NCBI GenBank assembly: GCA_016212185.1
Contig: JACRGX010000076.1
Span: 1-64,000, forward strand
Direction: 5' to 3'
Length of the DNA stretch: 64,000 nt
From: Nitrospirota bacterium
GTDB lineage: Bacteria; Nitrospirota; Thermodesulfovibrionia; UBA6902; DSMQ01
Part shown: positions 1 through 64,000 of the stretch, piece by piece
Layout: every line of letters starts with the position of its first letter
Position numbering within the stretch: the stretch's first letter is position 1
The notes under the pieces: generated by a model
Told to the model about the DNA's origin: nothing
The model's database searches: none
The model's input: only the letters and a program-made list of their open reading frames with translations
Made by a program: the position numbers and the translations under genes

Positions 1-259
1 AGGCGCGGGTTTTTATCCTGGGGTTTTAAATACAAAAATTTATGATGAAATAATTACCGTTGCCAATGCAGATGCGGCTGATATGACAAGACAGCTTGCC
101 GTGAAAGAAGGCATTCTTGCAGGCATTTCCTCAGGCGCGGCCTTATGGGCGGCGCTTAAAGTATCGCAGAAAATCGGAAAAGATAAAAAAATTGTCGTTG
201 TCTTCCCGGACCGCGGAGACAGATATTTAAGCACGGGGCTTTTTAATCCGGCGGGCTGA
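1..259 (+). CDS. cysK: Cysteine synthase, C-terminal part (partial at window edge)
   Basis: The frame opening at base 2 encodes about 85 residues. They match the C-terminus of PLP-dependent O-acetylserine sulfhydrylase: an [17 protein letters not shown] segment that contacts the cofactor phosphate region, and the terminal [16 protein letters not shown] signature. The enzyme makes cysteine from O-acetylserine and sulfide in the cytosol. The N-terminus, including the PLP lysine, lies outside the window. The stop codon abuts the attC-like repeat that ends the minus-strand cassette array, so this gene is the chromosomal neighbour of that array. Cystathionine beta-synthase-type paralogues cannot be excluded from the C-terminus alone. 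Confidence 0.85.
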
Positions 260-313
260 TGCGGCAGTTAAGCCGCCGCGCTTTCCAGTGTCCACTTGAC
301 GCCATAGTTAGGT
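256..313 (-). repeat. attC-like site 1, after the HNH gene
   Basis: Read on the minus strand this 58-bp imperfect palindrome starts with ACCTAAC at 313-307, a perfect fit to the attC R'' consensus RYYYAAC. It then has arms GGCGTCAAG (303-295) and CTTAACTGCC (272-263), which pair with one extra unpaired base, the usual attC L-box hallmark. The expected terminal R' (GTTRRRY) is degenerate here (GCATCAG), next to the cysK stop. The size and the TCAAG/CTTAA boxes resemble classical short attC sites. The site lies directly 3' of the HNH gene in gene orientation. Confidence 0.55.
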
Positions 314-317
314 CATA

Positions 318-1130
318 TTAACTCTCACTTACTGCTTTTGCTATTTGAGACAAAACAGCATCTATATCTGTAACTTTACCAGCTATGGCTTTGTAGATTG
401 GCAAGCTACCTATTAGTAGCAGCTGCACATACACCACGAGATAATACTCATCATTTATTTCTTCGAGATTGACAGTCAGTTGATTGACTATGCTACTGAG
501 TTCAGATTCTTTAATTCCACCTATATAGTGTGATATATATTCGTTGTCACCGAGTATAACTTCTGGAAGTAAAGATAAATACCCATTACCCCTTAAGACA
601 GCAAACACATAGCTATGCGCAATTTTAGCAATCAAACGACACAGATCACCCCACATTGCTACGCAATCAATTTTTACACATGGATATCCAGATTCAGCCA
701 TCAATTTATCTAAACTTTTTTTATCTCCTTTCAGCTCAACCTTCATTTCTGGATTTGAATTCGACAGTTCCCTCCCTGCAATGAGACATGGCTCAGGAAG
801 CAATAGAGAAAGATAAAAGTTAGGGTGTTCCTCAACCGGCAATTTTACCTTAACCTCGTTTCCATCATGCTTGACAAAGGTTATAGGAAACTTATTAGGT
901 CTATCTTTCTTGCGGCGCGTAGGAAAGTTATACTTCGCCCTATATGGCCAATACATGTTCCTGGCGACTCTTTGCTCAAATTTTTTGGTAATATCAGCAC
1001 AACTATTACAGCTTGCTTTCTGCAATACTTCCCATCCATGGAGTGAAAGCGGAATAATGTGCTCATCAGAAAGAGGTCTTTCTGATGAGCCACAGTAAAC
1101 GCAAATATTGGCTGGAGGGTATATAGCCAT
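318..1130 (-). CDS. HNH endonuclease-like protein (integron-like cassette gene)
   Basis: A 270-residue protein with an N-terminal HNH_5-like zinc-binding nuclease core. It has a CVYCGS knuckle near residue 11, an EHIIPLSL active-site stretch near 24 and a second knuckle CNSC near 42. The rest is not recognisable and may carry specificity. HNH proteins of this kind cut nucleic acid and often belong to phage-defence or mobile loci; no target can be inferred. It is flanked on both sides by attC-like repeats and transcribed away from the promoter at 5036-5064, as expected for a gene cassette. The ATG at 1130 begins only 7 bases past the cassette boundary and has no strong Shine-Dalgarno. Confidence 0.7.
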   Translation of the reverse strand: MAIYPPANICVYCGSSERPLSDEHIIPLSLHGWEVLQKASCNSCADITKKFEQRVARNMYWPYRAKYNFPTRRKKDRPNKFPITFVKHDGNEVKVKLPVEEHPNFYLSLLLPEPCLIAGRELSNSNPEMKVELKGDKKSLDKLMAESGYPCVKIDCVAMWGDLCRLIAKIAHSYVFAVLRGNGYLSLLPEVILGDNEYISHYIGGIKESELSSIVNQLTVNLEEINDEYYLVVYVQLLLIGSLPIYKAIAGKVTDIDAVLSQIAKAVSES

Positions 1131-1137
1131 TTTGACA

Positions 1138-1276
1138 ACCTAACGCACAACTCACTGATGCAGACCACCGAATGACTTAAACGTGCCAAAAGACAATCCG
1201 CTAACTACAAGTCACTGCAAGCCTGAAAAGCGTCCTGTGGTCTGCATTCAGCGCAGTGACTTATTGTGCATTCTGT
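1138..1276 (-). repeat. attC-like site 2, after vsr
   Basis: A 139-bp imperfect inverted repeat. On the minus strand it ends with GTTAGGT (1144-1138), a perfect R' core (GTTRRRY). Nested pairing arms are GCACAA/TTGTGC (1145-1150 with 1264-1269), CACTG/CAGTG (1153-1157 with 1254-1258) and TGCAGACCAC/GTGGTCTGCA (1159-1168 with 1237-1246), with asymmetric unpaired spacers as in attC hairpins. The R'' half near 1276-1270 is degenerate (ACAGAAT). The last codons of vsr (stop at 1248) run into the right arm. Confidence 0.55.
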
Positions 1277-1658
1277 TTAATTTATGATTAACTTTGTTTG
1301 ACTTGATTTCGTGTTCCCAGACTCTAATCACTTGCCAGCCCTTTGCCCTCAATGTTCTTGTTATCTTCTTGTCTCTAATTTTATTTTTTTCAATCTTGTT
1401 GTTCCAGTAGTTTTCATTTGAAGCTGGCATTCGGCAATGCAAGGGGCAACTATGCCAAAAGCAACCATCAATAAACACAGCGGTTCTCTCTCTCAGAAAA
1501 ACAAAATCTGGATTGCCGATCAAAGGATAATTACGACGCCATCCTGTGATGCCCTTGTCCTTGAGGATAGAAACAAACTGAAGCTCTGTGGATTTATTGC
1601 CTCGGGACTTCACGCTTGCCATTATTTTTGAGCGTTCAGATTTTGAAAAGGTATCCAT
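1248..1658 (-). CDS. vsr: Very short patch repair (Vsr) endonuclease
   Basis: A 136-residue member of the Vsr family, which nicks 5' of T in T:G mismatches produced by deamination of 5-methylcytosine. Family signatures are all present: SERSKIMASVKSRGNKSTE near the N-terminus, the catalytic-site PDFVF and VFIDGCFWHSCPLH block near residues 50-72, and the C-terminal RAKGWQVIRVWEHEI. It starts 4 nt after the restriction-enzyme stop, so it is cotranscribed with the C5 methyltransferase whose mutagenic by-products it would repair. The C-terminus overlaps the attC-like palindrome, which fits a compact cassette. Confidence 0.92.
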   Translation of the reverse strand: MDTFSKSERSKIMASVKSRGNKSTELQFVSILKDKGITGWRRNYPLIGNPDFVFLRERTAVFIDGCFWHSCPLHCRMPASNENYWNNKIEKNKIRDKKITRTLRAKGWQVIRVWEHEIKSNKVNHKLNRMHNKSLR

Positions 1659-1662
1659 ATTG

Positions 1663-2400
1663 TCACTTAATGATTTCTATCCAAGAATCATCAAATTTGA
1701 TTGCCTTGAGGATGTCGGCGCGGTCTACTTGTGGAGGTTGCTTAATTCGTATCGCAAGTATGTCGTCAGGCACGTCTTCTATGATGGTAAACTGGGAACC
1801 GTGAGGCTGCCATGTGAAGATGTGCTGCTTGCTGTCCTTGCCAAATCCCTCAAGATTGTTTCTCTCGTTCCACTGCCACCAGAAGTTCTCAACTCTGTAC
1901 AAAATAGTTTCAAACTCAAAGACTGCCGCTTCCAGCAGGTCATCGGACTTAATCAAAACCACTGTCCTGACGTGTTTGTAGAGTTTGCGAATACTTGCTA
2001 CCCGTTCGTTCCAGATGGAGAGAATCTTCTCTCCGAGTTCATTCGGGTCGCACTCGCTAATTTCGCGGTCGCCAAAAGAATAAACAGGAGAATTCCGGCC
2101 AGATATCAGGCGGATTTTAGAAACTGTTGAAGGTTTTCTGTTCTTAACTGTCTTAGCTCCCCATGCTGTTTGTTGGAGAACTACATCGTCTAAACCGACA
2201 TTTGAGGGTTTCCATTTTGCGCCGACAAGTCGAGCAAATATTTCTTCCCAATCTGGACCTTCCAGTCTTGCCGTCCCACGCGATGCAAGTAAATACACAA
2301 GCTCGCGTCCCAAATTAAGTGCAAATTCTTTTGGGAATTTATTTAGCAGATATGGCGGCTTGTATTTCTCTACCGTTCTTAATTTTGGACTTTTTGCCAT
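1663..2400 (-). CDS. Putative type II restriction endonuclease partner
   Basis: A 245-residue protein I cannot assign to a named family from sequence alone. Position is the main argument: it overlaps the end of a DNA cytosine methyltransferase by 62 bp and is followed 4 nt later by vsr, the usual place for the cognate restriction enzyme. Near residues 60-80 the stretch GLDDVV then AWGAKTVK could be a variant PD-(D/E)XK nuclease core (acidic residue, then AK on the next strand). If correct, it cuts the sequence that the methyltransferase protects. It could instead be a regulator or a non-nuclease accessory. Confidence 0.55.
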   Translation of the reverse strand: MAKSPKLRTVEKYKPPYLLNKFPKEFALNLGRELVYLLASRGTARLEGPDWEEIFARLVGAKWKPSNVGLDDVVLQQTAWGAKTVKNRKPSTVSKIRLISGRNSPVYSFGDREISECDPNELGEKILSIWNERVASIRKLYKHVRTVVLIKSDDLLEAAVFEFETILYRVENFWWQWNERNNLEGFGKDSKQHIFTWQPHGSQFTIIEDVPDDILAIRIKQPPQVDRADILKAIKFDDSWIEIIK

Positions 2401-3445
2401 ATTTTGCCCTTTCTTCGAGCATCGTTACCTGTCCATTAACTATTGGATATTGAAGATTGTAGTAATCATATTCGTTGTAGCTGTTATGCCAGCTATGCGC
2501 TATGAATAAATTTCTTAGAACCGCTTTGGCTACAGGCACTGGAAGGCTGTTACCCGCCTGCTTTCTGGTTTGACTATAATTACATATGATGTTAAAGCTA
2601 TCTGGGAATCCTTGTAACCGTAACATTTCACGCAGAGTAAGCCTTCTCTCGCCGTTAACTAACAAATAGTTGTATGAAGCTCCAGCACGCAAAGCGCAGG
2701 AATATGGATATGCGCTGATATGTCCCGCTTTATTTTCATGCCAGATTGTCGGTTCTTTTGTGAGCTTATGTTTTTTTAGTCGGTTCTTTCTGATATGTTC
2801 TGAGGCATAGTATTGTTCAGGCACATAGTCTTCTAAAATCTCATGCAACGGGGTCATGGATATGCCGCCTTCCGGCCAATCAAATGAACAAGGTTTTTTA
2901 AATCCGATGATAAAAATACGCTCTCTCTTTTGGGGAAGTCCAAAATTCAGCGCGTTTAAAACACGAAAATCAGCATAATACCCTAACTCTCTTAATGCCT
3001 GCATAATCCGCTTGAGTGTCTTGCCGTTATTATGTCCTGCTAACAACTTAACGTTCTCTAGTAAAAATACAGATGGCTGCTTTGCTTTAAGTATGCGGGC
3101 AATATCAAAGAAAAGAGTGCCACGAGTGTCTTTAAATCCATGTCTGTGTCCAATAATGCTGAAAGGCTGACATGGAAAACCAGCAAGAAGAATGTCATGG
3201 TCTGGTATATCCTCGGCGTTGATTGCTGTAATATCTCCGATGGGTTTCTCTCCGAAGTTTGCTTCATAAGCTTTCTGGCAATCTTCGTCTATATCACTGG
3301 AAAACTTACATTTAATAGGTATTCCTAAATCAGCAGCAGCTTGCTCAATTGCCAAACGAAATCCACCAATGCCACAGAATAAATCAATGAATCTAATTGC
3401 CTTGCCGTTTTTCTTAATCAAATTTGACATGCTATAAGTTACCAT
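2339..3445 (-). CDS. DNA (cytosine-5-)-methyltransferase
   Basis: A 368-residue C5 methyltransferase that transfers a methyl group from SAM to cytosine C5 in a specific site. Conserved motifs appear in order: I (FIDLFCGIGGFRLA near 20), IV with the catalytic cysteine (GFPCQPFS near 90), VI (ENVKLL), VIII (QKRERIFIIGF), IX (RRLTLREMLRLQGFP) and X (QAGNSLPVPVAKAV). The target-recognition domain lies between VIII and IX. It is the first gene of a methyltransferase/endonuclease/Vsr group that sits between two attC-like repeats. An internal ATG at 3430 is an alternative start; neither has a clear Shine-Dalgarno. Confidence 0.92.
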   Translation of the reverse strand: MVTYSMSNLIKKNGKAIRFIDLFCGIGGFRLAIEQAAADLGIPIKCKFSSDIDEDCQKAYEANFGEKPIGDITAINAEDIPDHDILLAGFPCQPFSIIGHRHGFKDTRGTLFFDIARILKAKQPSVFLLENVKLLAGHNNGKTLKRIMQALRELGYYADFRVLNALNFGLPQKRERIFIIGFKKPCSFDWPEGGISMTPLHEILEDYVPEQYYASEHIRKNRLKKHKLTKEPTIWHENKAGHISAYPYSCALRAGASYNYLLVNGERRLTLREMLRLQGFPDSFNIICNYSQTRKQAGNSLPVPVAKAVLRNLFIAHSWHNSYNEYDYYNLQYPIVNGQVTMLEERAKYGKKSKIKNGREIQAAISAK

Positions 3446-3475
3446 TATCAGCGTAAGTTGTTCAATTACTTAAAT

Positions 3476-3613
3476 GCATAACGCCTTGATGACTGACGAG
3501 TGCCACTGTATGACGTTGAAAAGCAAAAAACGATTTGCAAACCTAAAACTACCACTGGCTAAAAAAGGGACCTGTGGCATTCGTTTAGCTGCACAACCTA
3601 TTAAGCGTTCACT
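3476..3613 (-). repeat. attC-like site 3, after the KAP gene
   Basis: A 138-bp imperfect palindrome. On the minus strand it starts AGTGAACGC (3613-3605) and ends GGCGTTATGC (3485-3476). The arms AACGC-TTAAT and ATCAAGGCGTT pair with one extrahelical base. Inner arms GAATGCCAC and GTGGCACTC pair with one mismatch. The terminal GTTATGC is identical to the sequence at 5002-4996 just before the KAP coding region, as expected if a cassette lies between two recombination points. Confidence 0.55.
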
Positions 3614-3618
3614 GAACA

Positions 3619-4968
3619 TTACTGTGTAAATGTAAATGTAGACATAGAGTTAAATATAAAAGGAATAACACTTTGTCTTTGTGAATCATACATTCCAGTT
3701 TTAGCAAAATAATCTTTTGGCTCTATTTTCTTTAAATCCTCGTCACTCATCAAACAATATCTAAGAAGCCAAGTTAGCGGGTGTTTTTCATTTTTGCCTT
3801 CAAACCAATCGGTTACTAAATATTGCAAGTCAAAACTATCATATAGTTCTTCATACGTACACTTGCTTTCTCTTAATTTTTGGTAAATCCCTGGATTAGC
3901 AACCTTAACGATGGCAAGAAATGGGATAAGGATTTCATGATAGTTGTTTAGTGAGTACATGGTAGTTTTTACTAATATTATGTTGACTACTATTTGCTCC
4001 AGTTCTCTCAATGATAATGAGCAATGTCCTATATAATCTTTCATGAAATCGTTAAGATTTTCATCATGTTGTGAAGTAATTTGATAGTTGTGTAATTTCA
4101 TTAAATGATGGTAGTACGTCCATAAATCACTTCCATATTTTGACGCATTTTTAGGAAGAGAGCACCAAATATTTACAAATTTTTGAAGATATTGATTAGC
4201 CTTAATGCCAGAACCATATTGACATCTTACTGATTCTTCAATTTGTTCACGATTCATTACTAGAACAAAAACAATCTTTTGTACGGAGAAGACATGTTTT
4301 ATTTTTTCAAGGAGTTCAAGCGCAAATGTTGGCTTACACCTATCAAGTTCATCAATTATAAAAACTACCGGTTTACCATCGCTCGACACAGCACCAGCCA
4401 GCTCCTGTAAAGTCAAACGAAAATTATTAAGACATGCCTTATCTTCTTTGTAGTTATCAAAAACGTGTGATAAATATTGTTCGGTTGTTTTTGCTGCTTC
4501 GTCAGCAATATCTTTATCAGCGCCTAAGTTTTCCAATTCCGTTCCATCAAGTACACCTATCGTTAATGCTTTTATTCCTATTTTCATACCTGACTTTAGC
4601 AACACTTTGCTGGCTTGAACGGCTTTATCTTTATATTTCTTTATCTTTTCTTCTGGCACCTTCAGAGCTTTTGCCAAATCGTAAATCTCACCAGAAAGTG
4701 CGGTAAAGGGGTCATCCATGTAATCATTTGAGAAAGCGTCAAAATATATGCTTTTAATGTTGTTTTCAGTTAGGTAGCCTCTCCACATTTTTATGAATGT
4801 AGTTTTCCCCTCTCCCCATTTAGCGTCTAATGCAATAATTAGTTCATCCTCAATATTTGATATTAATTTATATAAGGCTTCTCCAAAAGGTTTTCGTTTA
4901 AAAATATCCTTTCCATTGGCAAAGCCCTCAGTTTCAGAAATTTCAAGAGGAGGTATTGAAAGTTTCAT
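3619..4968 (-). CDS. KAP family P-loop NTPase (integron-like cassette gene)
   Basis: A 449-residue KAP-type P-loop NTPase. The Walker A motif is AKWGEGKTTF at residues 49-58, and the Walker B region FIIDELDRCKP lies near 210, where KAP proteins have this D-E-L-D-R-C pattern. No clear membrane insertion is visible, unlike many KAP members. Bacterial KAP NTPases include phage-exclusion proteins such as PifA of F, so a defence role is plausible but not shown. I chose the ATG at 4968 (MKLSIPP). The longer in-frame ATG at 5004 lies upstream of the GTTATGC boundary and so outside the presumed cassette. Confidence 0.8.
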   Translation of the reverse strand: MKLSIPPLEISETEGFANGKDIFKRKPFGEALYKLISNIEDELIIALDAKWGEGKTTFIKMWRGYLTENNIKSIYFDAFSNDYMDDPFTALSGEIYDLAKALKVPEEKIKKYKDKAVQASKVLLKSGMKIGIKALTIGVLDGTELENLGADKDIADEAAKTTEQYLSHVFDNYKEDKACLNNFRLTLQELAGAVSSDGKPVVFIIDELDRCKPTFALELLEKIKHVFSVQKIVFVLVMNREQIEESVRCQYGSGIKANQYLQKFVNIWCSLPKNASKYGSDLWTYYHHLMKLHNYQITSQHDENLNDFMKDYIGHCSLSLRELEQIVVNIILVKTTMYSLNNYHEILIPFLAIVKVANPGIYQKLRESKCTYEELYDSFDLQYLVTDWFEGKNEKHPLTWLLRYCLMSDEDLKKIEPKDYFAKTGMYDSQRQSVIPFIFNSMSTFTFTQ

Positions 4969-4995
4969 AAGCTTATATCTTTCTTTGCTTTGTAC

Positions 4996-5002
4996 GCATA
5001 AC
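4996..5002 (-). other. Cassette boundary core (attI-like GTTATGC)
   Basis: On the minus strand GTTATGC at 5002-4996 repeats the last seven bases of attC-like site 3 exactly. It sits between the strong promoter and the first cassette gene, where an attI recombination point is expected. The identification rests on this heptamer and its position only. Confidence 0.4.
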
Positions 5003-5035
5003 ATTTACATTTAAACTTATCCTATATTTAGCAGC

Positions 5036-5064
5036 ATTATATGGCGAAAAAAGGGAGATGTCAA
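5036..5064 (-). promoter_or_regulatory. Perfect sigma70 promoter driving the cassette array (Pc-like)
   Basis: The minus strand has TTGACA at 5064-5059, a 17-bp spacer and TATAAT at 5041-5036, a full consensus match. Transcription would start near 5029 and run through the KAP gene, the methyltransferase group and the HNH gene, all on the same strand. A strong promoter just ahead of the first cassette is the usual integron arrangement. Confidence 0.8.
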
Positions 5065-5198
5065 GCAAATAGCCTACACATTGAGTAATTTATTATTGGT
5101 CTCTATTGGGGAGTTCTGCATTTACAGCCGGCGGGTTAAAAAACCTCTTGTCAATAAAGTAATTCATAGCTATAATGTCAACATCTGACAACAGTCGG

Positions 5199-5234
5199 GA
5201 GTTAAGAGTTAGGAGTCAGGAGTAAAGAGTTAAG
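5199..5234. repeat. 7-bp tandem repeat upstream of the Lon-like gene
   Basis: Five consecutive heptamers of the form GAGTTAA, GAGTTAG, GAGTCAG, GAGTAAA, GAGTTAA lie 30 bp before the start of the Lon-like protease gene. This is one locus of the heptamer repeat class found across the window. Confidence 0.75.
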
Positions 5235-5263
5235 AATTGCGAAGAATATACGGAGGACAATAA

Positions 5264-7693
5264 ATGATTAAGAAAGTGGAAATGGAAAATCTCTACAAAT
5301 GCTGCGAACCGTCAGAACTGCCGTTTAATTCAACCGATGATATCCCTTCATTAAAAGAAACCATTGTACAGGAGCGGGCCTTAAAAGCGCTGGATTTCGG
5401 TCTGGGAATTGACAGCCACGGATTTAACATTTATATCTTAGGCGAGAGCGGCACAGGCAAAATGACTACGATTAAAGCCATCCTCTCTGAAAAGGCAAAG
5501 GACGAGCATGTGCCTGACGACTGGTGCTATGTCTATAATTTTAAAAATCCCGATGTGCCGAACTCACTGAGCCTTCCGCCAGGAAAAGGCATGTCCTTTC
5601 AGAAGGATATGGATGAATTGGTAAATATCCTGAAACAGGAAATACCAAAGGTCTTTGAATCAAAAGAGTATGAAAAGCAGAGAACCAAGACCTTTGAGGA
5701 ATTCCAGCAAAAGCAAAAGGTGCTTTTTTCAGAGCTTGAGCAGGAGGTTAAGGAAAAAGATTTTTCATTACGCAAGACCGTAAGCGGTCTTGCGCTGGTC
5801 CCGGTAAAAAAGACAGGTGAATCTCTGAGCGAGGAAGAATACGAAAGCCTTGAACCAAAAGTAAGGAAAAAGGTAGAGGAGATCGGAAGACAGCTTCAGG
5901 AAAAGCTTGATGATGTCGTAAGGCTGGTAAGAGAAGCGGAAAAAAAGGTTAAAGAGAAGATAGTCCAACTGGAAAGACAGGCTGCGCTGTCGGCAGTCGG
6001 TCATTTAATTGATGAAATTAAAAATAAATATAAAGAAACCCCTAAGGTGTCCGGCTTTCTTGACGATGTAAAGGAAGATATTCTTGAACATCTTGATGAT
6101 TTCAAGCCTCAGGAAGAACAGCCTGCGGTGCTGCCATTTATGAAGCCCGTAAAAACAGAGCCGTCATTCATAAGATACTCGGTAAATGTACTTATAAACA
6201 ACAGCGGTCAGAAAGGCGCGCCCGTTGTAATTGAAAGCAACCCTACGTATTACAATCTCTTTGGAAGGATTGAACATAAACTCCAATACGGCATGGCTAT
6301 AACCGACTTCAGTATGATAAAGGCAGGCTCCCTGCACAAGGCAAACGGAGGCTATCTTGTCATTGACGCCATGGACCTTCTCAAAAATATTTTTGCCTAT
6401 GATGCTCTGAAAAGAACAATCAAGGACAGGGAAATACGGATTGAAGACGTCTGGGAGCAATACCGGCTTATCTCAACCGTAACATTAAGGCCTGAGGCAG
6501 TACCCTTCAACGTAAAGGTCGTGCTGGTCGGAAACCCATGGCTTTACTACATGCTTTATAACCTTGATGAAGAATACAGCGAGCTCTTTAAGGTTAAGGC
6601 TGATTTTGAAAACCGCATGAACAGGAATAATGAAAACATGCTGAAATACGCAGGCTTTATGCGGACAAAGTGTGCGGAAAAAGGGCTGCTGCCGTTTGAC
6701 CGCAGCGGCATTGCAAAAATAGTTGAATACGGCTCAAGGCTTGCAGAACACCAGGGAAAGCTTTCAGTAAAATTTAGCGAGATCGTCGACATATTAAAGG
6801 AAGCAGACCACTGGGCAAAAAAAGAGAAAAGCACTATTGTAAATGCTTCCCATGTAAAGCAGGCGTTTGACGAAAAGGCCTACCGCCACAACAAGGTTGA
6901 GAAAAAAATACAGGAGGCTATTCAGGAAGGCACAATACTTATGGCTACAAGCGGCTCTGTAATCGGGCAGATTAACGGGCTTTCGGTCATTGACCTCGGA
7001 GACTACAGGTTCGGCGTCCCGTCAAGAATCACCGCAAAGACTTACATCGGCAAGGCAGGCATAGTAAATATTGAGAGGGAAACAAAAATGAGCGGGAAAA
7101 TTCATGAAAAGGCAATAATGATCCTTATTGCCTACCTTGGCGGAAAATATGCAAAAAAACAATCGCTCACCCTTTCGGCGTCACTTACGTTTGAACAGCT
7201 CTACGGCGGGGTTGAAGGCGACAGCGCAACCTGCGCTGAAGTCTACGCTCTTTTAAGCAGCATCTCGGGAATCCCGGTAAAACAGTCGGTTGCCATAACC
7301 GGCTCTATGAATCAGCACGGAGAGGTTCAGCCGATAGGCGGTGTCAACGAAAAAATTGAAGGGTTTTTTGAAGTCTGCAAAATCTCCGGGCTTGACGGAA
7401 TGCACGCTGTAATTATCCCGGGCAGGAATATTAAAAACCTGATGCTCAAAAAAGAGGTGATTGATGCTGTCAGGAACGGAAAATTCAGCATATACGCAAT
7501 TGATAATATAGAAGACGGCATAGAGTACCTCACAGGTATCAAGCCGGGAGAACTGCAGCCCGACGGGAACTACCCTGAGGGTACGATGAATTCCCTCGTT
7601 GCAAAAAAACTCCAGGAGTTCTCTGAGGCCATGAAGGAGAAAAAAGAATCAGAGAATAGCAACGAGGCAGGAAAAGAAAAAAACAATAAGTAA
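5264..7693 (+). CDS. Lon-like ATP-dependent protease (LonB/YcbZ-type)
   Basis: An 809-residue AAA+ protease of the COG1067 type. The N-terminal ATPase has Walker A GESGTGKMTT near residues 60-69. A charged coiled-coil-rich insert follows at about 130-270. The C-terminal Lon-type S16 domain has catalytic Ser654 in EGDSATCAE and Lys697 in GGVNEKIEGFF. Their 43-residue spacing is that of the classical Lon Ser-Lys dyad. No N-terminal Lon substrate domain is present. A good Shine-Dalgarno (ggagg) precedes the ATG. It probably degrades damaged or regulatory proteins in the cytosol. Its stop overlaps the next start by one base. Confidence 0.9.
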   Translation: MIKKVEMENLYKCCEPSELPFNSTDDIPSLKETIVQERALKALDFGLGIDSHGFNIYILGESGTGKMTTIKAILSEKAKDEHVPDDWCYVYNFKNPDVPNSLSLPPGKGMSFQKDMDELVNILKQEIPKVFESKEYEKQRTKTFEEFQQKQKVLFSELEQEVKEKDFSLRKTVSGLALVPVKKTGESLSEEEYESLEPKVRKKVEEIGRQLQEKLDDVVRLVREAEKKVKEKIVQLERQAALSAVGHLIDEIKNKYKETPKVSGFLDDVKEDILEHLDDFKPQEEQPAVLPFMKPVKTEPSFIRYSVNVLINNSGQKGAPVVIESNPTYYNLFGRIEHKLQYGMAITDFSMIKAGSLHKANGGYLVIDAMDLLKNIFAYDALKRTIKDREIRIEDVWEQYRLISTVTLRPEAVPFNVKVVLVGNPWLYYMLYNLDEEYSELFKVKADFENRMNRNNENMLKYAGFMRTKCAEKGLLPFDRSGIAKIVEYGSRLAEHQGKLSVKFSEIVDILKEADHWAKKEKSTIVNASHVKQAFDEKAYRHNKVEKKIQEAIQEGTILMATSGSVIGQINGLSVIDLGDYRFGVPSRITAKTYIGKAGIVNIERETKMSGKIHEKAIMILIAYLGGKYAKKQSLTLSASLTFEQLYGGVEGDSATCAEVYALLSSISGIPVKQSVAITGSMNQHGEVQPIGGVNEKIEGFFEVCKISGLDGMHAVIIPGRNIKNLMLKKEVIDAVRNGKFSIYAIDNIEDGIEYLTGIKPGELQPDGNYPEGTMNSLVAKKLQEFSEAMKEKKESENSNEAGKEKNNK

Positions 7694-8610
7694 TGCAAAA
7701 GTCCCTCCGGAGGCAAACTATCCTGCGGCTTATTGAAGCCGCTTTATGCATTTTCATCATGCTGATTTTCGGAAGCCTCCCAAAGAGGCTGTCGCTTATG
7801 GCAGGTGAATTCCTCGGGCTTTGCTTGTTTTTTCTGCTGGGTAAACGGAGAAGAATTGCCCTTAAAAATATTGAGATAGCGCAAAACGGAGGATTAACGC
7901 TTTCAGCCTCCCCGTCAAAGACAGTGCGCAGTCATTTCATATCCCTCGGCAGGTCCTTTTCAGAACTTTCATTGATTTCATTCGGAAGGGATTCTCTTAT
8001 GAAAGACATCACCTTTGAAGGCATCGCACACTATAAAAAAGCAAAAGAAAAAGGGCGGGGAGTCCTCATAATTACAGGGCATTGCGGGAACTGGGAATTA
8101 TTGTCGCTTGCATGTTCACGGAATGGATTTCCGCTCTCTGTAGTTGCAAGACAGATGAATAATCCTTATCTGAACAGGTTTTTAGAAAGGCTCAGGACAA
8201 AATTCGGGAATAAAGTTGTTTACAAATCAGGCGCCCTTAAAGAGGTGCTCGGTATACTGAAAAAAGGCGGGACTGCCGGCATTCTCATGGACCAGAGCGT
8301 AACAGAAAACGAGGCCGTGATAACAGAATTTTTGGGAGAAAAGGTCTATGCTATGAAAATACCCGCACTGCTTGCAATAAAGACAGGCGCCGCAGTTGTG
8401 CCTATATTTATCAAATATCTCGGAGGAGGCAGGCACCGCGCATGGTATGAAGAAGAAATAACAATCATGGAAACCGGAAACATAGAGCATGATACTGTTT
8501 CCAACACAAGGCTTTTTTTAAGCAGTATAGAAAAATATATAAAGGAAACTCCGGCGGAATGGTTATGGATTCACAGGCGCTGGAAATTAAGTCATGGCAG
8601 ACTGTACTAA
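7693..8610 (+). CDS. Lipid A lauroyl/myristoyl-type acyltransferase (LpxL/HtrB family)
   Basis: A 305-residue member of the LpxL/HtrB family. It has an N-terminal hydrophobic anchor (residues 12-50) and the acyltransferase motif GHCGNWELL near residue 130, which supplies the catalytic H(x4)E pair. A second conserved block, GILMDQSV, lies near residue 197. It adds a secondary acyl chain to lipid A on the inner face of the inner membrane. It starts one base inside the Lon-like stop (TAATG) and overlaps the heptosyltransferase by 17 bp, so the three genes are translationally linked. Which acyl chain it transfers cannot be read from the sequence. Confidence 0.88.
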   Translation: MQKSLRRQTILRLIEAALCIFIMLIFGSLPKRLSLMAGEFLGLCLFFLLGKRRRIALKNIEIAQNGGLTLSASPSKTVRSHFISLGRSFSELSLISFGRDSLMKDITFEGIAHYKKAKEKGRGVLIITGHCGNWELLSLACSRNGFPLSVVARQMNNPYLNRFLERLRTKFGNKVVYKSGALKEVLGILKKGGTAGILMDQSVTENEAVITEFLGEKVYAMKIPALLAIKTGAAVVPIFIKYLGGGRHRAWYEEEITIMETGNIEHDTVSNTRLFLSSIEKYIKETPAEWLWIHRRWKLSHGRLY

Positions 8611-10291
8611 AAAAATTCTCATAAGAGGAGTCAACTGGATCGGCGACGCCGTCCTTACTCTACCGGCAGTCCGCGCAGTCAGGGTGGCATATCCCGACGC
8701 CTACATCAGCCTGCTCGTAAAACCGTGGGGTTCAGGGATATTTGAAGAAAGCCCGGACATAAACGAAATCATCATCTATGAGGACAGGTTTAATACGGCT
8801 GCCGGGAAATTCAAACTTGCAAAGATACTGCGCGCAAAAAAATTTGATATGGCAATACTTCTTCAAAATGCCTTTGACGCCGCTCTTGTTGCATGGCTTT
8901 CAGGAATACCGGCAAGAATAGGCTACGGCACAGACTGCAGAAGTTTATTGCTTACAAAGATAGTGACCGTTCAGCGTTCAGCGTTCAGCGTTCAGCGTAA
9001 AAACGGTAAAAAAATTACTCGCCTGCATCAGGTTTATTATTATCTGAACCTGCTGAAAGAGGCATTAAACATTGAACCCTGCGGCATAGAACCCTATATT
9101 TATCTAAAAAAAGACGAAGCATACGAGGCAAGAAACCTTCTTAATTCATCCTTCATCCTTCATCCTTCATCCCTTATTATCGGCATCAACCCCGGCGCGG
9201 CTTACGGCTCTGCAAAGAGATGGGTGCCTAAGAAATTTGCCGGATTAATCCGCAGGATAATAGTTGAGTTAAATGGAAATGTAATACTTTTCGGGAGTAA
9301 ATCTGAACTTGAAATCACAGACGAGATAATCAGACTGGTTAACGGTGAACAATCAGCCCCAGGTAAAAAACTAACAGTTAACAGCCCTCTACCATTCTCT
9401 AACCCATTACGCATTACGCATTACGCATCACGCATACTTAATCTTGCGGGAAAGACCAGCCTTAGACAGCTTGCGGCATTAATTTCAGAGTGTGATGCAT
9501 TTATTACAAACGATTCAGGACCCATGCACATTGCATCTGCAATGTCTGTACCTCTGGTTGCAATCTTCGGTTCAACAGACCCGAATGCAACAGGACCACT
9601 CGGGGCAAGGCACAAAGTTATCAGCAAGGAACTTTCATGCAGTCCTTGTTTAAAAAGAAAATGCCCTGAAGGACATCTTAACTGCATGGAAGCTGTCAAT
9701 GTTGACGACGTGTTTAACGCATTAACAGAAGTCCTGCCGAAAGAAAGGGCGGTATTCCTTGACAGAGACGGAACAATTATAGAAGATGCAAATTATCTGA
9801 ATTCATTTGACAGGCTGAAAATACTACCGGATATCCCTGAAAGTTTAATGAAATTAAAATCAGCGGGGTTTAAACTTATCGGCATAACAAACCAGTCCGG
9901 AATTGCAAGGGGGATTGTGAGCAAAAAATTTGTAAAGGAGTCAAATGCCTACCTGCAGAAAACGCTCGGCATTGACGCATTTTACTACTGTCCCCATCAT
10001 CCTGACGACAACTGTATCTGCAGAAAGCCGGAAACGAGGCTCTTAAGGAAAGCCCGCTCTGAACACGGAGTAAATCTGAAAGCATCTTATATGATAGGTG
10101 ATAAACCGCTGGATGCGCTTGCCGCCAGACAGGCAGGCGCAAAAGGGATACTTCTTTTAAAAGGGTCCGAAGACTCAAGGGGTCAAGTGATTAAGGGGTC
10201 AAGCACAACAGCACAAGATGAAGAAACTGCGGATTATGTTGCAGTGAATTTTAAAGAGGCGGTAAAGTGGATTCTGGAACAGAAAGACTAA
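8594..10291 (+). CDS. Fusion: glycosyltransferase family 9 heptosyltransferase + heptose-bisphosphate phosphatase (WaaF-GmhB)
   Basis: A 565-residue two-enzyme protein. Residues 1-375 are a GT9 ADP-heptose:LPS heptosyltransferase, with an N-terminal ILIRGVNWIGDAVLTLPA and the nucleotide-sugar motif FITNDSGPMHIASA near 305. Residues 380-565 are a HAD-family GmhB-type phosphatase, with the motif FLDRDGTI near 390, ITNQSGIARG, and a zinc-site-like C-x-H pattern in CPHHPDDNCICRKP. The halves act in the same ADP-heptose and inner-core pathway, so fusion is logical. Three 7-bp tandem repeat tracts (8969, 9145 and 9405) lie in the heptosyltransferase half and keep the frame, giving low-complexity inserts. 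Shared overlap with the acyltransferase suggests one operon. Confidence 0.9.
   Translation: MADCTKKILIRGVNWIGDAVLTLPAVRAVRVAYPDAYISLLVKPWGSGIFEESPDINEIIIYEDRFNTAAGKFKLAKILRAKKFDMAILLQNAFDAALVAWLSGIPARIGYGTDCRSLLLTKIVTVQRSAFSVQRKNGKKITRLHQVYYYLNLLKEALNIEPCGIEPYIYLKKDEAYEARNLLNSSFILHPSSLIIGINPGAAYGSAKRWVPKKFAGLIRRIIVELNGNVILFGSKSELEITDEIIRLVNGEQSAPGKKLTVNSPLPFSNPLRITHYASRILNLAGKTSLRQLAALISECDAFITNDSGPMHIASAMSVPLVAIFGSTDPNATGPLGARHKVISKELSCSPCLKRKCPEGHLNCMEAVNVDDVFNALTEVLPKERAVFLDRDGTIIEDANYLNSFDRLKILPDIPESLMKLKSAGFKLIGITNQSGIARGIVSKKFVKESNAYLQKTLGIDAFYYCPHHPDDNCICRKPETRLLRKARSEHGVNLKASYMIGDKPLDALAARQAGAKGILLLKGSEDSRGQVIKGSSTTAQDEETADYVAVNFKEAVKWILEQKD
8969..8996. repeat. 7-bp tandem repeat inside the heptosyltransferase ORF
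   Basis: Four perfect copies of GTTCAGC lie in frame within coding sequence and encode part of the VQRSAFSVQR segment, which is not conserved in the family. Confidence 0.9.
9145..9172. repeat. 7-bp tandem repeat inside the heptosyltransferase ORF
   Basis: Four perfect copies of TTCATCC, in frame, encode the SSFILHPSSL segment. Confidence 0.9.
9405..9435. repeat. 7-bp tandem repeat inside the heptosyltransferase ORF
   Basis: Three copies of CATTACG and one CATCACG, in frame, encode LRITHYASRI. The same unit family recurs at 13516 and 30172. Confidence 0.9.
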
Positions 10292-11789
10292 GAGAACTAT
10301 TTCTCACGTGATTCTCAAAAACCTTTCTGAAATGAAAGCCGTAAATTGCCAGAGTGACCGACAGAGGGAAAAGTTTAGGCCGCCTGTACATAGTCCAGAG
10401 GAGAAGCTTCCAATATTGAAATCTCTCTTTCCCTACCACACCCAGAATCAAAATGGATTTGAAAAATGCGTTGAAATGATCAAGGCGCAATTGAAAAACC
10501 GCCCTGTTATCCAGAGGCCTGTACTCTCTTAAAAACGTCCTGACGCGCTCATAATAATGATTCGGCGAATAGATTTTATTGATGATTTTCTTATACCCGT
10601 CAACAAGAGTCTCATGCTGCATTTTGGGGATGAAATTTATTGAACAGTCCGTATTATCCCCGGTGACATCCTTTAATAAACGGTTTTCATCCTTAAGCCG
10701 GTGGTACAGCCTGGTGCCGCGGAGCGCATTTAACAAACCAACCATAGCAGTAGCAATCCCGCTTTCCTGAATGAATTTAATCTGTGTATGAAATATTGAG
10801 AGCGGGTCATTATCAAAACCAACGATAAACCCGGCCTGAACCTGAAGCCCGAAGTTCTGGATTTTTTTGACGCAGGATATAAGGTCGCGCATTTTGTTCT
10901 GTGACTTACTGCATTCAGACAGGCTTTCTTCATTAGGAGTTTCAATGCCGATGAATACAGTATCAAAACCTGCCTGCACCATCAACTGCATAAGATCTTC
11001 ATCATCAGACAGGTTTATGGACAACTGTGTAATAAAGGTAAACGGATGCCTTCTTATTGCCATCCATTCTATAATGGCAGGCAGGATTTCTGTTTTTAAT
11101 TTTCTCTTATTGCCGATAAAATTATCATCAACAAAAAATACTCCGCTCCTCCAGCCCATTGAATATATTGCCTCCAGTTCCGCTATAACCTGGTACTTGT
11201 CCTTGGTCCTCGGCGCATGTCCGTAGAGCATTGTAATATCGCAAAATTCACAATTAAAAGGACAGCCCCGCGAATACTGAAGATTCATAGACGCGTATTT
11301 TTTTATATCGGCAAGTCTCCAGAGCGGGATAGGCGTCTCCAAAACACTCGCCTTTATATCACCGGCGATGTAAATACGCTTGGCGCACCCGTTTTTCAAA
11401 TCCTCCAAAAATTGCGGCAGTGTGATTTCAGCCTCATTCAAAACCAGATAATCCGCCTCAGGAAATTCATCATGACTGCTCGTGAAAAGAGGACCGCCCG
11501 CCACTGTCTTAACGCCTAATTTTTTACAGCGGGAGATAACCTCCCGTGCAGTATTTTTCTGTATTGACATACCGCTGATAAAAACATAATCAGCCCAATT
11601 AATTTCTTCATCATGCAGGTCTGAAATATTCATATCCACAAGCTTTTTCTCCCATTCCTCAGGCAGCATTGCGGCAACAGTCAGTAAACCGAGAGGAGGA
11701 AGGCTTGCCTTTTTAGAGATAAATTTTAAGGCGTGCTTAAAACTCCAGAAAGTATCAGGGGTCTTGGGATATACAAGAAGTATCTTCAT
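10251..11789 (-). CDS. B12-binding-domain radical SAM protein (DUF4070 type)
   Basis: About 512 residues. The N-terminus has a cobalamin-binding-like Rossmann domain (1-140, starting MKILLVYP). The radical SAM core follows with the 4Fe-4S motif CPFNCEFC near residue 190 and the typical GFDTVFIGIETP segment near 280. A C-terminal DUF4070-like helical region completes the protein. Members of this group carry out B12- and SAM-dependent methylation or related radical chemistry, for example hopanoid modification; the substrate here is unknown. I prefer the ATG at 11789; the longer frame would start with GTG at 11819. The 3' end overlaps the convergent heptosyltransferase fusion gene by 41 bp. Confidence 0.82.
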   Translation of the reverse strand: MKILLVYPKTPDTFWSFKHALKFISKKASLPPLGLLTVAAMLPEEWEKKLVDMNISDLHDEEINWADYVFISGMSIQKNTAREVISRCKKLGVKTVAGGPLFTSSHDEFPEADYLVLNEAEITLPQFLEDLKNGCAKRIYIAGDIKASVLETPIPLWRLADIKKYASMNLQYSRGCPFNCEFCDITMLYGHAPRTKDKYQVIAELEAIYSMGWRSGVFFVDDNFIGNKRKLKTEILPAIIEWMAIRRHPFTFITQLSINLSDDEDLMQLMVQAGFDTVFIGIETPNEESLSECSKSQNKMRDLISCVKKIQNFGLQVQAGFIVGFDNDPLSIFHTQIKFIQESGIATAMVGLLNALRGTRLYHRLKDENRLLKDVTGDNTDCSINFIPKMQHETLVDGYKKIINKIYSPNHYYERVRTFLREYRPLDNRAVFQLRLDHFNAFFKSILILGVVGKERFQYWKLLLWTMYRRPKLFPLSVTLAIYGFHFRKVFENHVRNSSLSLSVPESTLPPL

Positions 11790-11884
11790 ATCGGACGGCT
11801 TATTCAATTTAGGGACCACTTAGCTTGCGGCGTCAAAGTAAGTAATATTACCACGTTGATTGAATCCCTGTCAATGCGTCCTGT

Positions 11885-12298
11885 TTAATTGGTCCCGATT
11901 TCTTCTGACAGGTCTGATATAAAAGCTATGGTTTCCTCCACGGCCTCTCTTACAAGCGGATTTTCATCATTGACAGCTTTTGACAAATAAGGCAATGCAT
12001 TTTTATGGTTAATTACTCCTAAAAGATATGCGGCATCAGCCCTGATAATCGGGTTTACGGCATTAAGACTTTCCGCTATGTCAGGGATGGCTCTGGCAAT
12101 TTCATTAATGTACATTTCCCGCAGTTCCTCAACAAGAGCAACAGTGCCGAGCCTCACTCTGCTTCTTTCATCTGCAATCAAACCGCCTAAAAATGTGAAC
12201 AGTCTCCTGTCGTTCTTAAACATATCTATTATGTCGTTCAGAAAACCGTTTTCCATATAATCGGCAATCATCTCTTTAGTTTCAGTAGACTGTCCCAT
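11885..12298 (-). CDS. Small HEAT-repeat protein
   Basis: A 137-residue all-helical protein. Pairs of helices such as NPIIRADAAYLLGVINHKNALPYLSKAVND, followed by ENPLVREAVEETIAFI, are typical HEAT/PBS-lyase-type repeats, which act as protein-binding scaffolds. The partner is unknown. Upstream on the minus strand an extended -10 (TGATATTAT) ends 6 nt before the ATG, so the mRNA is probably leaderless. It is divergent from ribD. Confidence 0.72.
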   Translation of the reverse strand: MGQSTETKEMIADYMENGFLNDIIDMFKNDRRLFTFLGGLIADERSRVRLGTVALVEELREMYINEIARAIPDIAESLNAVNPIIRADAAYLLGVINHKNALPYLSKAVNDENPLVREAVEETIAFISDLSEEIGTN

Positions 12299-12370
12299 GA
12301 ATCTATAATATCACAGGCCTGCCGGATTATGCCCCATTTCTCTCTCTTTTTGGTAAAATGATTACTAATT

Positions 12371-13510
12371 ATGACTAAAGAATTCTTCATGAAAAAAGCC
12401 TTAGCCCTTGCCGCAAAAGGGACCGGCATGACAAGCCCTAATCCCATGGTAGGCGCGGTCATCGTCAGGGGCAATAAGATAATTGCGGCAGACTACCACA
12501 GGAAGGCAGGCATGCCTCATGCAGAGATTCTTGCCCTGAAAAAGGCAGGAACAAGGGCCAGGGGAGCAACGCTTTTTATAACGCTTGAACCCTGCTGTCA
12601 TACCGACAAGAGAACCCCCCCATGCACTAAATCAATCATCAATTCGGAAATTAAAAAAGTAGTAGTGGCAATGAAAGACCCAAACCCTAAAGTCAACGGC
12701 AGAGGCATTAAAGAGCTTGCGAACGCAGGCATCAAAACAGAATACGGGATTATGGAAAAAGAGGCAAAAAAACTGAATGAGGCGTTTATTAAATTCATCA
12801 CTAAAAAAGAGCCTTTTGTAATATTAAAAATCGCCCAGAGTATTGACGGCAAAATCGCAACGTCAAAGGGCCGGTCCAAATGGATTACAGGCGAAAATTC
12901 AAGGAGGTATGTCCACAAACTCCGCAGTAGCGTGGATGCTGTGCTCACAGGCATCGGAACTGTTTTAAAAGACAACCCATCGCTGACGTCCAGAATCAGG
13001 GGCGGTAAAAATCCTTACAGAGTAATAGTTGACACAAGTCTCAGGATACCGCTTAATGCAAAAGTAATAAAACATAAAGACCTGAAAACAATCATTGCTG
13101 CAATCCCCCCTCACCCCTGCCTACCGGACAGGCAGGCCCCTTTGTCAAAGGGGGGAATAAAGGGGAGATATCAGAAAAAAGTTGACATACTAAAGAACCT
13201 TGGCGCTCAGGTACTGATAGTCAAGGCAAAAAACGGGAAGGTTGATTTGAAAGCGCTTATGAAAGAACTTGGTAAATTAAATATTATGAGTCTGATGATT
13301 GAGGGCGGCTCATCAATAAACGCCTCTGCCCTTTCAGATAAAGTCGTGGACAAGGTTATGTTTTTCATTGCGCCCAAGATAATGGGCGGCTCAGACTCTA
13401 TTTCATCTGTCGGCGGAAAATCGCCTGCCCTGCTAAAAAATGCGTTCAGGATAAAGAATCTACAGATAAAAAAAATGGGGGAGGATTTGCTTTTGGAAGG
13501 CAGCCTTTAA
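12371..13510 (+). CDS. ribD: Riboflavin biosynthesis protein RibD (deaminase/reductase)
   Basis: A 379-residue bifunctional enzyme for the second and third steps of riboflavin synthesis. The N-terminal deaminase has the zinc motif PHAEIL near residue 55 and EPCCHTDKRTPPC near 76-88. The C-terminal NADPH reductase starts near FVILKIAQSIDGKIAT and ends with the MIEGGSSINASAL and IMGG signatures. Near residues 245-268 a low-complexity insert (PPHPCLPDRQAPLSKGG) comes from a dispersed palindromic repeat that keeps the frame; it lies in a loop of the reductase. An extended -10-like TGGTAAAAT lies 11 nt before the ATG. Other rib genes are not in the window. Confidence 0.92.
   Translation: MTKEFFMKKALALAAKGTGMTSPNPMVGAVIVRGNKIIAADYHRKAGMPHAEILALKKAGTRARGATLFITLEPCCHTDKRTPPCTKSIINSEIKKVVVAMKDPNPKVNGRGIKELANAGIKTEYGIMEKEAKKLNEAFIKFITKKEPFVILKIAQSIDGKIATSKGRSKWITGENSRRYVHKLRSSVDAVLTGIGTVLKDNPSLTSRIRGGKNPYRVIVDTSLRIPLNAKVIKHKDLKTIIAAIPPHPCLPDRQAPLSKGGIKGRYQKKVDILKNLGAQVLIVKAKNGKVDLKALMKELGKLNIMSLMIEGGSSINASALSDKVVDKVMFFIAPKIMGGSDSISSVGGKSPALLKNAFRIKNLQIKKMGEDLLLEGSL
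13116..13136. repeat. Near-palindromic dispersed repeat inside ribD
   Basis: A 21-bp near-palindrome of the form CCTGCCTACC-G-GACAGGCAGG, embedded in a C-rich and G-rich element with arms CCCCTTTG/CAAAGGGG nearby. The same 21 bases occur twice at 29602 and 29637 inside the TPR gene. Confidence 0.85.
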
Positions 13511-13515
13511 AAAAC

Positions 13516-13543
13516 CGTAATTCGTAATGCGTTATGCGTCACG
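13516..13543. repeat. 7-bp tandem repeat between ribD and the convergent lipoprotein gene
   Basis: Four heptamers CGTAATT, CGTAATG, CGTTATG, CGTCACG. They are the reverse complement of the CATTACG family in the heptosyltransferase gene. Confidence 0.8.
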
Positions 13544-13554
13544 AATTTTGAACC

Positions 13555-15228
13555 CTATTTATACCACTCTGCTTTATTCTTAGGAACATACCAGTTCAGA
13601 TGCCAGTCGTGCGCAATGCCGAGCGCGGTCTTTTGCACACCTTTAAACCGCTTATGCAGTATCGGCAATGCATCAGGCACATAAAGAAAAGTATAAGGCT
13701 GGTCCTCTGCCAGCATCTCATGTATTTTGAAATAAATCTTTTTTCTTGCTTCAATATCAAACGTCCTTCTTCCCTCAAGCAGGAGCCTGTCAACCTCGGG
13801 GTTTTTGTATGAAATAAAATTAAACTCCCCTTCCTTTGTCTTTGCGGAATGCCAGATATCATACATATCAGGGTCCCTTGAAAGCGCCCAGCCCAGGATA
13901 ACCGCCTCAAACTTTTTCTTGTCTATAAACTCATGCAGCATAGTCTGCCATTCAAGCACTGAAATCTTCACGTCTATCCCGACCTTTTTAAAGTCCTGCT
14001 GTATTATCTGGGCGGACTTAAGTCTTACGTCATTGCCCTGATTTACAAGGATGGTGAATGAAAACGGCTGGTTGTCTTTTTCCAGAAACCCGCTTTTGCC
14101 TGCAATCCAGCCTGACTCTTTAAGCAGCGCCTTTGCAAGTTCAGGATTATAATCAAATGTCTTAACCTTAGGATTGTATGCCCATGATTCAGGAGGAAAA
14201 GGCCCGGTGCAGGGGGTGCCGTATCCGAAAAGCACTCCGTTGATTATCGCCTCCTTGTTGATGGCATGTGACAATGCCTGTCTTACTTTTTTATCCGCAA
14301 AACGGGGGTCCAGAAGGTTATATCCGAGGTAAGTGTAAGAAAATGCCGGATAGTTAAACTTTTGAAAAAATTTTTTTATAAGCGTCTTCTCGGACTGAAC
14401 TTTAAACTGAGTAGGCGTCAGGCTCATAAAGTCTATAATGCCGGCCTGAAGCTCAAGAAACATTGCCGACTGGTCAGTGGTTATTTTGGCGGTATACTGG
14501 TCAATCTTAGGCCTGCCTTCAAAATAATTGTCATTTGCATCAAGGACAATCTTCTGACCCGTTACCCACCCCTTCAGTTTATAAGGCCCGGTGCCCACAG
14601 GATTGCGGTTAAATTCATCGGTATTAATGTCTTTGCCCTGAAGAAGATGCCTTGGGATTATGCCCATGCCCCATGATTCAAGCGCAGGCGCATAAGGCTC
14701 GGAATACGTTACCCGCACTGTATATTTATCAAGCGCCTCAACTTTTTTTACGGGTCCGTAGTTACTGCTGTAAGGTGTGGCAACTTTTGGGTCTGTAACC
14801 TTTTGATAGGTAAACAGGACATCATCAGCGGTAAACTCAACCCCGTCCTGCCACTTTACTCCCTTTTTTAAATTAAATGTGATAATAAGCCCGTCAGGTG
14901 AAATGGTCCACGAATCAGCGAGGTCTCCGGTTATTTTGATGTCTTTGTCGTACTTGGTCAGGCCATTAAATATAAGCCCGCTGATTTCACCCGATGCGCT
15001 GTCAGAGGCAAGCACAGGCAAAAGCCTTTTTGCATCAGCCAGAAAGCCGGTAGTAAGGCTCTGGGTTTTTTTTACAGGAGGCTCTTTAACGCAGGCGGCA
15101 AACAACAAGGCAAAAGTTATCAGGGCAAAAGCATAAAGAGTTAGAGGCCTCAGGGATAGAATATTACGATACAAGATGCAAGATGCAAGATGCAGGGGAA
15201 AAGACGATTTTTTTATATCATGACTCAT
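13555..15228 (-). CDS. ABC transporter substrate-binding lipoprotein, peptide/nickel family 5
   Basis: A 557-residue SBP_bac_5 protein. A hydrophobic segment ending in a lipobox (LLFAAC near residue 46) would anchor it to the outer face of the inner membrane. The body has the family signatures ISGLIFNGLTKYD, VKWQDGVEFTADDVLFTYQ and GTGPYKL, and binds oligopeptides, nickel complexes or similar ligands. No permease or ATPase genes lie nearby, so it is an orphan. The extra-long N-terminus (LHLASCILYRNIL) derives from a 7-bp repeat tract at 15173, which suggests that the original start was altered by repeat expansion. It is followed by no other gene on the same strand. Confidence 0.85.
   Translation of the reverse strand: MSHDIKKSSFPLHLASCILYRNILSLRPLTLYAFALITFALLFAACVKEPPVKKTQSLTTGFLADAKRLLPVLASDSASGEISGLIFNGLTKYDKDIKITGDLADSWTISPDGLIITFNLKKGVKWQDGVEFTADDVLFTYQKVTDPKVATPYSSNYGPVKKVEALDKYTVRVTYSEPYAPALESWGMGIIPRHLLQGKDINTDEFNRNPVGTGPYKLKGWVTGQKIVLDANDNYFEGRPKIDQYTAKITTDQSAMFLELQAGIIDFMSLTPTQFKVQSEKTLIKKFFQKFNYPAFSYTYLGYNLLDPRFADKKVRQALSHAINKEAIINGVLFGYGTPCTGPFPPESWAYNPKVKTFDYNPELAKALLKESGWIAGKSGFLEKDNQPFSFTILVNQGNDVRLKSAQIIQQDFKKVGIDVKISVLEWQTMLHEFIDKKKFEAVILGWALSRDPDMYDIWHSAKTKEGEFNFISYKNPEVDRLLLEGRRTFDIEARKKIYFKIHEMLAEDQPYTFLYVPDALPILHKRFKGVQKTALGIAHDWHLNWYVPKNKAEWYK
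15173..15193. repeat. 7-bp tandem repeat in the lipoprotein signal region
   Basis: Three perfect copies of AAGATGC (plus strand) fall within the N-terminal extension of the minus-strand lipoprotein gene, ahead of the signal peptide core. Confidence 0.85.
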
Positions 15229-15270
15229 GTATCAATTTTTTCTCACTTGACCCCTTGACCCCTTAAACAC

Positions 15271-15636
15271 TTACTTTGCCGGTTGCGCCGGTATCCCTTG
15301 TGCAGGAGACTGCTGAGCAGGTGCGGTTTCCTGAATAGGTCCTCCGGTTGTCCCTGAAGGTTTTGCAGGGGAGGTCTTAGAAGGCTGTTGATCTTTTATA
15401 ACCGACCCGCTTTTTGCAGATACTATTGTCAGGGACAAAGATGTAAGCATAAAGAGTATTGCCGCCGCAGTCGTGAGCTTGCTCAAAAATGTGGCAGCGC
15501 CCCTGCTTCCAAAAAGGGTCTGCGTAGAGCCGCCGAAGGCAGCGCCCATTTCAGCGCCCTTGCCGCTCTGAATCAGGACTATAAAAATCAAAAACAGTGA
15601 GGCAATCAGATGAATTACTACCACTAATGTAAACAC
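15271..15636 (-). CDS. secG: Preprotein translocase subunit SecG
   Basis: A 121-residue SecG. Two transmembrane helices (about 3-22 and 53-73) flank the conserved cytoplasmic loop IQSGKGAEMGAAFGGSTQTLFGSRG. A Pro/Gln/Ala-rich tail follows. It is part of the SecYEG channel. The start is GTG at 15636, placed 6-7 nt after a perfect AGGAGG. It lies downstream of tpiA on the same strand, a very common bacterial order. Confidence 0.93.
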   Translation of the reverse strand: MFTLVVVIHLIASLFLIFIVLIQSGKGAEMGAAFGGSTQTLFGSRGAATFLSKLTTAAAILFMLTSLSLTIVSAKSGSVIKDQQPSKTSPAKPSGTTGGPIQETAPAQQSPAQGIPAQPAK

Positions 15637-15694
15637 TTAAATCCTCCTATTGATAATTGAGAACCGGGAAATACGAGCTTAAAAAATTAAGTTC

Positions 15695-16459
15695 TCACTT
15701 CTTACTTCTTAGTTTTATTTTTGCGCCTTCTACTATTTTACCAAAACTGTCGGGTTTTAGGCTTGCCCCTCCGACAAGTGCGCCATCCACCTCGGGCTCT
15801 AACATTAGGGAATCAATATTTTCAGGGGTCACGCTCCCTCCGTAAAGGATCCTGATATTATCAGCAGCCTCGCCATATTGTTTTTTGAGCCTCTGCCTGA
15901 TAAAGGCATGCGCCTCATTTGCCTGAGCAGGCGTGGCAGTCTTTCCCGTGCCGATTGCCCAGACCGGCTCATAAGCAATTGTCATCCCCTCAAGAGACAC
16001 ATCTTTTAAAGAGCCTGAAATCTGCCTTTCAAGGACTTCAAATGTCTTGTTTTCCTCCCTTTCCTTAAGCAGTTCGCCTATGCAAAGGATGACCTCAAGA
16101 CCGTTCTTTCTGGCAGTTTTAATCTTCTTATTCACAATTTCATCGGTTTCAGAAAAATACTGTCTTCTTTCTGAATGCCCTATGATTACTAAACTGCATC
16201 CTGCATCAATCAGCATGGAAGAGGATATCTCGCCGGTAAAAGCCCCTTTCTCTTCATAAAATACGTTCTGGGCTGCGAGCTTGACAGCAGACGTCTTTAA
16301 AAGCCGGGATGCACTTGCCAGAAACGTAAACGGCGGAGCAATGATAACATCCACGCTTGAGGCTTCTCTGACTGACGGCAGAAACGCAAGAATAAAAGCC
16401 TCTGTCTCTCCGGCGGTCTTGTTCATCTTCCAGTTTGCTGCTATAAGCGGTTTGCGCAT
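15695..16459 (-). CDS. tpiA: Triosephosphate isomerase
   Basis: A 254-residue TIM that interconverts dihydroxyacetone phosphate and glyceraldehyde 3-phosphate. The N-terminal substrate lysine lies in AANWKMNK, catalytic His in IGHSERR near 98, catalytic Glu in AYEPVWAIGTG near 165-175, and the phosphate-binding loop in ILYGGSVTPENI. Length is normal. The C-terminal few codons run into a heptamer tract (TTCTCAC, TTCTTAC, TTCTTAG). It is probably cotranscribed with secG. Confidence 0.96.
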   Translation of the reverse strand: MRKPLIAANWKMNKTAGETEAFILAFLPSVREASSVDVIIAPPFTFLASASRLLKTSAVKLAAQNVFYEEKGAFTGEISSSMLIDAGCSLVIIGHSERRQYFSETDEIVNKKIKTARKNGLEVILCIGELLKEREENKTFEVLERQISGSLKDVSLEGMTIAYEPVWAIGTGKTATPAQANEAHAFIRQRLKKQYGEAADNIRILYGGSVTPENIDSLMLEPEVDGALVGGASLKPDSFGKIVEGAKIKLRSKK

Positions 16460-16533
16460 GAGATGTAATTTAGTGGAATTTGCCTAAGAAAGTCAAGGCG
16501 GGACTGTGAGGGAAAATATAAATATGCCCTTAT

Positions 16534-16591
16534 GGTGATTTGCATCACTTTCATTCTGCCCTTTCTGTCGCTACGGTGATTTGCATCACTT
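16534..16591. promoter_or_regulatory. Twin CRP/FNR-like palindromes upstream of the secreted protein gene
   Basis: The 17-mer GGTGATTTGCATCACTT occurs perfectly twice, at 16534-16550 and 16575-16591, 41 bp apart (about four helical turns). Each contains the inverted repeat GTGAT-TTGC-ATCAC, the half-site layout used by CRP/FNR-family regulators. The downstream gene starts at 16645 with a strong Shine-Dalgarno. Confidence 0.6.
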
Positions 16592-16644
16592 ATATTTCAC
16601 TTTTCCTGCAATATTCTAAAGTCGTAACAAGGAGGATACTAAAA

Positions 16645-19164
16645 ATGAACAAGCCAATAATTAAAATTTTTTTAATGCTAATCATTGCTGTCGTCATTAG
16701 CGGGTCTTTTGTTTTGCAAAAAACCGTTTACCCGGCATCCGTAGCGGAAACGCCTGCCGCAGAAAATATTTCTCCATTCGGCATAATGGCAGCTTTTAGC
16801 GGGTCAACTCTTTTGAACATAAGCGCCTTAGATAAAACTGCATGGGCAGGTGAAAAATTCAGGAGTCTTGGCGCTAAATGGTCCAGGGCAAACGGAGATA
16901 ATATCATGTGGTATACTGCGGAACCTCAACTTGGAGGTGGTTATAACTGGTCACAGACAGACGCAGCGTTAAAAGGAATTTATCAAAACGGCGGTGAGGG
17001 GTTTAATACAGTTTTGATAGTGTCTTCTTCAAGAGCAAAAGGGACAAATTATAATATTGCTCAAGAAAACGAGACCTATTTTAAAAACTTTGTAAAGGCC
17101 CTCGTTGAAAGGTATAACGGCGACGGAATTAACGACTGTAATCCAAATGATTGCGGTTCAAATGTAAAAGTAAAATACTGGCAGGCAGAAAATGAGCCGT
17201 TTCCAAATGCGTGGTTAAAATCAGGAGGAACACTTGATGGATATGTAAGATTTGTAGAATTACTTTCTCAATCGGCAAAAGAAGCAGACCCGGATGCAAA
17301 AATTGTCTTGGGCGCTTTTTCAATGCTAAATGGAATCAGTGTTCCGGATTTTTCTTATGTTGTCTCATCTCTGAAAGCTAAAAACATTTCATTTGAAGCA
17401 GTGGATACTCATCATTGGCAGTACGGAAAAAACTATCAAATACCAGTCAGCAGCATGAGAAGCATTCTAAATTCAAACGGCTATAATAATGTTAAAATAT
17501 TTTCATTGGAATATGGTTCGCACGCAGGCGACCCGACAGTACCTGACTGGCCGCCTCAAACAGAAAGAGACCAGACAAAATTTCTTATTGAAGGATATGT
17601 CTACAATATTGCCAATGGCGTTTCTCTGATAAATTGGAATAACCTCGTTGAATGGAGCAATTTTGGAAATGTTCCGGGCAGTATGTATAACTTCATGGGT
17701 CTTATTGCCGATGGGCAAAACGGAGATGCAACAGGGGCCGGGGTGCCGAGACTGTCCTATTATACGTACAAAAAAATGGCGGATGTTCTGGGGGGCAGCG
17801 ACTGGAACAACATACAGATTATCAATGAAACAAACAATATTTATATCTATAAGTTCACTAAAAACAATAAACCGGTCTACGTTGCATGGTGGGAATATCT
17901 TAATGAGCCGGCATATAATTACGGTAATCTAAAGACCGTTACATTTGCTGTTGATTTTACGGGAAATGTCACGGTCACAAAGGCCGTTCCAAATACAGAC
18001 ACAGGGGCATATTTAAATGAGAACGACTACCCGAATTTTTTTGAAACCGGAACAACCGCTGTGGCCTACGGGGAGATTACTTTAAGTTTAGGCGAAAGTC
18101 CGGTGTTTCTGGAAGGTTCTATATGCTCTGATAATGACGGTGACGGGTATGGTACACCGGGCGATTCCTCATGTCCCAACGGTGGGACAACTGACTGCAA
18201 TGACAATAATCCCCAGGAGCATCCTAATCAGATATGGTATCAGGATATAGACGGGGACGGCTATTCAAACGGTAATATTATTGTGCAATGTTCAGTTCCA
18301 GCAGGTTATAAAACATTGTCTGAATTGACAGCCGTTTCAGGTGATTGCGATGATTATTCTGCATTAAAATATCCGGAAGCATCAGATGTAATTTGTGACG
18401 GTGTTGATAATAACTGCGATGGAATCCCGGATGACGGCTATGTGCCTGTGCCGACAACCTGCGGCATCGGCGCATGCGCTGCAGCAGGTACATCAAGCTG
18501 TCAGGGTGGAGTAATGGTAAACACCTGCACCCCGGGCGCGCCATCTGCCGAGTTATGTGACGGGATAGACAATAACTGTAATGGTCAGGTAGACGACGGC
18601 TTAGCATCAATACCAACCACCTGCGGCATCGGCGCATGCGCTGCAGCAGGTACATCAAGCTGTCAAGGTGGAGTAATGGTAAACACCTGCACCCCGGGCG
18701 CGCCGGGAACAGAGGGCCCGTTTGCTAATTCTACATGCAGTGACTTAATAGACAATAATTGTGACGGATTAACTGATGCATCCGATTCAAACTGTCAGCC
18801 GGCGCCTGCTGATTTGATCATCACTTATCTATTTGTTCCCTCAACTGCGCGGTCCGGTTTAACTATTACTGTAAAAGATACTACCAAAAACAATGGTACA
18901 AACCCGGCAGGGGCTTCATATACTAAATTTTATTTATCTGCTAATGCAGTATATGATGTCGGGGCAGATACCTATTTAGGAAAGAGGTCTGTAGCATCAC
19001 TTGCCGCCGGAGCATCAACCACAGGAAATACTTACATAACCATCCCGACGGGATTGCAATCAGGCACATATTATATTATTGCCGTAGCAGATGCCGATGA
19101 AGTTATCATTGAGGTAAATGAAACAAATAATAACAAGTTTAAGTCAGTAAATATAACTAAATAA
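16645..19164 (+). CDS. Secreted clan GH-A-like protein with MopE-type metal-binding repeats and CARDB domain
   Basis: About 839 residues, exported by an N-terminal signal peptide (MNKPIIKIFLMLIIAVVISG). Residues 40-440 resemble a clan A glycoside hydrolase barrel: the acid/base Glu184 lies in AENEP, and a candidate nucleophile Glu289 lies in FSLEYGS. Next come Asp- and Cys-rich metal-binding units of the MopE type (DNDGDGYG, CDGVDNNCDGIPDDG, CDGIDNNCNGQVDDG), with two copies of a CGIGACAAAGTSSCQGG module. A C-terminal CARDB adhesion-type domain starts near 730. It probably acts on or binds extracellular polysaccharide. I chose ATG 16645 because ggagg lies 8-12 nt upstream; the longer frame from 16540 covers the operator-like palindromes. 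Confidence 0.75.
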   Translation: MNKPIIKIFLMLIIAVVISGSFVLQKTVYPASVAETPAAENISPFGIMAAFSGSTLLNISALDKTAWAGEKFRSLGAKWSRANGDNIMWYTAEPQLGGGYNWSQTDAALKGIYQNGGEGFNTVLIVSSSRAKGTNYNIAQENETYFKNFVKALVERYNGDGINDCNPNDCGSNVKVKYWQAENEPFPNAWLKSGGTLDGYVRFVELLSQSAKEADPDAKIVLGAFSMLNGISVPDFSYVVSSLKAKNISFEAVDTHHWQYGKNYQIPVSSMRSILNSNGYNNVKIFSLEYGSHAGDPTVPDWPPQTERDQTKFLIEGYVYNIANGVSLINWNNLVEWSNFGNVPGSMYNFMGLIADGQNGDATGAGVPRLSYYTYKKMADVLGGSDWNNIQIINETNNIYIYKFTKNNKPVYVAWWEYLNEPAYNYGNLKTVTFAVDFTGNVTVTKAVPNTDTGAYLNENDYPNFFETGTTAVAYGEITLSLGESPVFLEGSICSDNDGDGYGTPGDSSCPNGGTTDCNDNNPQEHPNQIWYQDIDGDGYSNGNIIVQCSVPAGYKTLSELTAVSGDCDDYSALKYPEASDVICDGVDNNCDGIPDDGYVPVPTTCGIGACAAAGTSSCQGGVMVNTCTPGAPSAELCDGIDNNCNGQVDDGLASIPTTCGIGACAAAGTSSCQGGVMVNTCTPGAPGTEGPFANSTCSDLIDNNCDGLTDASDSNCQPAPADLIITYLFVPSTARSGLTITVKDTTKNNGTNPAGASYTKFYLSANAVYDVGADTYLGKRSVASLAAGASTTGNTYITIPTGLQSGTYYIIAVADADEVIIEVNETNNNKFKSVNITK
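18457..18704 (+). repeat. 86-bp direct duplication within the Cys-rich region
   Basis: Bases 18457-18542 recur at 18619-18704 with a single difference (tcagggtgg against tcaaggtgg), offset by 162 bp. This indicates a recent 54-codon duplication of a Cys-rich/DNNC module. Confidence 0.9.
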
Positions 19165-19228
19165 CAATTGTATTTTCAGATTTGGTATTACAGGCAGGTC
19201 TGACAGTTTATGGAGGCAGCCGTAAAAA

Positions 19229-19462
19229 TTAAATTTTATGAAGGTGGTATATCTTCTTTCTTACAGGGCAATTGCAGACAACAGATTCCCCGAAGTGCAT
19301 GCTGTAATCACAATGCCTGCGGGTGTCAGGCCTCCTGATAAACAGGACATTCCCGTACATGTCTTCAACATCGCAAAGGCAGTCCTTTGAGTTCGCCAGA
19401 CATGAAAAATTATCACTGCATTTAGTAGCGCTCTTCTTAATATTTTCCGTTATATCAATCAT
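19229..19462 (-). CDS. Small Cys-rich protein of unknown function
   Basis: A 77-residue protein with seven cysteines in the order C-x5-C-x6-C-x-C, then a lone C, then C-x-C in VVCNCPVRKKIY. This looks like a small metal- or cluster-binding protein, but I do not recognise a named family. The ATG at 19462 is preceded at 10 nt by AAGGAG; the ATG at 19471 is only one base from that site and unlikely. There is no same-strand neighbour. Confidence 0.6.
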   Translation of the reverse strand: MIDITENIKKSATKCSDNFSCLANSKDCLCDVEDMYGNVLFIRRPDTRRHCDYSMHFGESVVCNCPVRKKIYHLHKI

Positions 19463-19621
19463 TAACAACATCTCCTTATTTCATAAGTATTTACTGACAT
19501 AATAAAATCAGCATTAAATACATAGCAATTTTTGCGCTAAATTTATGTAATATCTCAAAAATAGTTTTATCTCCCCCAAAATCAAGTGGTTATATGATCA
19601 CTGTCATTCAGCAAGGTTTTC

Positions 19622-19742
19622 AATATAGGTGCGACAAATTTTTACATCAAAACCGCTAATGATTCTATATTTAGCTTTAAATACAAGTAGTTATACGACT
19701 AATTAGTCGGTTGCAATTATCAAAAAATGTCGCACCTATATT
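19622..19742. repeat. 121-bp AT-rich inverted-repeat element
   Basis: Perfect 15-bp terminal inverted repeats, AATATAGGTGCGACA (19622-19636) and TGTCGCACCTATATT (19728-19742), enclose an AT-rich core that holds a perfect 14-bp palindrome CGACTAATTAGTCG (19696-19709). No reading frame is present. It could be a miniature inverted-repeat element or a structured RNA. Confidence 0.65.
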
Positions 19743-19785
19743 TTAGCCGGCTCTTCAGCCATTCCTGTGGATACCCCTTATGTTT

Positions 19786-19872
19786 CCCTCCCCCTTGACG
19801 GGGGAGGGATAGGGTGGGGGTGTTTATATATTTTCACCCTCTCCTTAATCCCCTCCCGTCAAGGTAGGGGAG
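19786..19872. repeat. C/G-rich imperfect inverted repeat
   Basis: Two copies of a CCCTCCC-TTGACGGG-type element lie in opposite orientation and form a long imperfect hairpin upstream of fur. Related elements lie in ribD and near 25270, 35105, 35325 and 35375. Confidence 0.7.
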
Positions 19873-20010
19873 ATTGTGGTTGTTGATTTTGAAAATGAAT
19901 TTCATTTTCCTTGACAGTAGCATCTCTGATATGTTAAAAAACAAACAGGCATTGCAAGCCTGAGACCCCAATAAACTGCGGGCGTTAAATTTGTTACAGT
20001 GGGCTAACAC

Positions 20011-20520
20011 ATGAAAAATTTTAAAAAAAATGATATCAGCAACCCCCATGTATCCGGGAAAAAAGAGCGCCTGCGGGCTTTTATTAAAAAAATGGGGTTT
20101 AAAGCCACAAGGCAAAGGGACCTCATTGCAACAGAATTCCTTAAAACAGCAGGGCATATAACAGCTGAAGACCTTTATAAAAAAATCAGCAGGAGACATA
20201 AGGAAATCGGTTTTACGACTGTTTACAGGACACTTAAGCTCCTCTCAAAATCAGGGCTTGCAACTGAACGCGTATTCGCCGACAACCTGACCCGCTATGA
20301 GCCTGTTTCCGCCGGCGAGCATCACGACCACCTCATATGCATGGGCTGCGGCGGGATTACGGAATTTGAAGACATACAGATAGAAAAACTGCAGGATGCA
20401 ATAGCATCTGAGCTCGGTTTTACAATCATAACTCATAAGATGGAGATTTACGGCTACTGCAAGGAATGTAAGGCTGGTCATGCAGACGGCGGAATAGAGG
20501 ACAAAAATGCACGCGCATAA
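20011..20520 (+). CDS. fur: Fur family transcriptional regulator
   Basis: A 169-residue Fur-type repressor. The winged helix covers 20-95, with the recognition region GFTTVYRTLKLLSKSGLA. The HHDHLIC segment is followed by a CMGCG pair near residue 112, and a second pair CKECKA occurs near 150; together these are the structural zinc and metal-sensing sites. It overlaps feoB by 14 bp, so this is most likely an iron-responsive Fur controlling its own operon. The 5' region holds inverted repeats but no obvious Fur box. Confidence 0.9.
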   Translation: MKNFKKNDISNPHVSGKKERLRAFIKKMGFKATRQRDLIATEFLKTAGHITAEDLYKKISRRHKEIGFTTVYRTLKLLSKSGLATERVFADNLTRYEPVSAGEHHDHLICMGCGGITEFEDIQIEKLQDAIASELGFTIITHKMEIYGYCKECKAGHADGGIEDKNARA

Positions 20521-22477
20521 TCATAAAACCAATGAACAGGAAAAATCAGTGAAGGTTTGCCTCGTGGGCAACCCGAATGTAGGCAAGAGCGCCATCTTCG
20601 GACTGCTCACGGGACGCTATGTAACGGTCTCAAATTATCCCGGCACAACAGTGGAAGTGACAAAAGGCGGCATGACCATAGACAAGAAAAGTTTTTTGAT
20701 AGTTGATACACCGGGCGTAAACAGCATCATGCCCATGAGTGAAGATGAAAAGGTCACAAGAGACATACTCCTTGATGAAAAGGCTGCGGCAGTTATCCAC
20801 GTAGCCGATGCGAAAAACATGAAACGCTCTCTGTCCCTCACCCTTCAGATTATAGAGACCGGACTGCCGGTGGTACTTGATTTGAATATGAAGGATGAGG
20901 CGCACAGCAGGGGTATCGGCATCAACGAGGCTGAACTTAGAAAAATCTTAGGCATTGAAACTGTATCAACAATCGCAGTTGAGAAAAAGGGCATAGGCAC
21001 CCTTAAAAAAGCCATGACCGCCCCTAAAATTTCAACCTTTAATTTCTCCTATGACAATACCATTGAGGAGTATATTAAAAAAATTGAGCTTCTGCTCCCT
21101 GATGCAAATATTTCAAAACGGTCCATATCGCTTATGCTGCTTTCAGGGGATGAGACCTTAAAAAACTGGCTGCACAAAAATATTACTCCTGAAAACATAC
21201 GGATTATTGAATCTCTGAGAAATAATGCCGCAGTCCTGTATTCAATGCCTTTAAGCTATGTTATCAACCAACAGCGTCTGGCGGTTATTGATAATATGCT
21301 GCAGAAAATATTAACTAAAAGCGAATCGCCGGCAAAGGGTTTTTCAGTTATTTTAAGCGAAGCGGCAACCCATCCTTTCATGGGATTTATTTATTTGCTC
21401 CTTGTCCTTTACGGACTGTATTTATTTGTCGGAAAGTTAGGCGCCGGAGTTCTGGTGGACCTGATTGAACACGGCGTCTTTGGTCAATATCTAAACCCGT
21501 GGGCGGAAAAGATTGTAACGGCAGTCATACCGGTAAAATTTATTCAGGAACTTTTAATCGGACCCTACGGCGTAATTACTATGGCGCTTACCTATGCAAT
21601 AGCAATAATACTCCCGATAACTGCGACTTTTTTCATTGCATTTGCAATGCTTGAGGACAGCGGATACCTGCCGAGGCTTGCCGCAATGCTGAATAAAATA
21701 TTTACGTCCATAGGATTAAACGGCAAGGCAGTCCTGCCTCTCATACTCGGGCTCGGCTGCGGCACAATGGCAACCATGACGGCAAGAATCCTTGACACGC
21801 CCAAGGAGAGGATTATCGTCACCCTGCTTATTGCGCTGGGCATTCCGTGTTCGGCACAGCTCGGTGTAATCTTAGGCATGTTCGGCAAACAGCCGGCAGC
21901 GGCGTTCATCGTGTGGCTGTCAGTAATAAGCGCCGTAATAATACTTGTCGGTTTTCTTGCGGCAAGAATCATCCCCGGTCAAAGGGCTGATTTCATCCTT
22001 GAAATACCTCCCATGAGACTGCCTAAATTTTCAAACATAGCGATAAAAACACTGGGGCGCATTGAATGGTATCTCAAGGAGGCAGTGCCACTTTTTATCC
22101 TCGGCACCCTGATACTTTTTACGGCAGACAAAACAGGCATCCTGCCGTTGGTTGAAAAAGTCACTTCTCCTGTGGTAGTCAACATCTTAGGACTGCCCTC
22201 TGTAACTGCCGCGTCTTTCATCATGGGGTTCCTCAGGAGGGATTACGGCGCCGCAGGACTTTTTGCATTACAGGAGCAGGGGCTTCTAAACACAGAGCAG
22301 GTTGTCGTGAGCCTTGTGACCATTACGCTTTTCATCCCGTGCATTGCAAATTTCTTTATGATAGTTAAAGAGCGCGGGGTGAAGACGGCTGTAGCCATGG
22401 CCGCATTTGTGTTTCCGTTTGCCTTTTTCGCAGGCGGATTACTGCACAAAGCGCTTACGGCATTAAGGGTTTTTTGA
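20507..22477 (+). CDS. feoB: Ferrous iron transporter FeoB
   Basis: A 656-residue Fe(II) transporter. The N-terminal G domain has G1 GNPNVGKS near residue 21, G2/G3 region VSNYPGTTVEV and DTPG, a short spacer domain, and a C-terminal polytopic region with the two Gate-type segments (near 280 and 480) that hold cysteines such as LGCGTMATMTARIL and GIPCSAQLG. It lies in the inner membrane. No feoA accompanies it; it is paired with fur instead. Confidence 0.94.
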   Translation: MHAHNHKTNEQEKSVKVCLVGNPNVGKSAIFGLLTGRYVTVSNYPGTTVEVTKGGMTIDKKSFLIVDTPGVNSIMPMSEDEKVTRDILLDEKAAAVIHVADAKNMKRSLSLTLQIIETGLPVVLDLNMKDEAHSRGIGINEAELRKILGIETVSTIAVEKKGIGTLKKAMTAPKISTFNFSYDNTIEEYIKKIELLLPDANISKRSISLMLLSGDETLKNWLHKNITPENIRIIESLRNNAAVLYSMPLSYVINQQRLAVIDNMLQKILTKSESPAKGFSVILSEAATHPFMGFIYLLLVLYGLYLFVGKLGAGVLVDLIEHGVFGQYLNPWAEKIVTAVIPVKFIQELLIGPYGVITMALTYAIAIILPITATFFIAFAMLEDSGYLPRLAAMLNKIFTSIGLNGKAVLPLILGLGCGTMATMTARILDTPKERIIVTLLIALGIPCSAQLGVILGMFGKQPAAAFIVWLSVISAVIILVGFLAARIIPGQRADFILEIPPMRLPKFSNIAIKTLGRIEWYLKEAVPLFILGTLILFTADKTGILPLVEKVTSPVVVNILGLPSVTAASFIMGFLRRDYGAAGLFALQEQGLLNTEQVVVSLVTITLFIPCIANFFMIVKERGVKTAVAMAAFVFPFAFFAGGLLHKALTALRVF

Positions 22478-22494
22478 TTAAATTTGTATTTTCC

Positions 22495-22568
22495 TGTCAT
22501 TCCTGCGAAAGCAGGAATCCAGTTCCTTGTAAAAAGACCCTGGATTCCGCATCAAGTGCGGAATGACA
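22495..22568. repeat. Dispersed intergenic palindromic repeat
   Basis: Terminal arms TGTCATTCC (22495-22503) and GGAATGACA (22560-22568), with internal hairpins CCTGC-GAAA-GCAGG and CCGCA-TCAAG-TGCGG. A related piece lies at 46870-46900. Confidence 0.75.
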
Positions 22569-22603
22569 ATATCTTTTACCCGTTAACTTTCCTTGCCCCA
22601 CTC

Positions 22604-22651
22604 GGTCATTGCGAGGAGTCCCGAAAAGTCGGGACGACGAAGCAATCTCAG
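22604..22651. repeat. Dispersed intergenic repeat, TCATTGCGAGG type
   Basis: Has the layout GTCATTGCGAGG, then an inverted GTCCCGA/TCGGGAC hairpin, then GAAGCAATCTC. This is a widespread bacterial intergenic repeat type. From here to about 22800 I see no gene. Confidence 0.7.
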
Positions 22652-22811
22652 CAAAACCGGACATTTCTATTGTGGCTTGACAGTATAGTTGTTTTTCCTT
22701 GACAGAAGATTTATTAATAGTATATTTTGCAAATATTAATAACATCCTTTAATCGTTATTGAAATCTAAAAATATGCAATGCCGTAGATAAATGTTAGAC
22801 GTAGGAGATTA

Positions 22812-23367
22812 ATGCATAAACGATACGACTATTGACTTATTAATAAAGCGTGAAGCATCTGCATCTGTTGGAAATTCAACCTTAAGAAGTCAAGGAGCAA
22901 AAGACGTAGTTGAATCAGCGAGAAAATCACTTGCAAAAATAAAGATTGAAAAATATTCTACAACATCAACGCAAAATGAGTTTATTGAAATTTTAGATAA
23001 AGATACTCAAAAAATTATGAGGTCTTTACCATCGGGAGCGCAGAATTGGGGAGCGGCCAGAAAGGTAATAAATATATTTCTCCGAAATTTAATCTACAAC
23101 AAACATATTTGTCAGAAACATAAAATTGATCATATTGAAAGTTGGCTTGAAATCCCTCTTGATAGCCATGTTGCAGAAGGATTGAGTGAAACAGATTCTG
23201 GACGCAATCTTCCTCGCTGGAATTCTATAAAGAGATTAACTAAAGCTGATAGTGATCAATATCAGTTTGTAGCTTATACAATTGCTAAGAAGTTGAAGAT
23301 AAACAGAATATATCTTGACATCTATCTATGGCGTAAAATTGGAATTGCATTATTAAAAAACGTCTAA
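22812..23367 (+). CDS. Uncharacterised protein with non-canonical or frameshifted start
   Basis: The frame is open from 22813 to the stop at 23367 and encodes about 184 residues: INDTTIDLLIKREASAS, then a helical region, then a basic core around NWGAARKVINIFLRNLIYN and LEIPLDSHVAEGL. I do not recognise the family. The only ATG/GTG/TTG in this frame is far downstream at 23017, which would cut the coding potential in half. AGGAG at 22803-22807 lies 8 nt before an in-frame ATA (22816) and 4 nt before an out-of-frame ATG (22812) that stops after seven codons. So either ATA is used as start or one base has been gained. It may be a pseudogene. Confidence 0.5.
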
Positions 23368-23455
23368 ATGAAGGGGCAATGCGGGTTGTTTTTATCCGCG
23401 CTGTTGGAATCAAAGAGAGGAATAATGTTAAAATTGGTAAAGAGGTGATAAAATT

Positions 23456-23734
23456 ATGAAAACTGTTGAAGCCGCAAAAGCAACGCTGCCGCTTTCTGAT
23501 TACGCAAAAAGAATTAAAAAAGAACCGGTGATTATTACAAAAGAAGGCAGGCCTGTCGCTGCCTTGGTAAGTATAATCAATGCAGATATTGAAACTGTCT
23601 CTTTAGGCAATAATCCAAAATTTATTGCCCTTATAGAGCGGTCACGGTCAAGGCAAAAATCTGAAGGCGGGATTTCATCGGAAGAAATGCGTCAGCGGCT
23701 CAACAGGCCAAAATGTACAGCAAGTGCCCGGTAA
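23456..23734 (+). CDS. Phd/YefM-type antitoxin, orphan
   Basis: A 92-residue protein with the Phd/YefM DNA-binding N-terminus (KTVEAAKATLPLSDYAKRIKKEPVIITKEGRPVAALVS). These antitoxins repress their own promoter and neutralise a toxin through a flexible C-terminus. No toxin gene follows before the MFS gene, so it appears to be an orphan or to act on a toxin elsewhere. The ATG is preceded by AGAGGTGAT. Confidence 0.75.
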   Translation: MKTVEAAKATLPLSDYAKRIKKEPVIITKEGRPVAALVSIINADIETVSLGNNPKFIALIERSRSRQKSEGGISSEEMRQRLNRPKCTASAR

Positions 23735-23816
23735 TATCAGGCATTGAGACACTCCGTAGAAGCAAGGAAAAGGATACTCCACATAACGCTGCAAAAGACT
23801 TACGCTCAATCCTTTA

Positions 23817-25070
23817 ATGAAAATTAAAAACTCCAAACAAATTCTTAGCTGGTGTTTTTTTGATTTTGCGAATTCCGCTTATTCCGCCGTTATCTCGGCA
23901 GTTATTTTCCCTGTCTACTATGTATCTGTAATCGTCGGAAATGAAGCGGGACAGGGGGATTTATGGTGGGGGCGCGCCGTATCCGCAAGCATGGCTTTTG
24001 TGGCGCTTACGTCCCCGTTCTTAGGCGGCATTGCGGATTACAGCGGAAAAAGGAAACGCCTGCTTTTTATCTACACCCTGCTCTGCGTTTTATCTGTGGC
24101 GTGTTTTTCTTTTTTAAGAAAGGGAATGCTTATTGAAGGTTTTTTCCTTGTCATGCTTGCAAACATCGGCATGGAGGGCGGGCTTGTTTTTTACAACTCA
24201 TTTTTGCCTGAGATAGCGGACAAAGAACACCAGGGAAGGGTGTCTGCATGGGGATATGCCGTGGGTTATGCAGGCTCTATTTTGTCATTGCTGATTGCCC
24301 TTCCGCTTGTTAGCAAAGGGAATTATAGCGGAACCTGGTTTATGACTGCAATGTTTTTTGCATTATTTTCTTTGCCTGCGTTTATTTTCCTGCCGCATGA
24401 TAAAAAAACTTCGGCAGGCCTGATGCCTTCAGCAGTAAGCGGAGGCAGATATTCATGGCTTACTTTAAAGGATATGTGGAAGCAGGCTGAACTGCGGAAA
24501 TTTCTCCTTTCATTTCTCATCTATGAAGACGGTGTTAATACAGTTATCGTATTTTCAGGCATCTTTGCCGCAACCACACTCGGCTTTAATGTAAAAGAGA
24601 TGATAGGTCTGTACCTTATCGTGCAGATTACAGCGCTTGCAGGGGCCTTTATCATGGCCAAGCCCATTGATTTATGGGGACCTAAAAAAGTACTGATGCC
24701 CTCGCTTTTAATGTGGTTTTTTGTAGCTGCCGCCGCATATTGTATAACTTCAAAATCTCATTTCTTTCTGCTCGCAAGCTTTGCAGGATTAGGGCTTGGT
24801 ATAATTCAGGCGGCAAGCCGGGCCTTTTTTGCGCAGTTTATCCCGCATGATAAAGAGAGCGAATATTTCGGAGTATATTCGCTTGTGGGGAAATCATCGG
24901 CTGTAGCAGTGCCTATCATGTTCGGATACATCTCCTCGGCATTTGGAAGCCAGCGTCCCGCAATACTTGCAATTTCGGTTTTTTTTGCGGCAGGGCTTGT
25001 TTTAATAGGGCGTGTGAAAGGCGGGGGAACTAATATTAACAACCGAGTGAATAAAGGCATGAATGCCTGA
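23817..25070 (+). CDS. MFS transporter, UMF1/Atg22-like family
   Basis: A 417-residue polytopic membrane protein with about 12 helices. The N-terminal SWCFFDFANSAYSAVI and the loop GGIADYSGKRKR between helices 2 and 3 mark the UMF1 (YxiO, Atg22-like) branch of the major facilitator superfamily. Its substrate is unknown; eukaryotic relatives export amino acids from vacuoles. It has no evident operon partner. Confidence 0.85.
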   Translation: MKIKNSKQILSWCFFDFANSAYSAVISAVIFPVYYVSVIVGNEAGQGDLWWGRAVSASMAFVALTSPFLGGIADYSGKRKRLLFIYTLLCVLSVACFSFLRKGMLIEGFFLVMLANIGMEGGLVFYNSFLPEIADKEHQGRVSAWGYAVGYAGSILSLLIALPLVSKGNYSGTWFMTAMFFALFSLPAFIFLPHDKKTSAGLMPSAVSGGRYSWLTLKDMWKQAELRKFLLSFLIYEDGVNTVIVFSGIFAATTLGFNVKEMIGLYLIVQITALAGAFIMAKPIDLWGPKKVLMPSLLMWFFVAAAAYCITSKSHFFLLASFAGLGLGIIQAASRAFFAQFIPHDKESEYFGVYSLVGKSSAVAVPIMFGYISSAFGSQRPAILAISVFFAAGLVLIGRVKGGGTNINNRVNKGMNA

Positions 25071-25228
25071 GAAATCTTTAGTGCAACACCCTAAACATGC
25101 CATGCTGGAGTACCCAGCTTTTAAATAAACGATAAATACCTAAAATCACAGCATAGCATCTGATAATCATTGCCTGCCGGCAAGTTGCTTTCTAAAGATT
25201 TTGAAGGCGTTTATGCCTTTGTAAGACG

Positions 25229-25302
25229 ATTCCGGATCCCGAAGCATCGGGAGAATGACAATAATACACACCCCTTAGTCCCCTCTTATTGGAGGGGAAA
25301 AG
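25229..25302. repeat. Intergenic repeats between convergent genes
   Basis: Holds a CCCGA-AGCA-TCGGG hairpin followed by GAATGACA, then a C-rich element with the arms CCCCTC/GAGGGG. These are short members of the dispersed repeat classes. The 240-bp gap otherwise shows no gene. Confidence 0.6.
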
Positions 25303-25311
25303 ACTGCTTCC

Positions 25312-26574
25312 TTAAATTTTTGTTATTTTAACCTTTTCAATTTTCTTTTCTTCCATTTCAAGTATCAGAAATCTCAGGTTATGATAGCGAAGCTGTTCGC
25401 CGGCCTTCGGAAGCCTGCCGAACAAACCGAATAAAAACCCGCCGATTGTATGAAAGTCTTCACTTTTAAGCTCAGTCCCCACAAGGTCATTTATCTCGTT
25501 AAGCCCTGTGGAGCCGGAGACTACAAATGTGCTTTCATCAACAACCTCAACCTCTTTTTCAGCTTCAATCGCCTCAAATTCATCCTGAAGCCCGCCGACA
25601 ATCTCCTCAATTATATCCTCAAGTGTTATAAGCCCAGCGGTCCCGCCGTGCTCATCAACGACAATCGCTATCTGGAATTTGTTTTTCTGCATTTCATCAA
25701 GCAGTCCGGTCACCATCTTGCTTTCCGGAATATAGTAGGCCTCTCTTATAAAACTTGTAATAGACATCTGATGAACAACCTCCTCCTCCGCCATCTTCCT
25801 CAAAATGTCTTTTACATAGAGAATGCCGGTAATGTTGTCCACCGTCTCCTTTATGACCGGGTAGCGCGAATATCCCTCTTTTGATACAAGCTCAAGAACA
25901 TCGGCAACAACGGCATCCTCAGGGATTGCCACTATCTCGGTTCTCGGCACCATTGCCTCAGACACTCTCTTATCGCCGAATTCAAACACCTTGTGAAGCA
26001 TCTCTTTTTCTTCTTCCTCAAGCGTGCCTTCCTCTTCGCCCATGCTTATCATTGTCTTCATTTCTTCCTCTGTCAGAAACTGCGGGATGGGCTTTGCTTC
26101 ACCGCCGAAAAGACGTATTATAAGGTTTGATGATGTGTGAAACACCCAGACGAGCGGTGAAATAACCTTGATGAATATTTCAACGGGTCTTGCCAGAAAC
26201 AGCGAAACACCCTCTGCATGCGTAACGGCAAATGTCTTAGGGGCCAGCTCTCCAAATACCACCGTAAGGTAGGTCATGACGGCAGTTGCAATTATAACGC
26301 CGCTTTCCTCTCCAAAGAATTTTAACGCAACTGCAGTCCCGATAGATGTGGCAAGGACTGTAAATAAATTCCCTGACAATATTACTGCACTGAAAAGCCT
26401 GTCGTGCTGGTCCCTGATCTTCTGCACAATCATGGCATTTCTGTCGCCCTTTTCAATTAAGTGCCTCAGCCTGATTCTGTTAACGGCAATAAAGGCTGCC
26501 TCTGAACTTGATAGCATTGCAATCAAGATAAGGCAGAAAATAATGATTATGAGGCTTATAAGGTTGGATTCCAT
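25312..26574 (-). CDS. CorC/HlyC-type hemolysin-family membrane protein (DUF21-CBS)
   Basis: About 420 residues. An N-terminal DUF21 (CNNM) membrane domain of three or four helices (1-190) begins after MESNLISLIIIIF and includes LSSSEAAFIAVNR. A paired CBS module follows (about 205-330, VPRTEIVAIPEDA and VDEHGGTAGLITLEDIIEEIVG). The C-terminal CorC_HlyC domain is near 345-415. Such proteins are linked to Mg2+/Co2+ efflux and homeostasis. The longer frame would start with TTG inside the previous gene; ATG 26574 is preferred. It follows the isocitrate dehydrogenase gene closely. Confidence 0.88.
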   Translation of the reverse strand: MESNLISLIIIIFCLILIAMLSSSEAAFIAVNRIRLRHLIEKGDRNAMIVQKIRDQHDRLFSAVILSGNLFTVLATSIGTAVALKFFGEESGVIIATAVMTYLTVVFGELAPKTFAVTHAEGVSLFLARPVEIFIKVISPLVWVFHTSSNLIIRLFGGEAKPIPQFLTEEEMKTMISMGEEEGTLEEEEKEMLHKVFEFGDKRVSEAMVPRTEIVAIPEDAVVADVLELVSKEGYSRYPVIKETVDNITGILYVKDILRKMAEEEVVHQMSITSFIREAYYIPESKMVTGLLDEMQKNKFQIAIVVDEHGGTAGLITLEDIIEEIVGGLQDEFEAIEAEKEVEVVDESTFVVSGSTGLNEINDLVGTELKSEDFHTIGGFLFGLFGRLPKAGEQLRYHNLRFLILEMEEKKIEKVKITKI

Positions 26575-26581
26575 AGTATTG

Positions 26582-27658
26582 TTAAGTGAGTTTTGCAATG
26601 ATTGCGTCTGCAGCCTCTGACGTAGTTGCGGCAGAAGGGTCGTCAGGCGCGGGTTTCATGTCATACGTTACATACTTCCCTTCCCTGATTACTCCGGCAA
26701 CAGCACTATCCAGTTTCTCAGCCGCCTGCGCCTCGCCGAGATGCCTCAGCATCAGGACGCCGCTTAGAATCATTGCCATGGGGTTTACCTTGTTGAGTCC
26801 ATTATATTTAGGCGCACTGCCGTGGGTAGGTTCAAAAACTGCATATTCATTCCCGATATTTGCTCCGGGCGCAAGACCAAGTCCGCCGATAAGACCTGCC
26901 GCAAGGTCTGAGACTATATCACCGTAGAGATTGGGCAGGACCAGCACATCATAAAGGCCCGGTTTCTGGACAAGCTGCATACACATATTATCAATGATTT
27001 TGTCCTCAAATTTAATATCAGGGTAACCCTTGGCGACTTCCCTTGCCGTTTCAAGAAACAAGCCGTCAGAATATTTCATGATATTTGCCTTGTGCACGGC
27101 AGTTACTTTGCGTCTCTTGTTTTTCCTTGCATATTCAAATGCAAAGCGGACAATCCGCTCAGTGCCGAAAACAGATATGGGCTTTATGCTGATGCCGGAA
27201 TCACTCCGTATAGTCTTTTTAGTGGTGTCGTGTATCAGCTTGATAATGGATTTGGCGCCGTCCGAGTCCTTCTGGTATTCAATGCCTGCATAAAGGTCTT
27301 CGGTGTTCTCTCTTACAATGACAAGGTCTATGTCTTCATATTTTGTCTTTGCGCCAGGGTAACTCCTGCAGGGCCTCAGACAGCAGTAAAGCTCAAGGGT
27401 CTGCCTTAAAAGGACATTAACGCTGCGGAAACCCGTGCCAACGGGAGTTGTGATCGGACCCTTAAGGGCCACCTTGTTTTTCCTGATAGATTCAAGCGCC
27501 CTGTCAGGAAGGGGTGTGCCTTCTTTATTAAAAACCTCTGTGCCTGCATTCTGGATATCCCACTGGAAGGGGACTCCGGTGGCTTCAAGGACTTTCCTTG
27601 TCGCTTCTGTTATTTCCGGCCCTACGCCGTCACCCGGGATAAGAGTTATTTTATACAT
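26582..27658 (-). CDS. Isocitrate dehydrogenase (isocitrate/isopropylmalate dehydrogenase family)
   Basis: A 358-residue beta-decarboxylating dehydrogenase. RSVNVLLRQ carries the Ser-x-Asn pair used for isocitrate binding, unlike the leucine-rich helix of isopropylmalate dehydrogenase. The metal site lies in [16 protein letters not shown]. In the cofactor region HGSAPKYNG, the Lys-Tyr pair is what NADP-dependent enzymes have, whereas NAD enzymes usually show Asp-Ile, so NADP use is possible. The product is 2-oxoglutarate. The start overlaps the stop of the citrate synthase-like gene by one base, tying the two into an operon. Confidence 0.85.
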
Positions 27659-28902
27659 TATTCTGAAATTTGAGGTATAAGCGTGAGAATTTTACGGACT
27701 ATTTCAGGATGCCCCGCTATTAACTTGAGTTCATCATCCGTAAGAGGCTTCTGGGTATGGAGGTTTGCATACTGGACCAGCTCCAGGATTTTTCTTGCCT
27801 CTTTATCATTGTCAAAGTGAATGCCGAGATTATCATACACATGCATAAAGCCTTTAAGCCCGCCGTATTCGCCGGTTGTTATTATTCTTCCTGTCTCACA
27901 TAATTCAGGCTCTCCCCTGCCTACCTCTTCAGGGTCATAAAGCTCATAGTTGCGCCGGTCCTTAAGCGCTCCGTCTGCGTGTATGCCTGACTCATGCGCA
28001 AAGGCATTGGCGCCTACGCCTGCCTGATTTATGGGTATCGGCAGACCAAATGCGTATGAGGCATACCGGGCGAGCCTCCATGCCTTTTTCAGGTCCACGT
28101 GCTCATCAAGGTTTATCTTGTCGCCAAAGCCGTGAGAGAATTTAAGCGCCAGAATCGTAGAAACGAGATCGCAGTTCCCGGCCCGTTCACCGTAGCCGTT
28201 TATCGTTGTATTTATATATGCGTCAACACCGCTTTCAATGGCCCCCTGCGCTCCTGTAAGAGACACTGCCTCAGCCATGCCGAGGTCATTATGGCAATGT
28301 GTCTCTACCGGAAATTTTGTTACTTCCGCAATGTGCTTTATCCTCTGATAAATCGTTATCGGGTCGTCTGCGCCGAGCGTATCGCAGTAACGGAACCTGT
28401 CAGCCCCGTTTTCCCTGCCTGCCTGCGCAAATTCAATTAGTCTCTCAACATCTGTCCTTGAGGCGTCCTCGGCATTTATTCCCACGGTCTCAGCACCAAG
28501 CGTCTTTGCCGTCTTTAAAGCCTCTATCATTGAATTCAGCACATCTTTCCAAACCTTTCTTCCCTGAAACTTGCCCTGAATCATTATCTCGGATGTTGAG
28601 ATGGATATATTAAGGTGTTTTATATTCGGGCAGTTTTTAAAAGTCAGTTCCACGTCATCCTTCACTGCCCTGCACCACCCTTCAAGGTGCATTCTTTTTA
28701 TTACGCCTGCCTTTGCAAGCTCAAGGTTTGCGTTTATGTAATTTACCTCGTGCCTGATGGTAGGAAATCCCACCTCGCTTTGAAACAGCCCCATTTCATC
28801 AAGATAGATATTGAGCATTGTCTTGGCAAGCTTGCTCAAAAGGATGCGCGAGGTCTGTACCCCGTCCCTGTTTGTAACGTCTATCAGATAAATCTTTTTC
28901 AT
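27658..28902 (-). CDS. Re-citrate synthase / homocitrate synthase-like enzyme (DRE-TIM family)
   Basis: A 414-residue DRE-TIM metallolyase. The catalytic N-terminus is [11 protein letters not shown], where the family has D-R-(D/E), and the metal motif is [13 protein letters not shown] near residue 200. [15 protein letters not shown] lies near 230. It condenses acetyl-CoA with a 2-oxoacid. The [11 protein letters not shown] start resembles Re-citrate synthase of clostridia as I recall it, and coupling to isocitrate dehydrogenase suggests oxaloacetate as substrate and 2-oxoglutarate synthesis. Homocitrate synthase (NifV or lysine pathway) remains an alternative. A -10-like TATATT on the minus strand ends 5 nt before the ATG. 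Confidence 0.75.
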
Positions 28903-28990
28903 AGTCTAATATATAAACATATTTTATGGGGATTTACAACACCTTACCTCATTCTTGAAGCATGGGTATTCTAAGTGTTATATTATCTCA

Positions 28991-31141
28991 ATGAAAAACA
29001 TACAAGGAGCAGATAAGGTTAATGCGCCTTATAAAATAAGTCTCCTGCATAAACCAATAGTCCATCTTTTGTTAATTTTTATAGTTGGTTTGATTGTATA
29101 CTCCAACACCTTCCATGTGCCGTTTCAGTTTGATGACATATCCAATATTGTAGAAAATCCCATTATCAAAGACCTTCAATATTTTTCAGAACCTTCAAAT
29201 GCAAAAGCATTCCCCTTATACAACACTTTTAAAAATCGGTTTATAGGCTATCTTACTTTTGCACTTAATTATAAACTGCATGGTCTTGATGTCACAGGTT
29301 ATCATGCGGTCAATCTCGCAATCCATATCATAAACGCACTGCTTGTCTACTGGCTTGTCCTTCTGACATTTAAAGCCCATAGCTCATGGCTCATGGCTCA
29401 TAGTAAAAAAATAAATAACCATGGACTATCAACTATGAGCTATGACCTATCAGCTATCATTGCTTTCTTCTCCGCACTGCTCTTTGTCTCCCACCCTATT
29501 CAGACGCAGGCAGTCACTTACATTGTCCAGAGGTTTACATCACTTGCAACTCTCTTTTATCTACTGAGTTTGGTGATGTATGTGAAATTCAGAACACAGA
29601 ACCTGCCTACCGGACAGGCAGGCACAGAGCACAGAGCCTGCCTACCGGACAGGCAGGCACAGAACACTGACAAGAGGCAAAAAATCTTTAGTCTGTCATC
29701 TGTGTTCTGGTATCTGACATCTGTATTCTCTGCTGTCCTTGCCATGAAGACTAAGGAAATTGCCTTCACCCTCCCAGTTATCATTGTACTTTATGAATTT
29801 TTCTTTTTCAGCAAGTCTCAAATTCAACCTTCATCCTCACGCCTCACACTTTACGCCTTACGTTTTCTCTATCTAACCCCCTTTCTCCTAACCCTGCTCA
29901 TCATCCCTGTTTCCTATATCGGGGCTGACACATCTGCCGGAGATTTGCTAAGCGATGTATCTGAGACAGCAAGGCTTCAGACTGATATGTCAAGGCTGGA
30001 CTATCTCTTTACCCAGTTCAGGGTAATTGTGACTTATATCAGATTATTGTTTCTGCCAATAAACCAGAATCTTGATTATGCCTATCCAATATCTAACTCT
30101 TTTCTAAATCCAAACGTGTTCCTGTCGTTTCTGTTTCTTTTGGTTGTTTTTTGCCTTGGTATTTATTTTCTTTACGCATCACGCATCACGCGTTACGCAT
30201 TGCGAATAATGGCTTTCGGCATTTTCTGGTTCTTCATAACCCTGTTTGTTGAGTCAAGTGTTATCCCCATTATAGATGTGATATTTGAACACAGACTTTA
30301 CCTGCCAGGCATAGGTTTAATAATTGCCTTTGTTTGTTTTGTTTTTTTTCTTTCGTCACGTTTTAAACATCGTCTTCCCCTTGCTACTTGCTACTTGCTA
30401 CTAACTACTATCCTTGTTGTTCTCTCCATCGCCTCTTATCAAAGAAACGCTGTCTGGCAGGATGCAGTGACCTTGTGGGAGGATGTGGTAAGAAAGTCAC
30501 CATTACTATCCAGACCCCACATACACTTAGGGCAGGCATTAGCCGAGAAGGGACGCTGGGATAATGCCGAATATCATTTTGCCAGAGCAATGGAATTTAA
30601 AAAATCAGGGGGGTTAAAAAAACATATGACTATTGATTTACTTTCTCTTAATAAAGAAGACATTTTGAATTTTCAGATAGCCAGAGCAAAAAAGGATGTA
30701 GAAAATCAGCCAAGTGATAAATCATTTACTCATTTAGGATTCCTCTACTTAGATGCAAGACAGTATGAACAGGCAATGGGACAGTTTGAAAAAGCGATTG
30801 AGTTAAATCCAACTTACATTGAAGCCCATGAAGGCATGTATGTGAGTAAGGGTATGGTGTACACTGCTAAGGGTATGATTAAAGAAGCTATAAACGCATA
30901 CAGGAATGCTATTATGCATAACCCTAAAGATTATAGAGTTTATATCTTTTTAGGAATCCTTTATGCTAAAAATGGTCAGATAGATGAGGCTATTGAGATG
31001 TTCGAACAGGCATTAATTGCTAATCCTTCTTCTTTTGAGGCCCACAAAAATATAGGTGTCGCTTACAATAATAAGGGATGGACTCATAAAGCTGAAGAGC
31101 ATTTTCGTCGGGCCAAACAGTTGAATCCCGCGTTAGAATAA
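28991..31141 (+). CDS. Polytopic membrane protein with C-terminal TPR repeats
   Basis: About 716 residues. A first transmembrane helix (near 22-42) precedes a periplasmic loop VPFQFDDISNIVENP, as in O-mannosyltransferase-like and TMTC-like proteins. Some ten further helices follow to about residue 490, then tetratricopeptide repeats (for example YEQAMGQFEKAIELNPTYIEA and IDEAIEMFEQALIANPSSFEA). It probably modifies or organises envelope proteins. Five heptamer tracts and two 21-bp palindromes lie in frame between 29375 and 30408. ATG 28991 is chosen because TATATT ends 6 nt before it; the ATG at 28955 would lie upstream of that promoter. Confidence 0.8.
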   Translation: MKNIQGADKVNAPYKISLLHKPIVHLLLIFIVGLIVYSNTFHVPFQFDDISNIVENPIIKDLQYFSEPSNAKAFPLYNTFKNRFIGYLTFALNYKLHGLDVTGYHAVNLAIHIINALLVYWLVLLTFKAHSSWLMAHSKKINNHGLSTMSYDLSAIIAFFSALLFVSHPIQTQAVTYIVQRFTSLATLFYLLSLVMYVKFRTQNLPTGQAGTEHRACLPDRQAQNTDKRQKIFSLSSVFWYLTSVFSAVLAMKTKEIAFTLPVIIVLYEFFFFSKSQIQPSSSRLTLYALRFLYLTPFLLTLLIIPVSYIGADTSAGDLLSDVSETARLQTDMSRLDYLFTQFRVIVTYIRLLFLPINQNLDYAYPISNSFLNPNVFLSFLFLLVVFCLGIYFLYASRITRYALRIMAFGIFWFFITLFVESSVIPIIDVIFEHRLYLPGIGLIIAFVCFVFFLSSRFKHRLPLATCYLLLTTILVVLSIASYQRNAVWQDAVTLWEDVVRKSPLLSRPHIHLGQALAEKGRWDNAEYHFARAMEFKKSGGLKKHMTIDLLSLNKEDILNFQIARAKKDVENQPSDKSFTHLGFLYLDARQYEQAMGQFEKAIELNPTYIEAHEGMYVSKGMVYTAKGMIKEAINAYRNAIMHNPKDYRVYIFLGILYAKNGQIDEAIEMFEQALIANPSSFEAHKNIGVAYNNKGWTHKAEEHFRRAKQLNPALE
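29375..29460. repeat. Two 7-bp tandem tracts inside the TPR gene
   Basis: Four units GCCCATA/GCTCATG/GCTCATG/GCTCATA at 29375-29402, then five units CTATCAA/CTATGAG/CTATGAC/CTATCAG/CTATCAT at 29426-29460. Together they encode a low-complexity insert (AHSSWLMAHS to LSAIIA). Confidence 0.85.
29602..29657. repeat. Two copies of the 21-bp near-palindrome inside the TPR gene
   Basis: Copies at 29602-29622 and 29637-29657 are identical to the element in ribD at 13116-13136. They are read in two different frames (LPTGQAG and CLPDRQA) and separated by CACAGAG heptamers. Confidence 0.9.
30172..30206. repeat. 7-bp tandem tract inside the TPR gene
   Basis: Five heptamers TTACGCA, TCACGCA, TCACGCG, TTACGCA, TTGCGAA, in frame, encoding YASRITRYALRI. 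Confidence 0.85.
30381..30408. repeat. 7-bp tandem tract inside the TPR gene
   Basis: Three copies of TTGCTAC and one TAACTAC, in frame, encoding part of LATCYLLLTTI within a predicted transmembrane segment. Confidence 0.85.
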
Positions 31142-31148
31142 AGGAAGA

Positions 31149-31178
31149 AAGGGGAAGGAGGTATTTATCCTTCCCCTT
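31149..31178. terminator. Hairpin terminator between convergent genes
   Basis: Arms GGGGAAGGA (31151-31159) and TCCTTCCCC (31168-31176), extended by two A-T pairs, 10 nt after the TPR gene stop. The following T-run is short, so termination strength is uncertain. Confidence 0.6.
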
Positions 31179-31212
31179 ATATCACTTTTTACACAATTAT
31201 ACAGTTTTTAGG

Positions 31213-32472
31213 CTATTGAGTAGGACAAGTGTTTGGATAAAATGCATAGTTTTCATCATATACTCCTGCACATGTAACATTACCTGTCACCTGTCCATCA
31301 AGCATCGTGCTACCGACATAAGCGGTTGCGCCTGCCCCGCTGTTTATCGCAAACGAACTCCCTTTTATCATAGAATTGTTTATCTTTGCAGTACTCCCAC
31401 TAAAATTCTCAACACCAGCATATGTAGCATCTATTGCTACATTTCTCATTATAAGAGTACCATAGTTATATATGCCAGTATGACCACCACTAATTATTAT
31501 ATTTTCCATTACAGGGGAACATTCCTGCTGAATAGCCACGCCTACAGCAGCATTAATAGTTAAGTTCCTCATTATTGGAGAACCCGAGTACATATTGAAT
31601 ACACCGGTTGATGTGCCAATGCCTTCAATTGTTACATTTGTTAAAATGGCATTAGAATAGGAATTCAAAATACCAAACTGTGCGGTAGTAATAACTGTAA
31701 CATTACTAATCCGTGGGGACGTCTGGTAGTTGACTATTGCTGCATTTTGACCTGTGCCGAGGTTGACAACCTGAATAGTCAGAAACCTTAATTCTGCATT
31801 TGAAGAACCCATTACAGGAGCAGGAGATGAACTACCTATTATTTTAGTTGTATTCTCTCCAGACCCTTCTATATCAACATAAGACTTCATCTGCACACTA
31901 CTTGTGTCTATGTTATAAACGCCCGGCATGATCTTTACCAGATAGGGATTAGTTGCTGAGGCATCTGTAATAGAATTCACAGCATCTACTGGATTGGTAA
32001 AATCACCGCCGCTTGGAGCTACTATAATCACATTATTATAAAACCCAATTTTAGACGGCGTCACCGCTCCGTCAGCAAGCTTAGATGTCGTAACTGTCCC
32101 ATCACTAATATCTGCCCCGGAATGGCTATGGCTTCCAAGTTTTGACCCCGATATTGGACCTGTTATTTTCGTATCCGTCACTGCGCCGTCTGCTATTTTG
32201 TTTGTTGTTACTGCTCCATCAGCAATCTTAGAGGTTGATACTGCACTATCCTGAATTTTAGCACCGGTAACTGCACCATCTGTTATTTTGGGCGTAGTCA
32301 CTGCTCTGTCCTGAATATGTCCTGTCTTTATTCCGCTTCCGCTGTTTGTATTCTGCCCACTTGTTCAGTCTGCTTCTTTAATATGCTGGGATATAACAGA
32401 ATCGTCTTGCAGTGCAAAAGCATTTATACTAAATAACACACATACAAACATTACAATTAACAATAAACTCAT
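31213..32472 (-). pseudogene. Secreted beta-helix protein with N-terminal DGAVT repeats, interrupted by a stop codon
   Basis: The frame begins with a signal peptide (MSLLLIVMFVCVLFSINAFA) at 32472 and runs to 31213, but an in-frame TGA at 32367-32365 interrupts it after QHIKEAD. Downstream are degenerate repeats of the type [15 protein letters not shown], known from tail-fibre-like and surface proteins, and then a right-handed beta-helix of the pectate-lyase type (about 120-350) and a C-terminal CPTQ end. A G-to-T change (GGA to TGA) would explain the stop. It may survive as a shorter product from GTG 32301 without a signal peptide, or be a pseudogene. AAGGAG at 32502-32497 faces an in-frame ATA at 32487. 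Confidence 0.65.
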
Positions 32473-32519
32473 TTCTCTTTTTTCTATGGGAAATTTCTCC
32501 TTTATTTTTGATTGTTATC

Positions 32520-32640
32520 TAAAACCCAAAAGATCACATGTATCCCTTGGCCGCTTCAAGGCGGAACTCCAGAGTAAATACGAAGGGTTTTATTAAACGA
32601 CTTCAAGACAAGCCCCCCGAGAATGGATTTTTGAACAAAA
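32520..32640 (-). other. Possible structured leader upstream of the beta-helix gene
   Basis: Within the 400-bp gap before the beta-helix gene the minus strand can fold CCGC-CUUGAA-GCGG nested in CCCUU/AAGGG. It matches no riboswitch class that I can recognise. The rest of the gap (to 32876) shows no gene. Confidence 0.25.
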
Positions 32641-32876
32641 ATTCTTTTATAAAAGATGACTGACTGAGCAATATTGGGGCGGGGTTAATTAAGATGAACG
32701 GTTTGATATAACATAAGATAATGCACCTTCTCAATAGTTCTCCCCTTATTGGATGTTAGAAAAACATACATTTTTTAGCATACAGAAAGTTACTGTGTCA
32801 AGGGGAATATTAAGGGTGTGATGTTACTATTTAAAAATGTCACACACCAACAACGGTGTCAAGCTAATAAATGGTT

Positions 32877-34238
32877 TTACCCCACTACATCCAGCCTTCT
32901 TACCCGTAACTCCACTCCAAGCTCCTCTGCAATAGCCCTGCATTTCTCAAGATTTATTTCAGGCAAATCAACAACTGTGATTTTGACTTCAGGTATATAT
33001 TTTTTTGCCTCTCTGATAAAAGCAATGACTGCATCAAATGCGCCTTTAAACTCGGGCTTGCAGACTTTTTCATATTTATCTTTGTCTTCAGCGTCAAGAC
33101 TCACTGAAACGCAGTCCGCAAGACCCTGAAGTTCAGGAAGTATGTCTCTTCCATGAATTAAACTGCCGTGTCCGTTGGTGTTTATCCTGACCTTGCCGCC
33201 TTTTTGTTTTACCCATGCGGATACCTTCTTAACAACATCAAGCCTGAGGAGAGGCTCACCGAGCCCGCAGAAGACAACCTCTTTATAATTTTTAGGCTCG
33301 CCGACTGTTTTGATTAATTCCTCTGCAGAAGGCTCACTTTCAAGTTTCAGGTTATGCCCCTTGACATAGCGCGCCTGAAACCTTATACAGAATCCGCACC
33401 TGTTTGTGCACCTGTTTGTGATATTCAGATAAAGTGAATCCCTTATCTGATAGGCAATCTCGCCTTTTGCAGGCAATTCGCCTATCTTAAAAAGTCTCAT
33501 GGCATTGAGTGTCGTAATCCTTGATATGTCTGACAGGGTTATACCCCTTATGCCTGCAATGGCTTCTGCGGTATATTTTAAATAAGCAGGCTCATTTCTT
33601 TTCCCCCTTACCGGCACAGGGCTTAAGTAAGGCGCGTCGGTTTCTATCAGGAGGCGTTCATCAGGGATTAATCTTGCAATTTCCTTCAACTGAATTGCCT
33701 TTTTAAAAGTCACAGGGCCTGCGATTGATATATAAAAACCCATGTCCATTGCCTGCCTTGCCATATTCATATCGCCTGAATAACAGTGGAGGACTCCCCT
33801 ATGCGGAGCGGTCTTTTTGAGGATTCTGGTGGTGTCTTCCTCTGCCTCCCTGCTGTGGACTATGACCGGGAGATTAAGACTTTTTGCAATGACAAGCTGT
33901 CTCTTGAAGGCCTCAATTTGAAGGTCTTTCGGAGAATGAAGGTAATGATAATCAAGCCCTATCTCTCCTATTGCCGCTACCTTCGGCTTCCCCGCCCATT
34001 CTTTAATTTCCTGATAAAGTTTTTCATTAAGGGTCTTTGCGTCATGGGGATGAATGCCGACGGAAAGATACACCTGAGGAAAATCAGCGGACAGTTTAAG
34101 CCCTTTTACATTGCTCTCCCTGTCAGAGCCGATGTTGACAATGTATTCAACGCCGGCATCTTTGGCGCGTTTAAGCGCCTCTTCCCTGTCCCTGTCAAAA
34201 TCCGCCATCTCAAGATGGCAATGCGTGTCAATAAGCAT
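32877..34238 (-). CDS. Fusion of TatD-family DNase with a radical SAM domain
   Basis: A 453-residue two-domain protein. Residues 1-255 are a TatD metal-dependent deoxyribonuclease, with the N-terminal DTHCHLE, the Glu of GEIGLDYHY near 92, HSREAE near 128 and ETDAPYL near 200. Residues 260-453 are a radical SAM domain with the 4Fe-4S motif CTNRCGFC near 277 and a GLGEPLLR segment. This is the TatD-linked rSAM combination seen as separate neighbours or fusions in some anaerobes; the substrate of the radical half is unknown. GGAG lies 8 nt before the ATG. The C-terminus ends just after a VRRLDVVG motif. Confidence 0.88.
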   Translation of the reverse strand: MLIDTHCHLEMADFDRDREEALKRAKDAGVEYIVNIGSDRESNVKGLKLSADFPQVYLSVGIHPHDAKTLNEKLYQEIKEWAGKPKVAAIGEIGLDYHYLHSPKDLQIEAFKRQLVIAKSLNLPVIVHSREAEEDTTRILKKTAPHRGVLHCYSGDMNMARQAMDMGFYISIAGPVTFKKAIQLKEIARLIPDERLLIETDAPYLSPVPVRGKRNEPAYLKYTAEAIAGIRGITLSDISRITTLNAMRLFKIGELPAKGEIAYQIRDSLYLNITNRCTNRCGFCIRFQARYVKGHNLKLESEPSAEELIKTVGEPKNYKEVVFCGLGEPLLRLDVVKKVSAWVKQKGGKVRINTNGHGSLIHGRDILPELQGLADCVSVSLDAEDKDKYEKVCKPEFKGAFDAVIAFIREAKKYIPEVKITVVDLPEINLEKCRAIAEELGVELRVRRLDVVG

Positions 34239-34281
34239 TTATTCTCCAATTCTAATTATGAATAAGGCCGGTTGAAAAAAA

Positions 34282-34668
34282 CTAAAGACCTAATCTCTCC
34301 CTAAAAAACTTTCGCACCTTTCGCATGGTTTTCAGCGCCAGTCTTGAATCTTCTATTATTGCGGTTTCTCCGGGATAACGAAACTGCACTGAGAATGGGT
34401 TCAGAATTCTTAGGTCAGGACGATAAATATCCATTAACGGTTCTTTTACAATCGCTATCTCAAGAAGTTTAATGAGGTCGTGTGTCTTAGGGAACTCTAT
34501 TCTCTTTGCAACAAGATATGCTTTTAAATATTTTTCTATGCACTGCTGGCTATGGAAGCCCACAACATCCGGCGCTGGTTTTTTCCGTTTTCGCGCCATG
34601 GTCTCGGCAGTTTGGCAATCCTGTTCTGCCTTTGAAATCCATTCAAATACATCAAGCCGGTTTTTCAT
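34282..34668 (-). CDS. HEPN domain toxin
   Basis: A 128-residue HEPN protein. The helical core contains SQQCIEKYLKAYL near 40 and the RNase signature R-x6-H in RIEFPKTH near 56-63. HEPN toxins are usually metal-independent RNases, and the paired MNT protein inactivates them by adding AMP. It overlaps the MNT gene by 17 bp and is the second gene of that operon. Confidence 0.85.
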   Translation of the reverse strand: MKNRLDVFEWISKAEQDCQTAETMARKRKKPAPDVVGFHSQQCIEKYLKAYLVAKRIEFPKTHDLIKLLEIAIVKEPLMDIYRPDLRILNPFSVQFRYPGETAIIEDSRLALKTMRKVRKFFRERLGL

Positions 34669-35005
34669 AAAGAACTTTTCCGGCTTTTAGGATGTTTCTT
34701 ATAAATGGGTCAAACATTCTGGTTCTTTTTTTTATTTCTTCAGGGGTTTTGACAATTATATCCATTGGCATAGTTCTTGGTTCTAACAGCTCGCTTACCA
34801 TGGCATAACGCTTCAATCCCTTTTCCTTGGTATTTACAATTACAAGAAGGTCAAGGTCGCTGTCTTTATTAGGCTTGCCGGACGCGTAAGACCCAAAGAG
34901 GATAATCTTCACGACATCAAGATTATTAACCAAGCGCTTTATTAATGCATTGCTCAAAGATTTTTTTGATGGTAGCTGTAATATCTCTTTCATTTTAGAA
35001 CCCAT
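34652..35005 (-). CDS. MNT nucleotidyltransferase antitoxin
   Basis: A 117-residue minimal nucleotidyltransferase with the active-site pattern LFGSYASGKPNKDSDLDLLV (GS then DxD) near residues 36-55, and a later acidic residue in MPMDIIV. It probably AMPylates the HEPN toxin. TATAAT on the minus strand lies 3 nt before the first ATG, so the internal ATG at 34993 (MKEILQL) is a likely real start on a near-leaderless mRNA. Confidence 0.85.
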   Translation of the reverse strand: MGSKMKEILQLPSKKSLSNALIKRLVNNLDVVKIILFGSYASGKPNKDSDLDLLVIVNTKEKGLKRYAMVSELLEPRTMPMDIIVKTPEEIKKRTRMFDPFIRNILKAGKVLYEKPA

Positions 35006-35100
35006 GTAATTATAAAAGTAGGATAATGTTAATAGTTTAATATTTCAAGGAAAAAATTGAAACATCGCCGAAGCTCAGGGCGGAATTTCAGCAATTGGGG

Positions 35101-35340
35101 TTGTTATTCCCCCTTAGAAAAGGGGGCGCAGGGGGTTGTTATCAATCCATTTCTCAATAGCACCTACTACCCCACATATATTCTTCTTAACATCTAAATC
35201 ATAAAATCTTAAAACACTTCTGTGGGTTCAATTTTGCAAATTGAACCCTGATATCCGGGCAGGTAGCTAATAACTTATATGAATATTAGGTTCTAGTTAC
35301 AAACCTGAACCCGCTTGAGATTCCCCTCTAATAAGAGGGG
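35101..35340. repeat. Gap with several hairpin repeats
   Basis: The 360-bp gap between MNT and the caspase gene holds a CCCCCTT-AGAA-AAGGGGG element (35109-35126), a perfect 11-bp inverted repeat GGGTTCAATTT/AAATTGAACCC (35224-35248) with a 3-nt loop, and CCCCTCT/AGAGGGG (35323-35340). No gene is seen. Confidence 0.7.
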
Positions 35341-35364
35341 TGCAGGTGTGTGTTTATCGTGAAT

Positions 35365-36597
35365 TTATAACATCCCCCTGTATCCCCCTTTGCTAAGGGG
35401 GAATTTGTTGAGATTTTTTATAAACTCCTGAATATCATTCCAGCTTACCTGTTCCACAGGGCAGTTGTCCCCGCAATTTTTAAATTTTGATGGATTATTG
35501 CCCATCACACTTTCCCACTGCCCTTGTGTAACCTCATACTTCCCTATATAAAAATCATCCACGCAGACTTCATGCACGGGCTTCGAATCAGCGTATGAAT
35601 ACCCATCACCGAATGTATCACCCATCTGATAGCATCCGCCTTTGACAATGATAAACTCCATGCCAGTAACAGGGTCTTTGATTGCACCCTCATTGTCAAG
35701 GGTAGAAACAGAGGGCACGGTGTCTGTTGTCTCTATTTCTTCTTCAATTATTTCTTTACTGTTGCTTTGAAATATAAAATCCCCGCCTTCATGCCCTGAG
35801 TTTCTTATATCGCTATACTCAGGCACCTGCTCTGATTTGCCTGCTACCATCTGTTTTATCCGTCCATGAAAAATCTCTTCTGCCGTAAATACGCCTTTGT
35901 CAGTCTCACTAAGCGCTGTCAGAAACGCCCTTGCAAAGACAGAATGTCCGCTTCCTCCTGCATCTGATACAGGCTCATTGCCTCCGCTTGCCATCAAGGT
36001 CCTTGAAGGTCGCCCCATCATCTTTTTAAGAAACTCTGTCCTGCTGCCTTTTGATGAGGTGTCTATTGACGCCCCTCTTGTGAGCGTGCCTGAATAACAA
36101 CTGTCTGCCACTACCAGTATGTGTCTTGATGTAATCCGCTTAATGTTTGTTGTTATATCATCCGCCATTATCCAATCCACAGGGTTGTCCCTCTGTGCGT
36201 CCACAGGAAGCCAGTAGGCTTTATCCGCTGTCTTGTCAAATTCCCCATGCCCTGCATAGTAGATTAGAAGGCTGTCGTTTTGTCCTAATTTCTTCCTGAA
36301 TTCATTGATACCTGAGAGGATGTCTTTGCGGGTTGCATCAAGAAGTAACTTTGTCTTAAAGCCGTATTTGTTCTTTAATATCTTTTCAACATCAACTGCA
36401 TCAGCGGCAGGGGTTTTTAATTTCGGGAAATATTTGTAGTTATTGTTCCCGATGATAATGGCATAGTAGTTTGTATTAAGCTGAATTGCGGCTTCGCCAC
36501 TGTTTTTAGGCTTGACTGTAACGCTTCTGTCGGCAGGATACGCATTTCCAGTAATTAGGAAGATTGATAAGAACAGGAAAAACAGTTTTGTCTTCAT
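35365..36597 (-). CDS. Caspase-like (C14) protease with truncated SUMF1/FGE-type domain
   Basis: A 410-residue secreted protein with a signal peptide (MKTKLFFLFLSIFLITGNAYPA). The caspase-fold domain spans about 40-270, with catalytic His in YYAGHG near 119 and Cys in DSCYSG near 165. From about 310 a formylglycine-generating-enzyme (SUMF1) type domain begins (GMEFIIVKGGCYQMGD, YEVTQGQWESVMGNNPS), but it stops at NLNKFPLSKGGYRGML. The last dozen residues are encoded by a C-rich dispersed repeat, so the domain is cut to roughly a third of its usual size. Related proteins act as orthocaspases or stress proteases; no partner is adjacent. Confidence 0.82.
   Translation of the reverse strand: MKTKLFFLFLSIFLITGNAYPADRSVTVKPKNSGEAAIQLNTNYYAIIIGNNNYKYFPKLKTPAADAVDVEKILKNKYGFKTKLLLDATRKDILSGINEFRKKLGQNDSLLIYYAGHGEFDKTADKAYWLPVDAQRDNPVDWIMADDITTNIKRITSRHILVVADSCYSGTLTRGASIDTSSKGSRTEFLKKMMGRPSRTLMASGGNEPVSDAGGSGHSVFARAFLTALSETDKGVFTAEEIFHGRIKQMVAGKSEQVPEYSDIRNSGHEGGDFIFQSNSKEIIEEEIETTDTVPSVSTLDNEGAIKDPVTGMEFIIVKGGCYQMGDTFGDGYSYADSKPVHEVCVDDFYIGKYEVTQGQWESVMGNNPSKFKNCGDNCPVEQVSWNDIQEFIKNLNKFPLSKGGYRGML
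35371..35405. repeat. C-rich dispersed repeat that forms the 3' end of the caspase gene
   Basis: The sequence CATCCCCCTGTATCCCCC followed by CTTTGC and AAGGGGG is the same repeat class as at 13100, 19786 and 35101. It supplies the stop-proximal codons of the caspase-like gene. Confidence 0.75.
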
Positions 36598-36875
36598 GTA
36601 CCCCCCTGCTGCGTACTATTAAGCAAGCCTTGATTAAGATTATCCTGATATTGGTCTGATTTTGCAAATTTATTTAATGATTTTGAAAAAATTATATCAG
36701 CTTGCAAGCATTTTTAAAAGGTAATTTTCACAACTGCAAATATAAGCATATTTTGGTATAATTATCCTGTTAATCAAAAACAATTCACCACTGAGGGCAC
36801 AGAGGGAATCTTTATTCATTTTAAATTGCAAAATTATCAATTATCATTTCAAATTTAAACAGGAGGGATACAACT

Positions 36876-38234
36876 ATGGAATGGCTTAAAGGCGTTGCGG
36901 AAATTAAAGACGGTTCTGTTTCAATAAAAGACAAGGCAGGCGTCAGAAATAAGATGGACAGTCTTATTTATGACGCTGTTTTTGAGGCTGACGACGAAAA
37001 AAGAAAGGCGCGTTTTCTGATTGTCAAAGAAATTGCAAAGGCATGCGGTGCAGTACCCGCCTCCATACAGGGGCTTTACGAAGAACTTGGAAAGGGTTAC
37101 CGCGGCTTTACCGTGCCTGCCATGAATATCAGGGGGCTTACCTATGACACTGCTAAGGCAATCTTCAGAAAGGCGCTGAAGATGAATGCAGGCGCAATGA
37201 TTTTTGAAATCGCCAGGTCAGAGATAGGCTATACAAAGCAAAGGCCGCTTGAATATTCCACAGTCGTCCTTGCTGCAGCGGTAAAAGAAGGATACGAAGG
37301 CCCTGTCTTTATTCAGGGCGACCATTTTCAGTTTGTGAGGAAAAATTATCTCAGTGATGCCAATGCCGAAACAACTTATGTACGGGGGCTTATTTCAGAG
37401 GCGGTAGAGGCTGAATTTTACAACATAGACATAGACGCCTCAACCCTTGTGGACCTGTCAAAAGGGCCGCTGAAAGAACAGCAGTCGCCCAACTATACAG
37501 TCACGGCAGACATGACCTCCCACATCAGGAGCCTTGAGCCTAAGGGCGTTACTATATCAATCGGCGGCGAGATAGGCGAAATCGGAGGCAAAAACAGCAC
37601 GGTTGAGGAGATGAGCGCATTTTTAAGCGGCTTCAGGGAGACACTTGATAAAAAGCTCATAGGTATCAGCAAAATAAGCGTGCAAAGCGGTACTACTCAC
37701 GGCGGGGTCGTACTCCCGGACGGCACCCTTGCCAAAGTAAAGATAGACTTTGATACCCTCACTGCGCTTTCAGATGCGGCGCGCAAGGAATACGGGCTTT
37801 CAGGCGCCGTACAGCACGGCGCATCCACACTTCCCGAGGAAGCATTCGTTAAGTTTCCTGAGACAGGAACCGCGGAGGTGCATCTTGCAACAGGATTCCA
37901 AAATATAATCTATGACAACCCATCCATGCCGTCTGCATTAAAGTCAGAGGTTTATGATTACCTCCATAAAGAATGTGCAAAGGAAAAGAAAGAAGGACAG
38001 ACCGAAGAGCAGTTTATTTACAGCGTTAGAAAAAAGGGCTTCGGCCCGTTTAAGAAAAAGTGGTGGGACATGCCCGCAGAAGCCAAAAAGCCCATTGTGG
38101 TTGAGCTTGAGGACAAATTCGGACTGCTCTTTGACAGGCTGAAGGTCGTAAACACCATGGATATCGTCAAAAAAACAGTTAAGCCGGTCAGCGTCAGAAA
38201 AGACCTGGCAGACTCACTAAAAAAGCTCTCATGA
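36876..38234 (+). CDS. Class II fructose-bisphosphate aldolase-like protein
   Basis: A 452-residue class II (zinc-dependent) aldolase, longer than the usual 300-360. Catalytic-site segments are YRGFTVPAMNIRGLTYDTA, the zinc His of QGDHFQF near 152, GGEIGEIGGKNST near 231, SGTTHGGV near 273 and QHGAST near 311. An extra C-terminal region (350-452) is rich in Lys. It cleaves fructose 1,6-bisphosphate or a related ketose phosphate. A good AGGAGG precedes the ATG. Its stop overlaps the phosphofructokinase start by 4 bp. Confidence 0.85.
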   Translation: MEWLKGVAEIKDGSVSIKDKAGVRNKMDSLIYDAVFEADDEKRKARFLIVKEIAKACGAVPASIQGLYEELGKGYRGFTVPAMNIRGLTYDTAKAIFRKALKMNAGAMIFEIARSEIGYTKQRPLEYSTVVLAAAVKEGYEGPVFIQGDHFQFVRKNYLSDANAETTYVRGLISEAVEAEFYNIDIDASTLVDLSKGPLKEQQSPNYTVTADMTSHIRSLEPKGVTISIGGEIGEIGGKNSTVEEMSAFLSGFRETLDKKLIGISKISVQSGTTHGGVVLPDGTLAKVKIDFDTLTALSDAARKEYGLSGAVQHGASTLPEEAFVKFPETGTAEVHLATGFQNIIYDNPSMPSALKSEVYDYLHKECAKEKKEGQTEEQFIYSVRKKGFGPFKKKWWDMPAEAKKPIVVELEDKFGLLFDRLKVVNTMDIVKKTVKPVSVRKDLADSLKKLS

Positions 38235-39466
38235 AAAAAAGGCTTGCCATCCTGGTCGGCGGCGGTCCTGCGCCCGGCATAAACGGCGTGATAAGCGCTG
38301 CAACAGTTGAAGCCGTAAGCAAAGGCCTGCAAGTCATAGGCATTATGGACGGCTTTAAGTGGCTTTTCCGGGGAGATGTAAGCAAGACAATCCATTTAAC
38401 TGAAAAAAATTCATGGCATATACATAACCGCGGCGGCTCCATACTAAGAACCTCAAGAGATTTTCCTGATAATCCGGAAAAACAATTCAAAAACATGGTA
38501 AACGCATTGAAGAAATTGAACATCAAATTCCTTATCACAATCGGCGGTGACGGCACGGCATATATGGCCAGAGAGATAGAAAGAAGAACCATAGGGCTGA
38601 TTTCTGTTGTTCATGTGCCAAAGACCATAGATAATGACCTTCCCCTGCCGGGAGGAAATCCGACCTTCGGATTTGAGACAGCAAGGCACTGGGGGACTGA
38701 AATAGTTGAAAATATTATAGAAGACGCCCGTACAACAGGCCGGTGGTATTTTGTGACAACAATGGGCCGATATACAGGGCATCTGGCGCTCGGTATAGGG
38801 AAAGCTTCAGGAGCAACAATTACACTTATCCCTGAAGAGTTCAAAGAAAAAAGACTGAAATTCACAAAAGTGGCTGATTTGCTTGAAGGCTCTATCATAA
38901 AACGGCTTTCCCATGGACATCTTCACGGCATTGCAATACTCGCAGAGGGAGTTGCAGGCAAGATTAATGTTAAAGAACTTTCCCGGTATGAGCATGTTGG
39001 GAAAGACGATAAAGGAGATTTGCATCTCTCAGATATCCAATTTGGAAGAATCATGGAGCAATTTGTAAGTAAAAGCATGGAGTCGCGCGGAATAAAAGTC
39101 AAAATTATCCATAAAAACATCGGATATGAGTTAAGGGCTGCTGACCCAATTCCCTTTGATGCGGCATATACGAGGAATCTCGGATACAGCGCCGTGAAGT
39201 TTCTTCTGAATGGCGGGAAAGGCGCAATGATTACGTTTTTTGAAGACAGATTAATCCCTATTCTTTTCAGAAAAATGATTGATCCTGTCACTAAGAAGAC
39301 ACGGCTCAGATATGTTGACATTAAGTCAGAGCCGTATCTGGTCGGCAGGGAGTACATGATAAGGCTTGAAAAGGAAGATTTCACTCCCCGGAAACTCGCA
39401 AGGCTTGCAAAGGCAGGCTGCATGAGCGCCACTGAATTCAGGGAAAGGTTCTCTTATCTGGTATAA
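38231..39466 (+). CDS. 6-phosphofructokinase, first copy
   Basis: A 411-residue PFK-family kinase. The phosphate-donor loop is GGGPAPGINGV, the GGDGT motif lies near 99 and the catalytic PKTIDNDLPLPGG near 121. The Gly after GGD points to ATP while the Lys of PKTIDND is typical of PPi enzymes and of the trypanosomal-type ATP enzymes, so the phosphoryl donor is unclear. It overlaps the aldolase by 4 bp, so the two glycolytic steps are cotranscribed. The second PFK gene converges on it. Confidence 0.85.
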   Translation: MKKRLAILVGGGPAPGINGVISAATVEAVSKGLQVIGIMDGFKWLFRGDVSKTIHLTEKNSWHIHNRGGSILRTSRDFPDNPEKQFKNMVNALKKLNIKFLITIGGDGTAYMAREIERRTIGLISVVHVPKTIDNDLPLPGGNPTFGFETARHWGTEIVENIIEDARTTGRWYFVTTMGRYTGHLALGIGKASGATITLIPEEFKEKRLKFTKVADLLEGSIIKRLSHGHLHGIAILAEGVAGKINVKELSRYEHVGKDDKGDLHLSDIQFGRIMEQFVSKSMESRGIKVKIIHKNIGYELRAADPIPFDAAYTRNLGYSAVKFLLNGGKGAMITFFEDRLIPILFRKMIDPVTKKTRLRYVDIKSEPYLVGREYMIRLEKEDFTPRKLARLAKAGCMSATEFRERFSYLV

Positions 39467-39478
39467 CCTCTGTTCAGA

Positions 39479-40690
39479 TTACAGATGCCGCTCTATTGGC
39501 ATCTTGGCCTCTTCAAATTCATAGCTGAATTTCTGAGGTTTTCTTCCGAAACATGTGCCAAGGTTTTCAAAAAGTGCAATCTCGTTAACATCAACTCCCC
39601 TTCGTTTTATTGCCTCTGATGTCGGCATATAAAATATCTTACTGCCCTGTACATTGACTACTGTATTCCCTGTCCTGCCTGAGAGCAGGAGAAGTACTGC
39701 TGCCGCTCCGGCCCTCTGACCAAAATTGACATCAAATGCTGATGACTGCCCTGAACGTACAAGATGACCCGGTGTTACTTCCCTTGCCTCCGGAATCTCA
39801 TAAATACTGGGGATATACATGCCGACCCTCTTCATAAATTCCTTTACATCAGGGTCCGCCTTTAACCTTTTCTCAAGCTGCTGTCTCACATATTTGCCGG
39901 CTCCTGCAAGTTTTTTATGCCCGAATGCGTCAATGCCTGCAGATTCATCATAAAGCATTTCTCCGCTTGCGGTCTTAATCCCTTCGGCAACAACAATAAT
40001 GTATGTACCCGCTTTCACATCGCTTCTGTCTACCCTCGCAAAATAAGTTGCCTTCATGTGTTCATATACAACATCAAAGTCTACAAGCACCTCAGGGAGC
40101 AGAATACAGTCGGCTTCTGCGCCTATTCCGCCGCATAAGGCTGTATGCCCTACATATCTTCCAAAGACCTCAATTACAAGAATGCGGTTATGGCTCATGC
40201 CTGTAGTTTTAAGGTCTCTTGTAAAAACAGCTATCCTGTTGATTGCAGAATCGCCTCCTACACTGTAAGGTTGAAGGTCAAGGTCCATGGTTTTAGGGAC
40301 ATGAATGCATGGAATCCCCTGAGAAGACAGGTCCACAACAACACTTCCGGTATCATCGCCGCCGCTTATAATCAAGGCGTCTATAGCAAATTTCTTGAGT
40401 CCGTTTTTTATGCGTTCATATTTGTCAGGGTCGGCAATCTTGCTTATTTTTACCCGTGAATGACCTGCTTCAGAACCTGCAAGCGATGCCTCTATGCGGC
40501 TCACTCTCTCCGCATTAAGAATAACAACTTCTTTTAAATCAGCAAGATTATAAAGACCTGCATATCCATTGGGGATTACAACTGATTCTATGCCGTGAGC
40601 ATATGCTTCCCGCGCAACACTTTTTATAACTGCATTGAGACCGCCGCAGTCTCCTCCGCTGGTGATAATGCCTATTCTTTTAATTCCCAT
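39479..40690 (-). CDS. 6-phosphofructokinase, second copy, PPi-type signature
   Basis: About 403 residues of PFK fold starting MGIKRIGIITSGGDCGGLN. It has GGDDT near 98 and PKTMDLDL near 120; the Asp after GGD together with PKT is the combination seen in pyrophosphate-dependent enzymes. The catalytic Asp is kept, but the normal TIDND is changed to TMDLD. The ATG at 40690 matches family starts; the longer frame from 40765 adds an unrelated 25 residues. It is convergent with the other copy, 12 bp away. Confidence 0.85.
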   Translation of the reverse strand: MGIKRIGIITSGGDCGGLNAVIKSVAREAYAHGIESVVIPNGYAGLYNLADLKEVVILNAERVSRIEASLAGSEAGHSRVKISKIADPDKYERIKNGLKKFAIDALIISGGDDTGSVVVDLSSQGIPCIHVPKTMDLDLQPYSVGGDSAINRIAVFTRDLKTTGMSHNRILVIEVFGRYVGHTALCGGIGAEADCILLPEVLVDFDVVYEHMKATYFARVDRSDVKAGTYIIVVAEGIKTASGEMLYDESAGIDAFGHKKLAGAGKYVRQQLEKRLKADPDVKEFMKRVGMYIPSIYEIPEAREVTPGHLVRSGQSSAFDVNFGQRAGAAAVLLLLSGRTGNTVVNVQGSKIFYMPTSEAIKRRGVDVNEIALFENLGTCFGRKPQKFSYEFEEAKMPIERHL

Positions 40691-40893
40691 ATCAATACAC
40701 CATCCTTTCAGTTTTTTATATGTTTGATAGTTCGTTAATTTATAATTATACCTCAATTCCGGCAAAAATTGGCAGTGACAAATATTTAAATAAAATATAT
40801 AATTCAGGCAGACGGCGCGGGAGAAAAAGTTAAATAGTAAAGAACTTTAATATTGCTGATTCTGAATAAAAGGCTTTTTTTGACTTAAAATTT

Positions 40894-40899
40894 TATAAT
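40894..40899 (+). promoter_or_regulatory. -10 box of a probable leaderless promoter
   Basis: A perfect TATAAT ends exactly 6 nt before the ATG of the DUF3553 gene. No good -35 lies at the usual distance. The spacing matches other leaderless genes in the window. Confidence 0.5.
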
Positions 40900-40905
40900 T
40901 AAATT

Positions 40906-41124
40906 ATGCGCAGGCGGCTGTATCTTAAGCTGGGCGATAAGGTAAGGCATCTGAAATATGATATATGGGGCACAGGAGAAGTCATTGAAGAAAAACATTC
41001 CGACCTTTCCGGCGGCTTTTGCATGGTGAAGGTGCTTTTTGAAGACGGCAATGAGCGGTCCTTTATCAATGATCTGGACCACGAACACTGCTGCTGCTAT
41101 GCAGGGCTTAAACTGATTCCCTGA
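40906..41124 (+). CDS. DUF3553-type small protein
   Basis: A 72-residue SH3-like protein (LKLGDKVRHLKYDIWGTGEVIE, VKVLFEDGNERSFI) with a Cys cluster HEHCCCYAG near the end. Such domains also occur at the C-terminus of UvrD-type helicases and may bind RNA polymerase. It lies 51 bp upstream of selB and is probably in one transcript. It has no visible Shine-Dalgarno. Confidence 0.7.
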   Translation: MRRRLYLKLGDKVRHLKYDIWGTGEVIEEKHSDLSGGFCMVKVLFEDGNERSFINDLDHEHCCCYAGLKLIP

Positions 41125-41175
41125 ATCAATGGCAAACACCCTTATAAATCATTCCAGCCTTCTTTTAATATAACC

Positions 41176-43059
41176 ATGCACTACGTCATTCTCGGCACAG
41201 CAGGACACATTGACCACGGCAAAAGCTCGCTTGTAAAAGCCCTCACAGGCATTGACCCGGACAGGCTGAAGGAAGAGAAAGAGCGCGGCATCACCATTGA
41301 CCTCGGCTTTGCGTACCTCTCATACCCTGACGGGATTAAAGTCGGCATAGTAGATGTGCCGGGTCATGAAAAATTAATAAAAAACATGCTTGCAGGCGTA
41401 GGCGGGATTGACATTATGCTTATGGTTATTGCCGCTGATGAAGGCATTATGCCCCAGAGCAGGGAACACCTTGCAATATGCGACATGTTAAAGGTTAAAA
41501 AGGGACTGATTGCGCTTACCAAGTCAGACATCGTTGAAAAGGACTGGCTCAATCTCGTCGCCGGTGAAATAAAAAATTTTGTAAAAGGCAGTTTTCTTGA
41601 CGGCGCTGAAATAATTCCGGTCTCTGCAAAAACAGGGGATAATATTGATCTGCTGAAGGAAAAAATCAGGAAGGCGGCAGGGAATATTGATGCAAAGCCT
41701 GCAAATGGTCTGTTCAGGCTCCCGATAGATAGGGTATTTACGCTCAAAGGGTTCGGCACTGTTGTAACAGGGACGGCAGTCTCGGGAAGCCTCTCTGCGG
41801 ATGCGGCTGTTGAAATCCTGCCAAAGGGCATAAAGACAAAGGTCCGGGGGCTTCAGAGCCACGGTGAAATGTTAAAGACAATATATGCGGGACAGAGGGC
41901 TGCGGTAAACCTGCAGGGAGTTTCAAAGGAAGAAATCCGGAGGGGAGACGTGCTTACCCTGCCCGACATGATAAAGCCTGCATCAGTTATAGATGCCTGG
42001 CTTGAGATTCTGGGGGAAGCCCCGGCTGTCAAAAGCAGGAGCCTCGTGCATATTCATACAGGGACTTCAGAAATCATGGCAAGAGTTATAATTTATGACA
42101 AAGAGAAGCTTAATCCCGGAGATAAGGCATACTGCCAGTTCAGGCTTCAAAGTCCTGCAGTGGTCCTGTCTGGAGACCGATATATCATCAGGCAGTTCTC
42201 GCCTCTTCTTACCATCGGGGGCGGTGAAGTGCTGGACCCTTCTCCGAAACGAAGAAAAAGAAAAGAAGGCATTGAAGACCTCAATATCCTCAGGTGCGGG
42301 ACGCTTGAGGAAAAGCTCCTGTCAAAAATCCTTCAATCAGGCATTAACGGCATAGCTCCCCTGAGCCTTCACGGCTGGATTAAGGCAGAAATACCGGAAA
42401 TAAAAAATGCGCTCAATTCACTTGTCAAAAAAGGCGCAGCGGTCAATTCAGGCGGGAGGCTTTTTCATAAAAGCTCCTGTGAGGGTTTTACAAAAAAAGT
42501 CCTTTACGCCGTAAGCGATTTTCACAAGAAAAATCCTCTGAAGGCAGGCATGCCCAAAGAAAATTTAAAGACGCTCTTTAAAGGGCTGTGCCAGAAAACC
42601 ATAGATGAACTCATGGCTTTAATCAAAGACCTTGCGGTTGAAAAGGAATTCCTGAGATTAAAAACATTTAACGTCTCCTTAAGCGATGACAAGAAATTTT
42701 TAAAAAACAAAATACTGCGCGCGCTTGAAAGCGCCGCCTTTCAGCCCCCCATGAAGGATGAGCTTGCGAGAGCCGTTGCCGCCGGTGAAAAAGAAGTAAA
42801 TGAATTGTTAAAAATCATGGCGGCTGAGAAAAGCCTTGTGCGGATAAACGACTCGCTCTACATCCCCTTGTCAAGCTATGAAAAAATGCTTAGCAGTCTC
42901 GGAGATTTCTTTAAGAAAAAACAGGAATTGACCGTTGCGGAATTCCGCGACATCCTCGGCACCACAAGGAAATACGCCCTTCCATTTCTTGAATTCCTTG
43001 ACAGCAGCAGGGTCACCCTGCGGGTCGGCGACGTCAGAAAATTTATCCTGAAAGGCTGA
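41176..43059 (+). CDS. selB: Selenocysteine-specific elongation factor SelB
   Basis: A 627-residue translational GTPase that brings selenocysteinyl-tRNA to UGA codons marked by a SECIS hairpin. G1 [12 protein letters not shown], the [12 protein letters not shown] switch region and [12 protein letters not shown] are characteristic of SelB rather than EF-Tu. Beta-barrel domains follow to about 350, then winged-helix domains 350-627 for SECIS binding. Together with the tRNA-Sec at 48498 it shows that the organism decodes UGA as Sec, although no selenoprotein gene is visible here. Confidence 0.93.
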
Positions 43060-43154
43060 CAGTAAAAAAAACTGTTGAAAAATTTCTTAAAAACGTGCAC
43101 AATCTTACATAGCGTTATTAACCAATAACCTTTTTTAAAAAGGAGGAGGCAGAT

Positions 43155-43475
43155 ATGCCAACCAAAAAAGCGGCAAAGAAGTCTGTGAAGAAGAAGGCGG
43201 CAAAGAAGGCAGTAAAGAAAAAAAGGACTCCGAATGCAGCGTTCATGAAGCCGATGAAGATCAGCGATGCGCTGTCAAGCGTTGTAGGCAGCAAACCGCT
43301 CCCGAGGACAGAGGTAACAAAGAAACTCTGGCAGTATATCAAGAAAAACAAGCTTCAGGACAGCGTCAATAGGAGAATGATCAATGCTGACGCAAATCTG
43401 AAGGCGGTGTTCAGGGGTGCAGGCAAGGTCTCAATGTTTGAGATGACCAAACTGGTCAATAAGCATCTTAGTTAA
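43155..43475 (+). CDS. SWIB/MDM2-domain protein with histone H1-like lysine-rich tail
   Basis: A 106-residue basic protein. The first 30 residues are Lys/Ala-rich (KKAAKKSVKKKAAKK), similar to bacterial H1-like DNA-binding tails. Residues 33-105 form a SWIB/MDM2 domain (LSSVVGSKPLPRTEVTKKLW, INADANLKAVFRG). In bacteria such proteins occur in chlamydiae and some environmental phyla and may act on nucleoid structure. A strong AAGGAGGAGG precedes the ATG and a hairpin terminator follows, so it is a monocistronic, likely abundant gene. Confidence 0.88.
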   Translation: MPTKKAAKKSVKKKAAKKAVKKKRTPNAAFMKPMKISDALSSVVGSKPLPRTEVTKKLWQYIKKNKLQDSVNRRMINADANLKAVFRGAGKVSMFEMTKLVNKHLS

Positions 43476-43493
43476 AAAGTTTTTAGCAGTCTG

Positions 43494-43544
43494 ACAGAAA
43501 GCAGACACAACCCTGTGTGACGGTTATGTCTGCTTTCTGTTTTG
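43494..43544 (+). terminator. Rho-independent terminator after the SWIB gene
   Basis: Arms ACAGAAAGCAGACA (43494-43507) and TGTCTGCTTTCTGT (43527-43540) are fully complementary and followed by a T-run. Confidence 0.8.
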
Positions 43545-43584
43545 GTCCGGTGTTTAAATGAATATATCATATGTGTATAGACAT

Positions 43585-44772
43585 TTAAGGCAATAAAGAT
43601 TTCACTCCCTCTTCCCATGCCTTGAGCATACCCTTGCCGACCGGAGAAAATTCAGAATGATCTTTTATATATCTCTTAAGTTCGGGTTTTATGTCCTGAA
43701 CCGCATCACCTGATTCACTTATCAACTCGGCAGCCCGGGATGCAGAAAGACCGCAATGCGCTGTAGCAAATTTCTCAAGCGTTTTCCTGTCCCACCACTT
43801 TTTCGTACCGCCAATAGTCAGCGCAGGAACGTCCCTGCTGATATACGCAGTTGTCGTCACGATATCATACACCGGTGCAAGCTTTGTTCCCCCCCTTGTC
43901 GGGTCCGCATACAGCACGCCGAAATTTTTCAGATGGGCGTCGCCGTTCCGCAGCATTACCGTAAGCGCCAATGCCGCAAAAAACTGCTCACGCGCTATCT
44001 GCCGGTATCTGGGTGACACATAGTCGTTGATTGTTCTAACCACGCGCTCATAACTGCCGGTGTACTTGTCTTCAGTCCCAAGCCCCTGCAGCGCGCACAT
44101 ATCTTCAAATCCAACGTATTCTCCGGCATCCGTCATATCAAACCGTTTCATCACAAACAGCTTTCCATTATCGGAAAGAAAATTTTCTGGCGTAGGCAGA
44201 CCTGCCCTCCGTACTGCTTTCATGCAGAAATACTCGTTTGCGGCGAGATAAGGATAATCCGAGCCCCATGATTTGACAATATAGGATAAAACATGCACAG
44301 TGGCGCGGTCTTTAGCGTCAAGCAGCACCTTTGGCTGAATTCCTGAAATACCTGAATGCATGGCATACTTTTGCAGCAATTCATTAAAAAGTTCTCCTGT
44401 ATCAGGATAATGAAGAATGTCCTCAAGCGACTCCGGCGATAATTTAAAAGCCGGAGATTGTTCTTCAGTCAGGGTAAAACGGTTGCGGCCAATCTGATTC
44501 GTACCCACTACACTGAGCAATGTCAGATCATCCACACGGGCGATTTTTGCAAGCGCATTTTTGATGGCGGCTAACAGCGCCCCTTCAGGCAGATTCATCT
44601 GAAAAACCGGATGCAGGGTCTTATGAGTCCAGCTTTGCAGACGCACCGGCATGGTCAGGGATACAGCATACCTGTCTGACACATCCGGGAGATAATTAAA
44701 AACGTATTCCTCGTCCTGTTCAATGATGCCGCTTCTTTGTCCCGCTGTCCACACAGCCAGAGTGTTTTTCAT
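43585..44772 (-). CDS. hipA: HipA-type serine/threonine kinase toxin
   Basis: A 395-residue HipA. An N-terminal subdomain (NLPEGALLAAI near 60), the Gly-rich loop SGISGIQPKVLL near 140, the catalytic loop RNGDAHLKNFGVLY near 290 and the metal-binding YDIVTT near 315 are all intact. HipA kinases phosphorylate glutamyl-tRNA synthetase and induce dormancy. It overlaps hipB by 4 bp (ATGA). Confidence 0.92.
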   Translation of the reverse strand: MKNTLAVWTAGQRSGIIEQDEEYVFNYLPDVSDRYAVSLTMPVRLQSWTHKTLHPVFQMNLPEGALLAAIKNALAKIARVDDLTLLSVVGTNQIGRNRFTLTEEQSPAFKLSPESLEDILHYPDTGELFNELLQKYAMHSGISGIQPKVLLDAKDRATVHVLSYIVKSWGSDYPYLAANEYFCMKAVRRAGLPTPENFLSDNGKLFVMKRFDMTDAGEYVGFEDMCALQGLGTEDKYTGSYERVVRTINDYVSPRYRQIAREQFFAALALTVMLRNGDAHLKNFGVLYADPTRGGTKLAPVYDIVTTTAYISRDVPALTIGGTKKWWDRKTLEKFATAHCGLSASRAAELISESGDAVQDIKPELKRYIKDHSEFSPVGKGMLKAWEEGVKSLLP

Positions 44773-45026
44773 GAACGCCTCTTTTCTGCTTCCATCTCTT
44801 TCTTTAGTTCATCCAGGGTAGGAGGCGCCCCTGCCGGACGGACTGTCAATTCCAATCCGAGATATTCAAGAATTCTCATGACCTTCCGTATGCCGATATC
44901 TGTAATTGCACCGCTTTCAAGCTGGCTGAGCGAAGTCCGGCTGATGCCGGTCTTTTGGGCAAGCTCTGCCTGTGAAAGTTTATAACGTTTTCTTTGACCT
45001 TGAATTTTTTCACCTAATTGTTTCAT
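44769..45026 (-). CDS. hipB: HipB-type HTH antitoxin
   Basis: An 85-residue XRE-family protein with a helix-turn-helix YKLSQAELAQKTGISRTSLSQLESG near 15-39. It would repress its own operon and neutralise HipA. The 5' end lies 9 nt after the -10 box of its promoter, so the mRNA has a leader of about three bases at most. Confidence 0.9.
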   Translation of the reverse strand: MKQLGEKIQGQRKRYKLSQAELAQKTGISRTSLSQLESGAITDIGIRKVMRILEYLGLELTVRPAGAPPTLDELKKEMEAEKRRS

Positions 45027-45077
45027 ATATTTAACATTTTGCCATTTTTAAGCATTAATGTCAAGTATATTTAACAT
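45026..45077 (-). promoter_or_regulatory. hipBA promoter with two direct-repeat operators
   Basis: The minus strand has TTGACA (45064-45059), a 17-bp spacer and CAAAAT (45041-45036) with an extended TG. Two perfect 12-bp direct repeats ATGTTAAATATA (45077-45066 and 45037-45026) flank the promoter 40 bp apart and are likely HipB sites. Confidence 0.7.
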
Positions 45078-45163
45078 AAATTGGGATGAATTTAGTTTAA
45101 CGCATCGTATTAAAAATTAGAAATTCGGCTGAATAGAGATAAAACTGAGGCGCAAAACAATAC

Positions 45164-45192
45164 TTGACAATTATACTGCTGAGTTGTACAAT
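45164..45192 (+). promoter_or_regulatory. Promoter of the PIN-toxin operon, leaderless layout
   Basis: TTGACA at 45164-45169, 17-bp spacer, TACAAT at 45187-45192. The ATG starts 6 nt later at the expected transcription start. Confidence 0.75.
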
Positions 45193-45198
45193 TAAATC

Positions 45199-45588
45199 AT
45201 GGAAATCGTAGCGGATGCGAGCGCATTTCTTGCCGTTGTACTTGATGAGTCCAATAGGGATTGGATTATTAATAAAACACTTGAAGGTAAAATAATCTCA
45301 CCTGAAATTTTGCCATACGAAATCGGGAATGCATTGATTGCAGTCAGAAAAAAAGGACGGCTTACTGATCGAGAAGTAATAAATGCCTATGATATATCTC
45401 AGAGGATAGCCGTCAAGCTAGTGCCTGTAAGAATACATGATGCTTTAAAAATTGCTACAAGATTCAATATATACGCTTATGATGCATATTATCTGCAATG
45501 CTGCATTGAAAATAAATTGCCGCTCATCAGCCTTGATGACCGCATGTGTGATGTGGCAAGAAATCTTAACATAAAGGTGGCTAAATAA
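45199..45588 (+). CDS. PIN-domain toxin (VapC-like)
   Basis: A 129-residue PIN ribonuclease. Acidic residues expected in the active site are present: Asp in VADASAF (residue 6), Glu in LPYEIGNAL near 41, Asp in YAYDAYYLQCC near 94 and Asp in LISLDDRM near 112. It precedes its antitoxin, which begins directly after the stop codon; the toxin-first order is less common. It has no Shine-Dalgarno and appears leaderless. Confidence 0.88.
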   Translation: MEIVADASAFLAVVLDESNRDWIINKTLEGKIISPEILPYEIGNALIAVRKKGRLTDREVINAYDISQRIAVKLVPVRIHDALKIATRFNIYAYDAYYLQCCIENKLPLISLDDRMCDVARNLNIKVAK

Positions 45589-45810
45589 ATGAAGACATAC
45601 ACTTACTCTCAGGCCCGGGAAAAATTGTCAGACGTCCTTGAAGAATCTAAAAAAGAGGAAATTGTTATTCGTCGCAGAAAAGGGGACATGTTTTCCATTG
45701 TGCCAAAGACTCCTGCTCGCCGCTCACCATTTGACATATCTGGTTTACATAAGAATATTTCACGCAAGGAAATATTAGAGGCTATTCGTGAATCTCGAGA
45801 AAGAGCATAA
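45589..45810 (+). CDS. Phd/YefM-type antitoxin for the PIN toxin
   Basis: A 73-residue antitoxin with the Phd/YefM N-terminal fold (YSQAREKLSDVLEESKKEEIVIRRRKGDMFSIVP) and a basic helical C-terminus likely to bind the toxin. It starts at the base after the toxin's TAA, so translation is probably coupled. Confidence 0.85.
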   Translation: MKTYTYSQAREKLSDVLEESKKEEIVIRRRKGDMFSIVPKTPARRSPFDISGLHKNISRKEILEAIRESRERA

Positions 45811-45912
45811 TACAGCCTTTAACCAATAATCATCAATTTTTTAATCAATACGCTCTCGCCATATCCCTTTAAGTCTTAGCAGTTGACTAAAAATTTAAAG
45901 TAGGGACTTGAT

Positions 45913-45948
45913 GTTACTTGCAGGACGCCTGAAAAATGCGGTAATATT
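45913..45948. repeat. 36-bp direct repeat, copy 1
   Basis: Identical over 36 bp to 48452-48487. It contains the small hairpin CAGG-ACG-CCTG. The enclosed 2.5 kb carries BrnTA and the AbiE-like pair. The surrounding 480-bp gap (45811-46290) shows no gene. Confidence 0.9.
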
Positions 45949-46142
45949 TCGTAGAAAATCAGCGATAATGTCACAAAGCAGCTAAAGGAATGGTTTCCGC
46001 ATCAATAATAGGTATTGGGTATCTTATGGTTATGTTTACTTCTAAACGACAAGCTCTTCACAATATGATGTCGGGTTGCGTCCTAATACAACTGAACCCG
46101 TTTTACTTTCCTTGGTAATCACATCCGGGATGCGAGGGTCAA

Positions 46143-46161
46143 GTCTTTACTTTTAGCATTT
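46143..46161. repeat. REP-like short repeat GTCTTTACTTTTAGCATTT
   Basis: The 19-mer recurs at 46816-46834, and a variant lies near 63243. Both perfect copies flank the BrnTA pair. Similar GGGTCAGGTCTT-type repeats are often found beside Y1-type transposases, but none is present here. Confidence 0.65.
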
Positions 46162-46255
46162 ATAAAATTTGACCGGCTAAAGTAATTGTACGGCAAGACC
46201 GCTGCAAATAGAATATATAGGTGTGATATCCCACGTATTTTTTAGCAAAAAACTA

Positions 46256-46284
46256 TTGACAAAACATTACAATGTAGTTATATT
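46256..46284 (+). promoter_or_regulatory. brnTA promoter, leaderless layout
   Basis: TTGACA (46256-46261), 17-bp spacer, TATATT (46279-46284); the ATG follows after 6 nt. The direct repeat TGTAGTTATATTGTAGTTAT spans the -10 and could be the BrnA operator. Confidence 0.75.
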
Positions 46285-46290
46285 GTAGTT

Positions 46291-46578
46291 ATGGCAGACA
46301 TATCTTTTGAATGGGACGGAAATAAAAATTCCCAAAACAAAAAGAAACATGGTATATCCTTTGAGGAAGGGCAAACAGTATTCGTTGATGAAAATGCCTT
46401 GCTTCTTCATGACCCGGACCATTCAGAAGAAGATAGATTTATACTTCTTGGTTTAAGTTCCAATCGTCGCATTCTTGTTGTTTGCCACTGTTATCGAAAG
46501 AACGATGAAGTAATAAGAATTATATCTGCCCGCAAAGCAACGCGTTCAGAACAAAAACAATATTGGAAAAGGTGGTGA
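46291..46578 (+). CDS. brnT: BrnT ribonuclease toxin
   Basis: A 95-residue BrnT toxin with the family N-terminus FEWDGNKNSQNKKKHGISFEEG, then VFVDENALLLHDPDHSEEDRFILLG and the C-terminal IRIISARKATRSEQKQYW. It adopts a RelE-like fold and cleaves RNA. It is followed after 3 nt by the antitoxin gene and appears to be translated from a leaderless mRNA. Confidence 0.93.
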   Translation: MADISFEWDGNKNSQNKKKHGISFEEGQTVFVDENALLLHDPDHSEEDRFILLGLSSNRRILVVCHCYRKNDEVIRIISARKATRSEQKQYWKRW

Positions 46579-46581
46579 AAT

Positions 46582-46797
46582 ATGAGAAAAGAATACGATT
46601 TTTCAAAAGCTAAAAAAAATCCTTATGCCAGTCGCCTAAAACGACAGGTTACAATCCGGCTTGATGAGGAAACAATCAAGTATTTCAAAAAACTCTCGAA
46701 AGAAGCAGAAATACCATATCAAACTCTGATTAACCTCTATTTGCGTGATTGTGCTGTTTCAAGCCGCAGGCTTTCTTTGCAATGGAAAGCGGCTTAA
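46582..46797 (+). CDS. brnA: BrnA-type antitoxin
   Basis: A 71-residue protein. The N-terminal toxin-binding part (YDFSKAKKNPYASRLKRQ) is followed by a ribbon-helix-helix fold (VTIRLDEETIKYFKKLSKEAEIPYQTLINLYLRD). It neutralises BrnT and autorepresses the operon. A GGTGG lies before the ATG. Confidence 0.88.
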   Translation: MRKEYDFSKAKKNPYASRLKRQVTIRLDEETIKYFKKLSKEAEIPYQTLINLYLRDCAVSSRRLSLQWKAA

Positions 46798-46966
46798 TAG
46801 AGTGACGAGGATCCGGTCTTTACTTTTAGCATTTCGTGGTGGCAGGTCTTGTTTTTTGCATACATGAAAAGACTGGATTCCTGCCTCCGCAGGAATGACG
46901 AATTTTTGTTGGTATCATTTTTTTAGAACAAACCCCACCATACTTAATTCTGATTCAGAATATTTG

Positions 46967-47587
46967 TCATGATTTTTTTAGCTCTGTCATGAGTTCCTGA
47001 AACCGCATCTCAACTAATGTACGGCGTCCGGGGGAGTTGATTCGCTTAATCATACGGCGGGCATTCATAATGTTGAATTTTTTCGGGAGATCAAGTTCAG
47101 GCAGGGAACGGAATAATTTTGACTTTGCCGGTCCCATATAAAAGAAATCAAGAAGCGCCTTTTCAGGAACTGCCATTTTGATTCCGGATTTGCCGGCCGG
47201 CTCATAGCCGAAGAAAAACTCCGGGGTGACATGATGTATGGAGAAGGTCCCCAGAGGTGTTTTGAAAAGATGCGTTCTTGCCGGAGAAACAGAATAAGTT
47301 ATTGCAGGAATTTGAGAAATCATGCCATGGTAATAAAGCGCGCTTTGCATGGATATATAGCTTGGAAAAGGCGCAGTGAGATGCTCAGGCAATGCCAGCG
47401 GTTCCAATGCCTCAGGGAATACCCATAATCCCCGCTTAATACAGACAATATGATTGGAATCTTTCAGACGTGTAAGCAGCCTGCTTGCATGGTCTTTCCT
47501 TATGTCTAAGTACGCCATTACATCGGCAGTCCGGAAAACAGGCGCTTCTAATTTTTTAAGGCGCGCAAGCACATCTGTAAGTCTCAT
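46967..47587 (-). CDS. AbiEi-family antitoxin-like protein
   Basis: A 206-residue protein with an N-terminal winged-helix DNA-binding region (FRTADVMAYLDIRKDHASRLLTRLK, near 18-42) and a body typical of type IV antitoxins (SYISMQSALYYHGMISQIP, VPEKALLDFFY). It would repress transcription and counter the nucleotidyltransferase. It is the second gene of the operon, overlapping the first by 4 bp; the usual order is antitoxin first. Confidence 0.82.
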   Translation of the reverse strand: MRLTDVLARLKKLEAPVFRTADVMAYLDIRKDHASRLLTRLKDSNHIVCIKRGLWVFPEALEPLALPEHLTAPFPSYISMQSALYYHGMISQIPAITYSVSPARTHLFKTPLGTFSIHHVTPEFFFGYEPAGKSGIKMAVPEKALLDFFYMGPAKSKLFRSLPELDLPKKFNIMNARRMIKRINSPGRRTLVEMRFQELMTELKKS

Positions 47588-48348
47588 GACTCTTCCCCTT
47601 TAAGGGCTTCAGCAACCTTTAGCACTATTTCATCCCAGACGTCCTCTGAATTATACTGTTTTTGGTAATCCGGGTGAAGGTAAGAAAGCACCTGGCTTTT
47701 AAATACATCAAAGGCAACTGACATGACATTTGATTCAGCAATGTAGAGATGGCTTCTCAGTTTGCTGTTTGATATGTTTTTGTCTACCCCTGCATTCAGC
47801 AGTAAATTAAGGTCAAATATGTCTCTTGCCTGCGGTGTACTTCTGGTTACCAGGGCTTCCACTTTTTGCTCATAAGCGCTGTGAATGTCATAATGATTAG
47901 ACATAATAGACGAGAGATTGTATGTCCTTACAAGTTCAGGACCTACAGGCTCAAATACAGTGTTCCCCTTCATTCCTCTTCTTGAAAACTCTATTTTTGT
48001 AGGGAGTACGATGCCGGAACCGGAAACAGCCAGCCCGACTTTCCATCGCTGAGTTGTCTCAGTTTGTTTCGGCTCAGACCAGCGGTCAATAATGATCCCG
48101 TGCACCTGAAGGATTTGTACAAAAGGTTTTGATTTTAAAATACTCACCACCGTATCCCGAAGCTTGTCTTTTGGAAGGTCATAGACATCCATATCCATGT
48201 CCTCGGAATAGCGGATACTTTTCAGATAAAAACGTAAGTTGCACCCTCCTTTCAGGGCATAGAACCTCTTATCTGTTTTCCGCCCCAACTGGTCAAGGAA
48301 AAGCAGGTGAAACAGCTCCACATATTGCATAACTGTATACTTGGTCAT
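47584..48348 (-). CDS. AbiEii-family nucleotidyltransferase toxin
   Basis: About 254 residues. The nucleotidyltransferase site GGCNLRFYLKSIRYSEDMDMDV near residues 30-52 has GG then S-x-D-x-D. AbiEii-type toxins transfer nucleotides to tRNA acceptor ends or proteins and cause abortive infection. ATG 48348 is chosen because GGAGGG lies 6 nt upstream; the longer frame from 48396 spans the promoter and operator. Confidence 0.85.
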   Translation of the reverse strand: MTKYTVMQYVELFHLLFLDQLGRKTDKRFYALKGGCNLRFYLKSIRYSEDMDMDVYDLPKDKLRDTVVSILKSKPFVQILQVHGIIIDRWSEPKQTETTQRWKVGLAVSGSGIVLPTKIEFSRRGMKGNTVFEPVGPELVRTYNLSSIMSNHYDIHSAYEQKVEALVTRSTPQARDIFDLNLLLNAGVDKNISNSKLRSHLYIAESNVMSVAFDVFKSQVLSYLHPDYQKQYNSEDVWDEIVLKVAEALKGEES

Positions 48349-48362
48349 AGTCAACCCTCCAT

Positions 48363-48414
48363 ATTTCATAATACCTGCAGTTGTCATATATGTCAACTAC
48401 AGGTATTATGAAAT
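48363..48414 (-). promoter_or_regulatory. AbiE operon promoter inside a 21-bp inverted repeat
   Basis: Arms of 21 bp (48363-48383 and 48394-48414) are complementary with one mismatch and have a 10-bp spacer. On the minus strand TTGACA (48396-48391), a 17-bp spacer and TATTAT (48373-48368) overlap the arms, so an AbiEi-type repressor bound here would block RNA polymerase. Confidence 0.8.
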
Positions 48415-48451
48415 AACTGTTTTGAGATAATCGGCTCTAACAGGATTATAG

Positions 48452-48487
48452 GTTACTTGCAGGACGCCTGAAAAATGCGGTAATATT
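48452..48487. repeat. 36-bp direct repeat, copy 2
   Basis: Second perfect copy of the 36-bp repeat, ending 10 bp before the tRNA-Sec gene. Confidence 0.9.
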
Positions 48488-48497
48488 GAGCTGCAAT

Positions 48498-48595
48498 GGG
48501 AGTGCATAGGGTTCTGGTGTCCCTCCCGGACTTCAAATCCGGTGTTTCCCGACAAAATCGGGAAGGGTGGGTTCGATTCCCACACGCTCCCGCCA
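48498..48595 (+). tRNA. selC: tRNA-Sec (anticodon TCA)
   Basis: 98 bases that fold as a selenocysteine tRNA. The acceptor GGGAGTG pairs with CGCTCCC (one G-U). The anticodon arm is CCGGA-CTTCAAA-TCCGG with anticodon TCA. A long variable arm TTCCCGA-CAAAA-TCGGGAA follows, then the T arm GTGGG-TTCGATT-CCCAC, discriminator G and an encoded CCA. It inserts Sec at UGA together with SelB at 41176. Confidence 0.95.
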
Positions 48596-48602
48596 GTAAA
48601 GA

Positions 48603-48637
48603 CAGTGAATAGTGAACAGTAAACAGTTGTCAGTGGG
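48603..48637. repeat. 7-bp tandem repeat after tRNA-Sec
   Basis: Five heptamers CAGTGAA, TAGTGAA, CAGTAAA, CAGTTGT, CAGTGGG. A related tract lies at 50733. Confidence 0.75.
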
Positions 48638-48719
48638 AAAACAAAACAACAATAAAAGCATACTCTTTTGCAACTGTTACTACAGAACGCTTTATCCTGA
48701 TTGAAAATCCGCTGATTAC

Positions 48720-50723
48720 ATGTTATTATTATATATTCGCTCAATAGATACTCTTTGGCTGAATAAATCCGTAAAGGAGGTAGTTACGAAGCGCATTCAT
48801 TTCCCGCTCTTTTTGTTCCTTTTCTTATTACTGCTGATACCGGCATACTGCACGGCAGCTCAGGATGCTATGACCTCTCAAAACAGACCTATCGTTGTCC
48901 GTATCCCGTACTCAAGCTGGGCTGAAAAGGCTGAGCTTGCCGGCAGATTTACACTGCTGGATGCGCCTCCGGGACAGGGATATGTCGTTGCGATTTTATC
49001 GTCAGGAGAACTTGCAGAGCTTCAGGCGCAGGGAATCCGAATTGAAATTGAGTATGAACGCACCTCACAGGTTCAGTCGCCGCCGGGTTATACCTGCTAC
49101 CGCACACCGGCAGAGATTGAAACTGCGTTGTCAGCTTATCAGTCTGCCCATCCAACGCTTGCGCAGGTGATTGACATAGGCGACAGTTGGGAAAAAATTC
49201 AGACCGGAGGAGTATCAGGATACGACCTGTGGATGCTTAAATTGACAAATCAGGGCATACCGGGACCCAAGCCTGCCTTTTTCATGGTAGGAAATATTCA
49301 CGCCATTGAAATGGCAGGAGCAGAGGCGGCAATGGCTTTTGCCGACTGGCTGCTCAGCGGTTACGGTACTAATGCCGATGCCACATGGCTTCTGGACCGG
49401 CGCGATATATACATAGTTCCAATGGGCAACCCCGACGGCAGGATGATGGCTGAAACAGGCGCATACTGGAGAAAAAACATAGACAACAATGACGGCTGCA
49501 GCAACCCCGGTTTATGGGGCATTGACATTAACCGCAATTTTGCATCCAACTGGGGCGGCCCTGGATCAAGCGCCAGCGCCTGCTCGGGAACTTACCGCGG
49601 ACCGGCTGTAGAGTCAGAGCCTGAAACAAAGGCAATCTCCGATGCACTGCGCGCCATTTTCCCTGACCCGGCAGACACAAGCGGAAGCATGATTACGCTT
49701 CACCAGTCAGGGCATTACATAGTATGGCCGTGGGGCAATGGATATTCACAGCCGCCATGGAATATGGTACCGCCCGACAAACCCGGCTTATCAGCGCTTG
49801 CTTACAAATACGCAAGCTACAACGGTTATACATCCATAATGGGCGACAACTGGTATCCTGCCGCAGGCGCTACCGAGGACTGGGCATACGAGGAACTTAA
49901 CATAGCCGGATATACATTTGAGATAGGCTCAAGCCAGCCGTCTTCCTGCACTGAACTGCTGAACGAAATATCCCTGAATATGCCGGCGTTCATTTACGCC
50001 GCAAAGAGCGTTGACCCTGACCCTTATGAGGTCACACGCGGACCTGACTCTCTAAGAGTCAGCGCATCACCGGCTGAAGTGCCGCAGGGAAGCACGGTCG
50101 CGCTTAATGCAACAGCAAACGACACAAAAACAGGCTGGATGTCAGATCCGAATTTCCCCGGTATTGTGCCTGACCGTGCAATGCCGGTTTCGGCAGTTGA
50201 ATACTACATTGACCTGCCACCCGCCGCAGGCGGCACACCACAGCCGATGGCGGCAGGCGACGGCATATTTGACGAAGTAGTTGAACCGGTCACAGCCAAT
50301 GTTAATACAACCGGACTTGCTCCGGGCAAGCACTTATTGCTTGTGCGCGCACAGGACAACAAAGGACACTGGGGTGCATTTTCCGGAGTATTTTTCACAG
50401 TCAGCGATACCCTGCCTGCCGTTTTTGTCAACAGCATCATGATGACCTACCGCGGAACTTACAAGGTACAGGGACAAGTTCAAATCTACAACGAGGCTAT
50501 GCAGGCAATAGCCGGAGCTTCTGTTACTGCCCAATGGACAAAACCTGACGGGCAGACATCAGTTCAGACAGTTACTACTAATACCGGAGGTCTTGCTTCC
50601 TTCAGGCTTAACTCCACACAACAGGGCGTTTACACCTTGACAGTGCAGAATGTTACAAAAAGCGGCTACATCTATGACCCAAGCCTGAACATTGAGACAA
50701 GCGAACAGCTCCAGGTGCCGTAA
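48720..50723 (+). CDS. Secreted zinc carboxypeptidase (peptidase M14)
   Basis: An M14 metallopeptidase. The zinc motif H-x-x-E lies in NIHAIEMAGAEA near residue 193, followed by the substrate-binding DINRNFASNWGG near 271, a later zinc His in ITLHQSGHY near 328 and the catalytic Glu in YTFEIGSS near 400. A C-terminal region (460-667) has Ig-like/Big-type beta folds. It is exported by a hydrophobic signal (FPLFLFLFLLLLIPAYCTA). The only AGGAGG (48775-48780) lies 5 nt before an ACG at 48786, which would give a textbook signal peptide TKRIHFPLF; the ATG at 48720 adds 22 residues and has no Shine-Dalgarno. Confidence 0.85.
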   Translation: MLLLYIRSIDTLWLNKSVKEVVTKRIHFPLFLFLFLLLLIPAYCTAAQDAMTSQNRPIVVRIPYSSWAEKAELAGRFTLLDAPPGQGYVVAILSSGELAELQAQGIRIEIEYERTSQVQSPPGYTCYRTPAEIETALSAYQSAHPTLAQVIDIGDSWEKIQTGGVSGYDLWMLKLTNQGIPGPKPAFFMVGNIHAIEMAGAEAAMAFADWLLSGYGTNADATWLLDRRDIYIVPMGNPDGRMMAETGAYWRKNIDNNDGCSNPGLWGIDINRNFASNWGGPGSSASACSGTYRGPAVESEPETKAISDALRAIFPDPADTSGSMITLHQSGHYIVWPWGNGYSQPPWNMVPPDKPGLSALAYKYASYNGYTSIMGDNWYPAAGATEDWAYEELNIAGYTFEIGSSQPSSCTELLNEISLNMPAFIYAAKSVDPDPYEVTRGPDSLRVSASPAEVPQGSTVALNATANDTKTGWMSDPNFPGIVPDRAMPVSAVEYYIDLPPAAGGTPQPMAAGDGIFDEVVEPVTANVNTTGLAPGKHLLLVRAQDNKGHWGAFSGVFFTVSDTLPAVFVNSIMMTYRGTYKVQGQVQIYNEAMQAIAGASVTAQWTKPDGQTSVQTVTTNTGGLASFRLNSTQQGVYTLTVQNVTKSGYIYDPSLNIETSEQLQVP

Positions 50724-50732
50724 CTTTAAAGA

Positions 50733-50767
50733 CAGTTAACAGTTATCAGTTGACCATTGACAGTAGA
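50733..50767. repeat. 7-bp tandem repeat between the M14 gene and dapA
   Basis: Heptamers CAGTTAA, CAGTTAT, CAGTTGA, CCATTGA, CAGTAGA lie between convergent genes. Confidence 0.75.
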
Positions 50768-50786
50768 AAAACAAACAACTGTCAAC

Positions 50787-51662
50787 TTACTTTAAAAGCC
50801 CGTAGTCCGCAAGTGTCTTTTTTAACTTTTCTTTATTTGCATCGCTCATCGGGCAAAGCGGGAGTCTGAACTCCTCCTGAATTTTACCCATCATGCTTAA
50901 GGCGGTCTTTGCAGGAATAGGGTTTGTCTCTATAAACATGACCTGATTTATGGGTTCCAGTTTAAAGTGAAGCCTCCTTGCCTCCTGTAAATTGCCTGAA
51001 TCCCATGCCTTGCACATGGAAGCGACATCTTTTGGCGCAACGTTTGCTGAAACAGAGATTACACCCTTTCCTCCGAGTGCAAGCAGGGTTAATGTCGTAA
51101 AGTCATCACCTGATATAACAGCCATTCTGTCCCCGCAGAGGCGTATCACCTCGCTTACCTGTTTCATGTCGCCTGTTGCCTCTTTGATGCCGACGATGTT
51201 TTTAATTTCTGCAAGCCTTGCAACCGTAGGCGGAAGCATATTTACGGCTGTGCGTCCCGGGACATTGTATAAAATCTGCGGTATGTCAACCGCCTCTGCG
51301 ATTTTTTTATGATGCCTGTAAAGCCCTTCCTGTGTGGGCTTGTTGTAATATGGAGAAACAAGCAGTGCGGCATCCGCGCCTAATTTTTTTGCCTTCTCCG
51401 TAATCATAATGGTCTCATCAGTTGAATTTGCGCCTGTGCCTGCAATGACAGGCACCCGCTTATTAACAGCCTTGACCGTTATTTCAATCACCCTGTAATG
51501 TTCTTCATAATCCAGAGTGGCGGATTCTCCGGTAGTGCCGCACGGGACAATGGCGTTTGTGCCTTCGGCAATATGCCATTCAATCAAATCACCGAGCGCC
51601 TTTTCATCAACCTTGCCGTTTTTAAACGGCGTGACTATTGCAACAATTGAGCCTTTAAACAT
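50787..51662 (-). CDS. dapA: 4-hydroxy-tetrahydrodipicolinate synthase
   Basis: A 291-residue aldolase-class enzyme that condenses pyruvate with aspartate semialdehyde in the lysine and diaminopimelate pathway. TGESATLDYEEH near 42-53, the catalytic Tyr in ILYNVPGRTAVNM near 133 and the Schiff-base Lys in VGIKEATGD near 161 are conserved. Length is typical. AAGGAGG precedes the ATG by a normal distance. Confidence 0.95.
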   Translation of the reverse strand: MFKGSIVAIVTPFKNGKVDEKALGDLIEWHIAEGTNAIVPCGTTGESATLDYEEHYRVIEITVKAVNKRVPVIAGTGANSTDETIMITEKAKKLGADAALLVSPYYNKPTQEGLYRHHKKIAEAVDIPQILYNVPGRTAVNMLPPTVARLAEIKNIVGIKEATGDMKQVSEVIRLCGDRMAVISGDDFTTLTLLALGGKGVISVSANVAPKDVASMCKAWDSGNLQEARRLHFKLEPINQVMFIETNPIPAKTALSMMGKIQEEFRLPLCPMSDANKEKLKKTLADYGLLK

Positions 51663-51799
51663 GACAACCTCCTTTAATGCCCTTAAGATTCCGTTTATTT
51701 TACATCAAGAAGGGTGAATTTTGCTTGCAGATTTTAGGGCTTTTCGTCTAATATTGCAAATCAGCATTTTAAAAGAACTTTTTTACAGAAGGAGTCTGC

Positions 51800-53332
51800 A
51801 TGCTTTCCAAAATTTTAAGCGCTGCGTTAATCGGCATTGACGCGCATGTGGTTGAGGTTGAGGTGGACATCACTTCAAAGGGACTTCCCCATTTCTCCAC
51901 CGTAGGACTGCCTGATACGGCAGTTAAAGAAAGCAAAGACAGGGTTAGGGCGGCGCTTAAAAACACAGGGTTTAATTTCCCGCTAAAACAAATCACTGTA
52001 AACCTCGCGCCTGCCGACATAAAAAAAGAGGGCTCGGCATTTGACCTGCCTATTGCGCTTGGGATAACTGTGGCAGAAGGCATAATTGAACCGGATGCTA
52101 CGCGGGGATTTATGCTTTCAGGCGAGCTGTCATTGGACGGGCGGCTGAAGCCTGTAAAAGGCGCCATTTCAATGGCAATCAGGGCGCGGGAGAAAAATTT
52201 CAGGGGGTTAATCCTTCCGAATGAAAATGCCAAAGAGGCCGCGGTTGTAAGCGGCATTGATGTCTATGGCTTTGAAAGCCTCCCCCAACTCATAGAATTT
52301 TTCAGGGACTCAAATGCAGTTCAACCTACGGCGGTTAACATAGAGTCTGTCATGCAGGAGAACTCCGTTTATCAGGACGACTTTGCCGATGTCAAAGGAC
52401 AGGAGCATGTAAAGCGCGCGCTTGAAGTTGCGGCTGCGGGAAATCACAATGTCCTGATGATAGGGCCGCCGGGCTCGGGCAAGACCATGCTCGCAAAGAG
52501 AATCTCAACTATACTGCCTGACATGACATTTGAAGAATCGCTTCAGACAACAAGGATTCACAGCGTAATGGGGCTGCTCAGAAACGAGCAGTCCCTTGTT
52601 GCGACAAGGCCGTTCCGCTCTCCGCACCATACGCTTTCAGATGTGGCAATGGTGGGTGGAGGACAAATTCCAAAACCCGGAGAGGTGAGCCTTGCGCATA
52701 ACGGAGTTTTATTTCTTGACGAGCTTCCTGAATTCAAAAGAAATGTGCTTGAAGTCCTGCGCCAGCCCATTGAAGACGGTTCAGTGACCATCTCAAGGGC
52801 GGTAAGCTCCATCACCTACCCTGCATCAATCATGCTTGTATGCGCCATGAACCCCTGCCCCTGCGGATACACAGGCGATGCGCGGCATCAGTGCACATGC
52901 CCGCCTTCACACATACAGCGCTACAGGCAGAAAGTCTCAGGCCCCCTGCTTGACAGGATTGACATACATGTAGAAGTTCCGGCGGTTCCGTACAAGGAAC
53001 TTTCAAAAGACCTCTCCGGCGAGCCGTCCAAAGACATCCGCCGCAGGGTTCAAAATGCAAGAAAGACTCAGGTGGGGAGATTTAAAAAAGACAGCATTTA
53101 TTCAAATGCCAAAATGCGCTCAAAGCACATCAAAAAATACTGCACGCCCAAACAAGAGGCTCAGGGCATACTTGAAACCGCGATGCAGAAACTCGGTCTC
53201 TCTGCGCGGGCTTACACAAGGATACTGAAAGTCTCCCGCACCATTGCGGATCTGGAAGGCTCGGCGGATATTCAGGCGCATCATGTTTCAGAGGCTATTC
53301 AGTACAGGACCCTGGACCGGGGGATGTTTTAG
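51800..53332 (+). CDS. comM: ComM/YifB-family Mg-chelatase-like AAA+ ATPase
   Basis: A 510-residue protein. The N-terminal Lon-S16-like domain (1-170: [23 protein letters not shown]) has no protease dyad. An AAA+ Mg-chelatase module has Walker [15 protein letters not shown] near 223 and Walker B FLDELPEF near 307. A zinc finger-like [17 protein letters not shown] lies near 354. ComM hexamers promote branch migration during natural transformation. AAGGAG lies 7 nt before the ATG. Confidence 0.93.
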
Positions 53333-53358
53333 TTGAAAATAGCCGTCAAAAAAAATCC

Positions 53359-53387
53359 TTGACAAAAAACTAAATTCCGGTTATTCT
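53359..53387 (+). promoter_or_regulatory. Promoter of the ArsR-family gene, leaderless layout
   Basis: TTGACA (53359-53364), 17-bp spacer, TATTCT (53382-53387). ATG 53394 follows exactly 6 nt later. The earlier ATG at 53388 directly touches the -10 and would lie upstream of the transcription start. Confidence 0.75.
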
Positions 53388-53393
53388 ATGATT

Positions 53394-53732
53394 ATGAAAC
53401 TAACGAACTATACGAAAATCTTCAAGGCCCTGTCAAATGAACAGCGATTGAAGATATTTATGATGCTTTACAAAAACTGCTGCGTACCCGAAGGGTCCAA
53501 GGCTATGGCGGAGTTTCACATAAAAGGGGAGCCGTGCTGTGCTGTAAAAGGAGGCATGGAGAAGGCATTTACAAAAATCTGCGACTGCATGAAACTTTCA
53601 AGGTCCACAATCTCGCATCATTTCAAAGAACTCCAGAATGCCGGATTAATAACATGTGTGCGTGAGGGCCAGCTTTTTCGCTGCAGGGTAAATAAGGACG
53701 TGGTCAAGACCATAAAAGATTTTCTGAAGTAA
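53394..53732 (+). CDS. ArsR/SmtB-family regulator
   Basis: A 112-residue winged-helix regulator. The N-terminal KIFKALSNEQRLKIFMMLYKN is followed by a Cys-rich insertion (CCVPEG to EPCCAVKGG, near 21-45), then the recognition helix LSRSTISHHFKELQNAGLI. The paired cysteines probably bind a soft metal or metalloid that releases the repressor from DNA. The gene encoding a Cys-rich peptide follows 64 bp later. The start at 53394 is chosen from the promoter geometry. Confidence 0.82.
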   Translation: MKLTNYTKIFKALSNEQRLKIFMMLYKNCCVPEGSKAMAEFHIKGEPCCAVKGGMEKAFTKICDCMKLSRSTISHHFKELQNAGLITCVREGQLFRCRVNKDVVKTIKDFLK

Positions 53733-53796
53733 TTTTTTTTGGCAGGTATGTTCTATTGTTTTAAAATACTAAAAGGCTGAAAGGAGGTGAACAGAA

Positions 53797-53964
53797 ATGG
53801 AAAAAGAATGCTGTAATATCAAGATTACCGGCACCGAAGACGGACTTCGCATTGATATCAAAGGCGAAGGGCTCAAAGAAAAATGTGAAGCTGTGTTCAA
53901 AAACTGCTGCTCGGACGACACGAAAAAGTCAGGGTTTCAATCCTGCTGCGGTTCCGGCAAGTAA
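53797..53964 (+). CDS. Small Cys-rich protein downstream of the ArsR-family gene
   Basis: A 55-residue peptide starting MEKECCNIKITGTEDG and ending QSCCGSGK. Seven cysteines lie in three CC pairs and one single. An excellent AAGGAGGTG lies 7 nt before the ATG. It resembles no named family I know; CC pairs suggest binding of a thiophilic metal or metalloid. It sits with the regulator and is likely under its control. Confidence 0.65.
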   Translation: MEKECCNIKITGTEDGLRIDIKGEGLKEKCEAVFKNCCSDDTKKSGFQSCCGSGK

Positions 53965-54091
53965 TCAGCGTTCTATCGGCTTATCGGTATGGCGCTAATC
54001 AGAAGGGAGGGAGGGCTTATGAAAGCCGTCCCTCCCCTCTGCCCCTTTAGATAGGCAAAGGCATAGGCCGCGGCACTCTTCATAAAAAGAA

Positions 54092-54126
54092 CTTGACAAG
54101 TTTAAATCAATCACTTAAAATAAGTG
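54092..54126 (+). promoter_or_regulatory. Promoter and operator of the TetR-headed operon
   Basis: TTGACA (54092-54097), 17-bp spacer, TAAAAT (54115-54120). The inverted repeat TCACTTA-AAA-TAAGTGA (54110-54126) covers the -10, a plausible TetR site for autoregulation. Confidence 0.78.
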
Positions 54127-54157
54127 AGTGCTAACTTATAAATAAAAGGGGGCAACA

Positions 54158-54790
54158 ATGGGAAGACGAAAGATTATCAGGGATGAGCAGTTGCTGCAGC
54201 ACGCGCGGAAAGAGTTTCTGAAAAAAGGCGCATTCGGGTCAACCAAGGAAATTGCCCGCAGGGCCGGGGTTTCCGAGGCAACTATTTATCAGCGATACCC
54301 GACAAAGGCCACGCTCTTTCTGGCCGCGATGGTCCCGCAGCAGGTCGATATTAATGCCGTAATCAATTCATTTACAAAAGAGACTGACCCGCGCCGCGTC
54401 CTGACTGAGATCGGGCTTAAGATTTTGGCTTATTTTCGCACGCTCATTCCGGTCGTCATGCATCTGATAACCAATCCATCAATAAGCATGGCTGACGTGA
54501 ACGCCCACTTTAAGGGCAAGCCGGTAGTAGAACTCTCAGAGGCCCTTGCAGCACACATGAATGAGGCTAATTCGCGGGGAACAATTAAGGCCGATAATCC
54601 CATGGCCGCGGCCAGCCTTTTCGTTTCAGCAATACACAGCCTGGCGGTATATGAGTTGATGGAAGTTCACGGCGGCAAGAGCATGGACCATGCTGTAAAG
54701 CAATTTGTTGAGGCGCTCTGGAGCGGCATAGCGCCGATTAGCCTGAAGCGCAAAACCGCATCATATAAAAAAGCAGTGCGTAGACATTAA
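54158..54790 (+). CDS. TetR/AcrR-family regulator
   Basis: A 210-residue repressor. The helix-turn-helix lies at 20-60 (FGSTKEIARRAGVSEATIYQRYPTKATLF), followed by an all-helical ligand domain. It is the first gene of an apparent operon that encodes an ABC transporter and modifying enzymes, and an operator-like palindrome lies over its promoter. The inducer is unknown, possibly the transporter's substrate. AAAGGGGG precedes the ATG. Confidence 0.9.
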   Translation: MGRRKIIRDEQLLQHARKEFLKKGAFGSTKEIARRAGVSEATIYQRYPTKATLFLAAMVPQQVDINAVINSFTKETDPRRVLTEIGLKILAYFRTLIPVVMHLITNPSISMADVNAHFKGKPVVELSEALAAHMNEANSRGTIKADNPMAAASLFVSAIHSLAVYELMEVHGGKSMDHAVKQFVEALWSGIAPISLKRKTASYKKAVRRH

Positions 54791-54806
54791 GGAGGTTGTC
54801 AGGCAT

Positions 54807-55493
54807 ATGTCAAACTTTATTCAGTTCAATCAGGTTTCCAGATGGTTTGAATCAGCGTCAGTTCGTTTTGACGCTCTGAAAAACATCAATCTCCAGATTA
54901 AAAGAGGGGAGCATGTGGCGATTGTCGGAAAGTCGGGCAGCGGCAAATCCACTCTTCTTAATATGCTGACAGGCATTGACCATCCCAGCCGGGGGACGGT
55001 CAAGATTAATTCCACCGATGTCCACACATTGAACGAAAGCCAACTGGCAAAGTGGCGTGGAGAAAATGTCGGCATAGTCTTTCAGTTCTTTCAGCTTATT
55101 CCAACCCTCAGCATCAGGGAAAATCTGCTGCTTGCAATGGACTTCGTAAGTATTATCCCAAAAAATGAGCGCAGCAATCGGGCTGAGGCGCTGCTTGCGC
55201 AGGTAGGCATCTCGCAGCATGCGGACAAGCTGCCTGCCGGATTGTCCGGCGGCGAACAGCAGCGGGCCGCCATTGCCCGCGCGCTGGCCAATGACCCGCC
55301 GATTCTGGTCGCGGACGAACCTACCGGGAATTTAGACAGCATAACCACAGAGGCTATTCAAAGACTGTTTGCCGATCTCGTAAGAAACGGCAAAACAGTC
55401 ATAGTAGTGACGCACGAAAACATATCAAATTCTAAATACAGCCGTATCATATCGCTTAGCGACGGTGCCGTCATAAGCGACAGAAAGAATTAA
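54807..55493 (+). CDS. ABC transporter ATP-binding protein (LolD/MacB type)
   Basis: A 228-residue ATPase with Walker A GKSGSGKST near 40, Q-loop FQFFQLIP, signature LSGGEQQRAAIARAL near 146 and Walker B ILVADEPTGNLDS. Its closest known relatives pair with FtsX/MacB-like permeases to extrude lipoproteins, peptides or macrolides. The permease gene follows 12-75 bp later. AAGGAGG precedes the ATG. Confidence 0.93.
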   Translation: MSNFIQFNQVSRWFESASVRFDALKNINLQIKRGEHVAIVGKSGSGKSTLLNMLTGIDHPSRGTVKINSTDVHTLNESQLAKWRGENVGIVFQFFQLIPTLSIRENLLLAMDFVSIIPKNERSNRAEALLAQVGISQHADKLPAGLSGGEQQRAAIARALANDPPILVADEPTGNLDSITTEAIQRLFADLVRNGKTVIVVTHENISNSKYSRIISLSDGAVISDRKN

Positions 55494-55568
55494 CAGGGGG
55501 TTTATATGCATGCGGCCATTATCATCATCATTGCGGCAGTCGCAGCTAAATTGAAAGGAGTCGCTCCC

Positions 55569-57941
55569 ATGAACATGAAATTGAGAAAAGTTATCGGCGA
55601 TTTGCGGGTCAATCCGGGCCGCATAATACTTGTCATCTTTGCATTGATAATCGGACTATGGGGCGTCGGATCTATCCTGGTGTCATATATCATCTTAAGC
55701 CGCGATCTAAATGAGAATTTCGTAAGAACCACCCCTCTTCACGCTGCCATAACATCCGGAGATTTTAATAGGCTGGATTTGACGGCATTGAGAAGCCGGC
55801 CGGAGATTGAGAATGCAGAATTTAGGGATTTTGCTACGCTGAGGATTGAAACGCATCCGGATGAATGGATCCCCCTATGGTTGTTCGGCGTTGAAGATTT
55901 CAACAATTTCAAGCTGGCGCGAATATTTGACCAAAAGGGCGGCGGCACGCCTGCGGCGCCTGAAGACGGGGCAATGTTGGTTGAGCGCGACGGACTTCGC
56001 TTCTCTGATTTGAATGCCGGTTCTCCTGCGCACGTTCGTGCAGGAGGCAGGAACGTTGATGTTCCGGTTGCCGGAATAAGTTTTGATCCGTCTCAGGCTC
56101 CGGGCACACAGGACCACCTGATTTATGCGTATGTAAATAAGAAAACCTTCTCGGAAATTACCGGCGGGGCAGCCAACCGGCGATTGATTATTCGTTTTAA
56201 AAATGTGAAGACAAAACAGGAGGTTCAGACCGCGGCAGACGGTCTTGTAAATTATTTTAAAACATCGGGCATTGGGGTTGATACCGTTAAAATACCAAAA
56301 TTTATGGAGCATCCCCATCAGTGGCAGTTAAACACCCTGCTGTTTATGGAAGGGAGTATCGGTTTCCTTGCATTCTTTTTAGGTGCCGTGCTGGTATCTC
56401 AATTAATAGCGGCTATACTGGCAGGGCAAATAAGGCAAATAGGCATTCTCAATGCCATCGGCGCATCGCGGTTCCGGGTCTTTCAAATCTATTTAACGAT
56501 GGTGCTGGTCCTGGGAGTTATATCCGGAGTGATTGCAATACCGCTTGCAATTAAGTCCGGCTACGCATACGCATACTTTGTGGCGAATATCCTTAATTTT
56601 GAAATCCTAATCACATCCTTGCCGCATTATATGTATTTTTATCTCACAGCCGCGAGCCTGTTATTGCCCGTCTTACTGTCCCTCCCGGCAATTGTAAAAG
56701 GGACGCGGATATCGGTCCGTGAGGCGTTAAGCGATTACGGCATTCAACAGGATGCCGGCGCCAAAAAATCCAAGTTCATTAATAAATTGCCGCTTCCGCG
56801 AAATTTCAGATTGGCTTTTGAGAATACCATGCGCCGCAAAAAACGCCTTGCAATCACAGTAGCCGCCATGGCGCTCGGCGTGGCAATTTTCAACACAGGG
56901 TTCAATGTGCAGCAATCACTCAAGGACCTCCTGTCGGACGTGAACAACAGCATGAAGCATGATGTTCAGGTAGTGCTTATCAACCAGATGCCGAAAGATG
57001 AAGCGCTGAAATATTTCAGCGGCATTGACAACATAAGCAGAATAGAAACATGGAATGGCGGCCGCGGCGCAATGCAAAATATGATCGTCTCAACAGATTC
57101 CGGAGTGGGAATTATCGCCCTTCCCTATAACAGCGATCTCTTTGCCTTCAGGTCCATTAAAGGGCGCTGGCTGAGCGGTCCTGCCGAGCCTGAGATAGTG
57201 ATGAATCAGGAGGCGGCAGTGATATACGATAATCCGGCAATCGGCAGCTACCATATGCTGAGCGTCAGGGGGAAACAATTAAAGGCAAAACTGGTCGGGA
57301 TTGTTGATGAATTTGAAAAGCCGAAGATTTATATGGCCCAGGAACAGTATGATGCGGTCGCTAATCCAGATCACTACATTAATAGTTTAATGTTTGTCGC
57401 CAAGGATAAAAGCTATGACAAGGTAATAGCCCTGAAAAAAGATATAGAGAAGGCGATTAAGCCGTCCACCCTGCAAGTCCTCTATGTCATGATGCAGGCT
57501 GAGCGTGTCAAAATTATCTACGACCACCTAAAAATAATCTTAGTGACAATCGTGTTCTTTGCCCTGCTGGTGCTCGTGGTCAGCGCCATAGGAATGGCAT
57601 CTGCCACGGGCATTAATATAATGGAGCGGACCCGTGAGATTGGCGTGCTGAGAGCCATCGGGGCCACTCCTAAAATCATCTACAGCCTGTTTGTAGCCGA
57701 AGGGATGATAGTGAGCGTCATAAGTATATTTTTCGGATTGTTATTGTCGTGGCCACTCAGCATCATTGCATCAAAGTTCTTCGGCAACTTGATGCTGGAT
57801 GTCGATCTTCATTATTCATTCAGTAAAACCGGCTTTGTGATAACGCTAATCGCAACTTTAATTTTCGGCTGGATAGCCAGCCGAATCCCGGCACGCAAAG
57901 CAATCAAGGTTTCAACCCGGGAAGCGCTGGCGTATGAGTAG
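55569..57941 (+). CDS. ABC transporter permease (FtsX/MacB type)
   Basis: About 790 residues with an FtsX-domain layout: N-terminal helix (17-40), a large periplasmic domain, three helices near 260-390, a second unit with a helix near 440, another periplasmic domain, and three helices at the C-terminus (670-780). The motif RTREIGVLRAIGATP is diagnostic. It is an inner-membrane mechanotransmission-type exporter subunit. ATG 55569 (MNMKLRKV) is preferred because AAAGGAG lies 8 nt upstream; the longer frame starts at 55506. Confidence 0.9.
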   Translation: MNMKLRKVIGDLRVNPGRIILVIFALIIGLWGVGSILVSYIILSRDLNENFVRTTPLHAAITSGDFNRLDLTALRSRPEIENAEFRDFATLRIETHPDEWIPLWLFGVEDFNNFKLARIFDQKGGGTPAAPEDGAMLVERDGLRFSDLNAGSPAHVRAGGRNVDVPVAGISFDPSQAPGTQDHLIYAYVNKKTFSEITGGAANRRLIIRFKNVKTKQEVQTAADGLVNYFKTSGIGVDTVKIPKFMEHPHQWQLNTLLFMEGSIGFLAFFLGAVLVSQLIAAILAGQIRQIGILNAIGASRFRVFQIYLTMVLVLGVISGVIAIPLAIKSGYAYAYFVANILNFEILITSLPHYMYFYLTAASLLLPVLLSLPAIVKGTRISVREALSDYGIQQDAGAKKSKFINKLPLPRNFRLAFENTMRRKKRLAITVAAMALGVAIFNTGFNVQQSLKDLLSDVNNSMKHDVQVVLINQMPKDEALKYFSGIDNISRIETWNGGRGAMQNMIVSTDSGVGIIALPYNSDLFAFRSIKGRWLSGPAEPEIVMNQEAAVIYDNPAIGSYHMLSVRGKQLKAKLVGIVDEFEKPKIYMAQEQYDAVANPDHYINSLMFVAKDKSYDKVIALKKDIEKAIKPSTLQVLYVMMQAERVKIIYDHLKIILVTIVFFALLVLVVSAIGMASATGINIMERTREIGVLRAIGATPKIIYSLFVAEGMIVSVISIFFGLLLSWPLSIIASKFFGNLMLDVDLHYSFSKTGFVITLIATLIFGWIASRIPARKAIKVSTREALAYE

Positions 57942-57954
57942 GCAGGAGGCAGTT

Positions 57955-58338
57955 ATGTCGACAGGACAGGGTAAAAAAATATGCTTTGGTGATAATCGCA
58001 ACCGGCCTTGGAGTAAAACGCCAATGGTTTCTAAGATTCCTGACGGTAAATTCAAAGGACTTTTTAAATTGATTCTGGACGAAAACTCTATTCTGAGGAT
58101 TGACGGCGACCGCAGGGGAACAAGAATATCATGTATAAAAGGCGCTGTATATATTACCCAGCAAAATGATATTAAAGATCATGTACTGCCTGCTGATGAG
58201 AGCTTTCTGATTAACAGGCAAGGGCGCATCATTATCTGGGCACTTTCCGCCGCCGCAATAGAAATAGATTTTTGCGATACTGGCAGATACTGCCTGATAG
58301 AACGGCTGAGGCGTTTTATCGCAATGGGAGGATTATGA
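57955..58338 (+). CDS. DUF2917-type protein
   Basis: A 127-residue protein whose core (LILDENSILRIDGDRRGTRISCIKGAVYITQQNDIKDHVLPADESFLINRQGRIIIWAL) fits DUF2917, a small cupin-like beta fold of unknown function. ATG 57955 follows AGGAGG; the longer frame starts inside the permease gene. It lies between the transporter and methyltransferase genes. Confidence 0.7.
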   Translation: MSTGQGKKICFGDNRNRPWSKTPMVSKIPDGKFKGLFKLILDENSILRIDGDRRGTRISCIKGAVYITQQNDIKDHVLPADESFLINRQGRIIIWALSAAAIEIDFCDTGRYCLIERLRRFIAMGGL

Positions 58339-58371
58339 AATGAAGTATAGATTATCTTTAAAGGAGATATC

Positions 58372-59388
58372 ATGAAACTTTCAACTATTTCCAAACTAAC
58401 GGTCAGCGGGCAGTCCTCTCTGATGTTTCAATTACTTAAAATGAGCAATGAATTTTACCGCTTGTGTTTTGTTTCCGCCGCTTTATCCAATGGCGTTTAT
58501 GATAATTTTATCGGGGGGAAAGCAAGCTTTGAACGCCTCTGCGAAAAGCTTGGCATTATATCCAACCGCGAAGGGCTTCGGGCCTGGCTTGAACTCGGGG
58601 TGAGCCTTGGTGAATTGAAACGCGCCGGAAATGAGTATCAAATAAAGGGCAAGCTGTCAAAGACATTAATGAAATCAAGTAATGACGCGTATAAAGCCCT
58701 TCTGGAAGAAATCGTTAGATATCATTATCCCTTTGTGATGGATACGCCGGCTATGCTCAAGGAGCAGAAATTGTTTCCCTTTGATGAATCCACCGGAGAG
58801 TTGGTTGCGCGTTCTTCCCGTATAAGCGAGCCTTTTATCTTTGAAGCAGTGGACGCGGCAATTCCCGCGCAGGGGGATTTCACATTGCTGGAGATTGGTT
58901 GCGGTTCAGGAATTTACATTCAACGGGCTTGCGCGCGTAATTCAAGGCTCCGCGCCGTCGGCCTTGACCTTCAGGAAAAAGTGGCTGACTTTGCGCGAAA
59001 TAACATTACGAACTGGGGATTGGATAATCGCGTAACCATTAAACATTGCGACGTGAGGGGTTATTCAAGCAGCCGGAAATTTGACCTGATAACACTCCAC
59101 CAGAATATCTATTATTTCCCGGCGGCAGACAGGGTGACATTGTTCAGGCACTTAAACAATTATTTAAAACCAGGCGGGTGGGTGTTACTAACAACAGTCT
59201 GTCAGGGCGGCAGCCCAATCATGCAGATATTGAATATTTGGGCGTCTACGAGTGAAGGATATGGCCCTTTGCCCTACCCTGAGCAATTGTGTCAGCAATT
59301 CAAAGAGGCCGGCTTTGCCAAAGTAAAAATAAAGCGTCTCATACCGTTTGAAAGCTTTTGGGCATTTGTTGCGGCAAAACCATATTAA
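58372..59388 (+). CDS. SAM-dependent methyltransferase
   Basis: A 338-residue class I methyltransferase. A helical N-terminal region (1-150) resembles the winged-helix dimer domain of small-molecule O-methyltransferases. The SAM site is LLEIGCGSGIYIQ near 172, followed by VGLDLQEKV and KPGGWVLLTTV. The substrate is unknown but may be the transporter's cargo. GGAG lies before the ATG. Confidence 0.85.
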   Translation: MKLSTISKLTVSGQSSLMFQLLKMSNEFYRLCFVSAALSNGVYDNFIGGKASFERLCEKLGIISNREGLRAWLELGVSLGELKRAGNEYQIKGKLSKTLMKSSNDAYKALLEEIVRYHYPFVMDTPAMLKEQKLFPFDESTGELVARSSRISEPFIFEAVDAAIPAQGDFTLLEIGCGSGIYIQRACARNSRLRAVGLDLQEKVADFARNNITNWGLDNRVTIKHCDVRGYSSSRKFDLITLHQNIYYFPAADRVTLFRHLNNYLKPGGWVLLTTVCQGGSPIMQILNIWASTSEGYGPLPYPEQLCQQFKEAGFAKVKIKRLIPFESFWAFVAAKPY

Positions 59389-59405
59389 ATTAAGGAGGAT
59401 GAACC

Positions 59406-59849
59406 ATGGCAAAAATAGGCATTCTGACATGTTCCAATGCAACACAAGACCTTGGCTGTTCGTCGGTCAGTTGTTTATCCGATTTCCGGAAAAGAAAAGG
59501 TGCGTTTGCGGATTATCCACAAGATGAAACGCTGACATTAATTGGGATAATAAACTGCCCGGGCTGCCCGACCCTCACAGGCCCGGATAAATTACTTCAG
59601 AGAATCCGCGCACTGACGGAGTTTGGAGTAGATGCAATCCATTTCACTTACTGCATAAAGACGCTGTGTCCTTTTAAAGAGAAATATAAAGCGGCACTTG
59701 AACAGGCATTCCCGAACATAAGGATTGTTATCGGCACGCATGAAGAGCGCGTTGCACCTGAAGAATATCGCCGGCGCGTTAAGCGGCTGTTCTGCCAGCC
59801 GCGTAAAGCAATGGGGGATATCATTCTAAAAAAAGATGAAGAAGACTAA
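59406..59849 (+). CDS. CGGC-domain protein (predicted metal-binding)
   Basis: A 147-residue protein with N-terminal IGILTCSNATQDLGCSSVSCL and the central NCPGCPT in place of the family's CGGC motif, plus a C-terminal basic tail. CGGC-domain proteins are predicted to bind metals, but their function is unknown. AAGGAGG precedes the ATG. It is followed 69 bp later by the hydrolase gene. Confidence 0.75.
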   Translation: MAKIGILTCSNATQDLGCSSVSCLSDFRKRKGAFADYPQDETLTLIGIINCPGCPTLTGPDKLLQRIRALTEFGVDAIHFTYCIKTLCPFKEKYKAALEQAFPNIRIVIGTHEERVAPEEYRRRVKRLFCQPRKAMGDIILKKDEED

Positions 59850-59918
59850 AGATGCCCTGAAAATTGACGCGGCACAATGACAGCCGCACTCGCTTAGCAT
59901 AATCTTTGAGGAGATTGA

Positions 59919-60926
59919 ATGAAAAAAACTCTTACCACAATAGTCTGGATATTTTTATATTTAAGCGTTGCAGTCGCAGCGCTCTTTCTCCTCTTTTACC
60001 TGCTGACCATAGGGGAATATTCTGTTCCAAGGACGGTTGCAGACGACCCTTCTCTGTCTCGCGTAGAAATAAACGGCAGGGTGTTTCATGCTGAGACTTT
60101 CGGCAATTACGCAAATCCTGTAGTTATTATAGTTCACGGCGGTCCGGGCTGGGACTATCGAGGTTTATTGCCGCTGAAGAACCTGTCAAATGAATATTAC
60201 GTGGTCTTTTACGATCAGATGGGGACTGGCCTTTCTCCGAGGGTCAATCCAAAAGAAATCACCTTGGAACCCACAATGCAAGACCTTGACTCCATCGTTG
60301 ATCATTTTGGAAAAGGCAAGAAGGTGAACCTGATAGGCCATTCATGGGGCGCAATGCTCGTTTCCGGATATCTCGGCAGGCATCCTGAAAAAGTGGGGCA
60401 TGCCGTGCTCGCCGAACCCGGGTTTCTGACAACCGGAATGATGAAACAGGCAGGAGTAAAATTTGGGCTGCGGTGGGAAGCCGGGTTTCTGCTCCGGGCG
60501 GCAAAGGCGTGGTTCCAGTCTCTACACATCAAGGGGCCTGACAAAGATGCAGCGTCAGATTATTTCATAGGCCGGGTGGCGCCCTATGCCAACCCGGAAT
60601 ACTATTGCAACAGCGAAGTGCCTGATGCTGCAACCCTGCACCGGCGTTCAGGCGCTCAGTCCATGCAGGCGATCCTTCGTTCCGCAATGGATGATAAAGG
60701 CGATTTTCACATTAATCTGGTCAAAGGCGTTGAACGCTTCACTTCTCCTGTTCTCTTCCTGACCACTGAATGCAATCAACTCATCGGCAGGCAACACCAG
60801 GAGAAACAGGCGAAGTTTTTTCCCAATGTAAAAATTAAGATTATCAAAGGCAGCGGTCATTCAATGTTTGGAGAAAAGCCTGCGGAAAGCATCAGAGTCG
60901 TGAGGGAGTACTTGAAAAACCGCTGA
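59919..60926 (+). CDS. Membrane-anchored alpha/beta hydrolase (prolyl iminopeptidase-like)
   Basis: A 335-residue protein with an N-terminal transmembrane anchor (5-30) and an alpha/beta hydrolase domain. The oxyanion motif VHGGPGWDYR lies near 73, the nucleophile in GHSWGAML near 141, and a catalytic His in GSGHSMFGEKP near 309. This resembles peptidase S33 (proline iminopeptidase). It probably acts outside or at the membrane on peptides or esters. The ATG has a GAGG ahead. Confidence 0.83.
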   Translation: MKKTLTTIVWIFLYLSVAVAALFLLFYLLTIGEYSVPRTVADDPSLSRVEINGRVFHAETFGNYANPVVIIVHGGPGWDYRGLLPLKNLSNEYYVVFYDQMGTGLSPRVNPKEITLEPTMQDLDSIVDHFGKGKKVNLIGHSWGAMLVSGYLGRHPEKVGHAVLAEPGFLTTGMMKQAGVKFGLRWEAGFLLRAAKAWFQSLHIKGPDKDAASDYFIGRVAPYANPEYYCNSEVPDAATLHRRSGAQSMQAILRSAMDDKGDFHINLVKGVERFTSPVLFLTTECNQLIGRQHQEKQAKFFPNVKIKIIKGSGHSMFGEKPAESIRVVREYLKNR

Positions 60927-61005
60927 TTGCAACCGGAATTTAAATTATAAAAAAACAGTTTGATACGCATAAAATACGGCGATGCCGCATTGAAAGGAGA
61001 CTGTC

Positions 61006-61572
61006 ATGAAAAAAGAAAGCAACATTTATTCTATAGGGATTACACCGACCGACAAAAACTGTCCGGCAGGTGAAAAGACAGGAGGCATGTACCTTAAGCA
61101 AGGGAAGATACCGGTCTTGTCTTGCGAGGGCGCCTGCATTCGGGGAGAGATCTCCCGCCTTGCCGCCCACATGGTGGCAAAGGAAGAGCCGTACCGCCGG
61201 GGCTGCAACGGTGAATTGCTCACAGTGCCCGGCTCTGCCCTGACGCAGTGGATTACGTCTGCGGAGAAAATTGTCCTTATTGACGGCTGCTTTCTCCATT
61301 GCTACGGCAGGATACTTGAAAATCTGCTCGGCAAAGAAAAACTGGCCATATTTGACGCCCTATCGTACTACAGAAAATACACAGAACATTTTGACATTGA
61401 TGAAGTGCCGGAAGTGCAACGCAGAGAAACCGCTAAGATGGTGGCAGACGCTGTCCTTGCCAAACTGCAAAGAACAAATAGTCGCAGCACAAAGACCTGT
61501 GCAGAGACGGCCTGCGAGGGATCTGCATCCGCTGCATCAGCGTCTGCAAAGGGAACAGGCTGCGGCTCTTGA
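61006..61572 (+). CDS. DGC-domain (putative zinc-binding) protein
   Basis: A 188-residue protein with LSCEGACIRGEISRLAAHMVA near 43-63 and the namesake IDGCFLHCYGRIL near 92, both typical of DGC-domain proteins of unknown function. The C-terminal tail is Ala/Ser/Cys-rich and ends GTGCGS. It is the last gene of the group before the terminator. AAAGGAG precedes the ATG. Confidence 0.78.
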   Translation: MKKESNIYSIGITPTDKNCPAGEKTGGMYLKQGKIPVLSCEGACIRGEISRLAAHMVAKEEPYRRGCNGELLTVPGSALTQWITSAEKIVLIDGCFLHCYGRILENLLGKEKLAIFDALSYYRKYTEHFDIDEVPEVQRRETAKMVADAVLAKLQRTNSRSTKTCAETACEGSASAASASAKGTGCGS

Positions 61573-61618
61573 GCAATGCACGCTGCAATGCCTTTGCTTC
61601 AGTTTCAAAACATAAAAA

Positions 61619-61648
61619 AACCCCCTTGCAAAAGCAAGGGGGGCTTTT
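61619..61648. terminator. Bidirectional terminator between the DGC gene and cspA
   Basis: CCCCCTTGC-AAAA-GCAAGGGGG with an A-run on the left and CTTTT on the right. On the minus strand the hairpin is followed by seven T, a strong cspA terminator. Confidence 0.85.
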
Positions 61649-61657
61649 GACAGTCAA

Positions 61658-61858
61658 TTACAGTTTTGTAACGTTGATTGCCTTGGGGCCTTTTGGTCCC
61701 TTTTCGGTATCAAAGCTTACTGAGTCACCCTCGGCAAGGCTTTTAAAACCGTTACCCAGGATTGACGTGTGATGTACGAATACATCTCCGCCGTCTTCGC
61801 TTGTAATAAAGCCAAAACCCTTTGAGTCATTGAACCACTTTACTGTTCCATTAGACAT
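61658..61858 (-). CDS. Cold-shock protein CspA family
   Basis: A 66-residue cold-shock domain with RNP1 KGFGFI and RNP2 VFVHHT. It binds single-stranded RNA or DNA and relieves RNA structure. A strong AGGAGG lies before the ATG. The 5' leader is about 130 nt and carries a terminator-like hairpin at 61910-61934. Confidence 0.95.
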
Positions 61859-61909
61859 TTTGTTTACCTCCTTTTTTTAAAACTCAAATTTCAGAAGGTC
61901 TTAACAAAT

Positions 61910-61934
61910 AAAAAAACCACAAAGTCTTTGTGGT
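61910..61934 (-). promoter_or_regulatory. Terminator-like hairpin in the cspA leader
   Basis: On the minus strand ACCACAAA-GAC-TTTGTGGT (arms of 8 bp, closed by G-C) is followed by seven T, about 50 nt before the Shine-Dalgarno. It looks like an intrinsic terminator that must be read through to express cspA. Confidence 0.65.
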
Positions 61935-61971
61935 CTCGTCAACAGCAAAAACTTCTAAAATTCTGTATTAA

Positions 61972-62000
61972 TATTAACAGGTGCTTAAATAGTTTGTCAA
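61972..62000 (-). promoter_or_regulatory. cspA promoter
   Basis: The minus strand has TTGACA (62000-61995), a 17-bp spacer and TTAATA (61977-61972), or TAATAT with an 18-bp spacer. Transcription would start about 110 nt ahead of the ATG. Confidence 0.65.
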
Positions 62001-62099
62001 GGGAAAAATAAGTGTGGGAAAAATAAGTGTGTGTTTATGGAATATAATTGCGCTTTTTCATCATCAGCCGCCTGAGTGTTAACAACTGCCTTTTACCCC

Positions 62100-62128
62100 T
62101 TGACTTAGACAACAATGTTTGGTAATAT
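62100..62128 (+). promoter_or_regulatory. Promoter of the AbiEii-like pair
   Basis: TTGACT (62100-62105), 17-bp spacer, TAATAT (62123-62128). It rules out the ATG at 62115 as start of the first gene. Confidence 0.7.
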
Positions 62129-62150
62129 AAAAAAAGGGGTTATATATAGG

Positions 62151-62537
62151 ATGAGTATCCTGCTTAAAAAAATAGGGGGAAAGGAATATGCCTACCTCGC
62201 ATACCGGGCCGGCGTTAGGGTGGTGCATAAATATCTTGGTCCTGTGGAAAGCAACAGAGTGGCCAAAAAAATCTCAGAAATGAAGGCATCTGAAAAGGTT
62301 CGGGAGGAATACCGGAGTTTATTCTGGGACACTGACCTGAAAAATATCCATATTAGGAGAAATGCAAGTTATATAATAGAACGCATCCTTGAGATGGGAG
62401 ACCTAAGCGCCCTGAAATGGATTCAAGGGATTTATCCGGCGCGGAAGATAATAGAGGTAATAGAGACGAGCAGAAAAATATCGCAAAAGTCCAAAAACTT
62501 CTGGCAGATATGGTTTGGGACGGCTGATGCATCTTGA
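62151..62537 (+). CDS. Probable antitoxin partner of the AbiEii-like protein
   Basis: A 128-residue protein starting MSILLKKIGGKEYAYLAYRAG. I cannot assign a family from sequence. Its basic, helical character, its position in front of an AbiEii-like nucleotidyltransferase and the 11-bp overlap suggest that it is the cognate antitoxin. ATG 62151 lies about 16 nt after the expected transcription start with AAGGGG ahead. Confidence 0.6.
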   Translation: MSILLKKIGGKEYAYLAYRAGVRVVHKYLGPVESNRVAKKISEMKASEKVREEYRSLFWDTDLKNIHIRRNASYIIERILEMGDLSALKWIQGIYPARKIIEVIETSRKISQKSKNFWQIWFGTADAS

Positions 62538-63183
62538 ATGCTTGCCTGCCAAAGGGCAAAAGGCGCTTGGCTGGTTTAAGAATATTGCCGCAAAAAAGCA
62601 TCTGATCCTCGCAGGCGGGACAGCCCTGGCACTCCAGCTTGGGCACAGGATATCAGTAGACCTTGATTTTTTTACCATGGATGATTTCTCTTCTGAATCT
62701 CTAATTCAGGAGATTAAACGCCTTAAGTTTGATTATCAAATACTTCAGGAGGAGGCCGGTAGTCTGACCGTTATTGTAAACAGCGTAAAAGTGTCGGTCT
62801 TCAGGTATCACTGTCCCTTTACTGACCTTAAAGTCAAGATAAAAAGCATTCCGGTTGCGAGCATTCTGGACATAGCCGCCATGAAGGTCATCGCCATAAC
62901 CCAAAGAGGCGCAAAAAGGGATTTTGCAGACCTTTACTTTATCCTGCAGGATACCCCTTTCCGGAAAGTTGCCGCGAATATGCTCAGGCGGTTCGGCACA
63001 GAAAGGGTCAATCCTCTTCTCATTGGCAAGGCGTTAGTGTTTTTTAATGATGCCGAGGGCGACCCCGAACCTCAATACTTAAGGGACAAGCCGGACTGGA
63101 AAGATATAAAAAGATTCTTTAAAAAAAATGTAAAGCAGATAGTGTTTGACCTTCAAAACGCAAAAGAAGAACTACAACAATAA
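62527..63183 (+). CDS. AbiEii/AbiGii-family nucleotidyltransferase toxin
   Basis: A 218-residue protein. The active-site signature LAGGTALALQLGHRISVDLDFF near 27-48 (GGT and S-x-D-L-D) is typical of AbiEii-like toxins, and a later TQRGAKRDFADLYFIL segment fits the family. The ATG at 62527 is used; the longer frame begins with TTG. It overlaps the preceding gene by 11 bp. Confidence 0.85.
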   Translation: MHLECLPAKGQKALGWFKNIAAKKHLILAGGTALALQLGHRISVDLDFFTMDDFSSESLIQEIKRLKFDYQILQEEAGSLTVIVNSVKVSVFRYHCPFTDLKVKIKSIPVASILDIAAMKVIAITQRGAKRDFADLYFILQDTPFRKVAANMLRRFGTERVNPLLIGKALVFFNDAEGDPEPQYLRDKPDWKDIKRFFKKNVKQIVFDLQNAKEELQQ

Positions 63184-63376
63184 GTGACACCCCGTTTTTC
63201 TTGACACAATACCTCATATTCAGTTAAGGGAGCGCAGGGTCAGGTCTTTGATTTTACTATTTTGCCTTAAATAAATTATGCCCGGCACTGCGGGGGCGTT
63301 GTAGATTTTGAGCTATGACTATCAAGCTGTCTGACCCCATTGTCTTTCTCTGTATAGCAGCGCTTGGAATAGGACA
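63184..63376. other. Gap between convergent genes, only a repeat fragment seen
   Basis: No gene. A variant of the GGTCAGGTCTT-type repeat lies near 63237-63265. Confidence 0.5.
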
Positions 63377-64000
63377 TTAAAGAAATAGCTTCTTCAGATA
63401 TGTATCAGCCTTAAGAATATTAATTCCTCCAACTGTTTTTTCTCTTTTCATCTCTTTTACCATCTGAATGCCTTTTAAACGATACTTCTCACAAAAATAT
63501 TTCAGGTTTTGAGATAAATTTGAATCACTGACTTTTGCCTCAATCACTTCCACAATTTGATTATTATTTGTGAGACAAAAATCTACCTCCTTTTTATCTT
63601 TTGTACGAAGATATTTCAGTTCAAAATTTTCTCCTTTATAGTCATTGCTGCCAAAAACATGTTTCAATAAACTTAATGCTATAAAGTTTTCAAACTTCGC
63701 TCCATTATCTCCAACAACAAGACCATTATCAAAAAAATATATTTTGGGTTCTTTCAATATGGAGCGGGCAATATTTCTTGAATGCGGAGTAATCCTGAAA
63801 ATTATATATAAAGTTTCAAGTATCTGAATATATTTAATTATTGTAGTTGGAGAAGCATTTACATCCTCTGCAATGGAGGCGTAGGATACAGGCGTCCCCA
63901 CTTTTCTCCTCAGAAGTCCAAAAACCGTCTGTATTGTTCTGAAATCATGAATTCTCTCAAAATCAAGTATGTCCGTCCGGATAAGACCATCCGCATACTG
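63377..64000 (-). CDS. AAA/DUF4143-type ATPase, C-terminal part (partial at window edge)
   Basis: The minus-strand frame is open from 64000 to the stop at 63377, about 207 residues. It covers a winged-helix DUF4143-type region (RIHDFRTIQTVFGLLRRKVGTPVSYASIAEDVNASPTTIIKYIQILE) and a restriction-like fold end (RTKDKKEVDFCLTNNNQIVEVIEAKVS, where D and E-x-K could be a nuclease-like site). The family couples an N-terminal ATPase, missing here, to these domains; function is poorly known. The GTG at 63901 is not the true start. Confidence 0.82.
   Translation of the reverse strand, partial: QYADGLIRTDILDFERIHDFRTIQTVFGLLRRKVGTPVSYASIAEDVNASPTTIIKYIQILETLYIIFRITPHSRNIARSILKEPKIYFFDNGLVVGDNGAKFENFIALSLLKHVFGSNDYKGENFELKYLRTKDKKEVDFCLTNNNQIVEVIEAKVSDSNLSQNLKYFCEKYRLKGIQMVKEMKREKTVGGINILKADTYLKKLFL

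Follow-up and report, generated by a model that had tools for sequence, protein, structure and literature searches.

Integron cassette arrays that lack an integrase are usually regarded as decayed scraps. IntegronFinder sets them apart as CALINs (at least two attC sites, co-oriented cassettes and no intI nearby), a known class that is proposed to consist of degraded integrons, and whose number is inflated by draft assemblies (PMC9024848); the program recognises Pc and attI in class 1 integrons only. CALINs and integrons with inactivated intI in Xanthomonas have lost their integrase and have arrays stabilised at ectopic loci (PMC12444791). Sequences of attI in unusual positions have been described in class 1 integrons, where, in Delta-attI-type cassettes, attI lies apart from its own intI and is the recombination site of a cassette (PMC12901181). 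The integron of the Nitrospirae isolate Kmv42 (L124) is complete, with a full intI (TIGR02249, 405.8 bits; cut-off 265).

The array described here occupies positions 258-5137 of the window, by which is meant the whole stretch of DNA analysed, 64 kb from the start of contig C76; the draft genome amounts to 2.33 Mb and has 103 contigs. Judging by named records with the same R-M-V (restriction, modification, Vsr) cassette and attC type, the lineage is probably Thermodesulfovibrionia (Nitrospirota). It is very probably an ectopic, integrase-less CALIN that has kept its Pc promoter and its attI and was inserted between cysK and lon. It resembles the CALIN class in every defining respect and differs from it in the recognisable Pc and attI and in a cassette made of three genes, for restriction, modification and Vsr (R-M-V). 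With the Xanthomonas arrays it shares the lost integrase and the ectopic, stabilised location; the phylum is another one, and retention of attI at ectopic loci is not noted in the available text of PMC12444791. Like the Delta-attI-type cassettes it has an attI apart from its own intI, which, however, lies upstream of the whole array. With the Kmv42 integron it has in common a homologous Pc-attI and the R-M-V cassette, which is cassette 1 there; that integron differs in having an intI, in its other neighbours and in the attC behind R-M-V (~86 nt instead of 132 nt). The kind of element is already known; the variant lies in the combination, a portable R-M-V unit behind a Pc and an attI that have been kept. 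A limited search of the literature found no account of Pc-attI retention in ectopic integrase-less arrays. The five genes from 318 to 4968/5004 all lie on the minus strand, which confirms the initial annotation. The features of the locus are these:

2-259, plus strand: 3' end of cysK (PF00291, 1.3e-11), flanking the insertion on its left; synteny with G001, at 94% identity, reaches position 257
259-313, minus strand: truncated terminal attC, with R'' ACCTAAC (313-307) and L''/L' arms and no GTT R' before cysK (sequence inspection)
318-1130, minus strand: HNH protein, 270 aa (PF14279 HNH_5, E 3.1e-5, under the gathering score); cassette 3, about 259-1143
1138-1269, minus strand: attC B, which closes the R-M-V cassette; R' is GTTAGGT (1144-1138) and R'' is GCACAAT (covariance model R1, 95.0 bits, E 1.6e-21)
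1248-1658, minus strand: Vsr mismatch endonuclease (TIGR00632, 112.7 bits; cut-off 97.85)
1663-2400, minus strand: conserved 245-aa protein accompanying the methyltransferase, probably a restriction endonuclease (adjoins the methylase in 19 loci)
2339-3445, minus strand: C5 cytosine DNA methyltransferase (PF00145, 1.6e-89; M.HhaI, 1.8e-65); cassette 2, 1144-3481
3476-3606, minus strand: attC A, which closes the KAP cassette; R' is GTTATGC (3482-3476) and R'' is GCTTAAT (R1, 79.2 bits, E 1.5e-17)
3619-5004, minus strand: KAP P-loop NTPase, likely start 4968 (PF07693, 8.6e-41; PADLOC PDC-S20, 1.5e-100); cassette 1, 3482-5001
4996-5041, minus strand: attI, recombination site GTTATGC (5002-4996), 37 of 46 positions identical to the intI-linked attI of Kmv42 (L124)
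5036-5064, minus strand: Pc promoter TTGACA-17-TATAAT; the distance to the attI GTT is 62 nt, as in L124, and 60-64 nt in five integrons linked to intI
5093-5137, minus strand: truncated ParE/RelE-family cassette gene, of which the 3' end (NPPAVNAELPNRDQ and stop) is left upstream of Pc; its counterparts are the 3' end of L049:6069-6380, a cassette gene of toxin-antitoxin type, and three other loci
5264-7693, plus strand: LonB/LonC-like protease, right flank (domain search); also the neighbour of cysK in G001

The consensus promoter and the GTTATGC noticed ahead of the first unit in the initial annotation are real and correspond to the bona fide Pc-attI of L124, the match running from the -10 element to R' with identical spacing. 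Against its 37 identities, the runner-up in 64 kb reaches 27, and none of 100 shuffled windows exceeds a maximum of 30. A position-weight model of five intI-linked attIs ranks the site first in the window but not beyond shuffles, at a score of 28.1 against a shuffle maximum of 28.9; the L124 comparison is the decisive one. Pc and an attI homologous to intI-linked ones, the marks of an integron platform, are thus both present. This bears directly on the reading that the cassettes came by chance to a secondary, attG-like site behind a housekeeping promoter, a site that was never an attI. Cassette integration through attG sites in E. coli is described in PMC12444791, and a similar Pc-attI-like leader stands directly before ispH in G017:C79 (L114:190-300), with no cassette between; that leader, which calls for caution, is either an ordinary promoter or an attI that has been emptied. 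However, the 46-nt match to an intI-linked attI is unique in the window, lies beyond 100 shuffles and keeps the same 62-nt spacing, the leader type is rare, and a cassette or cassette-like gene comes next at most of its class-wide sites, all of which makes integration at a chance site improbable.

The comparison at cysK that had been proposed for relatives finds the site empty in G001, of the same genus. Because cysK and lon adjoin there, with homology stopping at window position 257 and restarting at 5138, the array is, on this comparison, an insertion, or else it was cleanly lost in G001. The ends of the insertion are not base-precise, since the short intergenic sequence has diverged. An 8-bp repeat, CCGGCGGG, found at both ends looked like a possible target-site duplication, but this reading was dropped because the right copy is coding sequence of the ParE/RelE-type remnant. 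Since positions 5093-5137 are the 3' end of that gene, the zone expected to hold the intI promoter has been replaced by debris of another cassette. Elsewhere in the window, a selenocysteine tRNA gene lies at 48498-48591 (RF01852, 69.6 bits).

No intI was found in the window by tblastn with an IntI over the 64 kb, and the array is flanked only by lon and cysK, so that the intI beside attI that makes an integron complete is missing at this locus, and the absence of an adjacent integron integrase is that of a CALIN. The genome's own assembly contains one clear C-terminal IntI fragment (~135 aa, on C69), which is also found in G003, and no full-length intI, although in a draft of 103 contigs one could be unassembled. 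Together with the retained Pc-attI, these observations fit the earlier suggestion that the array has lost its integrase or lies away from it. A TIGR02249 match over the cut-off is present in 23 of 41 genomes. Short C-terminal IntI-like fragments also occur in the genome of the window (G000) at the end of C94, at the start of C26 and at C44:52774; one and the same fragment terminates both C94 and C26, so the assembly is probably broken by repeats derived from intI. A recombinase at C42:148-957 was rejected as an IntI: it skips model region 174-235, in which the extra domain of IntI lies. That the array is a complete integron whose intI was lost merely in draft assembly has in its favour that integrons often break assemblies and that drafts overestimate CALINs (PMC9024848). 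It is nevertheless very improbable, given that the array and both flanks share one contig, that the upstream region of lon starts at 5138, that the cassette-gene remnant occupies the expected 5' region of intI, and that cysK and lon are adjacent in the sister genome.

The imperfect palindromes themselves are present where they had been placed; two of the three proved to be attC sites, and the third, at 256-313, is incomplete. Covariance model R1, built on seven attCs from related genomes, mostly beside intact intI and with the sites of the window excluded, matches both internal sites, the test by which the attC assignment could have fallen; its third-best match in 64 kb scores 11.5 bits, against 95.0 and 79.2. 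In the R1 helix 86% of cells are paired and 13 pairs show compensatory changes on both sides, and pairing drops to 27-40% in slid versions of the helix. R1-type attCs are present in 35 of the 41 genomes searched, and the window's own genome has three further ones, two on C44 and one on C23. The two on C44 form a cluster (G000:C44:5760-7359, L115) with an FRG-like gene of 425 aa between them and no intI nearby. A home-made R''/R' scanner supplied the seed attCs from relatives and is by itself underpowered for the sites of the window, which it missed because their R'' boxes are degenerate; Rfam gave no match to an attC family. Two full sites are what a CALIN demands. The terminal site (259-313) is unmatched by R1; its R'' ACCTAAC, a few bases past the HNH stop, is the exact complement of the (G)TTAGGT at the 5' end of the HNH cassette, and a GC-rich hairpin lies inside it. 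The internal R'' boxes, GCACAAT and GCTTAAT, have AAT for AAC and so depart from a perfect RYYYAAC. Because of these boxes and of the terminal attC without R', the present mobility of the array is doubtful.

Its three cassettes, in a single orientation, carry the KAP NTPase, the three-gene R-M-V unit and the HNH protein. The methyltransferase is closest to M.HhaI among solved structures, from which GCGC may be guessed as its site, and a C5 methyltransferase accompanied by Vsr is the signature of a type II restriction-modification system with a V endonuclease. Close relatives of the 245-aa protein occur on 19 contigs, adjoined by the methylase in all and by Vsr in most. The protein has no sequence match in Pfam, PADLOC, the PDB or plasmids; its AlphaFold model (pLDDT 87.8) gave nothing significant in a fold search, the weak matches including several restriction enzymes. 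It may well be the cognate restriction endonuclease. The PDC-S20 profile spans residues 13-425, most of the KAP protein, and marks its gene as a likely candidate for defence. A homologue of the HNH protein, 31% identical, is present in one genome among the 230 others of the class; elsewhere the KAP and HNH cassettes have distant homologues only. The proposal that the cargo serves phage defence is accordingly well supported for R-M-V (methylase, Vsr), likely for KAP (PDC-S20) and undecided for HNH, with its sub-threshold domain.

The cassette-wise variation on which the initial annotation had staked its reading is found: R-M-V is flanked by other cassettes elsewhere, and the site is empty in G001. 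In L128 (Thermodesulfovibrionia, DeMMO2_3) the R-M-V unit has an attC at each end and unrelated small genes on both sides; near-identity with the window begins exactly at the GTT of attC A, and at the other end it extends past R'' before fading within attC. In L122 the unit has a 132-nt attC and neighbours that are different again. The L128, L122 and L124 contexts are those of a gene cassette that moves alone, with boundaries G|TTRRRY, and by such comparison of contexts R-M-V is shown to be an independently moving cassette. Its R'' is GCACAAC in L122 and L128, and the 5' end in L128, GTTGTGC, is perfectly complementary to it; the counterparts in the window are GCACAAT and GTTATGC, which suggests decay. 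GCACAAC is also found just behind Vsr in L124, L125, L132 and L138. The attC of the cassette lies at 1138-1269 in the window, at L122:2017-2148, at L128:2896-3029, at about 7138-7227 in L124 and L138, and at about 7138-7210 in L125. R'' and the outer arm are kept, and the cores and lengths vary: the site is 132 nt long with arms ATGCAGACC or CGAGTACC, or it measures about 86 nt or about 65 nt, which looks like exchange or homogenisation of attC cores within arrays. An ordinary defence island with terminators or REP-like repeats for palindromes, which the co-oriented, defence-type genes and the GC-rich hairpin in 259-313 might recall, is scarcely credible in the face of covariance matches with a bulged base and R boxes, cassette-precise homology breaks and the complete integron in L124, which together refute the terminator or REP-like reading of the two internal palindromes.

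If the array is a CALIN with its own Pc and attI, IntI acting on folded attC bottom strands would have placed the cassettes at the attI of the window, Pc would drive all three as a single transcript, and the cargo would restrict phage or other foreign DNA; the array would by now be inactive unless an IntI encoded elsewhere moves it. Copies of Pc-attI without intI recur in relatives. In G002:C21 (L049:1723-1919) a Pint-Pc-attI segment, which across 197 bp shares 99.5% identity with the copy linked to intI in G002:C17 (L079:9210-9406), lies behind an aconitase-type gene, keeps approximately the first 30 bp of intI and is followed by cassettes with attCs. The copy in G004:C28 is 87% identical to that of G002, is cut just inside the intI start codon region and has cassettes next. 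In G007, C16 has 44 bp of the attI of its own intI platform at 93%, then cassettes; C31 has a leader of the window's type, then cassettes; and the copy on C50 has diverged further (80% identity across 118 bp), with no strong attC found there. These three are draft genomes, and any single copy might be a misassembly. A small cassette protein (IETIAIGHGIKNLNRLNK) is common to integrase-less arrays of two families (L049:5010-5240 and L149, about 8113-8340).

The notion that the integrons of the lineage are distributed systems, in which one intI platform serves several ectopic, intI-less Pc-attI 'satellite platforms' in trans, is tentative and, on balance, unlikely. Were it true, each satellite Pc-attI would give its own first cassette a promoter, and the array of the window would be a satellite devoted to defence. 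The R-M-V unit, three genes in ~2.3 kb, travels as a single integron cassette. With docking site and promoter surviving in the window, the cargo should still be open to expression, and an integrase acting from elsewhere could refill the array; the recurrence of intI-less Pc-attI copies in relatives makes trans-acting, multi-site integrons directly testable.

Follow-up and report, generated by a model that had tools for sequence, protein, structure and literature searches.

A type II restriction-modification (R-M) system and a Vsr endonuclease are very probably carried together, as methyltransferase, restriction enzyme and Vsr (M-R-Vsr), on a single integron cassette in a Nitrospirota bacterium. 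This cassette is the second of three in an array without an integrase of its own. The window analysed is the whole stretch of 64,000 nucleotides from contig JACRGX010000076.1 (positions 1–64,000; genome G000), and the features concerned are the following.

258–5137, no strand assigned: inserted segment comprising the array and its promoter, which G001, a genome of the same genus, lacks
258–313, minus strand: truncated attC of the HNH cassette, cut at the insert border (read from the sequence)
318–1130, minus strand: HNH-like protein of the third cassette (PF14279, E=3.1e-05, 24.2 bits, below the cut-off of 27.5)
1138–1273, minus strand: attC of the M-R-Vsr cassette (covariance model R2, E=1.4e-22; also model R1)
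1248–1658, minus strand: Vsr mismatch endonuclease (TIGR00632; alignment with 1cw0)
1663–2400, minus strand: predicted type II restriction endonuclease with a PD-(D/E)XK fold (AlphaFold2, VIA-align, linkage to the methyltransferase)
2339–3445, minus strand: C5-cytosine DNA methyltransferase (PF00145; M.HhaI match)
3476–3610, minus strand: attC between the KAP and M-R-Vsr cassettes (R2, E=2.4e-19; also R1)
3619–5004, minus strand: KAP-family NTPase of the first cassette (PF07693, E=8.6e-41; PADLOC candidate PDC-S20, E=1.5e-100)
4996–5002, minus strand: R′ box GTTATGC at the left end of the KAP cassette (read from the sequence)
5036–5064, minus strand: promoter-like TTGACA-17-TATAAT before the first cassette (12/12 matches to the sigma-70 consensus)

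The trio is read on the minus strand of the window from 3445 to 1248. In the ORF calls, the methyltransferase is followed by a 245-aa protein and then by Vsr, with an overlap of 62 nt at the first junction and a gap of 4 nt at the second; the gene positions and the tight spacing proposed in the initial annotation are thus correct for all three minus-strand genes. The methyltransferase matches PF00145 with 301 bits against a cut-off of 22 (E=1.6e-89) and M.HhaI with E=1.8e-65, the latter match leaving the target-recognition region uncovered. Vsr is recognized by TIGR00632 (112.7 bits, cut-off 97.85) and PF03852 (62.3 against 27 bits), and its residues 2–120 align with the E. coli Vsr structure 1cw0. 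Ratios of dN/dS lie between 0.045 and 0.12 for the trio genes in the 13 of 15 comparisons with unsaturated synonymous sites, and all three genes look to be under purifying selection. A separate observation concerns the start of the methyltransferase gene, where a CAATTGAACAACTTGCGCTGATAATGGTA-like stretch (window 3446–3475) lies just ahead of and across the start. It is conserved at the same place in six related loci (L016, L017, L020, L024, L030 and L031) and is kept even where the ATG is lost (L018, L019 and L027). This stretch is possibly a promoter or operator, in which case translation of the methyltransferase would begin further in.

The 245-aa protein had been annotated as an endonuclease without a clear family, and the searches agree: it has no match in Pfam, NCBIfam or PADLOC, and no credible match among PDB sequences (one chance-level match, E=1.7). 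AlphaFold2 models made with 17 and 30 homologues reach pLDDT values of 87.6 and 91.9. The PD-(D/E)XK fold looked for in the product of 1663–2400 is indeed the one predicted, not one unrelated to nucleases. This assignment is based on VIA-align and the consistency of its matches rather than on Foldseek, which is weak on both models (best E 0.02–0.03, nothing below 0.001). The top VIA-align match is PDB entry 3ndh, which we take to be ThaI (Z 9.3 and 8.6, rmsd 4.4, 176 and 178 aligned residues), followed by HinP1I (Z 7.8 and 7.5) and EcoRV, most Z values being <8. For the better model, all 50 rows among the matches listed are nucleases, presumably all of the PD-(D/E)XK class; for the first model, the list consists mostly of unrelated proteins from about row 39.

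All 30 of the nuclease sequences compared have D72, K83 and E162, with either G or S at position 81. As this position lies two residues ahead of K83, the family lacks the canonical (D/E)XK acid; our guess is that a displaced acid, e.g. E162, takes its place. The sequences were compared in two alignments, A1 (the window and 16 of 19 genome loci, the broken L027, L029 and L031 being excluded) and A4 (A1 and 13 of 16 viral loci, with L054, L058 and L064 excluded). The non-canonical active site and the weak Foldseek E-values are what would be expected if the middle protein were not a cognate restriction enzyme but some other member of the PD-(D/E)XK group, perhaps an inactive or modification-dependent nuclease, beside a solitary methyltransferase–Vsr pair. 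This is improbable, given that the protein is linked to the window's methyltransferase family at all 35 loci, that D72, K83 and E162 do not vary across the 30 sequences, and that the folds most like its own are those of type II restriction enzymes.

The borders of the M-R-Vsr cassette carry R′/R″ boxes and a conserved imperfect hairpin, and the stop codon of Vsr falls inside the attC at 1138–1273. Both window sites and four sites flanking related trios elsewhere have a mean column identity of 74%; these six aligned sites share a 16-bp stem, and compensatory changes are seen at 12 of the 32 predicted base pairs. Covariance model R1 was built from aligned attC sites that included both window sites. 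Because of this, a second model, R2, was built without window sequence from 11 attC sites in G037 and G026, two further genomes that carry intI, although R1 and R2 are not wholly independent, since the training sites of R2 were found using R1. Besides the two window sites, the next-best R2 match within the 64 kb is at noise level (E=0.61). With R1, G000 yields five sites at E≤1, namely the window pair, two that flank an FRG-domain gene on contig C44, and a single site on contig C23. A second attC alignment that included viral sites was misaligned and was excluded from the models. The covariance models supersede a stem score of our own on GTTRRRY-like sites, which was dropped for its poor separation from controls and its frequent choice of wrong sites. 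It gave p=0.027 and 0.031 for the window sites against 482 control windows and was not significant at most other loci. An inverted-repeat scan found stems but was not decisive.

Could the attC-like sites instead be hairpins that arose by chance or have decayed, and could the trio be a chromosomal R-M operon of the ordinary sort? G000 has no intact intI, and the simple stem score stands only at p of about 0.03. This explanation is nevertheless hardly credible, because the same structured site of 135 nt recurs after each of several cassettes in a relative's intI-bearing integron and the family is found in 48 of 101 genomes. In the relative, G037, an intact intI adjoins a single array containing seven attC sites of the same family. 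The count of 48 includes the window's own genome, and intI is found over the cut-off in 39 of the 101. Judged by sequence and predicted structure, the window attC sites are genuine and beyond chance. The placement of three genes on a single attC-bounded cassette, as first annotated, is therefore upheld by R1 and R2. Its proposed limits, 1138–3482, match the two R′ boxes; the cassette proper probably runs from ∼1144 to ∼3481, because IntI cleavage of GTTRRRY falls after the G, if this rule holds here. In a side observation, the proteins of the cassettes in the complete G037 integron (L077:471–11270, contig C100) repeatedly end in sorting signals, presumably PEP-CTERM-like.

The array consists of a KAP-NTPase cassette, the M-R-Vsr cassette and an HNH-like cassette, all in one orientation. 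It is missing from G001, in which the bases matching window positions 257 and 5138 are only 21 bp apart, and represents a 4.9-kb insert in the window. At the far end of the array, R″ of the HNH cassette (ACCTAAC, 307–313) is the exact complement of its left R′ (GTTAGGT). PF14279 endonucleases are common cassette genes according to passages of PMC7370490. The ATG of the KAP gene at 5004 overlaps the R′ box, and a later ATG at 4968 may be the true start. Promoter-like matches in the scanned region are no commoner than in shuffled sequences (8 versus a mean of 13.6), so support for the promoter comes from its perfect match and its position. The position recurs in G007, where a cassette that has an attC of its own is preceded by a 46-nt stretch, 91% alike, that contains the −10 hexamer and the leader. 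The strong promoter block (window 5028–5070) is also seen on contig C82 of G000, in G001 and in G007 (L074, L068 and L067); no attC of the window's family was found on C82.

No intact intI over the cut-off was found in the G000 assembly (97.6% complete, 103 contigs), which contains an integrase remnant, L001, reduced to 135 C-terminal residues and bounded by stops. By its content the array is a CALIN. Just ahead of the remnant (L001:1205–1495), inverted 24-nt copies of GGGGTCAGGTCTTGTTTCTTGCAT flank a short stretch that resembles a small mobile element. Elsewhere in the genome, the FRG-domain gene between two attC sites on C44 (L038:5756–7364) and an Mrr-like gene beside the attC on C23 (L039:2353–3726) are both defence-like.

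Relatives of the nuclease occur at 19 genome loci (52–92% identity) and on 16 viral contigs. The 19 loci do not include L009, which is the window itself, or L010–L013, which duplicate L014, L020 and L031. By their record labels they come from Nitrospirota, Desulfobacterota (Deltaproteobacteria, Smithella), Gallionella, Kiritimatiellae, Puniceicoccales and Armatimonadetes. A methyltransferase relative or remnant stands beside the nuclease at 19 of 19 genome and 16 of 16 viral loci, the remnants being those of L027, L029 and L031; across the 35 loci, the two genes mostly overlap or are adjacent. Vsr is present at 14 of the 19 genome loci and 2 of the 16 viral ones, with no Vsr match in L021, L022, L025, L028 and L032 or in the other 14 viral loci. 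With so many relatives lacking Vsr, the R-M pair does not depend on it. Among the 101 genomes searched, nuclease matches were found in four, i.e. the window's own, G030, G040 and G027. The trio is carried by G030, whose contig begins within the methyltransferase, and by G040, and a broken form by G027. A plasmid collection gave no nuclease relative, and phage records gave one (55.6%).

The same trio flanked by attC in other genomes, the search for which had been proposed at the outset, exists. L016 has it as the first integron cassette, next to a full, divergent intI (1493–2770), with the methyltransferase from 2953 and an attC at 5137–5227. An attC at the module edge is detected in at least 7 of the 19 genome loci by R1 (L014, L020 and L023 from its training set; L015, L016, L024 and L030 held out) and in at least 5 of 19 by R2, both counts being lower bounds because some contigs stop short of the flank. 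Probable attC sites seen by eye beside L017, L018, L019 and L027 were not counted, as they lack model support. In phage-like L060 (3936–5830), a methyltransferase–nuclease pair, with a nuclease of 39% identity, lies between two attC sites of another type. These sites are textbook-looking and near-symmetrical, and the model called them on the strand opposite the genes. This arrangement suggests a second, independent capture of a methyltransferase–nuclease pair.

Divergence within the cassette is uneven. Between L014 and L020, identity is 95.5% for the methyltransferase, 88.7% for Vsr and 74.5% for the nuclease, and L020 and L024 belong to different methyltransferase groups yet are each other's closest relatives in the nuclease. 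In 3 of the 19 loci (L027:2788–4010, L029:2608–3831 and L031:3073–3998), the middle of the module is missing between an early point in the methyltransferase and the front of the endonuclease, and a different nuclease gene and a small cysteine-rich ORF take its place. The replacing nuclease is of the Mrr_cat type in L027 and L029 and of the NOV_C type (NO VEIN C-terminal-like) in L031. The methyltransferase start, the endonuclease end and Vsr persist as remnants, and the 3′ junction is the same in L027 and L031. On the grounds of these nuclease allele swaps and replacements, it is conceivable, though rather unlikely, that the nuclease position of the cassette is an exchangeable slot, with the methyltransferase start, Vsr and attC staying in place while the middle is traded. 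If so, integron cassettes would evolve defence genes internally, besides shuffling whole cassettes, and the slot would show a route of defence-gene diversification within cassettes.

As to function, the trio has the look of a mobile phage-defence kit whose general type is known. Transcription would start at the consensus promoter (5064–5036) and/or within the cassette. The target sites of the host would be marked by the methyltransferase, whose gene is nearest the promoter, and the endonuclease would cleave unmarked incoming (phage) DNA. Vsr would nick T:G mismatches arising from deamination of 5-methylcytosine, leading to fewer mutations at these sites. An integrase acting in trans could excise and reinsert the trio, with the attC orientation holding the methyltransferase first. 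The initial annotation had seen joint carriage of all three activities as a protection from self-killing on transfer; we infer that self-killing concerns only the methyltransferase and the endonuclease, with the methyltransferase first. More plausibly, judging from what the Vsr family is known for, the role of Vsr is to limit C-to-T mutation at methylated sites.

Alternatively, the trio could be a selfish stabilizer, with loss of the cassette leading to killing by leftover endonuclease, so that the array is protected rather than phage fought. Passages of PMC4176335 mention a suggestion that R-M systems stabilize super-integrons, and passages of PMC3874152 discuss post-segregational killing by R-M systems. 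However, the array is only three cassettes long, its other two genes (KAP/PDC-S20 and HNH) are also defence-like, and selfish stabilization is compatible with defence in any case. As a replacement for the defensive role it is a possibility on the unlikely side. Under the preferred reading, that of an M-R-Vsr defence cassette, the window provides a well-bounded case in which a complete modification–cleavage–repair unit is transferred, as one integron cassette, between environmental lineages belonging to several phyla. It also provides a clonable candidate restriction-endonuclease family whose active-site pattern is unusual and which has no counterpart in Pfam, NCBIfam, PADLOC or the PDB sequences.

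R-M genes on integron cassettes are already known, as parts of PMC9892861, PMC12444791, PMC9668308, PMC8618304 and PMC4176335 describe. A literature search covering few subscription papers returned, in the texts it reached, no recognized description of an M-R-Vsr cassette. The less usual traits are the Vsr travelling in the cassette and the nuclease family absent from the searched libraries. Compared with the integron-borne R-M systems of super-integrons and of environmental and archaeal cassettes, the window is alike in having R-M genes between attC sites. It differs in that its nuclease is outside all families in the searched libraries and that Vsr joins M and R in one three-gene cassette. 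The nuclease resembles ThaI, HinP1I and EcoRV in its predicted fold, but has 11–15% identity to them and no acid two residues before the invariant lysine. Like CALINs, which passages of PMC9668308 describe as still mobilizable in trans, the array has attC cassettes without intI on the contig stretch; unlike them, it keeps a consensus promoter ahead of its first cassette, at a position shared with the G007 array. Finally, Vsr-bearing R-M systems are known well enough to have a ‘V.’ naming prefix, as a portion of PMC4081073 indicates. Type II R-M systems with a V gene also have adjacent genes for a C5 methyltransferase, an endonuclease and Vsr, and the version in the window is distinguished from them by its carriage on an integron cassette.
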